Origin: Eubacterium sp. 14-2
Lineage (GTDB): Bacteria > Bacillota > Clostridia > Lachnospirales > Lachnospiraceae
Reading direction: 5' to 3'
NCBI RefSeq assembly: GCF_000403845.2
Contig: NZ_KE159567.1
Location: forward strand, 628,911-692,910
DNA: 64,000 nt
A program made the position numbers and the translations under genes. The notes below the pieces were generated by a model. That model saw only the letters and a program-made list of their open reading frames with translations. It ran no database searches and was not told where the DNA came from. Positions 1 to 64,000 of the stretch are shown here, piece by piece. Positions within the stretch are counted from its first letter, which is position 1; every line of letters begins with the position of its first letter.

Positions 1-534
1 GATAAATTATTCAAAAGTTTTTCTCAGGTGGACGCTTCCATCACCAGGAAATACGGAGGAACCGGACTGGGGCTTGCCATTACAAGGCAGCTGGTGGAAC
101 TTATGCACGGCAGTATCCATCTGGAAAGTGAAAAGGGAAAGGGAAGCAGCTTTTCCTACTCTGTAAGGCTTCATGTGGCACAGAACAAAAAAGAAGAAAA
201 CAGTGTCCGGGAGCAGTTTGAATTTATCAATCAGAATCAGGATATGTCAAAATTCGACAATATAGGGGAAATCTTTCATTTCGGCACTGAAGAAAACCAT
301 CAGGAAATCCGAAACAAAATGGAGAAACTGATTATCTGTATGGAGGTGGGAGCCTGGGATAAGGCGGAAACATTTTCACATAATATCAAGGAACTGGTGG
401 AAGAAGGACCTCAGGATCTGAAAAAAACTGCGTTTCGTCTGGAAATGAATGTGCGCAAAGAGAAATATGAAAAAGCCCTGGAACAATATAACAGTTTAAA
501 AGAATTACTGGAAGAAAACATCGGAGGAATATAA
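1..534 (+). CDS. Hybrid sensor histidine kinase, C-terminal fragment with HPt-like tail (5' truncated by window)
   Basis: The frame is open from base 1, so the start lies upstream of the window. The first ~27 residues are the end of a HATPase_c domain, with the G2 box GGTGLGLAI followed by a GxG-S-F segment. Roughly 60 residues later comes a helical stretch containing FSHNIKEL, which resembles a histidine phosphotransfer (HPt) motif (H-x-x-K), although the usual glycine after the lysine is missing. The stop is 2 bases before the ATG of the REC-HD-GYP gene, so the two are probably co-translated. Likely role: membrane kinase feeding a phosphorelay to the receiver domains downstream. Kinase assignment is firm; the HPt function is inference. 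Confidence 0.85.
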
Positions 535-535
535 T

Positions 536-1621
536 ATGGAAAATATGGAAAGGCCCGGCAGTGTACCTCAGATTCTGATTGTGGATGATGTGGACGCCAA
601 CCTGATGATTTTGGAAAATATTATTCTGGAAATGGGTTATACGCCCAGATGTGCTGCCAGTGCCGGCGAGGCCACGAAGCTGATTGCAGAAAGTCTGCCT
701 CAGTTAATTCTTCTGGATGTGTTTATGCCGGAAATGGATGGATATGAATTCTGTGAAAGACTGAAAGAAAATCCTATTACCAGAGATATTCCCATTATTT
801 TTATTTCGGCGGCAGATTCCAGCGAAGATAAAGTCAGGGGATTTAAACTGGGCGCTGTGGACTATATCGGAAAACCTTTTGAGGTGACGGAAGTTACCAT
901 GCGTGTAAAAAATCACCTGAAGATTTACGAGATGCAGCAGGAACTTGAACTGAGCAACCGCCGCCTGCACAGCGTAATCAGCAGTCAGGCCAGACGGATT
1001 GAGGAAGAACAGAAGAATATTCTGTATGCGCTGGCCACTCTGACAGAAGGGAAAGATACGGATACCAGATTCCATCTGGACAATGTGGCTTATAACTGTC
1101 GGCTGCTGGCTCAGAGCCTTCAGTTCAGTCCGGAATTTTCTGAAGAAGTGTCGGAAAGTTTTATTGATACCATAGGAGTGGCCTCCAGACTTCATGATAT
1201 TGGAAAAATTCAGACGCCCTGTAACATTCTGGCAAAACCAGGTCCTCTGGAGCAGAAGGAAATGGAAATTGTAAAGCGCCATGTGGAACAGGGAGCGGCA
1301 ATTCTGGAACGGATCTATGACAGCACACCGGAAAACAGTTTTCTGCCCATGGCCATTGAAATTGCCCGTTACCACCATGCCAGATGGGATGGAACCGGGT
1401 ATCCGGAGCGGCTTTGCAGGAAAGATATCCCATTGTCGGCAAGAATTACCATTGTTGTGGATATTTTTGATACGCTGCTGGGAGAGCGGTGTTACAAAAA
1501 GGCTTACAGTAAGGAAGAAAGCCTGAAAATCATTGAAGAAGGAAGCGGCACGTTTTTTGACCCGGAGATCGTAGATGTATTTCTGAAGGTGCAGAAACAG
1601 CTTCATCATGAAGAAGGATAA
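536..1621 (+). CDS. Response regulator with HD-GYP domain (predicted c-di-GMP phosphodiesterase)
   Basis: 361 residues. An N-terminal receiver domain carries the acidic pair D17-D18, the phospho-acceptor D61 (LILLDVFMP) and the conserved K in GKPF. A short helical linker leads to an HD-GYP domain with the HDIGK motif near residue 220 and HHxxxDGTGYP near residue 280, both intact. HD-GYP proteins of this type hydrolyse cyclic di-GMP. Start chosen at 536 because GGAGG at 523-527 lies 8 bases upstream. Placed between the kinase fragment and cheR, it is the likely output of the chemosensory phosphorelay, which would link stimulus sensing to second-messenger level and not only to a flagellar motor. 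Substrate is inferred from family. Confidence 0.9.
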   Translation: MENMERPGSVPQILIVDDVDANLMILENIILEMGYTPRCAASAGEATKLIAESLPQLILLDVFMPEMDGYEFCERLKENPITRDIPIIFISAADSSEDKVRGFKLGAVDYIGKPFEVTEVTMRVKNHLKIYEMQQELELSNRRLHSVISSQARRIEEEQKNILYALATLTEGKDTDTRFHLDNVAYNCRLLAQSLQFSPEFSEEVSESFIDTIGVASRLHDIGKIQTPCNILAKPGPLEQKEMEIVKRHVEQGAAILERIYDSTPENSFLPMAIEIARYHHARWDGTGYPERLCRKDIPLSARITIVVDIFDTLLGERCYKKAYSKEESLKIIEEGSGTFFDPEIVDVFLKVQKQLHHEEG

Positions 1622-1654
1622 CAGCAACGGAATTGACAAATAAAGATGAATATA

Positions 1655-1675
1655 GTACCATAGAAGATATGGTAC
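1655..1675 (+). other. Small hairpin between the HD-GYP gene and cheR
   Basis: GTACCATA (1655-1662) and TATGGTAC (1668-1675) form a perfect 8-bp stem with a 5-base loop. No T-run follows, so it is unlikely to be a terminator. A TTGACA sits at 1633-1638 but without a well-spaced -10. Confidence 0.4.
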
Positions 1676-1722
1676 AGTAGTGTGAAATCTGATAGAAGTT
1701 TATGTGACAGGAGTTAGGAGTT

Positions 1723-2526
1723 ATGATTACGGAACAGGAATTTCATCGGATTGTAGTGTACGTGAAGCAGAAGTATGGCATAGATCTCAATGGAAAACAG
1801 ATACTGGTAAATGGGAGAATGGAAAATTATCTTCTGCGGAATGGCTACAGTGGATATGATGAGTACATGACAAAGGTTGAAAAGAATCCCAAAGGAGAAG
1901 AAGCGCGAAATCTGATTAACGTATTGACTACCAATCATACATATTTTATGAGAGAATTTGAGCATATGGATTTTATGAGGAAGGTGGTGCTTCCTCAGAT
2001 TAAGGCAAAGGAAGCAGGCAAAAGAGATGTTCGGATCTGGTCTGCCGCATCTTCTACGGGAGAAGAGCCTTATACCATTGCCATGGTATTGAAAGATTTC
2101 TTCGGACTGGATCATAAGATGTGGGATACCAGGGTGCTTGCCACAGACCTTTCCACGAAAGTATTAGAGCAGGCCCAGAGGGGGAAATATCTGAAAGAGC
2201 AGATAGATCCTCTTCCGGAAGGCTGGAAAAGGCGCTTTTTTAAAAGAGTAAATGAGCTGGAGTATCAGGTGACGCCGGAGTTAAAACAGGAATTAATTTT
2301 CCGGCAGTTCAATCTGATGAACCCGTTTCCCTTTCGTAAAAAATTTCATGTGGTGTTTATGCGCAATGTGATGATTTACTTTGATGACAATACCAAGCTG
2401 CAGCTTCTTCGCAAAGTTTACGATTATCTGGAGCCGGGAGGTTACCTGTTTGTGGGCACTACGGAATCTATTGACAGAAAGGGAACAAATTTTCAGTATG
2501 TAGAGCCATCCATATATCGAAAATAG
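1723..2526 (+). CDS. cheR: Chemotaxis protein methyltransferase CheR
   Basis: 267 residues, normal for CheR. It transfers methyl groups from S-adenosylmethionine to glutamates of chemoreceptors. N-terminal helical CheR_N region, then the conserved TTNHTYFMRE segment, the SAM-binding stretch RIWSAASSTGEEPYT and a later FMRNVMIYFD motif. ATG at 1723 preceded by AGGAG. It lies 101 bases after the HD-GYP gene and 43 bases before cheB, consistent with one operon. Confidence 0.95.
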   Translation: MITEQEFHRIVVYVKQKYGIDLNGKQILVNGRMENYLLRNGYSGYDEYMTKVEKNPKGEEARNLINVLTTNHTYFMREFEHMDFMRKVVLPQIKAKEAGKRDVRIWSAASSTGEEPYTIAMVLKDFFGLDHKMWDTRVLATDLSTKVLEQAQRGKYLKEQIDPLPEGWKRRFFKRVNELEYQVTPELKQELIFRQFNLMNPFPFRKKFHVVFMRNVMIYFDDNTKLQLLRKVYDYLEPGGYLFVGTTESIDRKGTNFQYVEPSIYRK

Positions 2527-2569
2527 ATGAAACAGGAGAATTTAAGTTAAAAGAAAGCAGGGAAACGGG

Positions 2570-3592
2570 ATGCGTAAGATTAAAGTATTAGTAGTAGATG
2601 ATTCTATGCTGTTTCGTAATCTGTTGGTACAGAGTCTGAGCGAGGATCCGTCCATAGAAGTGGTGGCTCAGGCCGGAGACGCTTATGCGGCGCGAGATGC
2701 AATCCTTAAGTATCGTCCGGATGTTATGACACTGGATGTGGAAATGCCGCGGATGGGCGGAATTGAATTTCTGAGAAAGCTGCTGCCTCAGTATCCATTA
2801 CCCGTAGTGGTTATCAGTGCCATGGATGAGAAGGTATTTGACGCCATGGAAGCAGGAGCGGTGGATTTTGTCTGTAAGCCCAATACCATAGACCGTAATA
2901 AAGTCAGCTCTTTTCTGAGAAAAGAGCTGGGAACCAAGATAAAGATTGCGTCCACAGTCAAAGTTGGAAAAATGAAACGTCCGGAATCATTTCCGGTGAA
3001 TAACAGGGCGAACCTGAAAAGCAATATGCTGATAGCCATCGGAGCCTCCACCGGAGGAACAGAAGCTATTTTTGACGTGGTGCGTCAGTTCCGGAAGGAT
3101 ATTCCGGGAGTGGTGATTGTACAGCATATGCCTCCCGGATTTACCCAGATGTATGCCAACAGGCTGAATAACCAGTGCCAGGTGGCGGTAAAAGAGGCGG
3201 TTACCGGCGACAGGGTATTGCCCGGACAGGTGCTCATTGCTCCTGGAGACAAACAGATGCGTCTGGTGAAAGTAAACGGCATGTATCAGGTAGAATGTAA
3301 GGCCGGAGAGAAGGTCAGCGGACACTGTCCTTCTGTGGATGTGCTGTTTCAGTCCGTGGCCAAAACCGCGAAAAAAGATGCGGTGGGGGTAATTCTCACA
3401 GGTATGGGAGGAGACGGCGCCAAAGGACTGCTGGAAATGAGAAAAGCAGGGGCTGTCACCATCGGTCAGGACGAAGCCAGCTGCGTGGTTTACGGTATGC
3501 CAAAAGTTGCTTATGATATTGGGGCTGTTCAGTATCAGACGGAACTTTCGAATATAGCAAATAAAGTATACAGTGTTTTAAAAGCGACTTAG
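2570..3592 (+). CDS. cheB: Protein-glutamate methylesterase/deamidase CheB
   Basis: 340 residues. Receiver domain with D10-D11 and phospho-acceptor D56 (VMTLDVEMP), a linker, then the CheB esterase domain. The catalytic triad is visible: Ser in GASTGGT (about residue 160), His in IVQHMPPGF (about 186) and Asp in GMGGDGAKG (about 282). It removes methyl groups from chemoreceptors and provides adaptation opposite CheR. Complete and unremarkable; next gene starts 17 bases downstream. Confidence 0.96.
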   Translation: MRKIKVLVVDDSMLFRNLLVQSLSEDPSIEVVAQAGDAYAARDAILKYRPDVMTLDVEMPRMGGIEFLRKLLPQYPLPVVVISAMDEKVFDAMEAGAVDFVCKPNTIDRNKVSSFLRKELGTKIKIASTVKVGKMKRPESFPVNNRANLKSNMLIAIGASTGGTEAIFDVVRQFRKDIPGVVIVQHMPPGFTQMYANRLNNQCQVAVKEAVTGDRVLPGQVLIAPGDKQMRLVKVNGMYQVECKAGEKVSGHCPSVDVLFQSVAKTAKKDAVGVILTGMGGDGAKGLLEMRKAGAVTIGQDEASCVVYGMPKVAYDIGAVQYQTELSNIANKVYSVLKAT

Positions 3593-3609
3593 AAAGGAGA
3601 GTAGAGGAT

Positions 3610-4002
3610 ATGAAAATTTTACTGGCGGAAGACGACTTCGCAAGCCGCAAATTTATGACAAATTATCTCGAAAAGTATGGAGAGTGTGATATTACTGTAG
3701 ACGGCGAAGAAGCTGTCGATGCATTTTTGATGGCGCTGGAAGATGGAGAACCTTATGATCTGATCTGTCTGGATGTTATGATGCCTGTACTGGATGGTTA
3801 TCAGGCCCTGAAGGCAATCCGTGACATTGAAAAGGAACGGGGAATTCAGGGAAATGACGGTGTGAAAATCATTATGACCACCGCGCTGAATGAGGAAAGG
3901 AACGTAAAGAAGGCCTTTGAAATGGGATGTACCGTGTATTCCGGCAAACCCATAGACCTGAATAAATTTGAAATGATTCTGAAGAAGCTGGAGCTGATAT
4001 GA
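3610..4002 (+). CDS. Single-domain response regulator, CheY-like
   Basis: 130 residues consisting only of a receiver domain: acidic pair near residues 7-8 (AEDD), phospho-acceptor Asp in LICLDVMMP, TT of the signalling switch and K in SGKPID. Located between cheB and cheA, so it is the natural CheY or phosphate-sink partner of CheA. No flagellar motor genes are in the window, so its target could equally be the HPt/HD-GYP proteins nearby. RBS GAAAGGAGAG precedes the ATG at 3610. Confidence 0.9.
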   Translation: MKILLAEDDFASRKFMTNYLEKYGECDITVDGEEAVDAFLMALEDGEPYDLICLDVMMPVLDGYQALKAIRDIEKERGIQGNDGVKIIMTTALNEERNVKKAFEMGCTVYSGKPIDLNKFEMILKKLELI

Positions 4003-4058
4003 TGACATCAGAAAAATACAGTTCAAAAAAGTACAATGGGAAGAAAGGGGGCTAAAAA

Positions 4059-6194
4059 ATGGCAGAAGATTTTAACACGGACAGTATGCTGGATATGTTT
4101 TTATACGAGAGTGAGCAGTTGCTGGAAACTCTGCAGAATACTGTTCTGGAAAAAAAGGATGAAGATTGTTTTGATGAAACCTCCATCAATGAAATTTTCC
4201 GTGTCATGCATACAATAAAAGGATCTTCGGGTATTATGATGTATGAAAATATCACGAAGGTATCCCATAAACTGGAAGATGTATTTTATTATTTAAGAGA
4301 ATCCAGTCCGGAGAATGTTCCCCACCTGGAGCTGGTGGACCATGTTCTGGATGTGGCAGACTTCATTTCAGGAGAGCTGGATAAAATTAAGGATGGAGAG
4401 ACGCCTGACGGTGATGAAACCAAAATTGTAGATGATATTGATAAATTCCTGAAAAAGATTAAATCCGGCATTGAGGAAAAAGGCGAGGAACTGCCGCCGG
4501 AGAACACTTATGTGGAGCCCAGCCAGTTTTATATTGCGCCTACCGGAAGCGAGAGTTATAAGTATTATAAAGCGTCCATCTATTACCGAAGTGATACACA
4601 GATGTGTAACATCCGGGCCTATACTGCCGTATATTCCCTGAAAGAAATTACAGATGATATGGAATATATGCCGGATGATATTATTTCCAATGAGGACAGC
4701 GGGGCTGTCATTCTGGAAGACGGTTTTCATATGCTGATTAAATGCCAGTGCTCCAGCGATGAAATACTGAGCGCTATCGGAGATACCTCCGGTATGGAAC
4801 GGGTGGAAATCAACGACTGCACCCAGCAGGAATTTGAAATGGGCTTCCATGACCATGGACCGGATCAGATTATCATTGAAATGGATGATAAGGAGAAAAC
4901 AGCCGAGACCAAAAAGGAAGAGAAGAAAGAACCTGCACCAGGGGATTATGTCATTAAGAATAAGGAAACCGGCAAGGGAAAGAAACTGGCCAAAAACCAT
5001 CCCAAGCCCTCTCCCAAGCAGTCTTATATCAGCGTAAACGTGGAGAAGATGGATGCCCTGATGGATATGATCGGGGAACTTGTTATTTCAGAAGCAGTTG
5101 TACTGCAGAATCCGGATTTGAAAGTAGCCGGACTGGATCTGACCAATTTCCAGAAAGCAGCAGGGCAGCTTTCCAAAATCACCACCGAGCTGCAGGATGT
5201 TATTATGTCCATGCGTATGATGCCGCTGACCAATACATTCCAGAAAATGAACCGTATTGTGTTTGATGTGTCCAGAAAACTGGGAAAAGACATTGAACTG
5301 GAGGTCATCGGTGAGAATACGGAAGTTGACAAGAACATTATTGAACATATTTCCGACCCGCTGATGCATTTAATCCGGAATTCCGTAGACCATGGAATTG
5401 AGGATAAGGAAACACGTATTGCCGCAGGAAAGAGCGCCAGAGGAAAGATTACACTGGAAGCCAAGAACGAAGGCGGTAAGGTATATATCATTGTAAGAGA
5501 TGACGGTAAGGGGCTGAACAGAGAAGTGCTGTATAATAAGGCCAGAAATAATGGCCTGATCGGCAACCGGCCCATGTCTGATTTTACAGACAAGGAGATT
5601 TACCAGTTCATTACCTACGCAGGATTTTCCACAAAAGAGCAGGTAACCGAGTATTCGGGCCGGGGCGTTGGAATGGACGTGGTAGTGAAGAATATTCAGG
5701 CCATTGGCGGAAAGCTGGAGATAGACAGCATGGAAGGCGCCGGGTCTGAAATGACGATGAAAATTCCGCTGACGCTGGCTATTATCAACGGAATTGTAAT
5801 GCAGGTGGGTAATTCTACTTTTGTGATTGAGACAAATGCTGTAAAAGAATTTGTCAGAATCAGCAGAGATATGATCGTAAAAGAACCTGACGGAGAAGAA
5901 TATGTAATGCTCCGGGGCGAGTGTTACCCCTTTATCAGACTGAATGAAATGTATCATCTGCCGGGATCAAACACAGATATTGAAGAAGGCATCGTAGTGG
6001 TACTGGAACATGAGAATAAGTATGTCTGCGTATTCATTGACCAGCTGATTGCAGAACAGGAGATTGTAGTAAAGCCAATTCCTTCCTATATTAAAAAAGT
6101 GCAGGGTCTTTCCGGATGTACCCAGCTTGGGGATGGAAGCATTGCGCTGATTCTGGATATTGCAGGGTTAATTGCCGGACAGGAAAGGAGTTAA
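4059..6194 (+). CDS. cheA: Chemotaxis histidine kinase CheA
   Basis: 711 residues with the full CheA layout. The P1 HPt domain has the phosphorylated His at residue 51 (VMHTIKGSSG). A CheY/CheB-docking P2-like region spans about 165-265, followed by a charged Lys/Glu linker. P3 dimerisation is about 325-390, the P4 ATPase has HLIRNSVDHGIE and GRGVGMDVV, and a C-terminal P5 CheW-like domain ends in the LILDIAGLI stretch. It autophosphorylates in response to receptor state and passes phosphate to CheY-like and CheB receivers. cheW follows after 3 bases. Confidence 0.96.
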   Translation: MAEDFNTDSMLDMFLYESEQLLETLQNTVLEKKDEDCFDETSINEIFRVMHTIKGSSGIMMYENITKVSHKLEDVFYYLRESSPENVPHLELVDHVLDVADFISGELDKIKDGETPDGDETKIVDDIDKFLKKIKSGIEEKGEELPPENTYVEPSQFYIAPTGSESYKYYKASIYYRSDTQMCNIRAYTAVYSLKEITDDMEYMPDDIISNEDSGAVILEDGFHMLIKCQCSSDEILSAIGDTSGMERVEINDCTQQEFEMGFHDHGPDQIIIEMDDKEKTAETKKEEKKEPAPGDYVIKNKETGKGKKLAKNHPKPSPKQSYISVNVEKMDALMDMIGELVISEAVVLQNPDLKVAGLDLTNFQKAAGQLSKITTELQDVIMSMRMMPLTNTFQKMNRIVFDVSRKLGKDIELEVIGENTEVDKNIIEHISDPLMHLIRNSVDHGIEDKETRIAAGKSARGKITLEAKNEGGKVYIIVRDDGKGLNREVLYNKARNNGLIGNRPMSDFTDKEIYQFITYAGFSTKEQVTEYSGRGVGMDVVVKNIQAIGGKLEIDSMEGAGSEMTMKIPLTLAIINGIVMQVGNSTFVIETNAVKEFVRISRDMIVKEPDGEEYVMLRGECYPFIRLNEMYHLPGSNTDIEEGIVVVLEHENKYVCVFIDQLIAEQEIVVKPIPSYIKKVQGLSGCTQLGDGSIALILDIAGLIAGQERS

Positions 6195-6197
6195 GCC

Positions 6198-6701
6198 ATG
6201 GCAGAAGAATTAATGGATGAATTGGATGAACTGGAAGAACTGGAAGAAGATTCCCAGAAAGGGATGTTCATGACATTCCGCATAGGTGACGAATATTATG
6301 GAATTGCAATTAATTATGTAAATGAAATTATCGGCACACAGGCAATCACTCCGGTTCCGGAAGTAGAGGATTATATAAAGGGTCTGATCAATATCCGGGG
6401 AAAAATCATACCGGTTATTGATGTGAAGATACGTTTTAAGCAGGAACCCTTTGAGTATATGGACCGTACCTGCATTATTGTGATTGATGTAAAAGATACA
6501 ATGGTGGGTCTGATTGTGGAACAGATTGCAGACGTAATTACCATTGATGAGAAGAGCATCATCCCGCCTCCCTCGTTGAATCAGAACAGTTATGGAAGAG
6601 ATAAGTATGTGTTCGGCCTGGTAAGGGTGGCAGATGAGGTAAAGTTATTGTTGGATCCGGAAAAACTTATCAGAGACGAAGACCCGACATTACCGGAATA
6701 G
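6198..6701 (+). CDS. cheW: Chemotaxis coupling protein CheW
   Basis: 167 residues. It starts with an acidic Asp/Glu-rich leader of about 20 residues, then a single CheW fold with the [15 protein letters not shown] core and LIVEQIADV. It couples chemoreceptors to CheA P5. It starts 3 bases after the cheA stop within the GGAGTTAAGCC junction, so translational coupling with cheA is likely. Confidence 0.95.
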
Positions 6702-6753
6702 TCGGCAAATATCAAATTTATGTAACGGGAAGATGACAAGGAGGATAAGAGTA

Positions 6754-8079
6754 ATGAAAGATATGAAAATGCGGACACGGTTGATTGCTGGTTTTGCAAT
6801 CATCGGGTTGTTGATTCTTGCAATGGGAGTAATCAGCTATAATGTTCTGGCGTCCTCAGATGCGGAAACTCTGCGGGAACGGATTATTCTTGCAGTTCTG
6901 CTGGTAATAACCTTAAGTTTTTCAGTTGGTTTGTCTGTAAGTATTCTGAGAGATATCCGTCTTTCACTGGATATTCTGGCCAATGCTGCAAGGGAAATTG
7001 CAGTAGGTAATGCAGACATTACACTGACAAAGCTGAAAAATGACGAATTCGGAGAAGTAGTAGATGAATTCCAGAAAATCATTGATAATATTAAATACCA
7101 GGGTGAGATTTCCGAAATGATCGCAGTGGGAGATCTGACTGCTGATGTAAAACCAAAAGGCGCCAAGGACGTGCTGGGAAATGCACTGGAAGGCATTATC
7201 CGGGAAAACAACAGAATGCTTTCTGATATCAGAGAATCTACCATGCAGGTAACGGTAGGGGCGGAGCAGGTATCAGATGCAAGCCAGGCGCTTGCACAGG
7301 GAGCTACACAGCAGGCAAGCGCTACGGAAGAAATTACAGCTTCCATGAATGAAATTGCAGAGAGAACCAAGGTAAATGTGGAACAGATCAACGAAGCAAA
7401 TGATCTGGTGGAAAATATGGGCAAAGAAGCCATCAATATAAATGACAGCATGACAGAGATGATGAGTGCCATGACAGATATCAACGAGGCTTCTGAGAAT
7501 ATCTCCAAAATTATCAAAGTGATTGATGACATTGCTTTCCAGACCAATATCCTTGCGTTGAATGCAGCAGTTGAAGCGGCAAGGGCAGGCGTTCATGGAA
7601 AAGGATTTGCAGTTGTGGCGGAGGAAGTAAGAAGCCTTGCAGGCAAGAGTGCATCTGCAGCCAGTGAAACAGCGGAAATGATTGAGGATTCTATCCACAA
7701 GGTAGGCCTTGGTTCCAAGATAGCCAAAGAAACCAGCGGTTCTCTGTCAGAGATTATGAGCAAGATTGAACATGTGGTAGAGCTGACCCACAGTATTGCA
7801 GTGGCATCCAATGACCAGGCAACGGCAGTTACACAGATTGATCAGGCAATCAATCAGGTATCGCAGGTAACTCAGACAAATTCCGCAACCAGCGAGGAAT
7901 GTGCGGCAGCCAGCGAAGAGCTGTCAAATCAGGCGGCAACATTGCGCAGTCTGGTAGGAAATTACAAGCTGAAAGACAATGGAAGCAGATTCAGTGCCTC
8001 CACAGATTCGGATATTTACAGCAAGTCGGATGACAATGAAAAGATTATTTCTCTGGAAGGCGATTTCGGGAAATATTAA
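6754..8079 (+). CDS. Methyl-accepting chemotaxis protein lacking an extracellular sensor domain
   Basis: 441 residues from the ATG at 6754, chosen because AAGGAGG at 6738-6744 is 9 bases upstream; an upstream in-frame ATG at 6733 precedes that Shine-Dalgarno. Two membrane segments (about residues 8-27 and 43-63) are separated by only ~15 residues, so there is no periplasmic or extracellular ligand domain. A HAMP-like region and a cytoplasmic signalling hairpin follow, with the conserved tip around residues 258-280 ([18 protein letters not shown]). It probably senses membrane state or acts with another input. It ends the che operon; terminator hairpins follow. Confidence 0.93.
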
Positions 8080-8147
8080 CAGGTATGAAGGTGAAACTCT
8101 ATAGCAGTCTGTATGGATGGGCTGCTATAGCAGCCAGAGCCGGGCGG

Positions 8148-8175
8148 AGAATCCTGCAAAGCAGGATTCTTTTTT
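8148..8175 (+). terminator. Terminator of the chemosensory operon
   Basis: AGAATCCTGC (8148-8157) pairs with GCAGGATTCT (8161-8170) over an AAA loop, followed by a run of T. The same stem-loop recurs at 8278-8300 and, with changes, at 15918-15946. Confidence 0.85.
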
Positions 8176-8211
8176 ATTCTATAGGAAATTCCTCTGGATT
8201 TCCTATAGAAT
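8176..8211. repeat. Dispersed 36-bp palindrome (family A)
   Basis: ATTCTATAGGAAAT pairs with ATTTCCTATAGAAT around a short TCCTCTGGA-like centre. The central 34 bases (8177-8210) are identical to 21205-21238, and a diverged copy lies at 53622-53661. All three copies sit directly after a terminator between genes. Confidence 0.85.
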
Positions 8212-8228
8212 AAAAGACAATTATCACA

Positions 8229-8300
8229 CTGCGGCGGAAAAGAAATATGTCGCTAAAGCGACCCGCCGCAGGCGGAGAATCCTGCAAAGCAGGATTCTTT
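8229..8300 (+). repeat. Composite hairpin repeat (family C) with terminator module
   Basis: Outer stem GCGGCGG (8231-8237) with CCGCCGC (8263-8269) encloses a second hairpin GTCGCT-AA-AGCGAC (8249-8262). It is followed by an AGGCGGAGAAT junction and a CCTGC-AAA-GCAGG terminator with T-run. Bases 8229-8280 are identical to 53675-53726, where a different terminator stem follows. The inner GTCGCTAAAGCGAC hairpin occurs again alone at 8394-8407. Confidence 0.85.
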
Positions 8301-8302
8301 TT

Positions 8303-8360
8303 TATCTTATAGGAAAGACCTTGTCACGCTAAAGCATGAAAGTATCTTTCCTATAAGATA
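8303..8360. repeat. Dispersed long-loop hairpin (family B) with conserved 25-base core
   Basis: TATCTTATAGGAAAGA (8303-8318) pairs perfectly with TCTTTCCTATAAGATA (8345-8360). Most of the 25-base stretch 8321-8345 forms the loop; it starts TTGTCA and ends TGAAAGTAT. It is shared with 38404-38428 and 60405-60429, differing at only a few positions. No protein is encoded. Confidence 0.8.
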
Positions 8361-8466
8361 AAAATAATATGCGCACTCGTGCGAATAGAAGATGTCGCTA
8401 AAGCGACCGCACTCGGCGCAGCAAACCGTCCAGGTCCCTCATGAATGAGGGATTCAGGGAGATGAT

Positions 8467-8486
8467 GCGGACCTGTCCGCTTTTTT
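8467..8486 (+). terminator. Terminator-like hairpin upstream of the potassium transporter
   Basis: GCGGAC-CT-GTCCGC (8467-8480) followed by six T. It insulates the trkH-type gene from the repeat-rich gap at 8080-8490, which holds no gene. Confidence 0.75.
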
Positions 8487-8490
8487 GTTC

Positions 8491-8519
8491 TTTACAGTTC
8501 CGGTATAGTTTTGTATAAT
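8491..8519 (+). promoter_or_regulatory. Sigma-A-type promoter for the potassium uptake operon
   Basis: TTTACA (8491-8496), 17-base spacer, TATAAT (8514-8519). The expected transcript start (~8526) leaves a short leader with TAGGAGG before the ATG at 8541. This rules out the earlier in-frame start at 8511, which would lie inside the promoter. Confidence 0.8.
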
Positions 8520-8540
8520 TGGCGGGTAGGAGGAAATATT

Positions 8541-9875
8541 ATGACTCGGAGATTAAGCAGGGTGCAGACCATTGCACTCGGATTTTTACTGATTATCGCG
8601 GCGGGAACTGTACTTTTAATGCTGCCGGCAGCATCCAGAAACGGGGAAAGCGCAGGTTTTCTGAATGCCCTGTTTACGTCAACAAGCAGTACCTGCGTGA
8701 CAGGACTGGTAGTAGTGGACACATACAGCAGCTGGACGCTGTTCGGTCAGATTGTAATTTTGGTTCTGATTCAGGCAGGAGGACTGGGGTTTATTACCAT
8801 AGGAGTCTTCTTCTCCATTTTTCTGAAACGGAAAATCGGCCTGAAAGAACGGAATCTGATTCAGGAGAGTGTCAACACCCTGCAGATTGGCGGGGTGGTA
8901 CGTCTGGTGAGGAAGATAGTGTTTTATACGGCTATAATCGAAGGAGGCGGAGCGCTGCTTCTGATGATAAGGTTTATTCCCCAGTTCGGCTGGTTAAAAG
9001 GAATCTGGTATGGCATTTTTCATTCCATTTCTGCCTTCTGCAACGCAGGGTTTGATTTGATGGGCCAGTTCGAGCCCTATGGCTCTCTGACCACGTATTA
9101 CGACGATATACTGGTCAATCTGGTGATTATGGCGTTGATTATTCTGGGCGGTATCGGATTCATCGTATGGGACGATATCTCTGTCCATAAATGGAATGTG
9201 AAAAAATATATGCTGCATACGAAGATTGTCCTTACCATGACCGTGGTGCTGATTGCGGCGGGAAGTATCTGCTTTTATCTGTTTGAGCGGGACAATCTGC
9301 TGGCAGGCATGGATGCAAAAGGGCAGATTCTGTCCTCCATATTCGGGGCAGTGACTCCCAGGACCGCAGGATTTAATACTACGGATACCGGGGCGTACAC
9401 AGAGGCTTCCAGACTGCTTACGGTACTTCTGATGTTTATCGGGGGAAGCCCCGGTTCCACAGCAGGCGGTGTAAAGACAACCACCATGATGGTGATCCTT
9501 TTATATATCTGGTCCAGCCTGCGGAATAAAAAGGGACTGAATATCTTTGGCAGAAGGCTGGATGAAGATTCTGTCAGAAAAGCAAGTACCGTGTTTTTTA
9601 TTAACATGCTGCTGGCTTCCGTATCGGCTCTGCTTATGTGTGGTCTGGAAACAGCGCTTCCGCTGTCGGATATATTTATGGAAATATTTTCAGCAATCGG
9701 AACAGTAGGAATTTCAACGGGAATTACAAGGGAAATTACCACAGCGTCAAAGTATCTTCTGATCTTTCTGATGTACAGCGGAAGAATCGGAAGTATGTCC
9801 TTTGCATTGTCTTTTACGGAGAAAAAGCAGGGGTCTCTGGTAAAATTGCCCATAGAGCGTATCACAATCGGATAG
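8541..9875 (+). CDS. Potassium uptake channel subunit, TrkH/KtrB family
   Basis: 444 residues from the ATG at 8541 (RBS TAGGAGG). A polytopic membrane protein of the SKT superfamily with four pore-loop repeats recognisable by their glycine filters: STCVTGLV, AFCNAGFDL, PRTAGFNT and GTVGISTG. It mediates K+ (or coupled Na+/K+) uptake across the cytoplasmic membrane. The gene for its regulatory ring protein starts 13 bases downstream, giving the typical two-gene Ktr arrangement. Ktr versus Trk naming cannot be settled without a tree, although the ~215-residue partner favours Ktr. Confidence 0.92.
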   Translation: MTRRLSRVQTIALGFLLIIAAGTVLLMLPAASRNGESAGFLNALFTSTSSTCVTGLVVVDTYSSWTLFGQIVILVLIQAGGLGFITIGVFFSIFLKRKIGLKERNLIQESVNTLQIGGVVRLVRKIVFYTAIIEGGGALLLMIRFIPQFGWLKGIWYGIFHSISAFCNAGFDLMGQFEPYGSLTTYYDDILVNLVIMALIILGGIGFIVWDDISVHKWNVKKYMLHTKIVLTMTVVLIAAGSICFYLFERDNLLAGMDAKGQILSSIFGAVTPRTAGFNTTDTGAYTEASRLLTVLLMFIGGSPGSTAGGVKTTTMMVILLYIWSSLRNKKGLNIFGRRLDEDSVRKASTVFFINMLLASVSALLMCGLETALPLSDIFMEIFSAIGTVGISTGITREITTASKYLLIFLMYSGRIGSMSFALSFTEKKQGSLVKLPIERITIG

Positions 9876-9888
9876 GAGGAAGTGAGAA

Positions 9889-10536
9889 ATGAAATCAATC
9901 CTTGTAATTGGAATGGGAAGATTCGGCAGGCATTTATGCCAGAGTCTGGTAAAAAACGGAAACGACGTGATGGCAGTAGATGAAAACGAAGAAAATCTGG
10001 AGGATATTCTGTCTCTTGTTACCAGTGCAAAAATCGGGGACTGTACCAAAGAAGAAGTGCTGAAAAGTTTTGGCGTCCGCAATTTTGACATCTGTTTCGT
10101 ATGTATCGGAACCAATTTTCAGAGCAGTCTGGAAATCACCAGCCTTCTGAAAGACCTGGGGGCGCCCTATGTAATCAGCAAGGCCACCAGAGATATCCAG
10201 GCCAAGTTTCTTTTGCGGAACGGAGCGGATGAGGTAGTTTATCCTGACCGGGACATTGCAAAACGGATTGCGGTGAAGGTCAGTGCCAACCATGTGTATG
10301 ATTATCTGGAAATGGGAGAATATTCCATTTACGAGATTCAGCCTCTGGAAGAATGGATTGGAAAATCCATAAAAGAAGTGAATTTCCGGGTGGCGTACAA
10401 TGCCAGCATTCTGGGAATCAAACAGGACGGACGTACCAGCCTTCTGCCGGATGCGGATCACAGGTTCGTCAAAGAAGAACATCTGATGGTTATAGGGAAA
10501 AAAGAAGACATTGACAGGATACTGAAACGGTTATAA
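9889..10536 (+). CDS. Potassium uptake regulatory subunit, KtrA/TrkA family
   Basis: 215 residues. An N-terminal RCK_N Rossmann fold has the nucleotide-binding GMGRFG motif near residues 8-13 and an acidic VDENEEN after strand 2; a C-terminal RCK_C domain begins near residue 135. Such proteins form a cytoplasmic octameric ring that gates the KtrB pore on binding ATP/ADP or NAD(H); in many Firmicutes the RCK_C domain binds c-di-AMP. RBS TAGGAGGAAG. One RCK unit only, as in KtrA rather than the double-unit TrkA of enterobacteria. Confidence 0.93.
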   Translation: MKSILVIGMGRFGRHLCQSLVKNGNDVMAVDENEENLEDILSLVTSAKIGDCTKEEVLKSFGVRNFDICFVCIGTNFQSSLEITSLLKDLGAPYVISKATRDIQAKFLLRNGADEVVYPDRDIAKRIAVKVSANHVYDYLEMGEYSIYEIQPLEEWIGKSIKEVNFRVAYNASILGIKQDGRTSLLPDADHRFVKEEHLMVIGKKEDIDRILKRL

Positions 10537-10585
10537 TACGGAATCAGCCGTCATAAAACATACAAAGGATAAAAGGAGTATGGGA

Positions 10586-11128
10586 ATGGTACAATATATT
10601 ACAGAACTGGATGGTAACATTCTGCTGCTGATTCAGGAATTTCTGCGGTTTGAATGGCTGGATCCCGTGGTATTGTTTCTTACCTCTCTGGGAAACGGAG
10701 GGGCTGTCTGGATTGTGCTGACCGCCTGTTTCCTGATATGGAAAAAGTATCAGCGGACCGGCATGTATATGGCGTTTGCCCTGCTTTTTGGGGCCCTGAT
10801 AACCAATGTGCTGCTGAAAAATCTGGTTATGCGTCCAAGGCCTTATACCATGATACCAGAGCTGCATGCACTGGTAACGGCCAGTGACTGGTCTTTTCCG
10901 TCCGGGCATTCCACCAGTTCCATAGCGGCATCATTTGTCATGTACCGGGAGCTGCCCCGGAGCATGGGACTGCCGGCGCTGATCCTGGCAGTGGTGATCT
11001 GCCTGTCCAGGCTGTATGTGGGAGTCCACTATCCCTCGGATGTACTCTGCGGGGCAGCAGTGGGTCTGCTGTCAGCAGTCTGTGTCATGTATTTTACGAA
11101 ACACCGGGAAGCAGCCAGAACAAAATGA
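10586..11128 (+). CDS. PAP2-family membrane phosphatase
   Basis: 180 residues from the ATG at 10586, since AAAGGAG at 10572-10578 sits 7 bases upstream; the ATG at 10580 would be too close. About five hydrophobic segments carry the three phosphatase motifs: K-x6-RP (KNLVMRPRP), PSGHS, and SRLYVGVHYPSD with the catalytic His. The family dephosphorylates lipid phosphates such as undecaprenyl pyrophosphate or phosphatidate at the membrane. Substrate is not determinable here. It follows the ktr genes with a 50-base gap and may be in the same transcript. Confidence 0.9.
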   Translation: MVQYITELDGNILLLIQEFLRFEWLDPVVLFLTSLGNGGAVWIVLTACFLIWKKYQRTGMYMAFALLFGALITNVLLKNLVMRPRPYTMIPELHALVTASDWSFPSGHSTSSIAASFVMYRELPRSMGLPALILAVVICLSRLYVGVHYPSDVLCGAAVGLLSAVCVMYFTKHREAARTK

Positions 11129-11234
11129 ATATGTTACAGTTACCTGAATTTATATCCGCGGCGCTGCGATGTTTAAGGCCGGAAACCGCGCTGCTTTAAG
11201 CGGAGTCTTTCATTTACAGAAAAGAGGAGATATT

Positions 11235-11801
11235 ATGCCCCAGGGAAATCCAAAACCCGGAGAACGTTATCTGCATTTTAAGCAGAAACTCTACCAGATT
11301 ATCACAATTGCCAGACACTCGGAAACAGGTGAGCCATTGGTAATTTATCAGGCTCTGTACGAAGATTTTCAGGTGTTCGCCAGACCTCTGGAACAGTTTG
11401 TCAGTCCTGTGGACACAAAAAAATATCCAGAGATATGCCAGAAATACCGGTTTCAGCTGATGGAGGAGACTCCTTTGAATCTTTCCGGCGACATGGCCGG
11501 GACGCCGGAAAAAACCGGATACGGGAATACCGTAAAGACCGTAAAGACGTCGAAAAAAACCGGATACGGAAACACTGCGGAAGAAAAACTGATGGCTTTT
11601 TTTGACGCCAGGACCATGGAAGAAAAATATGAGATTTTGCTGGATATGCGGGAGGATATTACAGACCGGATGATTAATAACATGGCGGTGGTGCTGGACG
11701 TGGTGATTGAGGAAGGACCTCTGGACCGGCGTTATGAAGAACTGAAAACCTGTGTGCGCACCTTTCAGAAATATGAGGTGGGACGAAACGGACATTCGTG
11801 A
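11235..11801 (+). CDS. DUF1653 protein with helical C-terminal extension
   Basis: 188 residues from the ATG at 11235 (RBS AGAGGAGA). Residues ~5-62 match the DUF1653 pattern (PKPGERYxHFKxKxYQIxxIARHSET...YxALYxD...ARPLEQF). A low-complexity linker follows with a duplicated KTGYGNT motif and a short 9-base tandem repeat (CGTAAAGAC twice, near 11531-11549). The remaining ~75 residues look helical and acidic ([15 protein letters not shown]...). Function unknown; stand-alone DUF1653 proteins are usually ~70-80 residues, so this one is more than twice the usual size. Confidence 0.8.
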
Positions 11802-11900
11802 GAACCTGCACAATATCCGGCAGCAGCAGTTTCCTGCGGGTAAATGGAAAACCTGTGGGTGTAAATTGCAGCAGTGTAATACTCCGTGGTATTTCAGCAG

Positions 11901-11926
11901 AAAAGGAGGTTGCCCCTCCTTTTTTT
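11901..11926 (+). terminator. Terminator after the DUF1653 gene
   Basis: AAAAGGAGG (11901-11909) pairs with CCTCCTTTT (11915-11923) and the T-run continues to 11926. The remaining gap to pyrC shows no clear pyrimidine attenuator. Confidence 0.85.
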
Positions 11927-11980
11927 CTGTGCTAAAATAAACAGAGAGATTATTATTTTCAGAAAGGATTCGATGCAGAT

Positions 11981-13255
11981 ATGTTGCTTTTAATTAAAAA
12001 TGGAACCGTAATCAATCCAGGAGACAAAACAGAACAGAAAGCAGACGTACTTGTAGAGGATGGGATTATTAAGAAGATTGTCTCCGGACAGTCCGTGAAG
12101 GCGGACCGGGTGGTGGATGCGTCAGACTGTTACGTTATGCCGGGATTTATTGACATGCATGTACACCTGCGAGATCCTGGAATGGAAGAGAAAGAAACTG
12201 TGGAAACAGGATTAAAGGCAGCGGTACACGGAGGATTCACCACGGTAGTGGCAATGCCTAATACCAAGCCTGTGGTAGATAATGCGGATGTGGTAAATTA
12301 TGTCCATAACAAAGGAAAAAACATGGGACTTGCCCATGTGCTGCAGGCCGGAGCTGTCACAAAGGGACAGCGGGGAGAGGCCCTGTCAGATATAGAAGGA
12401 ATGGTGGAAGCGGGAATTCCCGCCATCAGCGAAGATGGAAAATCTGTTATGAATGCCCAGCTTTACCGGGAAGCCATGACACTTGCCATGAAATATGATA
12501 TTCCGGTGCTGGCTCACTGCGAAGATATCAACCTGGTAAACGGCGGAGTGGTAAATGCAGATGAAACCACGGAAAAAATGAGATTAAAAGGCATCAGCAA
12601 CTCAGTGGAAGACGTGATTGCAGCAAGAGATATTATGCTGGCCAGGGAAACCGGCGCGGCCCTTCATCTGTGCCACTGTTCCACAAAAGACAGCGTAAAA
12701 ATGGTAGAGATGGCCAGAAAGGAAGGAATCCGTGTGACAGCGGAAGTCTGTCCCCATCACTTTATTCTGACCAGCAGTGATATCAGAGAAAATGACGCCA
12801 ATTACAAGATGAATCCGCCCCTGCGCACGAAAGAAGATGTGGAGGCTTTGCGGGAAGGGCTGAAGAAGGATATTATGGATGTTATTGCCACAGACCATGC
12901 CCCCCATACAGCCATTGAAAAGGGCATGGGTATCCGCAGGGCTCCCTTTGGAATTGTGGGACTGGAAACAGCCGCAGCGCTGACCATGACAGAACTGGTG
13001 GATAAAGGGTATCTCACGGTTATGCAGATGGCGGAAAAAATGAGTTATAACCCGGCAAAGATTCTGGGTCTGGAGAAGGGCGTGGTGGAAGAAGGGAAGG
13101 AAGCGGATCTTGTGGTATTCCATCCCGGCAGAGAATACACCATCAATCCCGATGATTTTTATTCCAGAGGAAAAAATACGCCTTTTGCCGGAAAAAAGGT
13201 AAAAGGAATGGTAATGGCAACGATAGTAGGCGGCAGAGTTGTATACGAAAAGTAA
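11981..13255 (+). CDS. pyrC: Dihydroorotase PyrC
   Basis: 424 residues, type I dihydroorotase. It cyclises carbamoyl-aspartate to dihydroorotate in de novo pyrimidine synthesis. Zinc-ligand motif HVHLRDPG near residue 60, carbamylated-lysine region and HCED further on, metal-binding histidine context HLCHCSTKD, and the catalytic Asp in DVIATDHAPHT near residue 305. ATG at 11981 follows AGAAAGGA with a 12-base spacing. First gene of pyrC-pyrF-pyrK-pyrD. pyrB and pyrE are not in the window. Confidence 0.95.
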   Translation: MLLLIKNGTVINPGDKTEQKADVLVEDGIIKKIVSGQSVKADRVVDASDCYVMPGFIDMHVHLRDPGMEEKETVETGLKAAVHGGFTTVVAMPNTKPVVDNADVVNYVHNKGKNMGLAHVLQAGAVTKGQRGEALSDIEGMVEAGIPAISEDGKSVMNAQLYREAMTLAMKYDIPVLAHCEDINLVNGGVVNADETTEKMRLKGISNSVEDVIAARDIMLARETGAALHLCHCSTKDSVKMVEMARKEGIRVTAEVCPHHFILTSSDIRENDANYKMNPPLRTKEDVEALREGLKKDIMDVIATDHAPHTAIEKGMGIRRAPFGIVGLETAAALTMTELVDKGYLTVMQMAEKMSYNPAKILGLEKGVVEEGKEADLVVFHPGREYTINPDDFYSRGKNTPFAGKKVKGMVMATIVGGRVVYEK

Positions 13256-13268
13256 AGAGAGGACTGTT

Positions 13269-14198
13269 ATGATCAATAAGTTAATAGCAAAGATTCAGAA
13301 AACCCATGCTCCCGTGGTGGTGGGCCTTGACCCCATGCTGGATTATATTCCGGAACACATCATACAGAAAGCATTTCAGGAATACGGGGAAACACTGGAA
13401 GGCGCAGCGGAGGCCATCTGGCAGTTTAACAGAGAAATTGTGGATCATACCTGGGATCTGATTCCGGCGGTAAAGCCTCAGATTGCCATGTATGAGCAGT
13501 TTGGAATACCGGGACTTCAGGCTTTTTGGAAAACCCTGAATTACTGCCATGAAAAGGACCTGGTGGTAATCGGCGATGTAAAACGTGGGGATATCGGTTC
13601 CACTTCTGCGGCTTATGCAGCAGGGCATATTGGGACGGTTACCGTGGGAAGCAAAACATACCGTCCCTTTGATGAAGATTTTATTACCGTAAATCCCTAT
13701 CTGGGAACAGACGGGGTGAAACCCTTTGCGGATGTGTGCCGTCAGGAGAAAAAAGGGCTGTTTATTCTGGTGAAAACCTCCAATCCTTCCAGCGGGGAAT
13801 TTCAGGACAGGCTTATTGATGGAAAGCCTCTGTATGAGCATGTAGGTGAACAGGTAGCCCGTTGGGGGGCTGACTGTATGGGCGATTCCTACAGCTATAT
13901 TGGAGCAGTGGTGGGAGCCACTTATCCGGAAATGGGGAAAGCGTTGCGGAAAATCATGCCCAAAACGTATATTCTTGTACCAGGATACGGAGCACAGGGA
14001 GGCAAAGGAGCGGATCTGGTTCATTTCTTTGATGAAGACGGGCTGGGAGCAATTGTAAACTCATCCAGAGGTATTATTGCAGCCTGGAAGCAGGAATCCT
14101 ATAAGAAATTTGGGGCGGAGCATTTCGGGGAAGCCTCCAGAGCGGCAGTGGAAGATATGATTCAGGATATCAGCAGCGCATTGCAGAATCGTTCCTGA
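13269..14198 (+). CDS. pyrF: Orotidine 5'-phosphate decarboxylase PyrF (long, subfamily 2 type)
   Basis: 309 residues from the ATG at 13269 (13 bases after the pyrC stop, RBS AGAGAGGA). It decarboxylates OMP to UMP. Motifs: VGLDPMLD at the N-terminus and the catalytic DVKRGDIGST segment near residue 100, followed by NPYLGTDGVKPF. At ~310 residues it belongs to the long OMP decarboxylase subfamily, not the ~235-residue enteric type. An upstream in-frame start at 13239 would overlap pyrC and lacks a ribosome site. Confidence 0.95.
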   Translation: MINKLIAKIQKTHAPVVVGLDPMLDYIPEHIIQKAFQEYGETLEGAAEAIWQFNREIVDHTWDLIPAVKPQIAMYEQFGIPGLQAFWKTLNYCHEKDLVVIGDVKRGDIGSTSAAYAAGHIGTVTVGSKTYRPFDEDFITVNPYLGTDGVKPFADVCRQEKKGLFILVKTSNPSSGEFQDRLIDGKPLYEHVGEQVARWGADCMGDSYSYIGAVVGATYPEMGKALRKIMPKTYILVPGYGAQGGKGADLVHFFDEDGLGAIVNSSRGIIAAWKQESYKKFGAEHFGEASRAAVEDMIQDISSALQNRS

Positions 14199-14228
14199 GA
14201 AAGTAAATATGGGATACAGGAGAAAGGT

Positions 14229-14996
14229 ATGACAGAACGATATAAAGAACAGGCGGTAATTATCCGACAGGAAGAAATTTCCTATGGGATTTTCAGCATG
14301 TGGCTGAAAACAGATAAAATTGCAGGACAGGCGGGACCGGGACAGTTTTTATCCATTTACTGTCATGAAGGAAGCAGGCTGCTTCCCCGGCCCATCAGTA
14401 TCTGTGAGGTGGACAGAGAAGACCGGGCGGTCCGGATTGTATACCGGGTGGCCGGGAAAGGGACAGAAGAGCTGTCCGGAATGAGAACCGGAGGCAGCCT
14501 GGAAATCGTAGGCCCTCTGGGCAACGGATTTCCGTTAAAAGAAAAAAAGGCATTATTAATTGGCGGCGGAATAGGCATTCCACCTCTTCTGCAGCTTGCC
14601 GGAGAACTGAAATGTGAAAAGCAGATGGTGCTGGGATATCGGGATTCCCTGTTCCTGCAGAAGGAATTTAAGCGTCAGGGGAACGTTTATATTGCCACAG
14701 AAGACGGAAGCTACGGCACGGAAGGAAACGTACTGGACGCTATACGGGAAAACGGGCTGGACGGAGAAATTATTTACGCCTGCGGGCCCACACCCATGCT
14801 TCGGGCTGTAAAGGCATTTGCCAGAGAAAGAAAGACAGAGTGCTGGGTATCCCTGGAGGAACGGATGGCATGTGGAATCGGGGCATGTCTTGCCTGTGTG
14901 TGCAAATCAAAAGAACGTGACAGCCACACCAATGTAAATAATAAACGGGTATGTAAAGAAGGCCCGGTATTTCGTGCAGAGGAGGTGGAATTTTGA
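14229..14996 (+). CDS. pyrK: Dihydroorotate dehydrogenase electron-transfer subunit PyrK
   Basis: 255 residues. An N-terminal FAD-binding ferredoxin-reductase barrel (LLPRPISICEVD near residue 55), an NAD-binding lobe beginning LIGGGIGIPPL, and a C-terminal [2Fe-2S] cluster with cysteines in MACGIGACLACVC and a further Cys in RVCKEGPVF. It passes electrons from PyrD FMN to NAD+. Its stop overlaps the pyrD ATG by one base (TGATG), so the two subunits are translationally coupled, matching their heterotetramer. Confidence 0.95.
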   Translation: MTERYKEQAVIIRQEEISYGIFSMWLKTDKIAGQAGPGQFLSIYCHEGSRLLPRPISICEVDREDRAVRIVYRVAGKGTEELSGMRTGGSLEIVGPLGNGFPLKEKKALLIGGGIGIPPLLQLAGELKCEKQMVLGYRDSLFLQKEFKRQGNVYIATEDGSYGTEGNVLDAIRENGLDGEIIYACGPTPMLRAVKAFARERKTECWVSLEERMACGIGACLACVCKSKERDSHTNVNNKRVCKEGPVFRAEEVEF

Positions 14997-15901
14997 TGAA
15001 CACGAAAGTAAAACTGGCTGGTGTGACATTGAAAAATCCCGTAATGACTGCATCGGGCACTTTCGGTTCCGGGGCGGAGTATGCGGAATTTGTGGATTTG
15101 AATAAACTGGGAGCAGTGGTGACCAAAGGCGTGGCCAGCGTACCCTGGGAAGGAAATCCGACTCCGAGGGTGGCTGAGACTTATGGAGGAATGCTCAATG
15201 CGGTGGGGCTCCAGAATCCTGGCATAGACCTGTTTGTGGAGCGGGATATTCCTTTTCTGACCAAATATGACACAAAGATTATTGTAAATGTATGCGGCAG
15301 AACTACGGAAGATTACTGTGAGGTGGTAAAGCGTCTTGCCAGCCAGCCGGTGGACATGCTGGAAATCAATATTTCCTGCCCCAATGTAAAAGAAGGGGGC
15401 ATTGCTTTCGGGCAGGACCCGAAGGCTGTGGAAGAAATTACAAAAGAAGTGAAAAAATATGCAAAACAGCCGGTGATTATGAAACTGAGTCCCAATGTGA
15501 CAGATATTACGGAGATGGCCAGAGCCGCAGAAGCAGGAGGCGCAGATGTGATTTCTCTGATTAATACCATTACAGGGATGAAAATAGATGTACACCGCAG
15601 GACCTTTGCACTGGCCAATAAAACCGGAGGGCTTTCCGGGCCGGCTATCCATCCCGTAGCAGTGCGGATGGTATATGAGACAGCAAAGGCGGTGCAGATT
15701 CCCATTATCGGAATGGGCGGAATTGCTTCTTCTGAGGATGCACTGGAGCTGATTCTGGCAGGAGCCACCGCGGTGTCGGTGGGAACCGCGAGTTTCCATA
15801 ATCCCACAGTGACCATGGAAATTGTGGAAGGCATTCAGGATTACATGGAGCAGTACGGAGTGAAAGACATTCAGGAACTGACAGGCGCAGTGAGGGGATA
15901 A
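14996..15901 (+). CDS. pyrD: Dihydroorotate dehydrogenase catalytic subunit PyrD (class 1B)
   Basis: 301 residues from the ATG at 14996; an AGAGGAGGTGG ribosome site sits 8 bases upstream. FMN-dependent TIM barrel oxidising dihydroorotate to orotate. The class 1 catalytic cysteine lies in INISCPNVKEGG near residue 130, and phosphate-binding loops GMGGI and SVGTASF follow. Pairing with pyrK identifies the NAD-dependent 1B type. A TTG three bases upstream is also in frame but would move the start away from the optimal spacing. Confidence 0.95.
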   Translation: MNTKVKLAGVTLKNPVMTASGTFGSGAEYAEFVDLNKLGAVVTKGVASVPWEGNPTPRVAETYGGMLNAVGLQNPGIDLFVERDIPFLTKYDTKIIVNVCGRTTEDYCEVVKRLASQPVDMLEINISCPNVKEGGIAFGQDPKAVEEITKEVKKYAKQPVIMKLSPNVTDITEMARAAEAGGADVISLINTITGMKIDVHRRTFALANKTGGLSGPAIHPVAVRMVYETAKAVQIPIIGMGGIASSEDALELILAGATAVSVGTASFHNPTVTMEIVEGIQDYMEQYGVKDIQELTGAVRG

Positions 15902-15917
15902 GTCTGACAACAGAAAA

Positions 15918-15946
15918 AGAATTCTGCTTTGCAGGATTCTTTTTTT
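15918..15946 (+). terminator. Terminator of the pyr operon
   Basis: AGAATTCTGC (15918-15927), TTT loop, GCAGGATTCT (15931-15940; one G-T wobble), then a T-run. It is a slightly diverged copy of the terminator stem at 8148-8175. Confidence 0.85.
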
Positions 15947-15951
15947 GAGTG

Positions 15952-15980
15952 TTGCATAGTATGGGGGAAAGTGATACAAT
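15952..15980 (+). promoter_or_regulatory. Promoter for the MATE transporter
   Basis: TTGCAT (15952-15957), 17-base spacer, TACAAT (15975-15980), 55 bases before the ATG at 16035. Confidence 0.65.
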
Positions 15981-16034
15981 AGCGTGGATATGCAAAAAAC
16001 AAAATCGGAATGACAGAGAGGATTCTGAACTATT

Positions 16035-17399
16035 ATGGCAAAAAGCGTAACAAAAGATATGACAAGCGGTTCTCCCATGAAACTGATTCTCCAGTTTTGC
16101 ATTCCACTGTTTTTCGGAATGCTGTTTCAGCAGTTTTACAGTATGATGGATACGATAATTGTAGGAAAATTTCTGGGAGTGGGAGCTCTGGCGGCGGTGG
16201 GCGCTACGGGTTCTATAAATTTTATGATTATCGGGTTCTGTATGGGCGTGTGCAATGGATTTGCCATTCCCGTGGCCCAGCAGTTTGGAGCGGGAGATTA
16301 CCATGCACTGCGAAAGTATGTGGCCAACAGTGTGTGGCTTTCCATAGCTTTTTCCGGAGTGATGACTGTGGCAGTCTGCGTGTTCTGCCGCCGGATTCTG
16401 CTGCTGATGAACACTCCTGCAGATATTATGGACGGTGCCTTTCGTTACATTTTTGTGATATTTCTGGGTATTCCGGTGGTTTATCTGTATAATCTGCTGT
16501 CGGGAATCATCCGTTCCCTGGGAGACAGTAAAAGTCCCCTGATTTTTCTGATTTTTTCATCGGTGCTGAATATCGTCCTTGATATGGTACTGATCCTGGT
16601 GTTTCATATGGGAGTATCCGGAGCTGCCTGGGCAACAGTAATTTCTCAGGCCATTTCCGGAGCTGCCTGTCTTATCTATATGATAAAAAGATTTGATATT
16701 CTGAAAATGAGCGGAGAGGAATGGCAGGCAGACGGGATTTACATGAAGAATCTCTGCAATATGGGAATTCCCATGGGCCTGCAGTATTCTATTACCGCCA
16801 TCGGAAGCGTAATACTCCAGACAGCGGTGAATACGCTGGGCTCCATGGCGGTGGCGGCCATTGCAGCTGCCGCAAAAATCGGCATGTTTTTCTGCTGTCC
16901 CTTTGATGCCATGGGCTCTACCATGGCTACTTATGCAGGACAGAATGTGGGAGCAGGGAAGCTGGAGCGTGTGTCGGCAGGAATGAAATCCACCTGCATG
17001 CTGGGACTGGTGTATTCTGTCCTTGCCTTTGTGGTGCTGGCATTATCCGGAAAAACCATAGCCCTGCTGTTTGTCAGTCCTTCCGAACATGCAATCCTGC
17101 AGGATGTGAACAGATACCTGGTGATATCAGCAGCATTTTTCTTTCCGCTGGCGCTGGTGAATATTGTGCGGTTTACCATTCAGGGGCTGGGATTCAGCCG
17201 GTTTGCAATTCTGGCGGGGGTATGTGAAATGGCGGCCCGGAGTCTGGTGGGAATGGGATTTGTACCGGTATTTGGTTATATTGCCGCCTGTTTTGCCAGT
17301 CCGGTGGCATGGATTTGCGCAGATTTGTTTCTGATACCGGCTTATCTGTATGTAATGAAAAAGCTGTATCGTATGATGGGGCATGAGCCTGTTACTTAA
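16035..17399 (+). CDS. MATE-family multidrug/metabolite efflux transporter
   Basis: 454 residues with about 12 hydrophobic segments arranged in two homologous halves. The N-terminus has the MATE signature region (PLFFGMLFQQFYSMMDTIIVGKFLG, then GFAIPVAQQFGAGD) and the second half contains the matching AMGSTMATYAGQNVGAGK. The family exports cationic drugs or metabolites by Na+ or H+ antiport. Substrate unknown. Monocistronic: own promoter upstream, hairpin repeat downstream. Confidence 0.92.
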   Translation: MAKSVTKDMTSGSPMKLILQFCIPLFFGMLFQQFYSMMDTIIVGKFLGVGALAAVGATGSINFMIIGFCMGVCNGFAIPVAQQFGAGDYHALRKYVANSVWLSIAFSGVMTVAVCVFCRRILLLMNTPADIMDGAFRYIFVIFLGIPVVYLYNLLSGIIRSLGDSKSPLIFLIFSSVLNIVLDMVLILVFHMGVSGAAWATVISQAISGAACLIYMIKRFDILKMSGEEWQADGIYMKNLCNMGIPMGLQYSITAIGSVILQTAVNTLGSMAVAAIAAAAKIGMFFCCPFDAMGSTMATYAGQNVGAGKLERVSAGMKSTCMLGLVYSVLAFVVLALSGKTIALLFVSPSEHAILQDVNRYLVISAAFFFPLALVNIVRFTIQGLGFSRFAILAGVCEMAARSLVGMGFVPVFGYIAACFASPVAWICADLFLIPAYLYVMKKLYRMMGHEPVT

Positions 17400-17404
17400 A
17401 TTCG

Positions 17405-17456
17405 ATCAGAGTGTCAAAAGCACCTTTGGTGCTATGCACCCTTTTGACACCCTAAT
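17405..17456. repeat. Hairpin repeat (family D), probable terminator
   Basis: GTGTCAAAAG (17411-17420) pairs with CTTTTGACAC (17441-17450), flanked by imperfect GAT-C-AG / CT-A-ATC arms and an inner CACC/GGTG stem. A related copy with the same arms lies at 38536-38573. Confidence 0.7.
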
Positions 17457-17501
17457 CTTAAATTCTTAAAAAATATTAATAAAGTTTTCACAGAAGACAG
17501 G

Positions 17502-17531
17502 TTGATTTTTTCCGGAAATCTGTCATATGAT
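17502..17531 (+). promoter_or_regulatory. Possible promoter for the polysaccharide deacetylase
   Basis: TTGATT (17502-17507), 18-base spacer, TATGAT (17526-17531), about 50 bases before the start codon. Confidence 0.5.
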
Positions 17532-17583
17532 AGAAGAGAAAAATATATGATAGACAAAAGAGAGTCTGGACAGGGAGAAATGT

Positions 17584-19074
17584 ATGGAAAAGCAACAGAA
17601 TGAGATGAAGAAAAGAGAGAACAGAAGAAAGCAGCAACGCTATCTGCAGAAGCGCATGGGAATGACGCTGGCCCTTTTGCTGGTGATTACCGGAGTAGGA
17701 GTGGCAGCAGCAGTGATGGCAGCCAACAGTAAGAAGGATAAAGGTACGGTGGAGACCATTGCGGATCCGGCAGCAGATGAGGTGAAAAATAAACCGGAAC
17801 AGCCTGAGGAGACCGGGGAACCGGAACCGGAACCACAGGATGACAGTGCCCTGATTCTTAAAGAAGCGGATCTTCTGGCTATGGGATATGATTACGATGG
17901 AGCCATAGAGAAAATAAAGAGTTACGAAGGCTATGAATCTGTAAGTGAGATGACAGCGGCCATTGAGGATTATGAGACCCGCAAAGGGGAATGTGTTCCG
18001 GTAAATGTAAGTGAAATTACCCATGTGTTTTATCATACCCTGGTGGTGGATCCGGAAAAAGCCTTTGCAAATCAGGAGAATGATCCCCAGGCAGTGGGAA
18101 ATAATCAGTGGATGACTACCATAGACGAATTTAACAAAATTACACAGACCATGTATGACGAAGGTTATGTACTGGTGGATTTGCATGATATTGCAGAAGA
18201 GACTGTGGACGAGAACGGTGTGTCCCATTTCAAAGAGGGAACCATTATGCTGCCGCCGGGGAAAAAGGCCTTTGTGCTGTCTTTGGATGATCTTTCATAC
18301 TATCACAGCTATGACGGATACGGCTATGCATCCAAAATGGTGCTGGATGAAAATGGCAGGCCAAAATGTGAGTACGTCCAGGATGACGGAACCACGGTAG
18401 TAGGAGATTTTGATGCGGTGCCCCTGTTGGATAAGTTCATTGAGGAACATCCCGATGCGGCTTATAAGGGGGCAAGGGGAACTATTGCTCTGACCGGGTA
18501 CAACGGAATTTTGGGATATCGCACCGATATCAGCTACCAGACCGTACCCGACGATATCAACGCGGACAAGAAAAAATGGCTGGAGGAGCATCCGGACTTT
18601 AATCTGGAAACAGAGCGCGCCCAGGCAAAAACAGTGGCGGAAGCCATGATGGCAGAAGGCTGGAGATTTGCAAGCCATACCTGGGGCCATCTGAAAGTGG
18701 GAGAGGCTTCCATGGAACGGATTCAGGCCGATACCACCAAATGGAAAGAAAATGTGGAACCCATTGTGGGAGCCACCGATACGATTATTTTTGCCCATGG
18801 ACAGGACCTGGCGGGCTGGCCGGAGGGCTATCAGCCGGGAAATGAAAAATTTGAATACCTGAAGGAACAGGGATTCAATTATTTCTGCAACGTGGACTCC
18901 ATGCAGTATGGTGTGCAGATTCGTGATAATTATGTACGCCAGAGCAGGAGAAATCTGGATGGATTCCGTATTTACTATAACAGCGTAGGTCAGGAAAATA
19001 CACTGTCGGATCTGTTCAACGCCGCTGAAATTATCGACCCCAAAAGACCGCCGGTGCCTCCGCTGAACAAATAA
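17584..19074 (+). CDS. Membrane-anchored polysaccharide deacetylase family protein
   Basis: 496 residues. A cytoplasmic Lys/Arg-rich N-terminus of ~20 residues, one membrane segment (about 22-43), a Pro/Glu-rich spacer (PEETGEPEPEPQ), then the extracellular catalytic region. NodB-like motifs: the first Asp motif appears as SLDDLSYY (near residue 235) and the metal-binding His motif as SHTWGH (near 364-369), with an IIFAHGQD segment after it. It probably deacetylates peptidoglycan or another surface glycan. Its position directly ahead of spoVAD-spoVAE hints at a role around sporulation, but a strong terminator separates them. Confidence 0.82.
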   Translation: MEKQQNEMKKRENRRKQQRYLQKRMGMTLALLLVITGVGVAAAVMAANSKKDKGTVETIADPAADEVKNKPEQPEETGEPEPEPQDDSALILKEADLLAMGYDYDGAIEKIKSYEGYESVSEMTAAIEDYETRKGECVPVNVSEITHVFYHTLVVDPEKAFANQENDPQAVGNNQWMTTIDEFNKITQTMYDEGYVLVDLHDIAEETVDENGVSHFKEGTIMLPPGKKAFVLSLDDLSYYHSYDGYGYASKMVLDENGRPKCEYVQDDGTTVVGDFDAVPLLDKFIEEHPDAAYKGARGTIALTGYNGILGYRTDISYQTVPDDINADKKKWLEEHPDFNLETERAQAKTVAEAMMAEGWRFASHTWGHLKVGEASMERIQADTTKWKENVEPIVGATDTIIFAHGQDLAGWPEGYQPGNEKFEYLKEQGFNYFCNVDSMQYGVQIRDNYVRQSRRNLDGFRIYYNSVGQENTLSDLFNAAEIIDPKRPPVPPLNK

Positions 19075-19091
19075 ACTGAAAACAGATTTCC

Positions 19092-19134
19092 AATAACCAT
19101 TCAGAATGATGAAAAGTTCTGAATGGTTATTTTT
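19092..19134 (+). terminator. Strong terminator after the deacetylase gene
   Basis: A perfect 15-bp stem: AATAACCATTCAGAA (19092-19106) with TTCTGAATGGTTATT (19117-19131), followed by TTT. Confidence 0.88.
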
Positions 19135-19164
19135 GAGTAAAAATAAAAAGAAAAGGACATAATA
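19135..19164 (+). promoter_or_regulatory. Sigma-G-like forespore promoter for spoVAD-spoVAE
   Basis: GAGTA (19135-19139), 18-base spacer, CATAATA (19158-19164). The -10 matches the sigma-G pattern CATnMTA fully, the -35 matches GMATR at four of five positions, and the spacing is the family's 18. No sigma-A-type -10 is seen at a better place. Confidence 0.65.
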
Positions 19165-19195
19165 GACAATAAAAGAACAAGCAGGAGGAAATATT

Positions 19196-20209
19196 ATGTC
19201 ACAGACAGTCGGGGCACAGAGTATCCGGTTCGAACAGGCGCCCTATATTCAGAGCAGCGCCAGCATTGTGGGTACAAAAGAAGGAGAAGGTCCCCTGGGA
19301 AAATTATTTGACGTGGTGGGAGCCGATGACAAATTCGGAGAAGAAACCTGGGAGGAAGCGGAAAGCACCCTTCAGAAAGAAGCGGCTACCCTTGCTCTTG
19401 GAAAAGCCGATTTGAAAAAAGAGAATATCCGTTATATTTTCGGAGGAGATTTACTGGGCCAGAATATTGCCACCACCTTTGGCCTGATGGAACTGAACAT
19501 TCCCCTGTTCGGCCTGTACGGCGCCTGTTCTACTGCAGGAGAATCCCTGTCTCTGGCAGCCATGGCAGTGGCGGCAGGCTATGGAGACAACGTGCTGGCA
19601 GTTACTTCCAGCCACTTTGCCAGTGCGGAGAAGCAGTTTCGCTTTCCCCTGGAGTATGCCAGTCAAAGGCCCCTATCAGCTACCTGGACGGTTACAGGCA
19701 GCGGAGCCTTTGTACTTGGCACAAAACGAAGCCATCTCAGAATTACCGGAATTACCACAGGAAAGGTGGTGGACTACGGCGTAAAAGATTCCATGAATAT
19801 GGGAGCTGCCATGGCTCCTGCCGCCTGCGATACCATTTATCAGAATCTGGTGGATTTTAAGCGGCAGCCGGAGGATTATGACAAAATCATAACCGGAGAT
19901 CTGGGAACGGTGGGACAGGAAATTCTTATCGACCTGCTGAAAAAGAAAGGCTATGACATTTCCACCGTACACATGGACTGCGGCATCGAAATTTTTGACA
20001 GTGAAACCCAGAATACCAATGCGGGAGGCAGCGGGTGCGGCTGTTCAGCAGTGACCCTCAGCGCTTATATTCTGCCGAAACTGGAAAAAGGCACATACAG
20101 GCGGGTGCTGTTTGTTCCCACCGGAGCGCTGCTGTCCACCGTCAGCTTTAATGAGGGCCAGAGTGTGCCGGGAATTGCCCATGGAGTGGTAATTGAATAT
20201 GCAGGATAG
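19196..20209 (+). CDS. spoVAD: Stage V sporulation protein AD
   Basis: 337 residues, thiolase-like fold (IYGACSTAGES-type nucleophile region written here as LYGACSTAGES near residue 105, HFASAEKQFRFPLEY, GSGAFVLG). SpoVAD is the dipicolinic-acid-binding component of the SpoVA channel that loads Ca-DPA into the developing spore and releases it on germination. RBS GGAGG precedes the ATG. spoVAE follows 49 bases downstream, but spoVAC, usually the first gene of the clostridial spoVACDE set, is not upstream. Confidence 0.95.
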   Translation: MSQTVGAQSIRFEQAPYIQSSASIVGTKEGEGPLGKLFDVVGADDKFGEETWEEAESTLQKEAATLALGKADLKKENIRYIFGGDLLGQNIATTFGLMELNIPLFGLYGACSTAGESLSLAAMAVAAGYGDNVLAVTSSHFASAEKQFRFPLEYASQRPLSATWTVTGSGAFVLGTKRSHLRITGITTGKVVDYGVKDSMNMGAAMAPAACDTIYQNLVDFKRQPEDYDKIITGDLGTVGQEILIDLLKKKGYDISTVHMDCGIEIFDSETQNTNAGGSGCGCSAVTLSAYILPKLEKGTYRRVLFVPTGALLSTVSFNEGQSVPGIAHGVVIEYAG

Positions 20210-20258
20210 AAAAGCCTGACAGACAGGCAACGGACAAGGAGGAAACGGAGGAAATCAG

Positions 20259-20615
20259 ATGGATTATCTAAATGCTTTTTGGGTGGGAGGCCTGATTTGT
20301 GCCCTGACCCAGATTTTAATGGAAAAAACAAAAATGCTGCCTGGACGGATTATGGTGCTGCTGGTGTGCAGCGGTGCAGTGCTGGGAGCTTTGCAGATTT
20401 ATGAACCTTTTCGGGAATTTGCCGGGGCCGGAGCCAGTGTTCCTCTTCTGGGATTTGGCAATACCCTCTGGAAAGGTATTCAGGAATCGGTACAGACGGA
20501 CGGATTTATCGGGATTTTCATGGGAGGCTTTACTGCCAGCGCAGTGGGAATTTCAGCCGCCCTTGTGTTTGGCTATCTGGCCAGCCTGATTTTCCAGCCG
20601 AAAATGAAAAAATAA
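20259..20615 (+). CDS. spoVAE: Stage V sporulation protein AE
   Basis: 118 residues, an integral membrane protein with about three to four hydrophobic segments (WVGGLICALTQILM, IMVLLVCSGAVLGAL, FMGGFTASAVGISAALVFGYLASLIF) and the conserved LGFGNTLWKG loop. It is a channel component of the SpoVA complex in the spore inner membrane. RBS GGAGGAAA. Complete length for the family. Confidence 0.93.
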   Translation: MDYLNAFWVGGLICALTQILMEKTKMLPGRIMVLLVCSGAVLGALQIYEPFREFAGAGASVPLLGFGNTLWKGIQESVQTDGFIGIFMGGFTASAVGISAALVFGYLASLIFQPKMKK

Positions 20616-20691
20616 GCAAACAGGTATAATTTCCGGAAATCTGCCCACATTAATACAGCGAAGAAAATTTTATGGAAAAGGAGAATTTATT

Positions 20692-21108
20692 ATGAAGCAG
20701 TTTAAGAAAATTTTACTGGGCTGCCTGCTGATTCTGGTTTTGAGCAGTGTAACCGCCTGTGGCAACAACGATAACAGAAAGGATAATACCACGGAAGACG
20801 GAGTAAATGACAATGGAACCAACGGAACCACCGACAATAACAACGGAACCAACGGAACAACCAACAATAACAACGGAACCAACGGGACTACCAACAACAA
20901 CGGAACCACCGGCAATGATAAGGTGACAGACGATGCCGACGGTGTTGTGGACGATATCGTAGACGGTGTGGAAGACCTTGGAGATGATGTGGAGAACGGT
21001 GTGGAAGATTTAACCAACGGAACCGATGATAACAATAATACCAACAACAATAATGGAACAGATAAAAACACCAACAAAACAGACAGCAAAGATAAGAAAA
21101 ATCCGTAG
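20692..21108 (+). CDS. Asn/Thr/Gly-repeat lipoprotein
   Basis: 138 residues. Signal peptide with basic start (MKQFKK), hydrophobic core and a lipobox ending VTAC at residues ~20-23, so it should be lipid-anchored. The mature part is low complexity: three ~10-residue repeats of the form NGTTxNNNGT, an acidic DDIVDGVEDLGDDVENGVEDL segment and an Asn/Thr/Lys tail. No enzyme domain. It follows spoVAE by 76 bases and could be a sporulation-linked surface lipoprotein, which is inference from context only. RBS AAAAGGAG. Confidence 0.8.
   Translation: MKQFKKILLGCLLILVLSSVTACGNNDNRKDNTTEDGVNDNGTNGTTDNNNGTNGTTNNNNGTNGTTNNNGTTGNDKVTDDADGVVDDIVDGVEDLGDDVENGVEDLTNGTDDNNNTNNNNGTDKNTNKTDSKDKKNP
20821..20907 (+). 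repeat. In-frame 30-base tandem repeat inside the lipoprotein
   Basis: Two full 30-base units (20821-20850, 20851-20880) and a 27-base third unit (20881-20907), each starting AACGG and ending GGAACC. They encode the NGTT/NNNGT repeats. Confidence 0.85.
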
Positions 21109-21160
21109 CTGATGGGCGGGGTGAATGGAACATGTCACTGGGTGATCCCAATCGCAGCAA

Positions 21161-21204
21161 AGTGTCCAGGCCCCTCATGAGTGAGGGGCCTGGACACTTT
21201 TTTC
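21161..21204 (+). terminator. Strong terminator after the lipoprotein gene
   Basis: AGTGTCCAGGCCCCTCA (21161-21177) pairs perfectly over 17 bp with its complement at 21182-21198 around a TGAG loop, then a T-run. Confidence 0.9.
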
Positions 21205-21241
21205 TTCTATAGGAAATTCCTCTGGATTTCCTATAGAAGAA
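21202..21241. repeat. Dispersed palindrome (family A), second copy
   Basis: The central 34 bases (21205-21238) are identical to 8177-8210; here the arms are extended to TTCTTCTATAGG/CCTATAGAAGAA. The rest of the gap to guaB (21242-21378) is GC-rich, contains GCGC-type short inverted repeats and a GGGCAC...GTGCCC hairpin (about 21336-21366), and no gene. Confidence 0.85.
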
Positions 21242-21378
21242 AAAAACAATGATGCGCAGCTCGCGGGGTTGATGTTTATTGCTGCGCAATCCGCTCGCGC
21301 GCGGAGAATGCGCAGGGTCTGCCCCGGCGAAGGGAGGGCACTCGGCGCAAAAAAGCCGGTGCCCGGTAAAAGGATCTG

Positions 21379-22857
<1,479 letters not shown>

Positions 22858-22879
22858 TCAATTCTTTGTTATTCCCACG

Positions 22880-22908
22880 ATTTTAACAAAAAAGCGTGAA
22901 ACTGTCAA
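22880..22908 (-). promoter_or_regulatory. Sigma-A promoter of guaB
   Basis: On the minus strand TTGACA (complement of 22903-22908), 17-base spacer, TAAAAT (complement of 22880-22885). The leader of ~40 bases before the ATG is too short for a purine riboswitch. Confidence 0.82.
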
Positions 22909-23101
22909 CGCCTGAATTCTGTTTTTTCCGGCTGTTTGCAGCAGCATGTTTTTTTCCGTTTTCCGGTACATTTTTTTCTGGTTTTACAGAGGAAATCCCA
23001 CCCCTGCAACCGGGAGTCAGAGGCAGCGGGATTTTTGGCGGTCATGGACAAATACCGGATAGTATGATAGGATAAACCTGCAAACAAAAGGAGGGACTGC
23101 C

Positions 23102-24031
23102 ATGCAATTATATGCCAGATGTATGTGCTGTATGATTAACCAGCAGGAACGCCAGATTCGTAAATATGACGATGAGGAAAAGAAGGCTGCTTTCATAAAA
23201 GAAATTATGACGCTGACAGGAAACTGCGGGCCAGAGTACAGCGCGCCCTGGGTTCTGGCGCTGATGACGGAAATCCGGGAAAGATATTTCGGAAAAGATG
23301 AGGAAATGTCTCAGAAAAAAAGAGATTTTAACCAGTTTCTTCTGGATTTGGAGGAAGAACTGGATAAGATGATACAGAAAAATGAAGATCCCCTGAAAGA
23401 AGCCATGCGGTTTGCAAGAATTGGAAATTATATTGATTTTTCAGCGTTGGAATGTGTCTCAGAAGAAGAGTTTCTGAAACTGTTTGGCAATGAAAAAGAC
23501 CGGATAGATGAAGCGGAATACGGATATCTGTGTCAGGATCTTCAGCACGCATCCCGGCTGGTCTATATTATGGATAACTGCGGAGAGATTGTACTGGACA
23601 AGCTGGTGATCCGGGAACTGAAAAAATTATATCCGTCCTTACATATCACCGCCATGGTACGGGGCCGGGAGGCGGTGAATGACGCTACTGTGGAAGATGC
23701 GCAGATGGCGGGAATCACAAAGGAAGTTCCGGTGATCACAAATAACAGTTCCATAACGGGAGTGGTGCTCTCAGAACTTCCGGGGGAAACCAGGGAGGTT
23801 CTTGACAAAGCGGATCTGATTCTGGCCAAGGGACAGGGGAATTTTGAATCCCTGCATGGGTGCGGGAAAAACATTTACTATCTGTTTTTATGTAAATGCG
23901 AACTGTTTTCCCAGCGGTTTCAGGTGGAACAGTTTCAGGGGATGCTGGTCAATGAAAAAAGAGTACAGATTCAGGAAAGGCGGACAGAATGGAATTTCGG
24001 CCATGCATCGACATCCACAATGGAAAAGTAA
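23102..24031 (+). CDS. DUF89 family protein (predicted metal-dependent phosphatase)
   Basis: 309 residues. An N-terminal Cys cluster (RCMCCMIN), a helical domain, then the DUF89 core: YIMDNCGEIVLD (near residue 155), MVRGREAVNDAT, and KGQGNFESL near residue 245, followed by FLCKCELF. Members of this family bind a metal and have been proposed to dephosphorylate damaged or surplus phosphometabolites. RBS AAAGGAGG. The last 43 bases overlap the hisA-like gene in another frame, so the two are tightly coupled. Confidence 0.85.
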   Translation: MQLYARCMCCMINQQERQIRKYDDEEKKAAFIKEIMTLTGNCGPEYSAPWVLALMTEIRERYFGKDEEMSQKKRDFNQFLLDLEEELDKMIQKNEDPLKEAMRFARIGNYIDFSALECVSEEEFLKLFGNEKDRIDEAEYGYLCQDLQHASRLVYIMDNCGEIVLDKLVIRELKKLYPSLHITAMVRGREAVNDATVEDAQMAGITKEVPVITNNSSITGVVLSELPGETREVLDKADLILAKGQGNFESLHGCGKNIYYLFLCKCELFSQRFQVEQFQGMLVNEKRVQIQERRTEWNFGHASTSTMEK

Positions 24032-24783
24032 AGCAGATCGTAGGAGGAAGCCTGAGAGATGAAGGAAATCAGGCAAAAGAAAATTTTGTAGCGGAACAGG
24101 ACAGCACTTTTTTTGCGAAGCTGTACCAGAGTTATGGCATCAGAGGGGGACATATCATCCTTTTGAACGGTGCGGACAGTCATTATTATAAAGAGACAAA
24201 GGAGCAGGCAATGAAAGCCCTGGCCGCCTGGCCCGGCGGTATGCAGGTGGGAGGGGGAATCTGTGCGGACAATGCGCTGGAATTTCTGCGGGCCGGGGCC
24301 AGCCATGTGATTGTCACATCCCATGTATTTCAGGGAGGAATTATTCATTACGGAAATCTGGAAAAACTGCGGAAAGTCACCGGCAGGGAACATCTGGTGC
24401 TGGATTTGAGCTGCCGGAGGCGGGGAGCGGATTATTATATTGTAACAGACCGATGGCAGAAATTCACAGAGGAGAAGCTGACAGAAGCTCTGTTGGAAAA
24501 GCTGTCCGGGTATGCGGATGAATTTCTGGTTCATGGAGTGGATGTGGAAGGAAAAGCCGGAGGAATTGAGACAGAGCTGGTAAAACTTCTGGGAAGCTGG
24601 GGAAAAATTCCCATCACCTATGCCGGAGGCGTGGCAGGTTTTTCAGATCTGGAGCAGTTAAAACTTCTGGGAAATAACCGTCTGCATGTGACCATCGGAA
24701 GTGCGCTGGAACTGTTTGGCGGAAATATGCCGCTGAATCAGGTGTTGACTTTCTGTGAAAAGACTGCGTATAATATGGCGTAA
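23989..24783 (+). CDS. hisA: ProFAR isomerase HisA, eukaryote (HIS6)-type
   Basis: 264 residues, (beta-alpha)8 barrel. Motifs typical of the fungal/plant HIS6 branch of HisA: CIDIHNGKVKQIVGG at the N-terminus (first catalytic Asp), VGGGI, VTSHVF, a VDLSCR-like LDLSCRRRG, and the second catalytic Asp in EFLVHGVDVEGKAGG, then TYAGGV and GSALELFGGN. The reaction is isomerisation of ProFAR to PRFAR in histidine synthesis. No other his genes are in the window. Start at 23989 after AGGAAAGG, inside the end of the DUF89 gene. Family assignment comes from my recollection of the yeast sequence, not from a search. Confidence 0.88.
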   Translation: MEFRPCIDIHNGKVKQIVGGSLRDEGNQAKENFVAEQDSTFFAKLYQSYGIRGGHIILLNGADSHYYKETKEQAMKALAAWPGGMQVGGGICADNALEFLRAGASHVIVTSHVFQGGIIHYGNLEKLRKVTGREHLVLDLSCRRRGADYYIVTDRWQKFTEEKLTEALLEKLSGYADEFLVHGVDVEGKAGGIETELVKLLGSWGKIPITYAGGVAGFSDLEQLKLLGNNRLHVTIGSALELFGGNMPLNQVLTFCEKTAYNMA

Positions 24784-24843
24784 CAACAGGAAAACAGTTC
24801 TTTTTCCGGGAACGGAAGATGGATGAAAAGGAGTGGTGACGTC

Positions 24844-26175
24844 ATGGGCAGATACACAAGGCAGGATATTATCCGGATGGTGGAAGAGGAGGATGTGGAA
24901 TTTATCCGTCTGCAGTTTACGGATATGTTTGGCACACTGAAGAATGTGGCAATTACCAGGAGCCAGCTGGAAAAGGCGCTGGATCATCAATGTATGTTTG
25001 ACGGTTCTTCCATTGAGGGATTTGTGCGCATTGAGGAATCTGATATGTACCTGTATCCGGATCTGGATACCTTTGCGATTTTCCCCTGGAGGCCCCGGCA
25101 GGGAAGAGTGGCAAGGATTATCTGTGATATTTACCGTCCGGACGGAAGGCCTTTTGAGGGAGACCCCAGATATATTTTAAAGAAAACTCTGGCGGAAGCT
25201 GAGACAATGGGTTATCAGTTTAATGTGGGGCCGGAATGTGAATTTTTCCTGTTCCATACGGATGAAAACGGCTGTCCCACAACCCTGACCCATGAGCGGG
25301 CAGGCTATTTTGATCTGGGGCCTGTGGATCTGGGAGAAAATGCAAGAAGGGACATGGTACTGGCACTGGAGGAAATCGGGTTTGAAATTGAGGCTTCTCA
25401 CCATGAGGTGGCTCCTGCCCAGCATGAGATTGATTTCCGCTACGATGAAGGGCTGAAGACAGCAGATAATATTATGACCTTTAAGCTGGCGGTAAAAACC
25501 ATTGCAAAACGGTTCGGGCTGTTTGCCAGTTTTATGCCCAAGCCCAGATACGGAATCAACGGTTCCGGTATGCATATCAATATGTCTGTGTCTGAAAACG
25601 GGAAAAATATTTTTCAGGATCCTTCCGATGAACTGGGACTGAGCAGGGAAGCGTACTATTTTATCGGTGGTCTTATGAAGCATATGCAGGGGATGACGGC
25701 CATCACCAATCCACTGGTAAACTCTTACAAACGTCTGGTGAAAGGTTACGAGGCCCCCGTCCATATTGCCTGGTCCGCCACCAACAGAAGTCCCCTGATT
25801 CGGATTCCGGCGGCCAGAGGCGAGGCTACCAGAATCGAACTGCGGTGTCCGGATCCGGCGGCAAATCCCTATCTTGCTCTGGCAGTCTGCCTGGCGGCGG
25901 GACTGGACGGAATAAAAAACAGACTGCAGCCGCCTGCTCCGGTAAAGACCAATATATTTCATATGCAGGAGGCGGAGAAAGAAAAACTCCGGATAGAATC
26001 CCTTCCCGTAAACCTTCATGACGCCGTAAAAGCCATGAAACAGGATGCTTTTATCTGCAGCGTGCTGGGCCCTCATATTTCGGAAAAATATGCGGAGGCA
26101 AAAGAGGCGGAGTGGGAGGCCTACCGGGAGCAGGTCACAGACTGGGAAATCAGCAGTTATCTGTACAGAATATAG
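24844..26175 (+). CDS. glnA: Glutamine synthetase type I
   Basis: 443 residues from the ATG at 24844 (AAAGGAG 10 bases upstream). It condenses glutamate and ammonia with ATP. GS signatures: [17 protein letters not shown] near residue 55 (the Arg used for feedback inhibition in Gram-positive GSI-alpha), the ATP/metal motif GPECEFFLF, and [10 protein letters not shown] and [13 protein letters not shown]; ends ...SSYLYRI. The length of ~443 fits the GSI-alpha class. The short 60-base gap after hisA leaves no room for a long leader. Confidence 0.95.
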
Positions 26176-26193
26176 AGACCTGGAGCGAGCGTC

Positions 26194-26736
26194 ATGGTTT
26201 CTGTAATCGTAGCATTTCCGGCATTGGAAAATGGAAAACGTATTAAGAATATTCTGGTGCAGCACGGGTTTCACATAAATGCTGTATGTACAGCGGGGGC
26301 TCAGGTACTGCAGCATGCGGACAGGTCAGACAGAGGAGTTGTGGTGTGTGCCGCCCGCCTGCAGGATATGATGTGCAGCCAGCTTCGGGAATATCTGCCC
26401 GCCTGTTTTGAAATGCTGGTGCTGGCAGGCCCCGGCTCCTGGGAAGAACCCATGGAGCATACGGTGTATCTGCCTATGCCTTTAAAAGTATATGAACTGG
26501 TAAACACCCTGGAAATGACAGTTCAGTCCATGGCAGTTACCAGGCAGAGGAGGAAATCCCGGCCAGGGCAGCGGAGCCAGGAAGAGAACCAGGCCATTCG
26601 GCAGGCAAAGGAACTTCTGATGGCACAAAAGCAGATGACGGAGGGCGAGGCCCACCGTTACATTCAGAAAAGCAGTATGGACAGCGGCACAGGGCTGGGG
26701 GAAACGGCGCAGATGATTCTGAGCATGTTCCGGTGA
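26194..26736 (+). CDS. ANTAR-domain RNA-binding regulator linked to glnA
   Basis: 180 residues. The N-terminal ~120 residues look like a degenerate receiver domain (no clear DD pair or phospho-Asp). The C-terminus has an ANTAR signature: AIRQAKELLMAQKQMTEGEAHRYIQKSSMDSGTGL with the usual A-x-x-L-M spacing. ANTAR proteins bind paired hairpins in nascent RNA and prevent termination. It starts 18 bases after glnA. No paired-hexaloop hairpins are evident in the short region before glnA, so its target is probably elsewhere, for example other nitrogen genes. Confidence 0.85.
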   Translation: MVSVIVAFPALENGKRIKNILVQHGFHINAVCTAGAQVLQHADRSDRGVVVCAARLQDMMCSQLREYLPACFEMLVLAGPGSWEEPMEHTVYLPMPLKVYELVNTLEMTVQSMAVTRQRRKSRPGQRSQEENQAIRQAKELLMAQKQMTEGEAHRYIQKSSMDSGTGLGETAQMILSMFR

Positions 26737-26793
26737 CAAAACAGCCTGACAGGCGCCTGTTTGTACCGGCAAAAGGAAAGGAATGTAAAGGGA

Positions 26794-27639
26794 ATGAAAT
26801 TTACGAAAATGCATGGAATTGGAAATGACTATGTTTATGTAAACTGTCTGGAAGAACAGGTGGAACATCCGGAAGAGGCAGCCCGATTTGTCAGCGACAG
26901 ACATTTTGGAATTGGAAGCGATGGTCTGATTCTGATCAGACCCTCTCAGAAGGCGGACTTTGAGATGGCCATGTACAATGGGGACGGTTCCCGTGGAGAG
27001 ATGTGCGGAAACGGTATCCGCTGTGTGGCCAAATATGTGTATGATTACGGTCTGACGGAAAAAACCAGTATCAGCGTGGAGACGCTGGGGGGAATCAAAT
27101 ATCTGGATCTGACGGTGGAACAGGGCAAAGTTTTTCAGGTAAGGGTCAATATGGGCGCTCCGGAATTTACTGCAGAGAAAATCCCGGTGCTGACGGACGG
27201 AGCACAGGCTGTAAATGTTCCGCTGGAGGCAGATGGAACCACATATCAGATGACATGTATTTCCATGGGAAATCCCCATTGTGTGATTTTTATGGAAGAA
27301 GATGTCCGGAACCTGGATCTGGAAAAAATCGGTCCTTTTTTTGAACACCACCCCAGATTTCCAAAAAGGATTAATACGGAATTTGTCAATATTATAGATA
27401 AACATACACTGCGTATGCGGGTCTGGGAGCGAGGCAGCGGGGAAACCCTGGCCTGCGGTACCGGTGCCTGTGCCACAGCAGTGGCGGCAATATTGAACGG
27501 GAAAGCAGAAGAAAAAGTAACCGTACAGCTTCTGGGGGGAGACCTGCAGATTGAATGGGCAGGAGATGAAGCGCCGGTGTATATGACAGGGCCGGCCACT
27601 GTGGTATTTGACGGAGAGATTCAGCTTCCCACGGAATAA
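26794..27639 (+). CDS. dapF: Diaminopimelate epimerase
   Basis: 281 residues from the ATG at 26794, preceded by AAAGGAAAGG. It converts LL- to meso-diaminopimelate for lysine and peptidoglycan. Both catalytic cysteines are visible: GNGIRCVAKY (near residue 75) and ETLACGTGACATA (near residue 220). An in-frame TTG at 26761 is unlikely. dapL follows 31 bases later, giving a two-gene unit of the diaminopimelate aminotransferase pathway. Confidence 0.95.
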   Translation: MKFTKMHGIGNDYVYVNCLEEQVEHPEEAARFVSDRHFGIGSDGLILIRPSQKADFEMAMYNGDGSRGEMCGNGIRCVAKYVYDYGLTEKTSISVETLGGIKYLDLTVEQGKVFQVRVNMGAPEFTAEKIPVLTDGAQAVNVPLEADGTTYQMTCISMGNPHCVIFMEEDVRNLDLEKIGPFFEHHPRFPKRINTEFVNIIDKHTLRMRVWERGSGETLACGTGACATAVAAILNGKAEEKVTVQLLGGDLQIEWAGDEAPVYMTGPATVVFDGEIQLPTE

Positions 27640-27670
27640 TACATAACAATTATGAAAAGAGGCGCATCCT

Positions 27671-28891
27671 ATGTATAAAATCAACGAAAATTACCAGAAA
27701 CTGCCGGGCAGTTACCTGTTCAGCACCATTGCCAGAAAAGTAGCGGCATTTACAGAGGCCAGTCCGGACAAAGAGATTATCCGTCTTGGAATCGGAGATG
27801 TCACCCAGCCTCTGGCCCCTGCAATTATTCAGGCCATGCATAAGGCAGTAGACGAAATGGGAGATGCGGCTGCTTTCCGGGGCTATGCGCCGGATGCAGG
27901 CTATGATTTCCTGAGAAATGCCATTGCAGAGCATGATTACAGATCCAGAGGATGCAGTATTTCCGCCGATGAAATTTTTGTTTCTGACGGGGCTAAGAGT
28001 GATTCAGCCAATATTCAGGAAATTTTCGGCGGGGAAAACAGAATTGCAGTCTGTGACCCGGTGTACCCGGTATATGTGGATTCCAATGTAATGGCAGGCA
28101 GAACCGGAATATACGACAGAGAAAAAGAGACCTGGAGCAATGTGATTTATATGCCCTGTACCATGGAAAATGGATTTGTGCCGGAGTTCCCGAAGGAAAG
28201 GCCGGATATGATTTATCTGTGCCTGCCCAACAATCCCACCGGAACCACCATTACCAGAGCACAGCTTCAGGAATGGGTGGATTATGCCGCAAAGGTGGGG
28301 GCAGTCATTATTTATGACGCAGCCTATGAAGCATATATTTCTGAGGAAAATGTGGCTCATTCCATTTATGAATGTGAGGGCGCCGAAAAGTGTGCCATAG
28401 AGTTAAAGAGTTTTTCCAAAAATGCAGGATTTACCGGAGTGCGCCTGGGCTATACGGTGGTGCCGAAAGCGTTAAAATGCGGAGAGGTTTCTCTGAATCA
28501 GATGTGGGCAAGACGTCATGGAACCAAATTCAACGGGGCGCCCTACATTGTCCAGCGGGCAGGAGAGGCAGTTTACAGCCCGCAGGGAAAGGCTCAGTTA
28601 AAGGAACAGGTGGCTTATTATATGAAAAATGCCGCGGCCATCAAAAATGGTCTGCAGGATGCCGGTTATACCGTATTCGGCGGTGTCAACGCCCCTTATA
28701 TCTGGATGAAAACACCTGGAAACATGACGTCCTGGGAATTTTTTGATGTTCTGTTAGAGCAGGCCGGTGTGGTGGGAACGCCCGGTTCCGGATTCGGGCC
28801 CAGCGGGGAAGGATATTTCCGTCTGACTGCATTTGGAAGCCATGAGAATACTCTGGCAGCCCTGGAGCGGATTCGCAGACAGGCATTTTGA
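27671..28891 (+). CDS. dapL: LL-diaminopimelate aminotransferase
   Basis: 406 residues, class I/II PLP aminotransferase that makes LL-DAP directly from tetrahydrodipicolinate, bypassing the succinylase and acetylase steps. The PLP lysine lies in [17 protein letters not shown] near residue 245. Also present are [15 protein letters not shown] at the N-terminus, [29 protein letters not shown] and [11 protein letters not shown]. Length and motifs match the DapL family closely. Adjacent to dapF, which processes its product. Confidence 0.94.
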
Positions 28892-28899
28892 AAAAAGTG

Positions 28900-28928
28900 T
28901 TGTCAGTTTCGGCGGAACAGTGTATAAT
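28900..28928 (+). promoter_or_regulatory. Promoter now separated from tetR by an IS
   Basis: TTGTCA (28900-28905), 17-base spacer, TATAAT (28923-28928). It points toward the IS left end. If the IS and one copy of the flanking 10-base repeat are removed, this -10 would lie about 37 bases before the tetR GTG, an ordinary distance. Confidence 0.75.
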
Positions 28929-28941
28929 TTCAGACAAAAGA

Positions 28942-30532
28942 TAAATAAGTATAGAGAAGAGCAAAACGCATTGATTTTAAGATGAGATTTGACTGTTAGA
29001 CTTTTAATGTTGAGGGAAGACGCTTTTTAGGCATAACAAAGCTAACGTAAGTCCAAAACCTACGAAAATCAGGGAGTATTCAGTTACAAAAGTCAGGCAG
29101 TCCGTTTTAAAGATTTTAGCTTGCGGTAGGATTGACCGGAATTGCCAGTAACTGCAGCAATGGCAACAGCCAAAAGACTGATATGGGCAAGTGTGTTTAG
29201 GTTTGCAACGGAGGATTTGTTTCTTACCCACATCCGTTCCTGCCCCGTGTTTTTGAAGCGGGAATTGTAACGTTCACATTCCGTGCGGAGAAAATAGCTG
29301 CTTTTAAAATACCTGCTGTTCCTGTCGATGGAAAGCCGCAGGTCGTCCGCAATTGTAATGTATCTGGTACAGCCACGATGCTTTTTGCCATTATAAAAGT
29401 TTTTGTGATGGCATGGGCAGTCAGCATCTTTGGATGACTTTAATGGACAGCAGAACTTTTGGCGGGTGCGATTTCTATCAGAAAATTTACCATCCTTCCA
29501 CATGGCAAGTCCTGCTTCACAGATGGGATTTCCCTGAGGAAGAAGTTTGGGATTTTTCGTATTACGTTTGTTTAATGGTATGATGCATTCCCCGTCATAG
29601 AGCTCTTTGACCTGGTTGTAAATCTTTTTTACATCATAGCCTTTGTCAGCAAGAAAGGTACACTCTGTAACAGGAAGGAAAGCATGAGTGCCAGCAAGGA
29701 TATCAAGAGCGACTGTGGAATCTGCCACTTCAGCAGTTGTGGTCATTTCATAAATAGGGAGACCGGAGATGCAGTCTACGAGGACATGGTTTTTGTAACC
29801 CCAGTAGAATTCATATTTCTTTTCGTTAGTCTGGTTGGAAGCTGTGTGTACACCGAGTTTACAGTGCTTATCTGCTTTTGGCTGGTTGTCAGGCTGGAAT
29901 TTGTTAGAGAGGAAAGACTTGGGATTGTTCTGTGATGTATTGGCAGAAACAGGGGTGGAATCCAGTCCTATGAAGGAGGTATCTATGATGCCATCTGCAG
30001 CAAGGGAAAGAACCTGTGACTGCATAATGTAGGAAAGAATGGAATGGTCAAAATCTTTCAGGAAGCGGTCAAAAGTCCAGTATGAAGGAAGCGGCAGGGA
30101 AATATCAAAGCCGCAGTAATGGGCAATGAGAAGATTGTTGTTGAGATAATCGACAAGGTCAGTAATCATGGGGAAGCCTTCACATTTCATGACAATGAAG
30201 GCACAAATCATGGCGTGGTTGGAAAAACCTTTACGTCCCGTTTTTGGGTATTCCTGAACGAAAGACAGATCAAGATTCAGGAAAAGGGAATCATAAAATT
30301 TAGCAACAGGTTGAGAGGTAAAAAGACGGATGTCTTGAATGATTTGTTGACGGTAGATAGCAATCAGCTCCTTTCGGTGAATTTGTTTTGGCAACTTAAT
30401 TATACCATCTGGAGCTGGTTGTTACTATAAATACAGAACCAAAGGTTCTGGGAGTGATAAAAGAGGTTGCCATGCCTCGCAAATCCGCATAAATACTGAA
30501 TGTGTGGAGTTTTGCTCATGGCTAAATAAGTA
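28942..30532. mobile_element. IS4-like insertion sequence with 10-base direct repeats
   Basis: One DDE transposase gene on the minus strand, ends marked by inverted GAGCAAAAC (28959-28967) and GTTTTGCTC (30509-30517), and a 10-base direct repeat TAAATAAGTA on both sides (28942-28951 and 30523-30532). The direct repeat is the likely target duplication, so the element itself is about 28952-30522. The ends are not perfectly symmetrical outside the GAGCAAAAC core (7 versus 5 bases), so boundaries may be off by a few bases. Insertion is between a promoter and tetR. Confidence 0.85.
29093..30394 (-). CDS. DDE transposase, IS4-like
   Basis: 433 residues. Catalytic acids appear in FIGLDSTPVS (first Asp, near residue 144), TFLADKGYD (second Asp, near 250) and the C-terminal Y-x2-R-x3-E-x6-K signature (YFLRTECERYNSRFK) typical of IS4-type transposases. 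A Cys-rich CPCHHKN segment precedes it. The longest frame begins with TTG at 30394 and no good ribosome site is seen there; an AAAGGAG lies just inside the frame, so the true start is uncertain. No frameshift or stop interrupts it, so it may be active. Confidence 0.85.
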   Translation of the reverse strand: MPKQIHRKELIAIYRQQIIQDIRLFTSQPVAKFYDSLFLNLDLSFVQEYPKTGRKGFSNHAMICAFIVMKCEGFPMITDLVDYLNNNLLIAHYCGFDISLPLPSYWTFDRFLKDFDHSILSYIMQSQVLSLAADGIIDTSFIGLDSTPVSANTSQNNPKSFLSNKFQPDNQPKADKHCKLGVHTASNQTNEKKYEFYWGYKNHVLVDCISGLPIYEMTTTAEVADSTVALDILAGTHAFLPVTECTFLADKGYDVKKIYNQVKELYDGECIIPLNKRNTKNPKLLPQGNPICEAGLAMWKDGKFSDRNRTRQKFCCPLKSSKDADCPCHHKNFYNGKKHRGCTRYITIADDLRLSIDRNSRYFKSSYFLRTECERYNSRFKNTGQERMWVRNKSSVANLNTLAHISLLAVAIAAVTGNSGQSYRKLKSLKRTA

Positions 30533-30547
30533 CAGAAGGGAGGGAGC

Positions 30548-31171
30548 GTGATCACTCCGGATGATACGAAAACACGGATTATTTTTGCGGCAATGAAGGC
30601 TGTGCGGCAGTATGGTCTGGAAGGGGCGCGTATCCAGAATGTCAGTGAGCTGGCCGGGATTTCTCCCGGAGCACTGTACCGCTATTTTGAAAGTAAGGAT
30701 CAGCTGCTGGTAGAGTGCTTTACCTATGTGGACAGACAGGCTGCGGCGATTTTTGATCATTTGAAATTCGATCCCCGAACCATGCTGACAGATCCCATGA
30801 GAGCAGTGAAAGACCTGTGGCTGCCATATTTTCGTTTTTGGGTGGCCCACCCGGATGAGACGATTTTCTATCATCGGTTTCGGGACAGTGCATTCTTTCC
30901 CAGATATGACAAAGTCCGGGAAGTAGATTATTTTGATTCCTTTAATGGAATGGTCCGTGCCTTTCGGGAAATGTTTCCCGGTTTGAAACAGATGAATCAG
31001 GATTTGCTGTGGCTTCATGTGCTCAGTTCCACTGTGATGTATGCCAAATATGTGGTGGAAGGGGTGGTTCCTGACAATCAGGAAACGCAGGATACCGTTT
31101 TCCGTCTGCTGGCCACAGGGCTGAGCAGTTATCTGCAGCCGAAATCATCTGTGGAAGAAAAAGGAATCTAA
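30548..31171 (+). CDS. TetR-family transcriptional regulator
   Basis: 207 residues. An N-terminal helix-turn-helix (TRIIFAAMKAVRQYGLEGARIQNVSELAGISPGALYRYFESKDQLL) and a helical ligand-binding domain. It starts with GTG at 30548, preceded by GGGAGG only 4 bases away, which is tight. Its natural promoter (28900-28928) has been displaced by the IS, so expression may be lost or driven from IS sequence. Target unknown; no transporter pair adjacent. Confidence 0.9.
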   Translation: MITPDDTKTRIIFAAMKAVRQYGLEGARIQNVSELAGISPGALYRYFESKDQLLVECFTYVDRQAAAIFDHLKFDPRTMLTDPMRAVKDLWLPYFRFWVAHPDETIFYHRFRDSAFFPRYDKVREVDYFDSFNGMVRAFREMFPGLKQMNQDLLWLHVLSSTVMYAKYVVEGVVPDNQETQDTVFRLLATGLSSYLQPKSSVEEKGI

Positions 31172-31201
31172 CAAACATACCGCTGCAGAGCGGTTTGTTT
31201 A
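31170..31201 (+). terminator. Terminator after tetR
   Basis: ACCGCT-GCAG-AGCGGT (31179-31194) extended by AACAAA/TTGTT arms and ending in TTTG-TTT. The following 200 bases contain no convincing gene. Confidence 0.6.
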
Positions 31202-31409
31202 TCGCCGGAAGTAAGTAAATATTTATTCTCTCCGGTAAAGAGAAAAACAGCCATGTCCGTGTGATGATCGGAGTTGTATGAGATGCTGCTGTAAGTATAT
31301 CGCAGATGACAGGGGGCCGGGGCAATTCGGATAAAAGAATTTTCTGCCGGTTCAGATACTTCGGAAGGATCTTTCTTACAGGACGCTTCTGATAGCTCAG
31401 GAGATTCTG

Positions 31410-31637
31410 ATGCTGCAGTTATTTCCGGTGAAAAGGAAATGTCAGACCGTGCTGCTGACAGAGGCGGTGGAAGATATGGAAAGCCGGGACGCCAGAGATT
31501 CCTCTGATGGCGCCGGTATTCACCGGACGGGAAATCATACCTGGCTGCTGGCTGTAATTGCAGTTTTATCAGGGATTTTTCTGGTAATCATGACACTGTA
31601 CGGTTTTTTATCGGAGAAAAGAAATGAAAGGAAATAA
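31410..31637 (+). CDS. Small single-span membrane protein coupled to sortase (possibly a remnant sortase substrate)
   Basis: 75 residues with AGGAG 6 bases before the ATG. A polar N-terminal half, then HRTGNHTWLLAVIAVLSGIFLVIMTLYGF and a basic tail (SEKRNERK). The layout (TG-N-H-T, hydrophobic span, positive tail) looks like a cell-wall sorting signal that lacks a clear LPxTG. The stop lies 14 bases inside the sortase gene, so translation is coupled. An overlapping open frame (31310-31507) encodes a Ser/Asp-rich stretch without a start, which suggests a frameshifted larger surface protein. Function unknown. Confidence 0.45.
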   Translation: MLQLFPVKRKCQTVLLTEAVEDMESRDARDSSDGAGIHRTGNHTWLLAVIAVLSGIFLVIMTLYGFLSEKRNERK

Positions 31638-32331
31638 ATGGTTTCGATTTTTTTATCTTGTCATTCTGCTGGTTTTTGCAGGAGCTCTTGGGGCGCTGGC
31701 AGTTCAGTTTGGGGAACTGCGCCAGGGAGACAGATTTTACCGGCAGACAGCAAAAGCTGCGGCGGCAGAGGAAGTATCCCGGTTTCCCCGGTATGTATCT
31801 GAGTTGGCCGGAGAATATCCCGGTCTGGCGGCCTGGCTTCAGATTCCGGGCACGTCGGTCAATTATCCTGTTATGTCCGGTATGGATAACCAGTATTACC
31901 TGAATCATCTGCCGGATGGAAGGGAAAATGTATGCGGCAGTCTGTTTCTGGACTGCCGTTCAGATAAAGAGAGTTTTCATTTTATTATTTACGGACATAA
32001 CGGTGCGGACGGAAAGATGTTTGGCCTGCTGAAACAATATGAATCAGAAAATTATTTTAAGGAACACAGCACTTTTCACATTATTACATCGGATTCTTTC
32101 TATGTCTGCCCTGTTTTTTCCGTCCGGCGTGTGAAAGCGGACGGAGAGGCCTACAGGCTTAAGTTCAGGGATAAAGAGGAGCTGGAGGAGTATGCCAGGC
32201 AGGCAGCGGCAGAATCCATGTATGCCATTGACGCCGATTTCAGCAATATGGCAGGAATCGTGACATTATCCACCTGTACCGGATGGCGGAATCAGAGACT
32301 TATTGTGCAGGCAGTATTGCCATTGGAATGA
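31624..32331 (+). CDS. Class B sortase
   Basis: 235 residues. An N-terminal membrane anchor (about residues 8-29), then the sortase barrel with IPGTSVNYPVM and the catalytic triad: His in FIIYGHNG (near 123), Cys in TLSTCTGW (near 217) and Arg in NQRLIVQA. Class B sortases attach proteins such as NPQTN-type or other non-LPxTG substrates to peptidoglycan. No obvious full substrate gene is next to it apart from the small ORF overlapping its start. RBS GGAG 7 bases upstream. Confidence 0.9.
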   Translation: MKGNKWFRFFYLVILLVFAGALGALAVQFGELRQGDRFYRQTAKAAAAEEVSRFPRYVSELAGEYPGLAAWLQIPGTSVNYPVMSGMDNQYYLNHLPDGRENVCGSLFLDCRSDKESFHFIIYGHNGADGKMFGLLKQYESENYFKEHSTFHIITSDSFYVCPVFSVRRVKADGEAYRLKFRDKEELEEYARQAAAESMYAIDADFSNMAGIVTLSTCTGWRNQRLIVQAVLPLE

Positions 32332-32412
32332 CGCCGGATGAGAGACGCTGTTCCAATGGTGCATCAGACAGGGGCGAGATGGCAGAAATATTTGAGGATA
32401 TGTTTCTGCTCA

Positions 32413-32441
32413 TTGACCGGCACTGCATGGGAACGTATAAT
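32413..32441 (+). promoter_or_regulatory. Promoter for the RibD-like reductase
   Basis: TTGACC (32413-32418), 17-base spacer, TATAAT (32436-32441), 36 bases before the ATG at 32478. Confidence 0.8.
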
Positions 32442-32477
32442 AGTAGTTAAAGAAAGTTCAGAAAGAGAGGTTTCAAA

Positions 32478-33158
32478 ATGGACAGACCGATAACTACTTT
32501 ATTTATGCTGATGTCTGTAGACGGCAGAATAAGCACAGGTGCGGATGACGCCCTTGATTTTGACCAGGATTTACCGAAAATAGACGGAGTCCGGGAAGGG
32601 CTGGAACAGTATTATGAGATTGAGCAGACCACGGATCTGTGGGCGCTGAATTCCGGGCGGGTACAGGCAAAAATGGGAGTCAATGAGAAACCGGTTCCTC
32701 CAAAGACGCCGGTTTCTTTTGTGATAATTGACAATCATCATCTGAATGAACAGGGCGTTCGTTACTTTTGCGGGCGGTCTCAGAAATTTGTGCTGGTTAC
32801 AACCAATTCCTGTCATCCGGCTTTTGCATGCAGAGAGGAAAACCTCAGCATAATATTTCAGGAAAAACTGGATTTGAAAGGGGTGCTGGAACAGCTTGGG
32901 AGAGACTTTGGCTGTGAGAGAATTACCCTGCAGACAGGGGGAACGCTGAACGGAATGTTTTTGCGGGAAAAGCTGCTGGATTATGTGGATATTGTGGTGG
33001 CGCCTGTTCTTGTGGGCGGAAAGGATACATCCGGGCTGATTGATGGAAAATCCCTGACCAGGCAGGAGGAACTGAAACAGCTGGGCGTTCTGAAGCTGAC
33101 CGGATGCGAGACACTGAAGGACTCTTATCTGCGGTTACAATATAAAGTAATCAGCTGA
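32478..33158 (+). CDS. RibD C-terminal / dihydrofolate-reductase-fold protein
   Basis: 226 residues. DHFR-like fold seen from the N-terminal LFMLMSVDGRIS, the cofactor region ITLQTGGTLNGMFL, and LDYVDIVVAPVLVGGKDT near the C-terminus. Related proteins reduce pyrimidine intermediates of riboflavin synthesis, but stand-alone copies like this are usually of unknown substrate. RBS AGAGAGG. It has its own promoter; the helicase gene follows 29 bases later. Confidence 0.85.
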   Translation: MDRPITTLFMLMSVDGRISTGADDALDFDQDLPKIDGVREGLEQYYEIEQTTDLWALNSGRVQAKMGVNEKPVPPKTPVSFVIIDNHHLNEQGVRYFCGRSQKFVLVTTNSCHPAFACREENLSIIFQEKLDLKGVLEQLGRDFGCERITLQTGGTLNGMFLREKLLDYVDIVVAPVLVGGKDTSGLIDGKSLTRQEELKQLGVLKLTGCETLKDSYLRLQYKVIS

Positions 33159-33187
33159 ATGCAGCGGAAGAACAGGGAGCACACAGG

Positions 33188-36100
33188 ATGAACAGCATTT
33201 GCCGTGATATTTTCAGAGCCATCCATGAGGGCAGATGGATGAGCATTGAATATCGTAACAGAGAAGAGCAGATTTCAAGATACTGGATTGGGATATATGA
33301 CCTGAATCCGGCAAAGCGCACCATGAAAGTGGAAGGTCTGCATCTGGGCAGGTACACCACCGAAACCTTTGAAGCGATTTATATTGACTCCATTCTTTCT
33401 TCCTCCGTTGTGGAAGGTTCTTATTGTCCCGTAAATGAGAAGCTGGTACGGGATATGGAAGAAAATCCCCGTAAATACAAGGATTTGTTTGAACATTCGG
33501 CAAATCTGAAAATACTGAATTATCTGGAGCTGTGCAACCGCATGGATACGGTTCCTTATTATTCCGATTTTGAACTGATACGGTATCTGGACCGGGAGAG
33601 CTTCCGGGGAGAAGAGTATCTGCTGAATGAAGACCAGTTCCGTATGATTGTGAAACAGTTCCAGTACAAAACCACGGAAAAGCGAAACAGGGAAGGAAAG
33701 CTGAAAATACAGCAGCTTGCCATAAACGTACTCAGCATTCCCACGCCCCGGGGACTGTATGTGCTGGCTTACCGGAAGCTGCAGCTTGATGTAAAGCAGC
33801 GGGTTCTGCGGCCTGACGATGAGATTGTTATCTGCACCGAATACACCCTGGACGGAGTAAAAGAAAATGTGCGGAAATTTCTGGACGGGGAGGAATATGA
33901 ACTGCTGAAGGAGTTTGAGCAGAATCAGGAACAGATTAAGGAATGTATTACAAACCACAGCAGACAGGCTGTGGGCGTAGATGACATGCCTTACCTGATT
34001 GGTCTGGGCATGGATATTATACTGGATTTGCACAAAGAATATGAGGCTGTCACAGACATGTATCAGAAAGAGGAAGTGACAGCCCCCATTCAGGCATTTT
34101 TTGGTGAAATGGTGCGCAGACCCCGCCGGAGAAAGGCGTATCCGGTGGTACTTGCAGAACAGAAGGTGAATCTGGACCAGCTTCTGGCCATCAATAACGC
34201 CATGAAATATCCCGTTGCCTATATCCAGGGGCCGCCGGGAACCGGAAAAACCAGCACCATAATCAACACCATTGTCACGGCCTTTTTCAATGAAAAGACC
34301 GTGCTGTTTGTGTCGTATAACAATCACCCCATCAACGGAGTGGTGGAAAAACTGCTGTCCATGAAATACCAGGACAAAACCATTCCCTTTCCGGTGCTGC
34401 GTCTTGGAAACAGTGAGAAAATGCAGGAAGCGCTGGAACATATCCAGGCAGTATATGAACAGACCATATCCGTTAAAATTTTCACGTCCACCCTGGACAG
34501 GAACCGGGATGACAGAATTGAACGGGCCAGGAAACTTTCTGATTTGCTGCGCAGATATGAGGAACTGCTGGATCTGGAAGAACGCAGAGAAACCATCAGC
34601 CGGATGCTGGAATATGAAGGCGGCAGCCTGTCCGTTCAGATGCTGCCCTTCCAGGCAGATTTGCAGGGCAGGCAGATGGAGCAGGTAAAACGCAGAATGG
34701 AAAAGACAGGGAGTATTACCGAGGAAGAAGCATTTTCCCTGCTGGATGACAAGGTGGAAGACCTGAAAAAATATCTGTATTACACTTCCGCCAGATATAT
34801 CCGGAAACTGGATCTGCCCAGACATAAGGATTTGAAAGAAATTGTTTTCAATGAAAATAAGAAGACACGTCTGGAGGATTTTTCCAGATATCTGAGCAGG
34901 AAGGAAAATATAAAAAAACTTCAGGAAATTTTTCCCATAGTGGCTACCACCTGCATTTCCGCCCATAAGCTGGGAGAGCCTGCGCCCATGTTTGACATGG
35001 TGATTATGGATGAAGCCAGCCAGTGTAACACAGCCGTTTCTCTGGTGCCCGTGATCCGGGGCAGCAGCCTGATGATGGTGGGAGACCCCCAGCAGCTTAA
35101 CCCGGTGATTCAGCTGGAGGAAATGGTCAATCAGAAACTCAGGAAAAAATACAACGTTCCGGAAGAATACGATTACCGGAAAAATTCCATTTACAAAACC
35201 TTTCTGGCCTGTGATGCGGTAAATGATGAAATTCTCCTTCACTATCATTACCGCTGTCATGAGAAAATCATCGGATTTAACAATAAAAAATACTATAATG
35301 AAAAGCTCTGTATCAAAACCGAAAGCCGGGAACCGGAACCTCTTCTGTATCTGGATGTGAGAGACAGTCAGAGCAGCGGAAAAAATACCGCGCCTGGGGA
35401 AGTGGAAGAAATCATAAAATACGCCGGAAAAAACAGAGATAAAACCATTGGGGTGATTACTCCTTTTGTAAACCAGAAAAAGCTGTTGGAGGAGGGGCTT
35501 AAGCAGGCGCGTCTGTCCAATGTGGACTGCGGTACCGTTCATGCTTTTCAGGGAGATGAAAAAGACATTGTACTGTTTTCCACAGCCATTACATCCCAGA
35601 CTCAGGCAGGCACCTATGAATGGCTGAAAAACAACAAAGAGCTGATTAATGTGGCTACTTCCAGAGCAAAAGACAGGCTGATTATACTGTCGGACCTGAA
35701 AAATCTGGAGCGGCTGCACCAGCAGGACGGAGAGGACGATCTGTATGAGCTGATACAGTATACCAGGAGGAACGGGAAATCCCAGGTCACCGGAAAACAG
35801 GCAAATTCCAGAGCCCTTGGGGTTAAGCCCTTCAGCTCTGCCACAGAGGAAGCATTTCTGAAAAATCTGAATCATGCCCTGGAAAATATCTGGCTGACCC
35901 AGAACCGTTTCCAGATACAGCGGGAGGTGGCTGTTTCAGATATTCTGCCCGGACAGGGGCCGGAACTGTTTTATGCTGACAGGTTTGATTTCGTGGTGTA
36001 TGAGCAGCAGAAAGAAAAGGAAATACCGGTACTGGCCATTGAACTGGAAGGCAGAGAACATCTGGAAGAGGAAGTGCGGAAACGGCGGGAAGAACAGAAA

Positions 36101-36211
36101 CAGGAACTTTGCCGGAAATTTGATCTGCAGGTGATCCAGGTGGAGAATTCCTATGCCAGAAGGTACAATCATATCAAGGAAATTCTTATGAATTTCTTCC
36201 GCAGCAGTTAA
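33188..36211 (+). CDS. WYL-like / superfamily 1 helicase / PD-(D/E)XK-like nuclease fusion
   Basis: 1007 residues. Residues ~1-80 resemble a WYL-type sensor (IFRAIHEGRWMSIEYRNREEQISRYWIGIYDL). An SF1 (Upf1/DNA2-like) helicase core follows, with Walker A GPPGTGKT near 348, a long helical insertion, Walker B MDEASQ near 605, GDPQQLNPV near 632, and motifs IV-VI (VITPFVNQK, GTVHAFQGDEKD, NVATSRAKDRLI). The last ~90 residues look like a DUF2726/PD-(D/E)XK nuclease: RFDFVV, AIELEGREH, then K in EQKQELC. This combination suggests nucleic-acid surveillance or phage defence. Catalysis is inferred from motifs. Not named in any system I can identify. Confidence 0.82.
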   Translation: MNSICRDIFRAIHEGRWMSIEYRNREEQISRYWIGIYDLNPAKRTMKVEGLHLGRYTTETFEAIYIDSILSSSVVEGSYCPVNEKLVRDMEENPRKYKDLFEHSANLKILNYLELCNRMDTVPYYSDFELIRYLDRESFRGEEYLLNEDQFRMIVKQFQYKTTEKRNREGKLKIQQLAINVLSIPTPRGLYVLAYRKLQLDVKQRVLRPDDEIVICTEYTLDGVKENVRKFLDGEEYELLKEFEQNQEQIKECITNHSRQAVGVDDMPYLIGLGMDIILDLHKEYEAVTDMYQKEEVTAPIQAFFGEMVRRPRRRKAYPVVLAEQKVNLDQLLAINNAMKYPVAYIQGPPGTGKTSTIINTIVTAFFNEKTVLFVSYNNHPINGVVEKLLSMKYQDKTIPFPVLRLGNSEKMQEALEHIQAVYEQTISVKIFTSTLDRNRDDRIERARKLSDLLRRYEELLDLEERRETISRMLEYEGGSLSVQMLPFQADLQGRQMEQVKRRMEKTGSITEEEAFSLLDDKVEDLKKYLYYTSARYIRKLDLPRHKDLKEIVFNENKKTRLEDFSRYLSRKENIKKLQEIFPIVATTCISAHKLGEPAPMFDMVIMDEASQCNTAVSLVPVIRGSSLMMVGDPQQLNPVIQLEEMVNQKLRKKYNVPEEYDYRKNSIYKTFLACDAVNDEILLHYHYRCHEKIIGFNNKKYYNEKLCIKTESREPEPLLYLDVRDSQSSGKNTAPGEVEEIIKYAGKNRDKTIGVITPFVNQKKLLEEGLKQARLSNVDCGTVHAFQGDEKDIVLFSTAITSQTQAGTYEWLKNNKELINVATSRAKDRLIILSDLKNLERLHQQDGEDDLYELIQYTRRNGKSQVTGKQANSRALGVKPFSSATEEAFLKNLNHALENIWLTQNRFQIQREVAVSDILPGQGPELFYADRFDFVVYEQQKEKEIPVLAIELEGREHLEEEVRKRREEQKQELCRKFDLQVIQVENSYARRYNHIKEILMNFFRSS

Positions 36212-36218
36212 GACATAG

Positions 36219-36247
36219 TTGACAAAATGAAACTACTGTAGTAGTAT
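36219..36247 (+). promoter_or_regulatory. Promoter of blaI-blaR1
   Basis: TTGACA (36219-36224), 17-base spacer, TAGTAT (36242-36247). Both BlaI-type dyads overlap or follow it. Confidence 0.85.
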
Positions 36248-36271
36248 AAATATATAGACTACTGCAGTAGT
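36232..36271 (+). promoter_or_regulatory. Two BlaI/MecI-type operator dyads
   Basis: ACTACTGTAGTAGT (36232-36245) overlaps the spacer and -10; ACTACTGCAGTAGT (36258-36271), a perfect palindrome, sits downstream at the transcript start. Their centres are 26 bases apart. This predicts autorepression by the BlaI-like protein encoded 18 bases further on. Confidence 0.85.
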
Positions 36272-36288
36272 TTTTTGGAGGACTGACA

Positions 36289-36648
36289 ATGGATGTAAAA
36301 TTATTTGATTCTGAACTGAAGGTGATGGACGTGTTGTGGCGGGAAGGCGATACCACGGCCAGATACATTGCCGGCGTATTGAAGGAAGAGGTGGGCTGGA
36401 ATAAAAATACCACCTACACCTTAATCAAACGATGTATAAAAAAGGGAGCCATTGAGCGTTCTGAGCCGAATTTCATGTGCCGGGCACTGATTCCCAAAGA
36501 GGAAGTCCAGGAAGCGGAAACGCAGGAACTCATTAACAGAGTTTACGATGGTTCTGCCGACAAGCTGTTTGCGGCATTGCTCAGCAGGAAGCAGCTGTCC
36601 CCGGGACAGATTTGCAGACTGAAACAGATGGTGGAAGAACTGGAATGA
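36289..36648 (+). CDS. BlaI/MecI-family transcriptional repressor
   Basis: 119 residues. Winged helix (LKVMDVLWREGDTTARYIAGVLKEEVGWNKNTTYTLIKRCIKKGAI) followed by a dimerisation tail with the region normally cleaved by the BlaR1-type protease. RBS TGGAGGAC. Two palindromic operators lie in its own promoter. The partner protease gene starts 11 bases downstream, forming a classic two-gene sensor pair. Confidence 0.92.
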   Translation: MDVKLFDSELKVMDVLWREGDTTARYIAGVLKEEVGWNKNTTYTLIKRCIKKGAIERSEPNFMCRALIPKEEVQEAETQELINRVYDGSADKLFAALLSRKQLSPGQICRLKQMVEELE

Positions 36649-36659
36649 GGTGACAGCAG

Positions 36660-38252
36660 ATGAGTTTGTGGGAAATGAGTGTTGCAGGAGGAATATTGAT
36701 TCTGGCGATTCTTCCGGTGCGCAGGCTGTTTCGGAACAGGCTGCCGGCAGGGACGTTTCTGGTTTTGTGGACTATAGCCTTTCTGCGCCTGCTGGTTCCC
36801 GTTTCCGTACCAGCGCCCTGCAATGTATATACATTGCTGGAAATCTGCGGCGTGGAATTAAATCCGGCCGGGCTGCCGGAAATTTTCCGGATGTCAGACA
36901 CAGACTGGAACAGCAGTGAGACTTTGGAACAGAACTCTGTTGTGAAAAAAGCAGGATCCAAAGAACAGGATTCAGCGGGAAGCGGCAGAGGGGATGGAAA
37001 TGCGATTCCGGATTCCGGAAAACAGGTCAGGGACTGGAGGAACCTTTTCCCATGGCGCCTGCTCTATCTGGCCGGGGTATTGGGGACCGCTGTGTTTTAC
37101 GGGTTTACTTATCTGAAATGCCGGCGGGAATTTTGCATGGCGCTGCCGGTGGAAGATGAGGCTGTCCAGAAGTTTGTGAGTTCTTTTCCTGTGAAACGCC
37201 GGGTGCAGGTGCGTCAGACCGATCTTCTTGCAACGCCCATGACTTACGGGGTGCTGCGCCCTGTGATTTTACTTCCCGGAGGAATGGAATGGGAGAATTC
37301 CAGACAGATGGAGCTGGTACTTACCCATGAGCTGGTGCATATCTGCAGATTTGATGTGCTCCGGAAGCTGCTGCTGGTAACCGGAATATGCGTACACTGG
37401 TGGAATCCTCTGGTGTGGGTAATGTATGTTCTGGCCGGCCGGGATATGGAACTGGCCTGTGATGAACGGGTAATTCGGCATTTTGGACAGGAATCCGGAA
37501 AAATGTATGCGCTTTCTTTAATCAGTCTGGCAGAACGCAGAAATCATGTTATGTCCTGGGGAAATGGATTTGGCAGATTTTCATCTCACAGGAAACTGCC
37601 TTTTGGCAGAAATGCCATGGAAGAAAGGATTGTTGCGATTATGAAAAAGAAGAGATTCGGGCTGGCAGAAACAGCAGGCGGGGCAGTGCTGGTGGTTTTT
37701 GTTGCTGTCTTATTCGCCACTTCCGCAGCTCAGAAAAGTGCGGAGGAAACAAAGGCGGCGAAACAGGAGGCAGCGGAGCATGAAGCGGGATATCAGGAAG
37801 AAGATGACAGGCTGACTGTCCGGATTCCGGCGCCCCATGTGCCTTACGTGGATGGCAGTCTGGGTGCGGAGGAACGTATTGATTCCGAGCAGATCTATGG
37901 AGAGGCTTCAGCGGAGGAAAGCGGATTCATTAATCTGGAAGAGCCGCAGGCAGAGGGGGATTATGACGCTTCCGAAGGCGCTCTTGAAACAGACGGAATC
38001 ACTCAAATTGATTTTCCGGAGGAATACAGAAAGTACGGTGTGACAGAAGAGGGAAAATATAAGGAAAAACAGATTGCGGTCCTGTACGATGCCGGACATT
38101 TTATCTATTGTGACGGCTGCCAGGATATTCCGGAATCGGAGACAACATATCTGCTGATCAAACGTGATGCAAAGGATAAGATAATTTCTTTTGCGGAAGT
38201 GACCAGAGAAGAAATGCAAAAGTCCGTGGAAGATACGGGGCTTGAGCTGTGA
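36660..38252 (+). CDS. BlaR1/MecR1-type M56 membrane metalloprotease
   Basis: 530 residues. Several N-terminal membrane spans and a cytoplasmic zinc protease loop with HELVH (near residue 223) and ELACDERV (near 263) as metal ligands. A further span (about 343-360) leads to an extracellular acidic tail of ~170 residues. The tail does not show the SxxK/SxN/KTG motifs of a penicillin-binding sensor, so the inducer may not be a beta-lactam. On sensing a signal it should cleave the BlaI-like repressor. RBS GAGGTGA. No beta-lactamase is adjacent. Confidence 0.88.
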   Translation: MSLWEMSVAGGILILAILPVRRLFRNRLPAGTFLVLWTIAFLRLLVPVSVPAPCNVYTLLEICGVELNPAGLPEIFRMSDTDWNSSETLEQNSVVKKAGSKEQDSAGSGRGDGNAIPDSGKQVRDWRNLFPWRLLYLAGVLGTAVFYGFTYLKCRREFCMALPVEDEAVQKFVSSFPVKRRVQVRQTDLLATPMTYGVLRPVILLPGGMEWENSRQMELVLTHELVHICRFDVLRKLLLVTGICVHWWNPLVWVMYVLAGRDMELACDERVIRHFGQESGKMYALSLISLAERRNHVMSWGNGFGRFSSHRKLPFGRNAMEERIVAIMKKKRFGLAETAGGAVLVVFVAVLFATSAAQKSAEETKAAKQEAAEHEAGYQEEDDRLTVRIPAPHVPYVDGSLGAEERIDSEQIYGEASAEESGFINLEEPQAEGDYDASEGALETDGITQIDFPEEYRKYGVTEEGKYKEKQIAVLYDAGHFIYCDGCQDIPESETTYLLIKRDAKDKIISFAEVTREEMQKSVEDTGLEL

Positions 38253-38403
38253 GACATATTACTTACGGGCAGAGCGCTTCTACAGAGAGAATTATTGACT
38301 GTTATTATCTTTTAGTTTATGCCATCGGAAAAATCATATACGATAAATCATTATTGAGAGCTGTCTTTTCAGGCAGTTCTCTTTTCTCTTTGCGGGAAAT
38401 GCT

Positions 38404-38428
38404 TTGTCATGTTAAGGCGTGAAAGTAT
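38404..38428 (+). repeat. Repeat family B core, degraded copy
   Basis: 25 bases beginning TTGTCA and ending TGAAAGTAT, matching 8321-8345 and 60405-60429. The flanking stem here is poorly preserved. Confidence 0.75.
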
Positions 38429-38535
38429 CTTTTCGACAGGCAGAAGCCCTCTTATGATACTTTTGGTAGCAAGAATATGAGTTTTGTGTTAGACTGTAAA
38501 AAACAGGAAATATGATATGTGTAATTTACTGAAAA

Positions 38536-38573
38536 GATCAGGGTGTCAAAAGCACCTTTTTGACACCCTGATC
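38536..38573. repeat. Hairpin repeat (family D), perfect copy
   Basis: GATCAGGGTGTCAAAA (38536-38551) pairs over 16 bp with 38558-38573 around a GCACCT loop. It shares arms with 17405-17456. It lies 35 bases before the DUF262 gene. Confidence 0.85.
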
Positions 38574-38607
38574 CTGAAAAGTAATATAACAGATATGGAG
38601 GCTGCCA

Positions 38608-39756
38608 ATGGCTGATTATATGGAAAGTTACGAGGAAGACGAAGTTTCTGTGGAAAATACAGAAGAACTGGAAGAACTGAAGTATTCAGGGGAAGAGGAA
38701 AGGCCTGTCTTTGAGCTGGTGCGGGTAACAAAAAAGGATTTTTCAATTTATGAACTTTACAGGAAATACAGAAAGAAACAACTGGTATTAGAGGTGGAAT
38801 TTCAAAGAAATGAAGTATGGGAAAAAAAGCAGAAGTATGAATTGATCGAAAGTATTTTAATGGGGCTTCCGCTGCCCATCTTTTATTTTAAACAGCAGGA
38901 TAATGCTACATATGTGGTGGTAGACGGGAAACAGAGGCTGTCAACACTGTTTGATTTTCTGAATAATAAATTTGCTCTGAAATCCCTTAAAATTCTGTCA
39001 TTTCTGAATGAAAAAAAGTTTGGAGATCTGACGGGAAAACTGGGGATTTATCAGTCGCAACTGGAAGATTATCAGGTATACTCTCATGTAATCCTCCCTC
39101 CAACGCCGGATAAAATATTATTTGATATTTTTGACCGGGTGAATCGGGGAGGAACTTTGTTAAATAAGCAGGAAATCAGAAATGCACTGTATCATGGCAG
39201 AGGCCTGGATATGATAACGGATATTACAAAGACAGAGGAATTTGTCAATGTTACACGTAAAAAACATGAAAAGGACAGCAGAATGAAAGGTTCTTATCTG
39301 GTGACAAGATTTTTGTCTTTTTATTTGCTGTTTCAGAAATGTTTAATGAAAGATGGGGCAGAATATGAGTATAACGGAGATGTGGATGAGCTGATTGAAG
39401 TAATGTTGCAGCAGTTAAACAACGAGGAAGAGGAAGCATTGGCTAAGATAAAGGAACTGACGTTAAAAAGTCTGGCTATGGCAGGGGACATTTTAGGCAG
39501 GGGAGCGTTTCGTAAAGAACTGAATGGTTCAAAACCTATTAACATGAATATTTTTGAGACAACGTTGTATTTTATGGCGTTGTTAATAGAAAAAGACCAG
39601 GACACAGATGAGGAGAAAATAAAGGAAGGACTGTATCAGGTGATAACCAGTGCGGAATTTCTGGATCTGATTGGAAACAGCAGAGATTATCCGGCAAAGG
39701 TATACAGAAGATTCATGTTAATGGAAAATTTAGCTGAGGTGATTTGTAATGATTGA
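38608..39756 (+). CDS. DUF262 domain protein, first gene of a putative defence cassette
   Basis: 382 residues. Acidic N-terminus of ~30 residues, then a DUF262 (ParB/sulfiredoxin-like) domain: FQRNEVWEKKQKYELIESILMGLPLPIFYF, the nucleotide-handling VVDGKQRLSTL (near 105-113) and FDRVNRGGTLLNKQEIRNAL near 175. The C-terminal half is helical and has no HNH motif (no DUF1524), so it is not a GmrSD-type fusion. DUF262 proteins are common in modification-dependent restriction and other defence systems. It overlaps the ATPase gene by 8 bases. Confidence 0.85.
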   Translation: MADYMESYEEDEVSVENTEELEELKYSGEEERPVFELVRVTKKDFSIYELYRKYRKKQLVLEVEFQRNEVWEKKQKYELIESILMGLPLPIFYFKQQDNATYVVVDGKQRLSTLFDFLNNKFALKSLKILSFLNEKKFGDLTGKLGIYQSQLEDYQVYSHVILPPTPDKILFDIFDRVNRGGTLLNKQEIRNALYHGRGLDMITDITKTEEFVNVTRKKHEKDSRMKGSYLVTRFLSFYLLFQKCLMKDGAEYEYNGDVDELIEVMLQQLNNEEEEALAKIKELTLKSLAMAGDILGRGAFRKELNGSKPINMNIFETTLYFMALLIEKDQDTDEEKIKEGLYQVITSAEFLDLIGNSRDYPAKVYRRFMLMENLAEVICND

Positions 39757-40879
39757 AAAAATTCATATTAAAGCCTTAAAATCAATTCGGGAATTAACGG
39801 TAAAATGTTCAGATATTAATTTACTGGTTGGTACAAATTCATCGGGAAAGTCAACATTTCTGCAGGCATTGCTGCTGATGGCGCAGAATGGGAAAAGTAC
39901 CGTCGGGCTAAATGGAAAGCTGGTTTCTCTGGGAGAATTTCGCGAAGTGAGGAACCATTATATGTCGAGTGAGACCATAAAAATAGAGGTATGGGAAAAA
40001 GGAAAAGAAAAGGCGGCATGGATTGAATTTGCGGAAGATAAGAAAAGAGATACTTATAAAGTATATGCATCTGAACCGGAGAAAGATATTCTGAATTATG
40101 CAAATACAGAGGATTATGTAAAAGAGCAGTCCGTATTTCTTTCTGAGAACAGTCAGTTTCATTACTTATCCTGTCACAGGACAGGAGCCAGTGATATTTA
40201 TACAAAAAATATGATGGAAGAAAGGGATTTTGGCGTAGATGGAGAATATGCAATGGCATATCTGCTTAAAAATCAGTTGCAGCCAGTTGATACAGCGGTA
40301 AAAGATGACAGTATTACGAATAGCCTGCTGGAACAGGTAAATTACTGGCTGAACTATATCGTGGGTACAACCTTATATGTTAATGATTTAAAAAAAACAA
40401 ATTATTTACAGGTAAAATATAACAATAATCCCGCAAATATCAGTTCTGAGGCATTGTATTGCAGGCCGGTGAATGTAGGTTCCGGTATCAGTTATTTAAT
40501 CAGCATTATCATCACATGTCTTGGTGCTGAAAAAGGTGCAGTAATTATTATTGAAAATCCTGAAATACATCTTCATCCCAGGGCACAGTCCAGATTATGC
40601 GAATTTTTGTATTTTGTCAGCCGGTCAGGACGTCAGCTGTTTTTGGAAACCCATAGTGATCATATTTTTAATGGGATACGTGCAGGAGTCGCCACAGGGG
40701 AGATGGAGCAGGAACATATAAAGGTTCATTTTTTTGCTGTAAACGAGCAATATGAGACTCAGTGCAATCCCATTATATTTGAAAAGTTTGGAAAAATAGT
40801 GGGATTAAACGAGGAGATGGATATAAAGGATTTATTTGACCAGTTTGAGATTGATCTGGACAGAATGCTGGGAATCTGA
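39749..40879 (+). CDS. ABC/SMC-like AAA ATPase (DUF3696-like), second gene of the cassette
   Basis: 376 residues. Walker A GTNSSGKST near residues 28-36, an ABC-signature-like VGSGISYLISI near 247, Walker B AVIIIENPEIHLHPRAQS near 263-280 and an H-loop LETHSDH. This layout matches the overcoming-lysogenisation/DUF3696 group of ATPases, without a Toprim nuclease at the C-terminus. Start ATG overlaps the DUF262 stop (AATGATTGA), giving translational coupling. Probable ATP-driven switch or sensor of the cassette. AT-rich codon use compared with the housekeeping genes. Confidence 0.85.
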   Translation: MIEKIHIKALKSIRELTVKCSDINLLVGTNSSGKSTFLQALLLMAQNGKSTVGLNGKLVSLGEFREVRNHYMSSETIKIEVWEKGKEKAAWIEFAEDKKRDTYKVYASEPEKDILNYANTEDYVKEQSVFLSENSQFHYLSCHRTGASDIYTKNMMEERDFGVDGEYAMAYLLKNQLQPVDTAVKDDSITNSLLEQVNYWLNYIVGTTLYVNDLKKTNYLQVKYNNNPANISSEALYCRPVNVGSGISYLISIIITCLGAEKGAVIIIENPEIHLHPRAQSRLCEFLYFVSRSGRQLFLETHSDHIFNGIRAGVATGEMEQEHIKVHFFAVNEQYETQCNPIIFEKFGKIVGLNEEMDIKDLFDQFEIDLDRMLGI

Positions 40880-40901
40880 GTTAAAAGGGGTACGAAAGAA
40901 G

Positions 40902-41666
40902 ATGGATTATTACCTGAACGAATATTCATTAAGAGGACAGTTTAATGATTTGGATGAATTTTATACTTCTTTACGTGAGTATACTTTGCCGGTTTTGAAA
41001 AAGGTGCGTGAAGGAAACGGAAATATTATCTGGAAAAGAGATACATTCTGGCAGTCTGAAATCTGTAATGGAGTATCTCTGGGAAATATTCCACAAAAGA
41101 AAAATGAACGGTCAGGCGAGTATGCAGCATTTAAAATACAGCTGACAAAACTTGCGCGCGAAGGGCCTTTCTGGGAAAATACCGAAGATGAAAAGATTCG
41201 GGTGAAAGAATATTATTTTGACCTGGAGTATTGTGAAAAATTTGATACAGTCAACTGTTTTTCAAAAGCAGTTGAAACAGAAGGCAAAATTATATCTTTT
41301 CTTCATCAGGCGTACGGAGAGGAAAAACTTTCTGTTCGGGTTCAATATTTAAACAGAGAGGAAGAATATAAAATAGATAATATTTTTACACCTCACTGGT
41401 GGGATAAAGAGGCGGAAATAAGAACCTGGAGAATTGGACAGAAATACATGATAGAGATACGGGCCAATGAGTTCGATTTTCATCCACCTCATTTTCATGT
41501 TTCCAGTAATGAATTTTCAGCGGTGTTTAAGTTGAGTGACGGAAAGCTGTATGCAGGTGGAAAGAAAAGATGGCACCCCCAAATGATTTCAGAAATAGAG
41601 GAGTGGTATCGAGTACATAAAGAAGAATTAAAAGAAGCCTGGGATAATCTTCACGGGAATCTGTAA
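40902..41666 (+). CDS. DUF4160-containing protein, third gene of the cassette
   Basis: 254 residues from the ATG at 40902, with AAAAGGGG upstream; a longer frame from 40836 would overlap the ATPase by 44 bases. The N-terminal ~180 residues are unrecognised, beginning NEYSLRGQFNDLDEFYTSLRE. The last ~65 residues resemble DUF4160: MIEIRANEFDFHPPHFHV, ending KEELKEAWDNL; DUF4160 proteins often accompany toxin-antitoxin loci. Starts 22 bases after the ATPase stop. Possibly the effector or its regulator. Function unknown. Confidence 0.7.
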   Translation: MDYYLNEYSLRGQFNDLDEFYTSLREYTLPVLKKVREGNGNIIWKRDTFWQSEICNGVSLGNIPQKKNERSGEYAAFKIQLTKLAREGPFWENTEDEKIRVKEYYFDLEYCEKFDTVNCFSKAVETEGKIISFLHQAYGEEKLSVRVQYLNREEEYKIDNIFTPHWWDKEAEIRTWRIGQKYMIEIRANEFDFHPPHFHVSSNEFSAVFKLSDGKLYAGGKKRWHPQMISEIEEWYRVHKEELKEAWDNLHGNL

Positions 41667-41741
41667 TTTTCCTGTTCACAACAGAAATCAGACGATTAAA
41701 AACATTTCACTCACCAGGCGCCGGCCTCCTTCCGAAATGTG

Positions 41742-41783
41742 ATACAAATCATATGGTACCGGCAGAGCACCTGTGATTTGTAT
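41742..41783 (+). other. Inverted repeat ahead of the FlxA-like gene
   Basis: ATACAAATCA (41742-41751) and TGATTTGTAT (41774-41783) form a perfect 10-bp stem with a 22-base loop, 55 bases before the ATG. It could be a protein-binding dyad or leader hairpin. No T-run. Confidence 0.5.
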
Positions 41784-41838
41784 GGAAACAAAAATGTACC
41801 CGAAGGGGATTTCAGATGAGCAGACAGGAGGTCGAACC

Positions 41839-42585
41839 ATGAGAATCGGTGGGATGAACAACGGAGTAATGTCCCGGCCGGGACAGGCGGGACTGCAGCA
41901 GACAGATTCCGTAAGTAAAAATATTCAGAAACAGATTGCCGATAAGCAGAAAGAACTTCAGAACCTTTCTTCCAGACAGGAACTGGATATGGAAACAAAA
42001 CGGAAGAAACGTCAGGAAATCATGCAGGAAATTCATGATTTGCAGAACCAGTTGAAACAGCATCAGGTGGAACTGCGCAGAGAAGCTGCCAGCAGGGCGG
42101 GAAATCAGGAGAAAGGGACGTCCATGGATGATATGTTGGGCAAAAACAGATCGGTATCCAAAGGAAAAGAGGGAAATTCCGGTTTGTCCCGGACCGGAAT
42201 GAAAGCCATGATTTCTGCAGAGGCTGCTCTGGACCAGGCACAGTTACAGGGCGGTGTGGCGAAAGAGATGGAGAACAGAACCAGTATTCTGAAAACAGAG
42301 ATCAGGCAGGATGCAGGCCGCGGTGATGTAACAGCCAAACAGGAAGAACTTGCAGAGCTGGAGCAGCGGGCGGAACATGCATCCTCAGTTCAGCTGGATA
42401 CACTGGGAGAGGCGGACAGTGAAATACGGAATGCACAGGTTTCCCATGAGGCAGCAGAAAAAGCTGACGATAAAAAGACAGAAAAAGCTGACGATAAAAA
42501 GACAGAAAAAGAGGATAACAAAGCAGCCGGCTCACAGAAAAAAGAGGAAGAACAGAAAAGGGCTTCCATTGATATCCGGCTGTAA
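41839..42585 (+). CDS. FlxA-like coiled-coil protein
   Basis: 248 residues from the ATG at 41839, with an AGGAGG site upstream. Residues ~25-80 form a heptad-rich coiled coil (NIQKQIADKQKELQNLSSRQELDMETKRKKRQEIMQEIHDLQNQLKQ) typical of FlxA-like proteins. The C-terminus is Lys/Asp/Glu-rich with a perfect 8-residue duplication (EKADDKKT). FlxA in E. coli is controlled by flagellar sigma factor, but its function is not known. No signal peptide. Monocistronic with terminator. Confidence 0.7.
   Translation: MRIGGMNNGVMSRPGQAGLQQTDSVSKNIQKQIADKQKELQNLSSRQELDMETKRKKRQEIMQEIHDLQNQLKQHQVELRREAASRAGNQEKGTSMDDMLGKNRSVSKGKEGNSGLSRTGMKAMISAEAALDQAQLQGGVAKEMENRTSILKTEIRQDAGRGDVTAKQEELAELEQRAEHASSVQLDTLGEADSEIRNAQVSHEAAEKADDKKTEKADDKKTEKEDNKAAGSQKKEEEQKRASIDIRL
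42457..42504 (+). repeat. Perfect 24-base tandem duplication inside the FlxA-like gene
   Basis: 42457-42480 and 42481-42504 are identical, each starting GAAAAAGCTGACG. A third, diverged unit follows. In frame, adding eight residues per copy. Confidence 0.9.
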
Positions 42586-42642
42586 AACACAGAGCAGTAA
42601 AAAGAAGATTTTACAGATGAAGAATATGCAGATTCATGTCGG

Positions 42643-42672
42643 AAGGCATTCGGAAATATCCGAATGCCTTTT
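42643..42672 (+). terminator. Terminator after the FlxA-like gene
   Basis: AAGGCATTCGGA (42643-42654) pairs with TCCGAATGCCTT (42659-42670) over an AATA loop, followed by TT. Confidence 0.75.
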
Positions 42673-42689
42673 AAAGGCGCGGAAATCAG

Positions 42690-42718
42690 TTGCGGGAAAA
42701 AAAGAACTGTGTTATAAT
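42690..42718 (+). promoter_or_regulatory. Promoter of the HPt / REC-HD-GYP / hybrid kinase operon
   Basis: TTGCGG (42690-42695), 17-base spacer, TATAAT (42713-42718). It leaves a leader of roughly 105 bases before the ATG at 42829 in which I see no recognised riboswitch. Confidence 0.7.
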
Positions 42719-42828
42719 GTGGGCAGATAGTGTGCGGCCGGAGAGGACACAGAACGCTGTCACAGAGACTGAATACATAATATAAGGAAGATAATTACGC
42801 GAAGCATTAGGAAGAAGGAGTTGTTCTT

Positions 42829-43188
42829 ATGAATTTACTGGATGAGTTAAGAGAATTGGGAGTAAGTGTGGATGAGGGCGTGAAACGTCTGGGAGGAAAC
42901 GCCGCTATATATAAGAAAATGCTGGGCACATTTTTAAAAATGATGAAGACATATTCTTTTGAACCTGATTATGATAATGCTGCTTATGACGATATTACAG
43001 AGAAAGCCCATGCCATTAAAGGAGCAGCCGGAAATCTTTCCGTTACTCCTCTTTATGATGCCTATACAGAGATTGTAAATCTGCTGCGGGGCGGCCAGCC
43101 GGAAGAAGCGAGAGATATCCTTGTAAAAATTCTGCCTGTTCAGGAAAAGATTTTAAATGCTATAGAAAGTTCTGTGGAAAAGAAGTAG
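42829..43188 (+). CDS. Stand-alone histidine phosphotransfer (HPt) protein
   Basis: 119 residues, a four-helix HPt domain with the motif AHAIKGAAGNLSV near residue 63, carrying the phospho-accepting His. It shuttles phosphate between receiver domains of hybrid kinases and response regulators. RBS AGAAGGAG. Directly followed by a REC-HD-GYP-like gene (15 bases) and a hybrid kinase, giving a complete phosphorelay in one operon. Confidence 0.93.
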   Translation: MNLLDELRELGVSVDEGVKRLGGNAAIYKKMLGTFLKMMKTYSFEPDYDNAAYDDITEKAHAIKGAAGNLSVTPLYDAYTEIVNLLRGGQPEEARDILVKILPVQEKILNAIESSVEKK

Positions 43189-43203
43189 TATTGGGCTGGT
43201 AAG

Positions 43204-44229
43204 ATGACGAAGGATTATAAAAAAATATTGATCATTGATGATTCTGAAGTGGATCGCGAAGTGCTGAAGAATATTCTGAGTGAGGAATTTTCCACCACGG
43301 AAGCAGAGAATGGTTCTGCAGGTGTAGAGAAAATTCTGAAAGAAGGAAACAGCCTGGACGCGATTCTTTTGGATGTATCTATGCCGGTAATGGATGGATT
43401 TGGGGTACTGAAACGCATGGAGGAGAACAGGCTTAATAATATTCCGGTTTTTCTGATTACGGCGGAAGCCACCAGAGAAAACGTGGCCAATGCTGCTCAG
43501 TATCATATTTCCGGGTTTATCCGTAAACCTTATGACCGGGCAGAAGTGCTGTGGCGTCTGGAAACCAAACTGGGAATGCTGGGCAGAAACAGTCTTACGG
43601 AAGAGGATATTCAGGAGACGATGAAATATATTGCAGATCTGGAGGGGATTTACCGGCGGTTTTTGAAAAATTTTGGGCTGGACTGCGGGCATTATGAACG
43701 CATGGCAGATTTGATGGAAATTCTGCTGTATGGGTATTTTAACGATCTGGACGAAACAGATCAGATTTATGTAAAACTGGTAAGCAGAGCAGCATTTTTC
43801 TGCGATATCGGCAATATGCTGCTCCCTAATAATTTTAAATTCAAATCTTCAAAACAGGATGAAATGAGTAATGATATATACGGCCATACAGGAGCCGGTT
43901 CCAGCATTATTCATCTGAATTATTCCAGACATTGTGAGTATTTTGTACATATATGCGGGGATATGTGCGCCCATCACCATGAGAGGTATGATGGAAACGG
44001 ATTTCCCCATAAGGTTATGGGAAATCATAATACGGTTTTTACACAGATGTGCAGGCTGGTGGACGAGTTTGATAATATGTTTTACCGTTACCGCGAGCAT
44101 AATAATATGCAGTTTGAATTTGTAAGAGGGGCTCTGATGCGCGATGTGGGTGCAATCAGACCGGAACTTCCGGGTTTGCTGGTAAAGTGTAAAAGGGAGA
44201 TTGACAGGTACTATAACGCAGTGAATTAA
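43204..44229 (+). CDS. Response regulator with degenerate HD-GYP domain
   Basis: 341 residues. The receiver domain is intact (IDDSEVD, phospho-Asp in AILLDVSMP, K in RKPYD). The C-terminal half follows the HD-GYP fold, but the HDxGK motif reads CDIGN (near residue 200), losing both the metal-binding His and the Lys. The HHExxDGxGYP motif survives as HHERYDGNGFP (near 260). Catalysis is therefore doubtful; it may bind c-di-GMP or act as a dead regulatory partner of the active REC-HD-GYP protein at 536-1621. No clear Shine-Dalgarno lies close to the ATG; it follows the HPt gene by 15 bases. Confidence 0.85.
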   Translation: MTKDYKKILIIDDSEVDREVLKNILSEEFSTTEAENGSAGVEKILKEGNSLDAILLDVSMPVMDGFGVLKRMEENRLNNIPVFLITAEATRENVANAAQYHISGFIRKPYDRAEVLWRLETKLGMLGRNSLTEEDIQETMKYIADLEGIYRRFLKNFGLDCGHYERMADLMEILLYGYFNDLDETDQIYVKLVSRAAFFCDIGNMLLPNNFKFKSSKQDEMSNDIYGHTGAGSSIIHLNYSRHCEYFVHICGDMCAHHHERYDGNGFPHKVMGNHNTVFTQMCRLVDEFDNMFYRYREHNNMQFEFVRGALMRDVGAIRPELPGLLVKCKREIDRYYNAVN

Positions 44230-44252
44230 ATGTGTGCGGTGTGGAGGAATAT

Positions 44253-46811
44253 ATGGAAACGAACATTAAGAAATTTTTGAGAAACAGCTTTATCAGCGTA
44301 ATCAGTATATGCGTCATAGTATTCATCGGGCTGGTTCTGATTATGGGGAAAAGAACCTCAGACACTATTGACGAGATCAGCGAGATTTATCTTTCAGAGA
44401 TGAATATTCAGCTCCAGCAGAAATTCAGTACGGTGATTGAGCTGCGCCTGGACCAGATAGAAGGAATTGTCAGACGTACCCCGCCGGAATCTGCGGTGTA
44501 CGGCGAGGAAATGCTGCAAGACATTGCTTTTAGCGGGGAAGTGAGAGAGTTTGATTTTCTTGCTCTGTGTTCAGAGGATGGTAAAATGGAAAACATTTAC
44601 GGTCATGAAATGGATGTTTATGACCCGGAAAGCATTCTGAGTTCTCTGGACAGTGATGGAAATATTGTGGCAATGGGAATCAACGGGGCAGGAGAGAGGA
44701 TGCTTATTCTGGGGAAAGAAGCGGCATATCCCATGGAAAATGGTGAAGAAAGCGCTGCCTTGCTGGCAGGGGTTCCCATGGACTATCTGAAGGAAGCGTT
44801 GTTCCTGGATTCAGGTGAGACTCTTATTTATTCCCATATCATTGATGCAGAAGGGAATTTTGTAATTCGAAGCGGAAATGCATACCGGGAAAGTTACTTT
44901 GACCGTATTATCTCGGAAGTGCAGGATAACCGGAGAGGCGGGGCGGAGACGTATGTGCAGGAGCTTCAGTCTGCCATTGAAAAGGGAGAGGCCTATTCCA
45001 AGCTGGTTTCCATTAATGGGGAAAAGAGATATACATACTGCACGCCAATCGCGGAAAATGTGGACTGGTATCTGGTTACTGTTATGAACAGCGAAGCCAT
45101 GGATACGCCCATCAGCAGCCTGGACGTACAGCGGATAATTATTATGATTGCTTCTTCTATTATGATTCTGGTTGCAATGTCAGTGATGTTTATCAAATAC
45201 TTTAAATTTTCCATCAAACAGATGGAAGAACTGAACAGGGCCAGAAATAAGGCGATTCAGTCCGATAAAGCCAAGAGTGAATTCCTTTCCAGTATGAGCC
45301 ATGATATCCGCACGCCCATGAATGCTATTATCGGTATGACGGAGATAGCGCTGAAAAATATCAGAGACCCCGAACGTGTGGTGGACTGCCTGAACAAAGT
45401 GAAGCTGTCAAGCAAGCATTTGCTGGGGCTGATCAATGATGTTCTGGATATGTCGAAGATTGAAAGCGGAAAGATGACGCTGAATATGAACCAGATGTCT
45501 CTGCGGGAGGCAATGGATGATATTGTAAATATTATGCAGCCTCAGGTGAAATCCAAAAATCAGTATTTTGATATTTTCATACAGTCCATACAGACAGAGA
45601 ATGTGCTCTGCGATTCCGTGCGTCTGAACCAGGTACTTTTGAATCTTTTGTCCAATGCCACAAAATTCACACCGGAAGAAGGGCGGATTGACGTACACCT
45701 TTATCAGGAAGAATCTCCTCAGGGAGAGGAATATGTGCGTACGCATTTTATTGTAGAGGATACGGGAATTGGAATGTCAGAAGAATTCCAGCGGAAAATT
45801 TTTGACAGTTTTGAGCGGGAAAATTCCGACCAGGTGGCAAAGATAATGGGAACCGGTCTGGGAATGTCCATTACGAAAGCCATTGTGGATCTTATGAAAG
45901 GTACCATTGAGCTGAAGAGCGAACAGAACAAAGGAAGCAGATTCCATATTGTACTTGATTTAAAGAAGTCAGAAATTGATGAAAAAGACATGGTACTTCC
46001 CCACTGGGATGTGCTGGTGGTGGATGACAATGAGCAGCTGTGTACCAGTGCAGTTGCCAATTTGCAGGAGCTGGGGGTTCATACGGAGTGGTCTCTGGAC
46101 GGGCGGCAGGCAATCCGCATGATTGAAGACCGCCATCTTCAGAACAATGATTACGATTTTGTTCTGGTAGACTGGAAGATGCCTCATATGAACGGAATTG
46201 AGGTAATCCGGGAAATGCGTAATGTTACCCAGGGCAAGAAAGTGCCTGCGTTCCTGATTTCCGCCTATGACTGGAGCGAGCTGGAGGAAGATGTGGAAGA
46301 ATCCGAAATCGAAGGATTTATTTCCAAGCCTCTGTTTAAATCCACCCTGTATCTGTATCTGCGGAAATACATGGAAGGTATCACCTACGAAGAAGATGAG
46401 GAAGAAGAAATTGACTTCGAAGGAAAGCACATTCTTCTGGCGGAAGATATTGATGTAAACTGGGAATTCATCAGTGAGATTCTGGGCTCAGTGGGACTGG
46501 TTCTGGAGCGGGCAATCAACGGTAAGGAGTGTCTTGAGAAATTTGACGCGTCGGAAATCGGTTTTTACGATGCAATTCTGATGGATATTCGTATGCCGGT
46601 AATGAATGGCTACGATGCCACTGTGGCAATCCGTAAGCTGGAGCGTTCCGACAACGGACTGCCCATTATCGCCATGACAGCAGATGCGTTTTCCGATGAC
46701 GCTCAGCACTGTCTTGAGGTTGGTATGGATGCCCATATTGCAAAACCCATTGATTTGAAAGAATGTATGCGTACCTTACAGAAATACCTGGGACAGGGTG
46801 AATCAGAATAA
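44253..46811 (+). CDS. Hybrid sensor histidine kinase with two receiver domains
   Basis: 852 residues from the ATG at 44253 (GGAGG 5 bases upstream). One span near 8-28, an extracellular Cache-like sensor of ~260 residues, a second span near 295-315, then HisKA with the phospho-His in SMSHDIRTPMNA (near 350) and a HATPase with GTGLGMSI. Two receivers follow: phospho-Asp in VLVDWKMPHMNG (near 639) and in ILMDIRMPVMNG (near 776). It likely passes phosphate through the HPt protein to the degenerate HD-GYP regulator upstream. The truncated kinase at the left window edge looks like a related design. Confidence 0.93.
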   Translation: METNIKKFLRNSFISVISICVIVFIGLVLIMGKRTSDTIDEISEIYLSEMNIQLQQKFSTVIELRLDQIEGIVRRTPPESAVYGEEMLQDIAFSGEVREFDFLALCSEDGKMENIYGHEMDVYDPESILSSLDSDGNIVAMGINGAGERMLILGKEAAYPMENGEESAALLAGVPMDYLKEALFLDSGETLIYSHIIDAEGNFVIRSGNAYRESYFDRIISEVQDNRRGGAETYVQELQSAIEKGEAYSKLVSINGEKRYTYCTPIAENVDWYLVTVMNSEAMDTPISSLDVQRIIIMIASSIMILVAMSVMFIKYFKFSIKQMEELNRARNKAIQSDKAKSEFLSSMSHDIRTPMNAIIGMTEIALKNIRDPERVVDCLNKVKLSSKHLLGLINDVLDMSKIESGKMTLNMNQMSLREAMDDIVNIMQPQVKSKNQYFDIFIQSIQTENVLCDSVRLNQVLLNLLSNATKFTPEEGRIDVHLYQEESPQGEEYVRTHFIVEDTGIGMSEEFQRKIFDSFERENSDQVAKIMGTGLGMSITKAIVDLMKGTIELKSEQNKGSRFHIVLDLKKSEIDEKDMVLPHWDVLVVDDNEQLCTSAVANLQELGVHTEWSLDGRQAIRMIEDRHLQNNDYDFVLVDWKMPHMNGIEVIREMRNVTQGKKVPAFLISAYDWSELEEDVEESEIEGFISKPLFKSTLYLYLRKYMEGITYEEDEEEEIDFEGKHILLAEDIDVNWEFISEILGSVGLVLERAINGKECLEKFDASEIGFYDAILMDIRMPVMNGYDATVAIRKLERSDNGLPIIAMTADAFSDDAQHCLEVGMDAHIAKPIDLKECMRTLQKYLGQGESE

Positions 46812-46819
46812 AAAGAAAG

Positions 46820-46850
46820 ACGGGGCTGCCGCATCGGGCAGCCCTGTTTT
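46820..46850 (+). terminator. Terminator after the hybrid kinase
   Basis: GGGCTGCC (46823-46830) pairs with GGCAGCCC (46837-46844), extended by outer A-T and C-G pairs, then TTTT. Confidence 0.82.
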
Positions 46851-46958
46851 AAAGTCCGGGTGCATGGCGTCAGGAACTTCCGCCAGACAAAAGACCGGAA
46901 AATCTATCATTTCCGGCAGGGCAGAAATATTCAGAACAGTACAGATGGGAGGAAACCG

Positions 46959-48272
46959 ATGGAATGTCTGACCACAAAACATTATAAATATATGGATTTG
47001 GAAAAACGTTATCATATGATTTATCCGGAAAGCTCCAATGCCACCTATACGAGTCTTCTGAATTATTCCGATGACCTTAATAAGCCTTTTCAGCGGTGGT
47101 ACCGCTATAAAGAAGGATTTTCCACAGAAATGGTGGAGCAGCTGATACGAGAATATTCCATACATAAAAAAGGTGTGATTCTGGACCCCTTTTCCGGAAG
47201 CGGAAGTACGCTGCTGGCTGCAGCCCATATGGGATATCAGGGGGTTGGATTTGAGGTAAATCCTTTTTCCTGCTTTCTGTCCCGCTGTAAGCTGGAATCC
47301 TGCTCAGGGGAAGAACGGGAGCAGTTTCGGGAAGCGTATGAGCGGATTCTGGAACAGGCGTCAGAGACAGAACAGGAATATGTGCTGCCGGGACTTTCTA
47401 TCAGCCATAAAGTGTTTGAAAAACAGGTGGAAGCATATTTCATGAGGGCAGGGCAGCTGATGGAAACGGATCTGAATCTGACAGAAAAAGTGCGGAATCT
47501 GCTGAAGCTGGGCTGGCTGTCCTGTCTGGAGCCTCTGTCCCATTACAGAAAGGCCGGGAACGGACTGAAAATAAAAAAATATGTAAAGCCCAGGGTGGTG
47601 ACTCCGGAGGATGCCCGTAACATGCTGCTGGAGGAATATCGGAACATATATGCGGATCTGCAGGAGCACAGCCAGCAGGGAAAGACAAAACTGTATCAGG
47701 ATTCCTGCCTGAATATGAACCGGTATCTGGAAGAAAAGAGTGTGGAGGGCATTATATTTTCGCCTCCCTATGCCAATTGTTTTGACTACACGGAAATTTA
47801 TAAGCTGGAGCTGTGGTTCGGAAAGTTTGTGTCGGATTACGGAGATTTAAAGAGACTGAGAAACCAGTCCCTGCATTCACACCTTAATGGAGATCTGAGT
47901 CCGGAACCGGAGCCGGAAAGCGAGATTCTGGAAGAACTGCTGGAAGAACTGAAAGACAGAAAGCTGTGGGACAAAAAAATCCCCAGAATGCTGCGCCTTT
48001 ACTACCGGGATATGTTTCAGGTTCTGCGGGAAAGCTGCCGGGTGCTGGATAAGGATGGTTTCTGCTGCATTGTGGTGGGAAATTCCGCCTATGGCGGCGT
48101 GGTATTTCCGGCAGACCTGATACTGGCCGAATATGGTGAGCGAACCGGGTTTGCTGTGGACAAAATAGAGGTGGACCGATATATTATCACCAGTTCCCAG
48201 CAGTATGAAAAGACGAAAGAAACGGGAAAATATTTAAGGGAGAGTGTGGTATGTCTGAGAAAGAACAAATAG
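46959..48272 (+). CDS. DNA methyltransferase (amino-methyl type), first of a pair
   Basis: 437 residues from the ATG at 46959 (GGGAGG 6 bases upstream). SAM-binding motif I DPFSGSGSTLLA near residue 75 and the catalytic motif IV SPPYAN near 268, consistent with N6-adenine or N4-cytosine methylation. The ~190 residues between them probably contain the target-recognition domain. The last 22 bases overlap the second methyltransferase. No restriction nuclease is adjacent. Recognition sequence unknown. Confidence 0.85.
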   Translation: MECLTTKHYKYMDLEKRYHMIYPESSNATYTSLLNYSDDLNKPFQRWYRYKEGFSTEMVEQLIREYSIHKKGVILDPFSGSGSTLLAAAHMGYQGVGFEVNPFSCFLSRCKLESCSGEEREQFREAYERILEQASETEQEYVLPGLSISHKVFEKQVEAYFMRAGQLMETDLNLTEKVRNLLKLGWLSCLEPLSHYRKAGNGLKIKKYVKPRVVTPEDARNMLLEEYRNIYADLQEHSQQGKTKLYQDSCLNMNRYLEEKSVEGIIFSPPYANCFDYTEIYKLELWFGKFVSDYGDLKRLRNQSLHSHLNGDLSPEPEPESEILEELLEELKDRKLWDKKIPRMLRLYYRDMFQVLRESCRVLDKDGFCCIVVGNSAYGGVVFPADLILAEYGERTGFAVDKIEVDRYIITSSQQYEKTKETGKYLRESVVCLRKNK

Positions 48273-49513
48273 TGGAGGTAGAAACTCTGCCCGATGAAAT
48301 CATACAGGGAGCCACATATTTTATCCGGCAGTCCAGTCCCAATTCCTACACCCATGGCATGTTTAAATATCCCTGTAAATTTATACCGGAAATTCCCGGA
48401 TGGGGAATCCGTACCTGCACCCGGAGCAGAGAAGAACTTGTGTTCGACCCTTTTTCCGGGAGCGGGACAACGTTGCTGGAAGCAAACCTGCAGGGATTTC
48501 ACGCCTGCGGGACAGAGATAGACGACATTGCGAAACTGATTATCAGAGTTAAGACCACCCGGCTGAAAGAAGAACAGATGAAACTGCTGGATGAAGAATT
48601 TCAGCGGATTCTGGAATTGTCTTTCAGAGGAAAAGGCCAGTGTTACCGGCCTGAAATTGACAATCTGGAACACTGGTTTTCTCCGGAAGCTATCGGGGAC
48701 CTTGGACGGATACGGGTCTGTGTGGAGGAAATCCGGGACCAGGAAGTGAGAGATTTTTTCCGCCTCTGTATGGCCTCCATCATAAAAAGAGTTTCCAATG
48801 CAGACGATACATCTCCCAAGCCCTATGTTTCCGGTAAAATAAAAAAAGTGCCGCCGCCAGTGGAACGGGAGTTCGTTTCCGTATTTCACAGATATCAGCA
48901 GATGGTCCGGGAGCTTTCGTTGGTGGAACATCTGGGAAGCACGGAAATTCTTGCGGGGGACGCACTGAATTTTTCCGCTCCGGGAAGAATCAGCCTGGCA
49001 GTCACTTCACCGCCTTATATCAATGCTTTTGACTATGGCAGAACCATGCGTCTGGAAAATCTGTGGCTGGGCACGCTGACAGAAACATCTCTGCGGGAAA
49101 AGAAAAAGCAGTATGTGGGAACTGAAAAAATTGATGCCAGGGAAGAAGACCGGAGACTGGATATTCTGGAAAAAAGCAGTCTGTTAAAAGAATACTACGA
49201 AAAAATCGCTGTGCAGGACCGGAAACGCGCTTTAATCGTAAAAAAGTTTTTTGAGGATATGGAGACGAACCTGAAAACAGTCCGCGGCCAGATGGAGCCA
49301 GGCGGACGTTATATGATTGTTATCGGCAACAGCGTCATTCGGAAAGTAACGGTGGAAAGCTGGCGGGTTCTGGAAGAAATTGCCTGCACGCTGGGGTTTT
49401 GCACCTGGCGGCAGTTTGGCTATGTCATCCAGAATCCCTATATCAGAATCCCCAGAAAAGGGATGGGCGGAAAAATCAGCAGGGATTATGTGCTGGTACT
49501 GGAATGTGTGTAA
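48251..49513 (+). CDS. DNA methyltransferase (amino-methyl type), second of a pair
   Basis: 420 residues. Motif I VFDPFSGSGTTLLEA near residue 66 and motif IV TSPPYINAFDYGRT near 253, with a similar layout to the preceding gene, so the two may methylate the two strands of an asymmetric site or act as a heterodimer. N-terminal segment contains SSPNSYTHGMFKYPCKFIPEIP. Overlaps the first enzyme by 22 bases, so they are translationally coupled. The only neighbour downstream is a tRNA-modification-type gene. Confidence 0.85.
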   Translation: MSEKEQIVEVETLPDEIIQGATYFIRQSSPNSYTHGMFKYPCKFIPEIPGWGIRTCTRSREELVFDPFSGSGTTLLEANLQGFHACGTEIDDIAKLIIRVKTTRLKEEQMKLLDEEFQRILELSFRGKGQCYRPEIDNLEHWFSPEAIGDLGRIRVCVEEIRDQEVRDFFRLCMASIIKRVSNADDTSPKPYVSGKIKKVPPPVEREFVSVFHRYQQMVRELSLVEHLGSTEILAGDALNFSAPGRISLAVTSPPYINAFDYGRTMRLENLWLGTLTETSLREKKKQYVGTEKIDAREEDRRLDILEKSSLLKEYYEKIAVQDRKRALIVKKFFEDMETNLKTVRGQMEPGGRYMIVIGNSVIRKVTVESWRVLEEIACTLGFCTWRQFGYVIQNPYIRIPRKGMGGKISRDYVLVLECV

Positions 49514-49546
49514 AGAGGAAGTGTGTCTTATGATGGAGCGTGTGTT

Positions 49547-50392
49547 ATGACAGAGCGGAATATGGAAGCAGAAAATATTGAAAAAAGCATTCGGAAGAAG
49601 TTTCACAAAGAACTGTTTTCGCCTTTTGCCAGGGCAGTCAGGGACTATCAGCTGATACAGGAAGGAGATAAAATCGCAGTCTGTATTTCCGGCGGAAAGG
49701 ATTCCATGCTGATGGCAAAACTGTTTCAGGAATTACAGAAACACCGGAAAGTGGCGTTTGAGCTTAAGTTTCTCGTGATGGATCCAGGATACCTGGAGGC
49801 TAACCGGAAAATGATTGAGGAGAATGGGGCCCGGATGGACCTTCCCCTTACTCTGTTTGAATCAGATATTTTTGAGTCAGTGTATGAAATTGAGAAATCT
49901 CCCTGTTATCTCTGTGCCCGGATGCGCAGAGGACATCTCTATCATCAGGCCAGAGAGCTGGGCTGCAATAAAATTGCGCTGGGCCATCATTACGATGACG
50001 TAATCGAGACAATTCTGATGGGGATGCTCTATGGCGGACAGATACAGACCATGATGCCCAAACTGCACAGTACGAATTTTCCGGGAATGGAATTGATTCG
50101 TCCCATGTATTATATTCGAGAAGACGCTGTCCGGCGCTGGCGGGATTATAACGGGCTGAAATTTCTGCAGTGTGCCTGCCGGTTCACAGAAAGCTGCGCT
50201 TCTGAAGGGCCGGATAAGGAATCGGCTTCCAAACGGAAAGAGGTTAAAAAACTGATTGAGGAGTTAAAGAAAACAAATCCTTTTGTGGAAGCAAATATTT
50301 TCCGGAGCGTGGAAAATGTGAATCTGAGTACGGTTATTGCCTACAAAGAACAGGGAGTAAAACATCATTTTCTGGAAACTTATGACAGATGA
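49547..50392 (+). CDS. TtcA-family tRNA thiolation-type PP-loop ATPase
   Basis: 281 residues from the ATG at 49547 (GGAG 8 bases upstream); a GTG at 49523 is a possible alternative. PP-loop SGGKDS near residue 45, the CYLCARMRRG Cys pair near 120 and ALGHHYDDVIETILM near 145, as in TtcA, which makes 2-thiocytidine in tRNA using an iron-sulfur cluster. Another Cys pair is present in FLQCACRF. Several related PP-loop families exist, so the exact tRNA position is not certain. Confidence 0.85.
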   Translation: MTERNMEAENIEKSIRKKFHKELFSPFARAVRDYQLIQEGDKIAVCISGGKDSMLMAKLFQELQKHRKVAFELKFLVMDPGYLEANRKMIEENGARMDLPLTLFESDIFESVYEIEKSPCYLCARMRRGHLYHQARELGCNKIALGHHYDDVIETILMGMLYGGQIQTMMPKLHSTNFPGMELIRPMYYIREDAVRRWRDYNGLKFLQCACRFTESCASEGPDKESASKRKEVKKLIEELKKTNPFVEANIFRSVENVNLSTVIAYKEQGVKHHFLETYDR

Positions 50393-50414
50393 GAGCGGAT
50401 CTGGAAAAATTACG

Positions 50415-50443
50415 TTGACTTACCGGAAAAAAGAGTGTATAGT
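50415..50443 (+). promoter_or_regulatory. Promoter of the sulfhydrylase-cysK operon
   Basis: TTGACT (50415-50420), 17-base spacer, TATAGT (50438-50443). Confidence 0.8.
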
Positions 50444-50459
50444 ATCCGTAAAGCAATAA

Positions 50460-50476
50460 CCTACTAATCACATAGG
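50460..50476 (+). promoter_or_regulatory. Imperfect dyad downstream of the promoter
   Basis: CCTACTAATCACATAGG, with CCTA/TAGG ends, lies just after the expected transcript start. It may be a repressor site such as an Rrf2/CymR-type sulfur regulator would use. The protein is not identified. Confidence 0.35.
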
Positions 50477-50499
50477 AAAAAGAGGAAAAGGAGAATGTC

Positions 50500-51888
50500 A
50501 TGAGCATAACATCATACCGAGACAGAAATTTAAAATTTGAAACCCTGCAGCTTCATGCAGGGCAGGAGCAGCCGGATCCGGCTACTGACGCAAGAGCAGT
50601 GCCCATTTATGCCACGTCTTCCTATGTATTTCAGGATTCCGACCATGCAGCGGCGCGGTTTTCTCTGGAAGAAGGGGGAAATATTTACGGAAGGCTTACC
50701 AATCCCACACAGGATATTTTTGAACAGCGGATGGCAGCTCTGGAGGGAGGCGTTGGAGCTTTGGCTGTGGCTTCCGGTGCTGCGGCAGTTACCTGTACCA
50801 TTCAGAATCTGGCCAGAGCCGGGGAGCACATTGTAGCGGCCGGTAATATTTACGGAGGAAGTTATAATCTTTTGAAGCATACTCTGCCGGAATATGGAAT
50901 CACCGCAACTTTTGTGGAGCCTTCCCGCGTGGAGCATTTTGCTCAGGCCATTCAGGAAAATACCAGAGCTGTTTTTATTGAAACCCTGGGCAACCCCCTT
51001 TCGGAAGTGGCGGATATTCAGGCCATTGCAGAGATTGCCCATGCACATAAAATTCCGCTGGTGGTGGATAATACCTTTGCAACGCCTTATCTGGTAAAGC
51101 CCATGGAATATGGCGCGGATATTGTGGTACATTCCGCCACAAAGTTTATCGGAGGCCATGGAACTGTCATTGGCGGCGTCATTATAGACAGTGGAAAATT
51201 TGACTGGAAAGATTCCGGGAAATTCCCAGGGCTGGCAAAGCCTAATGAAAGTTATCACGGCGCAGTATTCACTGAAATGGCAGGATCTGCAGCCTTCATT
51301 GCAAAAGTCCGGGCTGTTTTTCTGCGGGATACCGGGGCAACCCTTTCTCCTTTCCATGCCTTTCTGTTTTTGCAGGGACTGGAAACACTGTCTCTGCGGG
51401 TGGAGCGCCATGTGGAAAATGCATTGAAGGTGGTGGAATACCTGAGCAGCCATCCTCAGGTGGAACAGGTACATCATCCGTCCCTTTCAGAAGATGGCAG
51501 ACAGCAGGCGCTGTACCGGAAATATTTCCCCCATGGCGGCGGCTCCATTTTCACCTTTGAAATCAAAGGAGATGACCGGACAGCCAAAGATTTTATTGAC
51601 AGTCTGGAACTGTTTTCTCTGCTGGCAAATGTGGCGGATGTGAAATCTCTTGCCATCCATCCCGCTTCCACCACCCATTCCCAGCTGAATGATGCGGAGT
51701 TAAAGGAGCAGGGGATTTGCAGGAATACCATCCGTCTGTCCATCGGCACCGAACATATTGACGATATTATTGAGGACCTGGAACAGGCGTTTCAGGCAGT
51801 GAGCTCTGAAAGGAGGCAGAAACATGTCGAATATTTATCAGGGAGTCCTGAATCTGACAGGAAACACTCCCCTTGTGGAAGTAACTAA
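50500..51888 (+). CDS. O-acetylhomoserine sulfhydrylase-type PLP enzyme
   Basis: 462 residues. Cys/Met-metabolism PLP family: [30 protein letters not shown] at the N-terminus, the PLP lysine in [14 protein letters not shown] near residue 210, and [10 protein letters not shown] near 390. It makes homocysteine from O-acetylhomoserine and sulfide. The last ~28 residues, after the conserved [11 protein letters not shown] end, run across the cysK ribosome site and 65 bases into cysK in another frame. This tail is unlikely to be conserved and may result from loss of the original stop. RBS AAAAGGAG. Confidence 0.92.
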
Positions 51889-52756
51889 CATAGAAAGAAA
51901 TTATGGGCTGAAAGCAAAAGTCCTGGTGAAATTAGAGTATTTTAATCCTGCGGGAAGTGTAAAAGACCGTGTTGCCAGAGCCATGATTGAGGATGCGGAA
52001 GCAAAAGGAAAACTGAAAAAAGGGTCTGTGATTATTGAGCCCACTTCCGGAAATACAGGAATCGGCCTTGCGGCCATTGCAGCTGCCAAAGGTTACCAGG
52101 TGATCCTTACCATGCCGGAAACCATGAGCCAGGAGCGCAGGAATATATTAAAAGCATACGGAGCAGAACTGGTGCTGACAGAGGGAGCAAAAGGGATGAA
52201 GGGTGCCATTGACAGAGCAGAAGCGCTTGTGAAGGAAATTCCCAACAGCTTTCTGCCTGGACAGTTTGAAAATCCTGCAAATCCGGAAGTCCACAGGAAG
52301 ACCACAGGACCGGAAATCTGGAGGGATACCGACGGAACGGTGGACATTTTTGTGGCAGGGGTTGGAACTGGCGGTACCATTACCGGTGTGGGAGAATACC
52401 TGAAGGCTCAGAATCCCCGGATAAAGGTAGTGGCGGTGGAACCTTCCGATTCTCCGGTGCTGTCAGAGGGAAGGAGCGGCCCCCATAAAATTCAGGGAAT
52501 TGGCGCAGGGTTTGTGCCGGCCGCACTGAATACTGAGATATATGACGAAATTATTCAGGCAGACAGTGAGGATGCCTTTGCAGCGGCCAGAGAGCTTGCC
52601 AGAACAGAAGGAGTCCTGGCGGGAATTTCTTCCGGCGCCGCTTTACACGTGGCTCTGGAACTGGCAAATCGTCCGGAGCAGGAAGGAAAGACCATTGTGG
52701 CTCTGCTGCCGGACAGCGGAGACCGGTATTATTCTACCCCCCTGTTTACAGAATAA
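51824..52756 (+). CDS. cysK: Cysteine synthase A
   Basis: 310 residues, O-acetylserine sulfhydrylase. The PLP lysine lies in GSVKDRVARAM near residue 45, the substrate loop is TSGNTGIGLA, and the phosphate loop is GVGTGGTITGVG. GAAAGGAGG lies 7 bases before the ATG. The whole start region lies inside the upstream sulfhydrylase frame. It makes cysteine from O-acetylserine and sulfide, complementing the homocysteine branch encoded upstream. Confidence 0.95.
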   Translation: MSNIYQGVLNLTGNTPLVEVTNIERNYGLKAKVLVKLEYFNPAGSVKDRVARAMIEDAEAKGKLKKGSVIIEPTSGNTGIGLAAIAAAKGYQVILTMPETMSQERRNILKAYGAELVLTEGAKGMKGAIDRAEALVKEIPNSFLPGQFENPANPEVHRKTTGPEIWRDTDGTVDIFVAGVGTGGTITGVGEYLKAQNPRIKVVAVEPSDSPVLSEGRSGPHKIQGIGAGFVPAALNTEIYDEIIQADSEDAFAAARELARTEGVLAGISSGAALHVALELANRPEQEGKTIVALLPDSGDRYYSTPLFTE

Positions 52757-52799
52757 AAGGCAGCATTCCGGCTTTCTGCAAAGACGGAATGCTGCCTTT
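52756..52799 (+). terminator. Hairpin after cysK
   Basis: AAAGGCAGCATTCCG (52756-52770) pairs over 15 bp with CGGAATGCTGCCTTT (52785-52799). The T-run is short, so it may also serve in the opposite direction. Confidence 0.75.
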
Positions 52800-52998
52800 A
52801 CAATGATTTTGGTAAAATCCCAATTCGCGTTTCTCAAATGTTTGCCATACCCTTCTTTTTTTGCAGTATAATAAGTCATAAATCTGCGGGCCTGTTTCAG
52901 CAGGGCCCGTGTGATTTATAATTTACAGTTTTACAAAAGAAAAAAGGGGCGGTTCGGTACAGCCCGGAATCGTCCCGGAAGAGCAATGGAGGGGTGAT

Positions 52999-53568
52999 AT
53001 GTTCCGGTATTTACTGCTGCTGGAGACAGACGAGGAACGGGAATTTTTTAAATTTATTTATCAGGAGTACCGGCAGGAAATGTTCTGTGTTGCCCGCGCA
53101 ATCCTGAAAAATGAGGCAGATGCGGAAGACATGGTTCATGAAACCTTCCTGATTCTGACTGACCATCTGAATAAGATTATAAACAGTGAATCCTATAAGG
53201 TTCGGGATTACATTATAACTACGGTCAGACATCGGTGCTTTAATCTGTACCGAAAGAGAAAGATACAGGAATGCAGCGGACTGGAAGAATGGGAGCCGGG
53301 AGAAATTCTGGAAAAAGGGCCGGATACGATTCTGGAAGAGACCGAATTGAAGGAAGCAGTGACCGGTCTGCTGAAAGAGCTGAAATCTCCTTATGGAGAA
53401 GTGCTGACTCTGCAGTATTACCATGAGATGAGCTTTCAGGAAATTGCAGAAGAAATGGATACCACGCCGGATAATGTCCGGCATATTTCCATGCGGGCCA
53501 GGAAAAAGCTGCAGAGTATCCTGGAAGAACGGGGCCTCTGGAATGAAAAAGAGGGTTTTTGCCCCTGA
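52999..53568 (+). CDS. ECF-type RNA polymerase sigma factor
   Basis: 189 residues. Region 2 (FFKFIYQEYRQEMFCVARAILKNEADAEDMVHETFLIL) and region 4 (LTLQYYHEMSFQEIAEEMDTTPDNVRHISMRARKKLQ) are clear. No anti-sigma gene is adjacent, so regulation is not visible. RBS GGAGGGG. A strong terminator follows directly, so it is probably monocistronic. Confidence 0.9.
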   Translation: MFRYLLLLETDEEREFFKFIYQEYRQEMFCVARAILKNEADAEDMVHETFLILTDHLNKIINSESYKVRDYIITTVRHRCFNLYRKRKIQECSGLEEWEPGEILEKGPDTILEETELKEAVTGLLKELKSPYGEVLTLQYYHEMSFQEIAEEMDTTPDNVRHISMRARKKLQSILEERGLWNEKEGFCP

Positions 53569-53575
53569 AAGAAGG

Positions 53576-53625
53576 AACAGAAAGCATGTGTGCCGAACTG
53601 CGGCAGCATGCTTTCTGTTTTTTCT
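53576..53625 (+). terminator. Strong terminator after the sigma factor gene
   Basis: AACAGAAAGCATG (53576-53588) pairs with CATGCTTTCTGTT (53607-53619), with an inner TGCCG/CGGCA stem, followed by TTTTT. Confidence 0.88.
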
Positions 53626-53661
53626 CTTACAGGAAATTCCGTTGGATTTCCTGTAAGAGAA
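53622..53661. repeat. Dispersed palindrome (family A), diverged copy
   Basis: TTCTCTTACAGGAAAT and ATTTCCTGTAAGAGAA arms around CCGTTGG. It differs from the 8176 and 21202 copies by changes that keep both arms complementary. Confidence 0.8.
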
Positions 53662-53674
53662 AATAATTATCGCT

Positions 53675-53750
53675 CTGCGGCGGAAAAGAAATATGTCGCT
53701 AAAGCGACCCGCCGCAGGCGGAGAATGCGCATGGCGCATTCTTTTTTTCT
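53675..53750 (+). repeat. Composite hairpin repeat (family C), second copy
   Basis: 53675-53726 is identical to 8229-8280. The terminator stem that follows is different here (GAATGCGC-ATG-GCGCATTC plus T-run) from the CCTGC stem of the first copy, although its position is the same. A truncated family A/B arm (CTTACAGGAAAGA) follows at 53749-53761. Confidence 0.85.
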
Positions 53751-53775
53751 TACAGGAAAGACAGAATGATATAAA

Positions 53776-53804
53776 TTGACGTTCCTGATAAAACTGACTA
53801 TAAT
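53776..53804 (+). promoter_or_regulatory. Promoter of the DHFR-like / kinase-like genes
   Basis: TTGACG (53776-53781), 17-base spacer, TATAAT (53799-53804), 40 bases before the ATG. Confidence 0.82.
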
Positions 53805-53844
53805 AATTACAATAGCAAATCGGAAGTAAAGGAGATAAAAAAAC

Positions 53845-54375
53845 ATGAGGAAGATAAGTTTATTTATTGCAATGAGCCTTGATGGATATATTGCAGATAA
53901 TATGGGCAGTGTTGACTGGCTGAACGGGCAGGGCAATGATGATAAGAATATTGATACCTTTTCTGAATTTTCCAAAACCATTGACACGGTCTTAATGGGG
54001 TGGAATACTTATCATCAAATCGTTACTGAACTTTCCCCAAAAGAGTGGGTATATAACGAATTTACAACTTATGTCATCACGCATAACGAACATACTTCCT
54101 CTGAAAAAATTCGATTTGTAAACGTAGATCCTGCTGATTTGGTGAAAAGATTAAAAGAGGAAAATGGAAAAGATATATGGATATGTGGCGGAGCTAATCT
54201 TGTCGGGCAGTTAGTAAGTGAAGATTTGATTGATTATTATCATATCACTGTAATTCCGACACTTTTAGGTTCTGGCATACGGCTTTTTGAAAATGGAAGG
54301 TATGAGATTAAATTAAAATTGCTTCATACACAGTCTTATAATGGTATGACAGAGTTAATTTATACACGAAGATAA
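53845..54375 (+). CDS. Dihydrofolate reductase-fold family protein (RibD_C type)
   Basis: 176 residues. MRKISLFIAMSLDGYIADNMGSVDWL at the N-terminus, TVLMGWNTY, DIWICGGANLVGQL and TVIPTLLGSGIRLF are typical of the YyaP/DfrA-like group, whose substrates are mostly unknown. Codon use is clearly more AT-rich than in surrounding genes, suggesting recent acquisition. RBS AAAGGAG. It starts a three-gene run with the P-loop kinase-like protein and the DUF4261 protein. Confidence 0.88.
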   Translation: MRKISLFIAMSLDGYIADNMGSVDWLNGQGNDDKNIDTFSEFSKTIDTVLMGWNTYHQIVTELSPKEWVYNEFTTYVITHNEHTSSEKIRFVNVDPADLVKRLKEENGKDIWICGGANLVGQLVSEDLIDYYHITVIPTLLGSGIRLFENGRYEIKLKLLHTQSYNGMTELIYTRR

Positions 54376-54400
54376 ACGGGAATTGTCAGGAGGCAATAAA

Positions 54401-54946
54401 ATGATTGTTTTGATTACAGGAGCTTCCCATACAGGTAAAACATTACTGGCACAAAAACTTCTTGAAAAGTATAAATATCCGTATCTGTCCATTGACCTGC
54501 TGAAAATGGGATTAATACGAAGTAAAAATACGGATTTAACACCTGAAGAAGATGATGAGCTTACAGACTATTTGTGGCCCATTATTCGTGAAATTATAAA
54601 GACGACCATTGAAAACAGGCAAAATCTTGTGGTTGAGGGCTGTTATATTCCGCCTGACTGGAACAAAGATTTTTCAGAAGAATATCTGAAAGATATCCAA
54701 TATTATTGTCTTGTAATGAGCAGAGAATATATAGAGAAACATTTTTCAGATATAAAACAATATGCCAGTGAAATCGAACAACGCATGGATGATTCCTGGT
54801 GTACTATGACATCAGTTCTTGAGGATAATGCCCGCTGTCTTGAAATGTGTAAAAAATATGGCTGTAATTATATATTGATTGATGAATGCTACCGGACAGA
54901 TATTGATTTGGAAAAGGGAAATGGATATTGGAGGAAACAGATATGA
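54401..54946 (+). CDS. P-loop kinase-like protein
   Basis: 181 residues from the ATG at 54401 (AGGAGG upstream). Walker A GASHTGKT at residues ~8-15, YLSIDLLKMGLI after strand 2, VVEGCYIPP and a C-terminal ILIDE segment resemble small kinases of the adenylate/zeta-toxin-like class. Substrate unknown; no toxin-antitoxin partner is evident. AT-rich like the preceding gene. The DUF4261 gene start overlaps its last codons by 4 bases. Confidence 0.75.
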   Translation: MIVLITGASHTGKTLLAQKLLEKYKYPYLSIDLLKMGLIRSKNTDLTPEEDDELTDYLWPIIREIIKTTIENRQNLVVEGCYIPPDWNKDFSEEYLKDIQYYCLVMSREYIEKHFSDIKQYASEIEQRMDDSWCTMTSVLEDNARCLEMCKKYGCNYILIDECYRTDIDLEKGNGYWRKQI

Positions 54947-56034
54947 ACGAACAGCAAAAAGCAGCAACAGAAGTAATGGAAGAATGGCTTTCCCATCCCG
55001 ATGAACTTGGGAAAAAGCCTGCGAAACTGGAGATTGCAGGAGAATTTGACCTGCATGATCTGCACTACTATATTTTCAAATTTAAAAAATCAAAGATGGG
55101 TTCCTGGAAAGTGGCAGTCTGCGGAGGGTATGACGGAGAAGGGCTGGGCCACTGCGGCCACATTTACAGTGAAATGGAGAATTATGACCCTGCCACTGCA
55201 GAGGAAAAATGCGTAGCCATGGTAGAAGCAATCCGTCTGTACTGGATGGAGCGGGCGAAAGAGGAAGAAAATCAGGGCACAGAGCACATGAGCGGATCAT
55301 TTGTGGGATTTGTCCTGCTGTCTGCGCCGGAATTTGATGTGGAAAATTTCCGTGCAGTTTTAAAAGAGGACTGGGAAATTGAATGCCCAAAAGAGCCGGA
55401 GCATCCGGAAAACAAACAGGATGCCATTGTTTTTGAAGTGAATAACATGACGGTCACAGTGGGACTGATGGATATGCCAGTTCCCGATGGTGAGGCAGAG
55501 TATTGGGCCAACAGTAATTTTATGACCAGAGAAAAGTCTGTTGCTGCAGCCAAAAATCACAAAGCCCATTTACTGGTGGCTGTACTGGGTGGAGATTCGG
55601 CGCCGCTGGAGGCAGGAAAGCTCTTTGTTAAAATTGTATGCGCCTGTCTGAAAGGACCCGGCGCCCTTGGAATTTATGACTGCGGAACCGTGTGGCTGCC
55701 GGAGCATTTTATTCAGATGGCCATGGTGATGAAAGAAGGGGCGCTGCCTCTGGGGAATCTGGTGTTTGTGGGACTGTATCAGGATGAAAAGGGCGTCAGC
55801 AGCTGGACCAATGGGCTGAACTCCTTTGGCAAAGACGAGCTGGAAGTGATTGAAAGCAGCCAGCCGGCGTCTGAAGTTTACGACTTAATGCTGGGCATCT
55901 CCGCCTATGTTCTGGAGGAAGGGGCCGTTCTGCGGGACGGGGAGACCATTGGATTTTCTCCGGAGCAGAAGCTGTTTCTGACACGCTCAGAAGGGGTTTA
56001 CGGGGAGGGACAGACCATAAAAATCAGATTTTGA
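54943..56034 (+). CDS. DUF4261 domain protein
   Basis: 363 residues from the ATG at 54943 (TGGAGG upstream); an in-frame TTG at 54928 is less likely. The N-terminal ~110 residues contain YYIFKFKKSKMGSWKVAVCGGYDGE. The central and C-terminal part is DUF4261-like (GFVLLSAPEFD, SVAAAKNHKAHLLVAV, GIYDCGTVWLP, LVFVGLYQDEKGVSSWTNGLNSFGKDELEV). No catalytic motif is evident. Function unknown. Base composition returns to the GC level of the chromosome here, unlike the two genes before it. Confidence 0.8.
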   Translation: MNEQQKAATEVMEEWLSHPDELGKKPAKLEIAGEFDLHDLHYYIFKFKKSKMGSWKVAVCGGYDGEGLGHCGHIYSEMENYDPATAEEKCVAMVEAIRLYWMERAKEEENQGTEHMSGSFVGFVLLSAPEFDVENFRAVLKEDWEIECPKEPEHPENKQDAIVFEVNNMTVTVGLMDMPVPDGEAEYWANSNFMTREKSVAAAKNHKAHLLVAVLGGDSAPLEAGKLFVKIVCACLKGPGALGIYDCGTVWLPEHFIQMAMVMKEGALPLGNLVFVGLYQDEKGVSSWTNGLNSFGKDELEVIESSQPASEVYDLMLGISAYVLEEGAVLRDGETIGFSPEQKLFLTRSEGVYGEGQTIKIRF

Positions 56035-56062
56035 TATCAGGGAAACCAGATAGAAAATATAA

Positions 56063-56612
56063 GTTTGCGTACTGAATTGTCACAGGGATGTGAAAGCAGC
56101 AGTGCTTGTGGCAGGATTTGACTGTTCTGCCGATTTATTTGAGCAGCAGTGCGAAACCATGGGGGCCCGGTCATCAGACTGTTTATACCTTATGTTGTTT
56201 TATACGAGCGGCTGAAATTCGGAAAGTATGCCGCTTACAGTGCACTGGATGGATTTGCGGAGTCGGATGCAGGTATTATGGTGATTCACAGCAAAGATGA
56301 TACAATGGTTCTTCCGGAGAACGGGTATGAAAAATTTTATGATACCTATGGGGATGACTCCCGGTTTTGTTTTATCGAATATGAGGACAGAGGGCACGAC
56401 AGCGTATATTATTCCGACGGGCGCGTCGTTATAAGGAACAGTCAGACCGGGATTACAGGGCTTATGTGGAAGAATGCGGCGGTGAATACAATGCGGAACG
56501 TAAGGCGGAATTTATGGAAAAATATCTCGATAAAAGCAAATGCTATGAGTTTGATTTTGAGTTAATGCAGCAGATTTTGGATTTTTATGACAGGTACTGT
56601 AAAGGTGACTGA
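56063..56612 (+). pseudogene. Decayed alpha/beta hydrolase
   Basis: Three reading frames give consecutive pieces of one alpha/beta hydrolase. VKAAVLVAGFDCSADLFEQQCETMG starts near 56090. LFIPYVVLYERLKFGKYAAYSALDGF...SDAGIMVIHSKDDTMVLPENGY...FIEYEDRGHDSVYYSDG runs in another frame (about 56175-56425). YVEECGGEYNAERKAEFMEKYL...DFYDRYC follows in a third, ending at 56612. The catalytic Asp (HSKDD) and His (DRGHD) regions are present, but the N-terminal half with the nucleophile is missing. There are therefore two frameshifts and a 5' truncation. Confidence 0.82.
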
Positions 56613-56666
56613 GAAATTTTCACCTGTTTTACCGTACAGCAATGAAAACATCTGAGGGAAAAAGAC

Positions 56667-57005
56667 ATGGATTACAGCCATATCATTGGAAAAACAGTAA
56701 AAGGAACCATTGACAGGCCTCTGGGGTCATCGCATCCCAGGTATCCGGAGATGATTTATCCTGTCAATTATGGATATGTGGATGGCATATTCGCCCCTGA
56801 CGGAGCAGAGCAGGACGTGTATGTGTTTGGAACAGAGGAACCTCTGGCGTATTTTGAAGGTAAAGTGACAGCAGTATGGCATCGTCTGGATGATGTGGAA
56901 GACAAATGGATTGTGTCCCTGGACGGAGCAGAGATTGAGGATGAAAAAATCATGGAGGGAATCCGGTTTCAGGAGCAGTTTTTTCATGGAAAATTATACA
57001 GATGA
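56667..57005 (+). CDS. Short inorganic pyrophosphatase-like protein
   Basis: 112 residues. TIDRPLGSSHPRYPEMIYPVNYGYVDG and APDGAEQDVYVFG resemble the YNYGY and DGD/EQD regions of family I inorganic pyrophosphatase, followed by FEGKVTAVWHRLDDVEDKW. Family I enzymes are usually ~170-180 residues, so this is a short subgroup. It may hydrolyse pyrophosphate or another small phosphate ester. No good Shine-Dalgarno except GAGGGA 12 bases upstream. Confidence in the fold is moderate. Confidence 0.65.
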   Translation: MDYSHIIGKTVKGTIDRPLGSSHPRYPEMIYPVNYGYVDGIFAPDGAEQDVYVFGTEEPLAYFEGKVTAVWHRLDDVEDKWIVSLDGAEIEDEKIMEGIRFQEQFFHGKLYR

Positions 57006-57079
57006 CAGGAAATAAAATCAGACAGACCATGAGAAAATGAATTGCAGCGGTCTGTAGAAGGGCCATAAAGGAGAAAGAA

Positions 57080-57934
57080 ATGAAAAGAATGTTAATAACC
57101 GGAGCTTCCGGTTTTCTGGGAAGCAGAATCGCGGAATTTTACGCACCGGAATATGAAATATATGCGCCGGCCCATGGGGAACTGGATATTACGGATGGAA
57201 TAAGGGTCAGGCGCATGTTTGAAGCACAAAAGCCGGATATTGTGATTCACTGTGCGGCTGTTTCAGATGTGGGCCGGTGTGAAAAAGAACCGGAACGTTC
57301 CTGGAAAATAAATGTGGGCGGAAGCGTCAGCCTGGCAAAGGCAGCCGGGGAAATACAGGCAAAATGTATTTTCTGCAGCTCGGATCAGGTGTATTTCGGC
57401 AGCAGCCTGTCCGGGCCCCATCGGGAGGAAGAAGAACTTTCGCCCGGCAATTTATACGGACAGGAGAAATTAAAGGCAGAACAGGAATGTCTCTCAGCCA
57501 ATCCGGACTGTGTGCTGCTGCGGTTATCCTGGATGTATGATGTAAAAACAAAAAGAGAAGGGGAACACAGTGATTTTTTCAGGACGCTGATGTCTCAGCT
57601 GAAAAATGGGACGGACATAAAATTACCTGTGTTTGACAGAAGAGGTATTACAGACGTTGGAGAGGTACTGCAGAATCTGGAAAAGACTTTTTCTATTCCG
57701 GGAGGAGTTTATAATTTCGGTTCGCCAAACAGAGAAGATACTTATACAACTGTACGGGAAGTTTTTACGCAGGCAGGGCTGGAAATATCCACCTTACAGA
57801 AAAATAGAGAAGCCTTTGGCGAAAATCCCAGAAATCTTACCATGTGTCAGGAAAAATTAAATGATTTCGGCATATTTTTTTCTTCCACAGTGGATGGTCT
57901 GGTCAGATGTTTCGGCAGTATGGATAAGATCTGA
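57080..57934 (+). CDS. RmlD-like sugar-nucleotide reductase/epimerase
   Basis: 284 residues, extended short-chain dehydrogenase. NAD(P)-binding GASGFLGS near residue 9, VIHCAAVSDVGRCEKEPE, and the active-site region with YGQEKLKAE (Y-x3-K) near 130, followed by LRLSWMYD. It is most like dTDP-4-dehydrorhamnose reductase and related enzymes. No other rhamnose genes are nearby. RBS AAAGGAGA. Confidence 0.82.
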   Translation: MKRMLITGASGFLGSRIAEFYAPEYEIYAPAHGELDITDGIRVRRMFEAQKPDIVIHCAAVSDVGRCEKEPERSWKINVGGSVSLAKAAGEIQAKCIFCSSDQVYFGSSLSGPHREEEELSPGNLYGQEKLKAEQECLSANPDCVLLRLSWMYDVKTKREGEHSDFFRTLMSQLKNGTDIKLPVFDRRGITDVGEVLQNLEKTFSIPGGVYNFGSPNREDTYTTVREVFTQAGLEISTLQKNREAFGENPRNLTMCQEKLNDFGIFFSSTVDGLVRCFGSMDKI

Positions 57935-58085
57935 TATTGTCCGGAAATATTCTGATATTTTCTTCCTTTGATGATAAAATAGAAAATTTTCCTGAAAAGG
58001 CAGTGAATAATGGTGGAATAGCACTATATTTCCATAATGACAGAGGAAATAAACAGGAAAAATATACAAATAATAGCTAAATTCA

Positions 58086-58113
58086 TTGACTTATATTGGG
58101 AAATCTGTATAAT
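58086..58113 (+). promoter_or_regulatory. Promoter of the Cache-domain chemoreceptor
   Basis: TTGACT (58086-58091), 16-base spacer, TATAAT (58108-58113). It falls inside the longest open frame starting at 58037, which shows that the true start is the later ATG at 58154. Confidence 0.8.
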
Positions 58114-58153
58114 AGAGGTATCAACAGGAAGTGAATGTGGAAGGTGGAATTAT

Positions 58154-59974
58154 ATGAAAGAAAATATGGAAGTAAAGAAACAGAAGACAAAAGGATTCAA
58201 GAGCCTGACAGTTATGCTGGTTTCCATTATCTGTATTATGGTGTCTGTTCCGACAATCGGGCTGGCCTGTCTGGGCGTTTATTATCTGAGGCAGTCCATG
58301 GAAGAATCTGTGGAGTTGTATGAAGAATCTATGACAGACGGTTATTCAATGGAAATCAAATCTCAGGTACAGGGAGCGCTGGCTCTGATTCAGCGCTACT
58401 ATGACAGGTTTAAAAGTGGTGAGATGCCGGAGGAAGAGGCGCAGCAGAGAGCGAAGGACGCAGTGCGTTCCATGCGTTACCGGGATGACGGATCCGGTTA
58501 TATCTGGATTGACGGAGAGGATTATGTGCTGGTTGAGCATCCGATTCTGACAGACCAGGAAGGCACCAACAGAAAAGATTTAACAGATCAGAACGGTGTG
58601 AAAGTAACCCAGAATGTGGTAGCTGCGGCACAGGCCGGAGGCGGTTACAATGAATTTTATTTTACCAAGGCGGACGGGGTTACCGTTGCGCCCAAGATTG
58701 CCTATTCCGAAATGTTTGAACCCTGGGGCTGGGCTGTGGCAACCGGAAATTATGTGGATGAGATGAATGAAAAGATTGACAGCCAGAAAAACAATATTCA
58801 TAAGGAATTCTCTGAGATGCTTATGATTTATGGAGTGGCCGCTGTCATTATGCTGATTATAGCGGTGGTAATTTCCACAGTGGGAGGTCTGCGGATTACC
58901 AAAGGTATCAAGCTGATGGAAGCCCATCTTCGCCAGGCAGCAGTAGGAGATCTGAGTTTTACCGTCAGTCCTGCATTGCTGGAACGAAGCGATGAGATTG
59001 GAGAAATGGCACGTTCGCTGGATAATGTGAGGGAGTCACTGGCCAGCATGATCGGCAGTGTTCTTCACACAGGAGAATCCCTGAACCAGAGCAGTGAGAA
59101 GTTCAGTGAGAAGTTCGGCTATATTCTGGCAAGTATCCGGGATACCAATCAGGCTATTGAAGATCTGGCGCAGGGAGCCACCAGCCAGGCCAACGAGACA
59201 GAGACGGTAAATGAAAAAATCGGAGAACTGGGAGATGTCATTGAAGTGGAAAAGAGCGGTGTGCATAAGCTGGAAGAAGCAGTTTCAGCCATGGCAACCT
59301 ATTCTGCGGGGGCTTCCGAGAGTATTCAGGAACTGGATCAGATTACCAGGCTGACCATAGAAACCATTGATGTGGTATCAGAACAGACCAATAAGAATAA
59401 TGATTCCGCCGCCAATATCAATAAAACCATCGAGATCATTAAAGGGCTGGCAGCCCAGACCAACCTGCTTTCCCTGAATGCCAGCATAGAGGCAGCCAGA
59501 GCCGGAGAAGCCGGAAGAGGATTTGCTGTTGTGGCAGAAGAAATCAGGAATCTTTCTGAAGAGTCCTCCGGAAATGCGCAGGAAATTGAAGAAATTGTAA
59601 AAGAACTGGTACATAATGTGGAGATTTCCGTAAATAAGATGCAGGAAGTTACGGACAACGTACAGAAACAGCAGAAGTGTTTGCAGAAGACCAGAGCAGC
59701 ATTTCAGCATTTGAAAGAAGAAGTTGCCATGGTAGAGGAAGTTACAGGAGAAATCGGCGGACAGACAGAGATTCTGAATTCCCTGAAACAGATTGTTACG
59801 GATTCTGCCAACAGTCTGGCAAGTGTGGTAGAGGAAAGCGCAGCCTCCACCCAGCAGACCAGCGCCAGCATGACCCTTCTGTCCCAGACCATTGATGAGT
59901 GTACGGAAGATACCAGAGGGCTGGTAGAGCTGAGCCGCAGGCAGAATGACCAGGCAAATAAATTTAAACTGTAA
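58154..59974 (+). CDS. Methyl-accepting chemotaxis protein with single Cache sensor
   Basis: 606 residues from the ATG at 58154 (GGAAGGTGG upstream). A basic leader, TM1 near 17-40, an extracellular sCache_2-type domain ([49 protein letters not shown]), TM2 near 222-243 and a HAMP domain. A long cytoplasmic coiled coil carries the conserved tip near 430-470 ([34 protein letters not shown]). Single Cache domains of this type often bind small carboxylates. Monocistronic; it could signal through the CheA/CheW set at the left of the window. Confidence 0.93.
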
Positions 59975-60039
59975 CGGGTTTGCCTGCATGGTATTGTCTG
60001 AACTGCTAAGCCGGTTTTAAATTTCTATTAAAATTTCTC

Positions 60040-60068
60040 TTGCAAAACAGAATAATCTGTGCTAATAT
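60040..60068 (+). promoter_or_regulatory. Promoter of the aspS-gatC-gatA operon
   Basis: TTGCAA (60040-60045), 17-base spacer, TAATAT (60063-60068). It drives a leader of about 435 bases that carries the T-box. Confidence 0.75.
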
Positions 60069-60084
60069 AACCGATAACTGAAAA

Positions 60085-60389
60085 ACACTGATAACGGAAA
60101 GCGTTGAAGGAGACTCTTGTTTTCAGAGGCCGACAGGAATATGGCGTCACCGACTGAGAGCGCTGTTTGGAAGAGAAGACAAAGGGAACACTCCGGAGCA
60201 GACTGGTTAAGCAGCTGTGGGAGGAGTATCCATGGCGGGCAGGCCAGTACGTTGTGCGCGTTAAGCATAAGAGCGGAGAGACGATATCCCTGATTTATAC
60301 AGCAGGATGCGGTCTTTCAATGCGGGTGGTACCGCGGATTTCTTTCAAAAGATTCGCCCCGGAATACGGAAGTATTCCGGGGATTTTTT
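60085..60389 (+). promoter_or_regulatory. T-box riboswitch controlling aspS-gatC-gatA
   Basis: The T-box itself, GCGGGTGGTACCGCG, lies at 60322-60336, and a terminator follows: CCCCGGAATAC (60357-60367) with GTATTCCGGGG (60372-60382) and six T (60384-60389). The leader upstream starts with a Stem I-like region containing GTTGAAGGAGA (60103-60113). Uncharged tRNA should bind and favour the antiterminator. I cannot fix the specifier codon by eye: GAC (Asp) occurs at 60152-60154 and 60178-60180, and AAC (Asn) at 60187-60189. Confidence 0.9.
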
Positions 60390-60390
60390 G

Positions 60391-60439
60391 TTATAGGAAA
60401 TACATTGTCAAGCTAACGCGTGAAAGTATTTTTCTATAA
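60391..60439. repeat. Long-loop hairpin (family B) between T-box and aspS
   Basis: TTATAGGAAATAC (60391-60403) and GTATTTTTCTATAA (60426-60439) form the stem. Most of the loop is the conserved core 60405-60429, matching 8321-8345 and 38404-38428. It lies after the T-box terminator and inside the operon leader, 72 bases before the aspS ATG. Confidence 0.8.
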
Positions 60440-60510
60440 GAAAAAACAATTATGCACGCTCGCACAATATGACTTTCTTTGTGCCAAAGACGCCAGGAAT
60501 GGAGGGAATT

Positions 60511-62256
60511 ATGAGCAGGATTTACAGAGACATAACATTAAACAGGGTAAGTGAAGCAGAGATTGGAAAGACCATCCGGGCAGCCGGGTGGGTGGAAAAC
60601 ATCCGGGACCATGGCGGCGTTTCTTTTATAGATCTGAGAGATATGTATGCTGTGATGCAGGTGGTAATCCGGGATGGGAAGCTGTTAGAGGGAATCCGCA
60701 GAGAACAGGCGGTATCCATTCAGGGTGTGATAGAACAGCGGGATGAAGACACTTACAACCCGAAGATTCCCACAGGGACCATAGAGCTGGAGGCAAAAGA
60801 AATTCAGATTCTGGGAGATGTATACGCACCCCTGCCTTTTGAGGTGATGACCAGCAGAGAGGTTCGGGAAGATGTGCGGTTAAAATACCGCTACCTGGAT
60901 TTGAGGAACCAGAAAGTAAAGGAGAACATTATGTTCCGCTCCAGTGTCATTGCTTATCTGCGGGAGAAAATGACAGAGATGGGATTTCTGGAAATTCAGA
61001 CCCCGATTCTCTGTGCATCTTCCCCGGAAGGAGCCAGAGATTATATTGTTCCCTCCAGAAAATACAAAGGGAAATTTTATGCGCTGCCTCAGGCGCCCCA
61101 GCAGTACAAACAGCTTCTGATGGTATCCGGTTTTGACAGATATTTTCAGATAGCTCCGTGTTTTCGGGATGAGGACGCCAGGGCAGACCGTTCGCCGGGA
61201 GAATTTTACCAGCTTGATTTTGAAATGAGTTTTGCCGACCAGGAGGACGTCTTTCGGGTGGGGGAAGAAGTATTGTCTGCAGTTTTTGAGAAATTTGCAC
61301 CGGAAGGAAGCGTGGTCACAAAGGCGCCCTATCCCGTGTACAGTTATAAACAGGCAATGCTGGAATTTGGAACAGACAAGCCTGATTTACGGAACCCTTT
61401 GCGTATCACAGATCTGACAGAATTTTTTCAGAAATGTACGTTTCAGCCATTTCTTGGAAAAACCGTGCGGGCCATCCGGGTTCACGGGAAAATGTCCAGA
61501 AGTTTTCATGCAAAATTACTGAAATTTGCTACCGGAATCGGCATGGGAGGACTGGGTTATCTGGAAGTGGAAGAAGACGGAAGCTTTAAGGGGCCAATCG
61601 ACAAATTTATACCGGATGAACGGAAAGAGGAATTCCGCAGCCTTGGAAAACTGGAAACAGGAGATACCATATTTTTTATGGCCGACCGGGAAGAACGGGC
61701 AGCTTATTTTGCAGGGATGATACGCACAGAACTGGGAGAAAAGCTGGATTTATTGGAAAAAGATGCATTTCGCTTCTGTTACATTAACGATTTTCCCATG
61801 TTTGAGCGGGATCCCAGGACAAAGGGACTGACCTTTACCCACAACCCTTTTTCCATGCCTCAGGGCGGGCTGGAAGCGCTTAAAACCATGGATCCTCTGG
61901 ATATTCTGGCATATCAGTACGATATCGTATGCAACGGGGTAGAGCTTTCCTCCGGCGCAGTCCGCAACCATGATTTGCAGGTTATGGTGAAAGTCTTTGA
62001 AATTGCAGGATATGATGAGGAAACGCTGAAAAACAGATTTGGAGCTCTTTATCATGCATTTCAGTTCGGGGCGCCGCCCCACGCAGGCATGGCGCCGGGA
62101 ATTGACCGTATGCTGATGCTGCTGCGGGGAGAAGAAAACATCCGTGAAGTAATTGCTTATCCCATGAGCGCAAACGCCCAGGATTTCATGTGCGGCGCCC
62201 CTGGTCAGGTAACAGAGCAGCAGCTTCGGGAAGTGCATATCAGAGTCAGAGATTAG
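60511..62256 (+). CDS. aspS: Aspartyl-tRNA synthetase
   Basis: 581 residues from the ATG at 60511 (GGAGGG upstream); an earlier in-frame ATG at 60469 lies beyond this Shine-Dalgarno. Class II bacterial AspRS: anticodon-binding OB fold (AGWVENIRDHGGVSFIDLRD), motif 2 CFRDEDARADRSPGEFYQLDFEMSF, GAD insertion, and motif 3 GMAPGIDRMLMLLRG. Its pairing with gatC-gatA suggests a non-discriminating enzyme that also makes Asp-tRNA(Asn) for amidation. This is inference from context. Confidence 0.95.
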   Translation: MSRIYRDITLNRVSEAEIGKTIRAAGWVENIRDHGGVSFIDLRDMYAVMQVVIRDGKLLEGIRREQAVSIQGVIEQRDEDTYNPKIPTGTIELEAKEIQILGDVYAPLPFEVMTSREVREDVRLKYRYLDLRNQKVKENIMFRSSVIAYLREKMTEMGFLEIQTPILCASSPEGARDYIVPSRKYKGKFYALPQAPQQYKQLLMVSGFDRYFQIAPCFRDEDARADRSPGEFYQLDFEMSFADQEDVFRVGEEVLSAVFEKFAPEGSVVTKAPYPVYSYKQAMLEFGTDKPDLRNPLRITDLTEFFQKCTFQPFLGKTVRAIRVHGKMSRSFHAKLLKFATGIGMGGLGYLEVEEDGSFKGPIDKFIPDERKEEFRSLGKLETGDTIFFMADREERAAYFAGMIRTELGEKLDLLEKDAFRFCYINDFPMFERDPRTKGLTFTHNPFSMPQGGLEALKTMDPLDILAYQYDIVCNGVELSSGAVRNHDLQVMVKVFEIAGYDEETLKNRFGALYHAFQFGAPPHAGMAPGIDRMLMLLRGEENIREVIAYPMSANAQDFMCGAPGQVTEQQLREVHIRVRD

Positions 62257-62269
62257 GAGGGAAACAGGA

Positions 62270-62587
62270 GTGGAAAAGACAGAAAAGACACAGGGCAGGA
62301 ATGTGATTTCAGAGGAAACCATAGAATATCTGGGAATTCTGGCAAAGCTGGAACTGACTTCAGAGGAAAAAGAAAGAGCCGGAAAGGATATGGAGGAAAT
62401 GCTGGATTATATTGATAAACTCAACGAACTGGATACTTCCGGCGTGGAGCCCATGGCCCATATATTTCCTGTGAACAATGTGTTCCGGGAAGATGTGGTG
62501 ACAAACGGGGACGACCGTGAAAACATGCTGAAAAATGCTCCGGAAGTCCGGGATGGAAGTTATCAGGTGCCGAAAACAGTGGAATGA
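62270..62587 (+). CDS. gatC: Aspartyl/glutamyl-tRNA amidotransferase subunit C
   Basis: 105 residues starting with GTG at 62270 (AGGAGG 9 bases upstream), 13 bases after aspS. ISEETIEYLGILAKLELTSEEKE and the MLDYIDKLNELDTSGVEPM motif match GatC, which stabilises GatA and links it to GatB. Normal length (~95-105). Confidence 0.94.
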   Translation: MEKTEKTQGRNVISEETIEYLGILAKLELTSEEKERAGKDMEEMLDYIDKLNELDTSGVEPMAHIFPVNNVFREDVVTNGDDRENMLKNAPEVRDGSYQVPKTVE

Positions 62588-62601
62588 GAGAGGGAAAGCC
62601 C

Positions 62602-64000
62602 ATGTCATTGAAAGAAATCAGACAATTTACCGCAGTACAGCTTGCGGAAAAAATAAAACACAGGGAAATCAGTGTAACAGAAGGGGTTCAGGCGTCACTG
62701 GAGCAAATCCGTGACGCAGAGCCGGAGATACACAGTTATGTGACAGTAGAGGAAGAGGGAGCCCTGCAGCAGGCGGCAGAGATTCAGAAAAAACTGGACA
62801 GGGGAGAACTGGACAGCATTCTGGCCGGAGTTCCCATGGCAGTCAAAGACAATCTCTGCACCGAAGGGCTGCGGACCACATGCAGCTCCCGAATCCTTGA
62901 AAATTTTGTGCCGACTTACACAGCAGAAGCAGTGCTGAACCTGCAGAAAGCAGGAGCGGTGATTCTCGGAAAAACAAATATGGATGAATTTGCCATGGGA
63001 AGCACCACGGAAACCTCAGCCTTTGGGATTACCCGTAATCCCTGGAACCGGGACCATGTGCCAGGGGGGTCTTCCGGCGGCAGCTGTGCGGCAGTGGCAG
63101 CTCAGGAATGCTTTTATGCGCTGGGCTCTGATACGGGCGGATCCATCCGCCAGCCCGGTGCGTTCTGCGGTGTGACAGGGATAAAACCCACGTATGGAAC
63201 GGTTTCCCGGTACGGGCTGATTGCTTATGGTTCCTCCCTGGATCAGATCGGGCCCATAGCAAAAGATGTGACGGACTGTGCGGCTATTCTGGAAATGGCT
63301 GCTTCCTGGGATAAAAAAGATTCTACCTCCCTGAATCGGAAGGATACCGATTTTACTTCCGGCCTGAAAAATGGCGTCAAAGGAATGAAAATCGGAATTC
63401 CGGGAGATTATCTGGGGGAGGGGCTGAACGGGGAAATCCGGGAAGCTGTACTTGCAGCGGCAAAAGAACTGGAAAAACAGGGGGCTCTTGTGGAAGAATT
63501 TGATTTAAGCCTTGTGGAATATGCTATCCCGGCCTACTATGTCATTGCCTGTGCCGAGGCCAGCTCCAATCTGGCCCGGTTTGACGGAGTGAAATACGGA
63601 TACCGCAGCAGAGAATACGAAGGGCTTCATCAGATGTACAGAAAATCCCGCTCCGAAGGCTTTGGGGCGGAAGTGAAACGGAGGATTATGCTGGGCTCCT
63701 TTGTACTGAGTTCCGGTTATTATGACGCTTATTATCTGAAAGCGCTGCGCACCAAAGCATTGATAAAACAGGCTTTTGACCAGGCCTTTGAAAAATATGA
63801 TGTTATTCTTGGGCCAACAACTCCTTCCACCGCACCGGAAATCGGAAAGAGCCTGTGCGACCCGTTAAAAATGTATCTGGGAGATATTTATACCGTTTCT
63901 GCAAATCTGGCCGGACTGCCTGCCATGACAGTGCCCTGCGGGCTGGACAAAAAGGGACTGCCCATGGGCCTGCAGTTCATGGGCGGCTGTTTTCAGGAAA
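62602..64000 (+). CDS. gatA: Aspartyl/glutamyl-tRNA amidotransferase subunit A (3' truncated by window)
   Basis: 466 codons visible from the ATG at 62602 (GAGGGA upstream), 14 bases after gatC; open to the window end. Amidase-signature triad visible: Lys in AVKDNLCTEG (near 79), the cis-Ser and nucleophile Ser within GGSSGGS (near 155) and GSDTGGSIR (near 175). GatA releases ammonia from glutamine, which GatB uses to amidate Asp- or Glu-tRNA. The visible end GLPMGLQFMGG matches the usual C-terminal part, so only a small portion is missing; gatB presumably follows outside. Confidence 0.95.
   Translation, partial: MSLKEIRQFTAVQLAEKIKHREISVTEGVQASLEQIRDAEPEIHSYVTVEEEGALQQAAEIQKKLDRGELDSILAGVPMAVKDNLCTEGLRTTCSSRILENFVPTYTAEAVLNLQKAGAVILGKTNMDEFAMGSTTETSAFGITRNPWNRDHVPGGSSGGSCAAVAAQECFYALGSDTGGSIRQPGAFCGVTGIKPTYGTVSRYGLIAYGSSLDQIGPIAKDVTDCAAILEMAASWDKKDSTSLNRKDTDFTSGLKNGVKGMKIGIPGDYLGEGLNGEIREAVLAAAKELEKQGALVEEFDLSLVEYAIPAYYVIACAEASSNLARFDGVKYGYRSREYEGLHQMYRKSRSEGFGAEVKRRIMLGSFVLSSGYYDAYYLKALRTKALIKQAFDQAFEKYDVILGPTTPSTAPEIGKSLCDPLKMYLGDIYTVSANLAGLPAMTVPCGLDKKGLPMGLQFMGGCFQE

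Follow-up and report, generated by a model that had tools for sequence, protein, structure and literature searches.

A cassette assigned to the Menshen anti-phage system, with a DUF4160-tailed NsnC, in Eubacterium sp. 14-2

In Eubacterium sp. 14-2, three consecutive genes encode a DUF262 protein, an ABC-type ATPase and a protein that ends in a DUF4160 domain. Does this trio constitute an undescribed defense system, as proposed in a preliminary description, or does it represent a system that already has a name, and what might the DUF4160 domain contribute to it? We addressed these questions by computational analysis of a 64,000-nucleotide stretch of contig NZ_KE159567.1 (hereinafter, the window), combining profile searches, gene neighborhood comparison, structural modeling and comparison with related genomes. 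The features of the cassette are collected in Table 1.

Table 1. Features of the inserted cassette (window positions)
Feature	Position	Strand	Remarks
inserted cassette: leader and nsnA-nsnB-nsnC	38253..41666	+	right edge uncertain, about 41657-41671
terminator-like stem, then T-run, in insert leader upstream of nsnA	38356..38381	+	consensus match
perfect 16-base inverted repeat upstream of nsnA	38536..38573	.	right arm holds TTGACA
promoter-like site in leader	38560-38587		top-scoring; TTGACA of the inverted repeat as -35-like hexamer
nsnA	38608..39756	+	DUF262/GmrSD_N protein, 382 aa, no HNH
nsnB	39749..40879	+	OLD/ABC-type ATPase, 376 aa, no Toprim
nsnC	40902..41666	+	254 aa; N-domain of about 160 residues, C-terminal DUF4160
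DUF4160 domain of NsnC	41451..41642	+	residues 184-247 (Pfam); HPPHFH motif from residue 194

The cassette and its site of insertion

The gene layout of the preliminary description holds: there are three co-directional open reading frames, the first two overlapping by 8 bases, and the third protein has 254 residues. The mechanically assigned start of the third frame is a TTG at 40836; the 254-residue reading starts with the ATG at 40902, with which the N-termini of relatives align. Pfam likewise bears out the proposed domain content. In NsnA, GmrSD_N (DUF262) was the only domain found (residues 49-195, 82.9 bits), without a DUF1524/HNH nuclease; the protein contains VDGKQR at residues 105-110, a DGxQR-type nucleotide motif that recurs in 64 of the 76 NsnA proteins of at least 300 aa, the window copy included. 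NsnB matches AAA_15 (110 bits) as well as AAA_21 and carries the Walker A sequence GTNSSGKS from residue 28, a motif present in 75/77 NsnB proteins of at least 300 aa. Compared with the PDB, the NsnB profile finds the OLD nuclease 6p74_A as its best match (58.6 bits), with AriA at 36.2 and PtuA (8ee4_A) at 33.6 bits. The DUF4160 domain of NsnC scores 42.2 bits (cut-off, 23). Pfam detects no Toprim domain in any of the three proteins. Type IV restriction and an OLD/Toprim nuclease were rejected as identities of the cassette, given that HNH and Toprim, respectively, are absent in Pfam searches.

The cassette is an insert of approximately 3.4 kb, as indicated by an empty site in two of the 29 genomes searched in the genus (G606 and G607), where window-like sequence up to position 38252 is contiguous with that from 41657, the flanks being about 81% identical to the window. 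In both genomes, the blaR1 homolog directly precedes sequence that matches the window from about 41657. The left edge thus follows the blaR1 stop (38252), the right edge lies at about the nsnC stop, and the insert consists of a leader and these three genes only. The contrast in base composition that had been noted for the locus is confirmed: the GC content of 38253-41666 is 37.3%, compared with 47.1% and 46.0% in the flanking 10 kb, and is the lowest among 1212 segments of equal size.

The sites marked in the leader are consensus matches only, with 4 terminator-like sites found versus 1.8 expected, and 20 promoter-like sites versus 10.4 expected, the latter being weak evidence. The inverted repeat is one of two window copies (38536-38573 and 17408-17453) of a palindromic hairpin repeat of the GATTAGGGTGTCAAAAG...CTTTTGACACCCTAATC type that is dispersed in the genome; the search returned 17 match rows, read as the query and 12 other places, and the repeat arm is present in 12/12 fetched stretches (L200-L211).

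Several other genes of the window deserve mention. Near the cassette and outside it, 33188-36211 encodes an AAA_11/AAA_12 helicase of 1007 aa, carrying DUF2726 at its C-terminus, which resembles MkoA of Mokosh over the helicase part (182 bits). Two adjacent DNA methyltransferase genes at 46860-49513 give type II methyltransferase matches of 371 and 433 bits, with no restriction enzyme gene among the neighbors scanned. An AT-rich stretch at 53845-56034 (GC 0.351 at 54001-55000) encodes RibD_C, an AAA/kinase-like protein and a DUF4261 protein.

Identity and conservation of the three-gene unit

The PADLOC models of NsnA, NsnB and NsnC match the three proteins in this order. NsnA scores 317 bits over residues 14-380 (runner-up, PD-T4-2_A, 121) and NsnB 306.7 bits over residues 1-375 (runners-up, HEC-03B and AriA, 119 each); NsnC scores 79.1 bits over residues 1-167 of 254, that is, over the N-domain alone, so that the DUF4160 tail falls outside all four matching NsnC models. 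Judged by these model matches, the trio is a copy of the named Menshen anti-phage system (NsnA-NsnB-NsnC). The proposal of an undescribed system is thereby ruled out: the preliminary description had itself given an exact match to a named system as grounds for dropping the proposal, and the trio matches one. Nor is the N-terminal domain of the third protein unrecognized, as had been stated, given that the PADLOC NsnC models cover it. Among the literature matches listed, Menshen and DUF4160 were never joined in titles or abstract openings; a DUF4160 form of Menshen may already be in print in the work of Li et al. on Menshen 'domain polymorphism' (NAR 2025, gkaf357).

The conservation of the unit was assessed at 80 loci from a search with an NsnB alignment (A1), the best 80 of 227 NsnB relatives. 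Under a strict rule of position and strand, NsnA is adjacent at 75 of these best 80, the NsnC N-domain at 75, and both at 71; 13 of the 80 have only a weak NsnA match, of 18-48 bits. Where the rule failed, the causes differ. At L076 and L087 both partners are there and were missed through an over-extended ORF start alone; at L031 NsnB is split, L044 lies at the edge of the available DNA, and the loci L074 and L078 are fragments; at L081 and L085 NsnA matches and the NsnC N-domain does not, and L053 has neither partner.

A family-level search found the NsnC N-domain in 9 of 299 genomes, with NsnB beside it in 9/9 and an NsnA match in 7/9, the fetched loci being about 2.5-3.5 kb long with NsnA often cut off. 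Homologs of the third gene occurring mostly without the other two would have spoken against a three-gene unit; for the N-domain, this is not so, and the conserved defense unit envisaged in the preliminary description, with both partners flanking NsnB at most loci and the trio forming a single insert here, is upheld. By itself, the DUF4160 domain occurs mainly outside NsnC-like genes (45 matches in 31 of 100 family genomes, 4 of the 45 in NsnC-like genes).

Toxin-family tails on a common N-domain

Third genes were sought at 93 loci and, after removal of 8 duplicates and of 11 cases in which the gene was short or missing, 74 distinct full-length proteins were kept. The N-domain is common to 71 of the 74, and 71/74 match the NsnC models. 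The tails of these 71 proteins are of three types, namely, gp49/HigB-like (17), RelE/HigB/YafQ-like by fold (45) and DUF4160 (9), between which no sequence kinship is detectable. An N-domain profile built from any single tail class recovers all members of the other two (9, 17 and 45), whereas a tail profile of one class finds no member of the others; the tail half of this comparison is partly built in, the classes having been separated at first by eye and subsequently with profiles derived from these groups, with within-class matches arising by construction, and the N-domain half is not. Behind a shared N-domain, the C-terminus of NsnC is exchanged among toxin-family types, which suggests a phage alarm whose poison can be exchanged.

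The gp49 domain is recognized by Pfam in 14 of the 74 third proteins, one seed of the gp49 class (L006) having no such match. For the unnamed class, represented by L047, nearly all of 50 structural rows are toxins of the RelE/HigB/YafQ/YoeB/ParE type, and 43 sequences of this RelE-like type all carry K252, R260 and H279. In a tree of 72 rows, obtained by a quick method and with L037 and L081 flagged as long branches, the DUF4160 branch falls among the gp49 types with support of only 83 and 87; the DUF4160 tails may have one origin. Three NsnA/NsnB-like loci (L081, L094 and L096) encode a third protein that the NsnC N-domain profile fails to detect, and one of these proteins matches the gp49-type tail profile.

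In Dickeya dadantii, according to the available part of PMC8198452, overproduction of the DUF4160 protein DhiT inhibits the growth of Dickeya and of E. coli, and there is no growth inhibition when DhiT is co-expressed with DhiA (DUF2442). The HPPHFH motif is kept in 9/9 DUF4160-type NsnC proteins. With the NCBIfam DhiT model, the window NsnC reaches 25.6 bits, under the cut-off of 100, which makes the tail a distant relative of DhiT. The AlphaFold2 model of this protein is of high confidence (pLDDT 93.2, pTM 0.80) and yields no useful PDB match for the DUF4160 part and hence no enzymatic clue. Among the PDB matches of the window NsnC, no BECR chain is listed, and there is no PIN chain among the rows for the model, in a search that barely probed the N-domain; the unnamed class, as represented by L047, does resemble the BECR fold. 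Across the 74 third proteins, no nearly invariant column is formed by an acidic residue, though the column of residue 7 is 97% acidic.

Two further DUF4160 loci were observed. A Streptococcus MAG (L037:9053-10012) encodes an NsnC with DUF4160 at residues 174-234 followed by 85 residues, a second, differently built DUF4160 form. At L010 (G054), the NsnC-like frame of a DUF4160-type Menshen copy contains an internal stop, and this copy looks decayed.

Function and relation to known systems

The identity of the three proteins, the conservation of the trio, its presence as one insert and the exchange of NsnC tails are observations; how the cassette works is an inference. We favor, with a probability of roughly 0.6, a Menshen operon in which NsnA and NsnB would sense infection and control NsnC as a tethered toxin. 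NsnA, a DUF262 protein of the ParB-like NTPase type, and NsnB, an OLD-type ABC ATPase, would form the sensing and switching part, and NsnC would be the effector, tied to them by its conserved N-domain, with the C-terminal DUF4160 of the DhiT toxin family as the putative poison. In the uninfected cell, the complex would hold the toxin silent; phage infection would change the ATPase/NTPase state and free or activate the toxin, and growth would stop (abortive infection). We infer the restraint of the toxin by NsnA/NsnB, as well as its trigger. The profile relatives of NsnB are an OLD nuclease, AriA and PtuA; AriA, in the part of PMC12839542 available, is reported to detect a phage protein and activate the separate effector AriB. 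The sensor-switch-effector appearance ascribed to the cassette at the outset is supported, the third protein bearing a toxin-family domain. If the effector reading holds, Menshen becomes testable as a toxin checked by a DUF262/ATPase pair, and DUF4160 in a defense setting.

The roles could be reversed, the variable C-terminus of NsnC sensing phage or host proteins and the ParB/Srx-like NsnA acting as a nuclease effector switched on by NsnB. A variable domain could also be a sensor, Menshen activity requires the DUF262 protein (PMC10952713, in the part available), and PtuX, a DUF262 protein, is ascribed a putative nuclease function in the accessible part of PMC11980606. We nevertheless find this arrangement unlikely: the variable domains belong to toxin families (gp49, RelE/YafQ-like by fold, DUF4160), the residues invariant across the RelE-like tails resemble an active site more than a changing recognition face, and NsnA has no HNH domain.

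Still more doubtful is a plain toxin-antitoxin cassette, with NsnC as a DhiT-type toxin and NsnA/NsnB as its antitoxin, serving maintenance of the cassette and not phage defense, even though DUF4160 is a type II toxin family and the trio was inserted as a unit. Maintenance modules do not usually contain two large NTPases, and the flanking ORFs scanned gave no DUF2442 match. For free-standing DUF4160 genes from viral contigs, DUF2442 was found in 37 of 48 scanned neighbors (61 loci fetched, 59 with a DUF4160 ORF and 48 with a small ORF within about 60 bases; one neighbor was scanned per locus, 48 of the 71 neighboring ORFs). At DUF4160-type NsnC loci, it was found in 0/13 small ORFs on the same strand (60-160 aa, up to about 900 bp away), a comparison that used a wider span than that for the free-standing set; the 13 ORFs come from 5 of the 8 DUF4160-type loci including the window, no such ORF was present at the remaining 3, and the sequence of L014 stops 274 bases after nsnC. 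The next gene downstream of the window nsnC is FlxA-like. Moreover, the trio matches a system reported by others as anti-phage (PMC10952713, in the part available). A decayed or silent Menshen copy is most improbable, considering that the three frames and their VDGKQR, Walker A and HPPHFH motifs are intact and that, as a weak additional sign, the leader contains a promoter-like site.

The cassette can be set against several known systems. GmrSD, BrxU and SspE share the DUF262 domain with NsnA and differ in their DUF1524 HNH nuclease, for which there is no counterpart here; Gabija differs by its Toprim domain, absent from the window trio. OLD-family nucleases provide the best PDB profile match of NsnB, which lacks their Toprim nuclease domain. 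PARIS (AriA-AriB) combines a related OLD/ABC-type ATPase with a separate effector, as here, and differs in that the window trio has no Toprim effector and possesses an extra DUF262 protein. With DhiTA (DUF4160/DUF2442), as far as PMC8198452 was available, the cassette shares a DUF4160 domain with the PPHxH motif; here this domain is fused to the NsnC N-domain and falls well short of the DhiT cut-off, and the scanned flanks of DUF4160-type NsnC genes yielded no DUF2442 gene.

Menshen itself has the same three proteins in the same order and on the same strand, the difference being the DUF4160 tail beyond the region covered by its models. In the part of PMC10952713 available, Menshen is described as having a DUF262 gene without DUF1524, the mutation or deletion of which abolished resistance, and an OLD-type Toprim is linked to one component; none was found in the window trio. 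A further likeness is to ptuXYZ (Gerdes, mBio 2025, PMC11980606), in the available account of which a DUF262 protein without DUF1524 and a PtuA-like ATPase accompany a two-domain third protein. PtuZ has a PIN-like N-domain devoid of catalytic residues and ends in a BECR (RelE-like) fold, whereas the window NsnC ends in DUF4160; by description, ptuXYZ corresponds to the gp49/RelE-tailed type, to which 62 of our 74 third proteins belong, and the RelE-tailed form of Menshen appears to have been published separately under this name. The terms Menshen and DUF4160 each occur 0 times in the text of PMC11980606. Taken together, we lean, by a narrow balance, toward Menshen being a system that exchanges entire toxin families at the NsnC tail, with ptuXYZ as Menshen and, in the window, a differently composed toxin domain of the DUF4160/DhiT type in place of the RelE/HigB-type RNase, its own DUF2442 antitoxin left behind and two NTPases in control. 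The claim of a 'new system' falls away, and Menshen, ptuXYZ and the DhiT toxins, treated separately in print, are brought into one picture.
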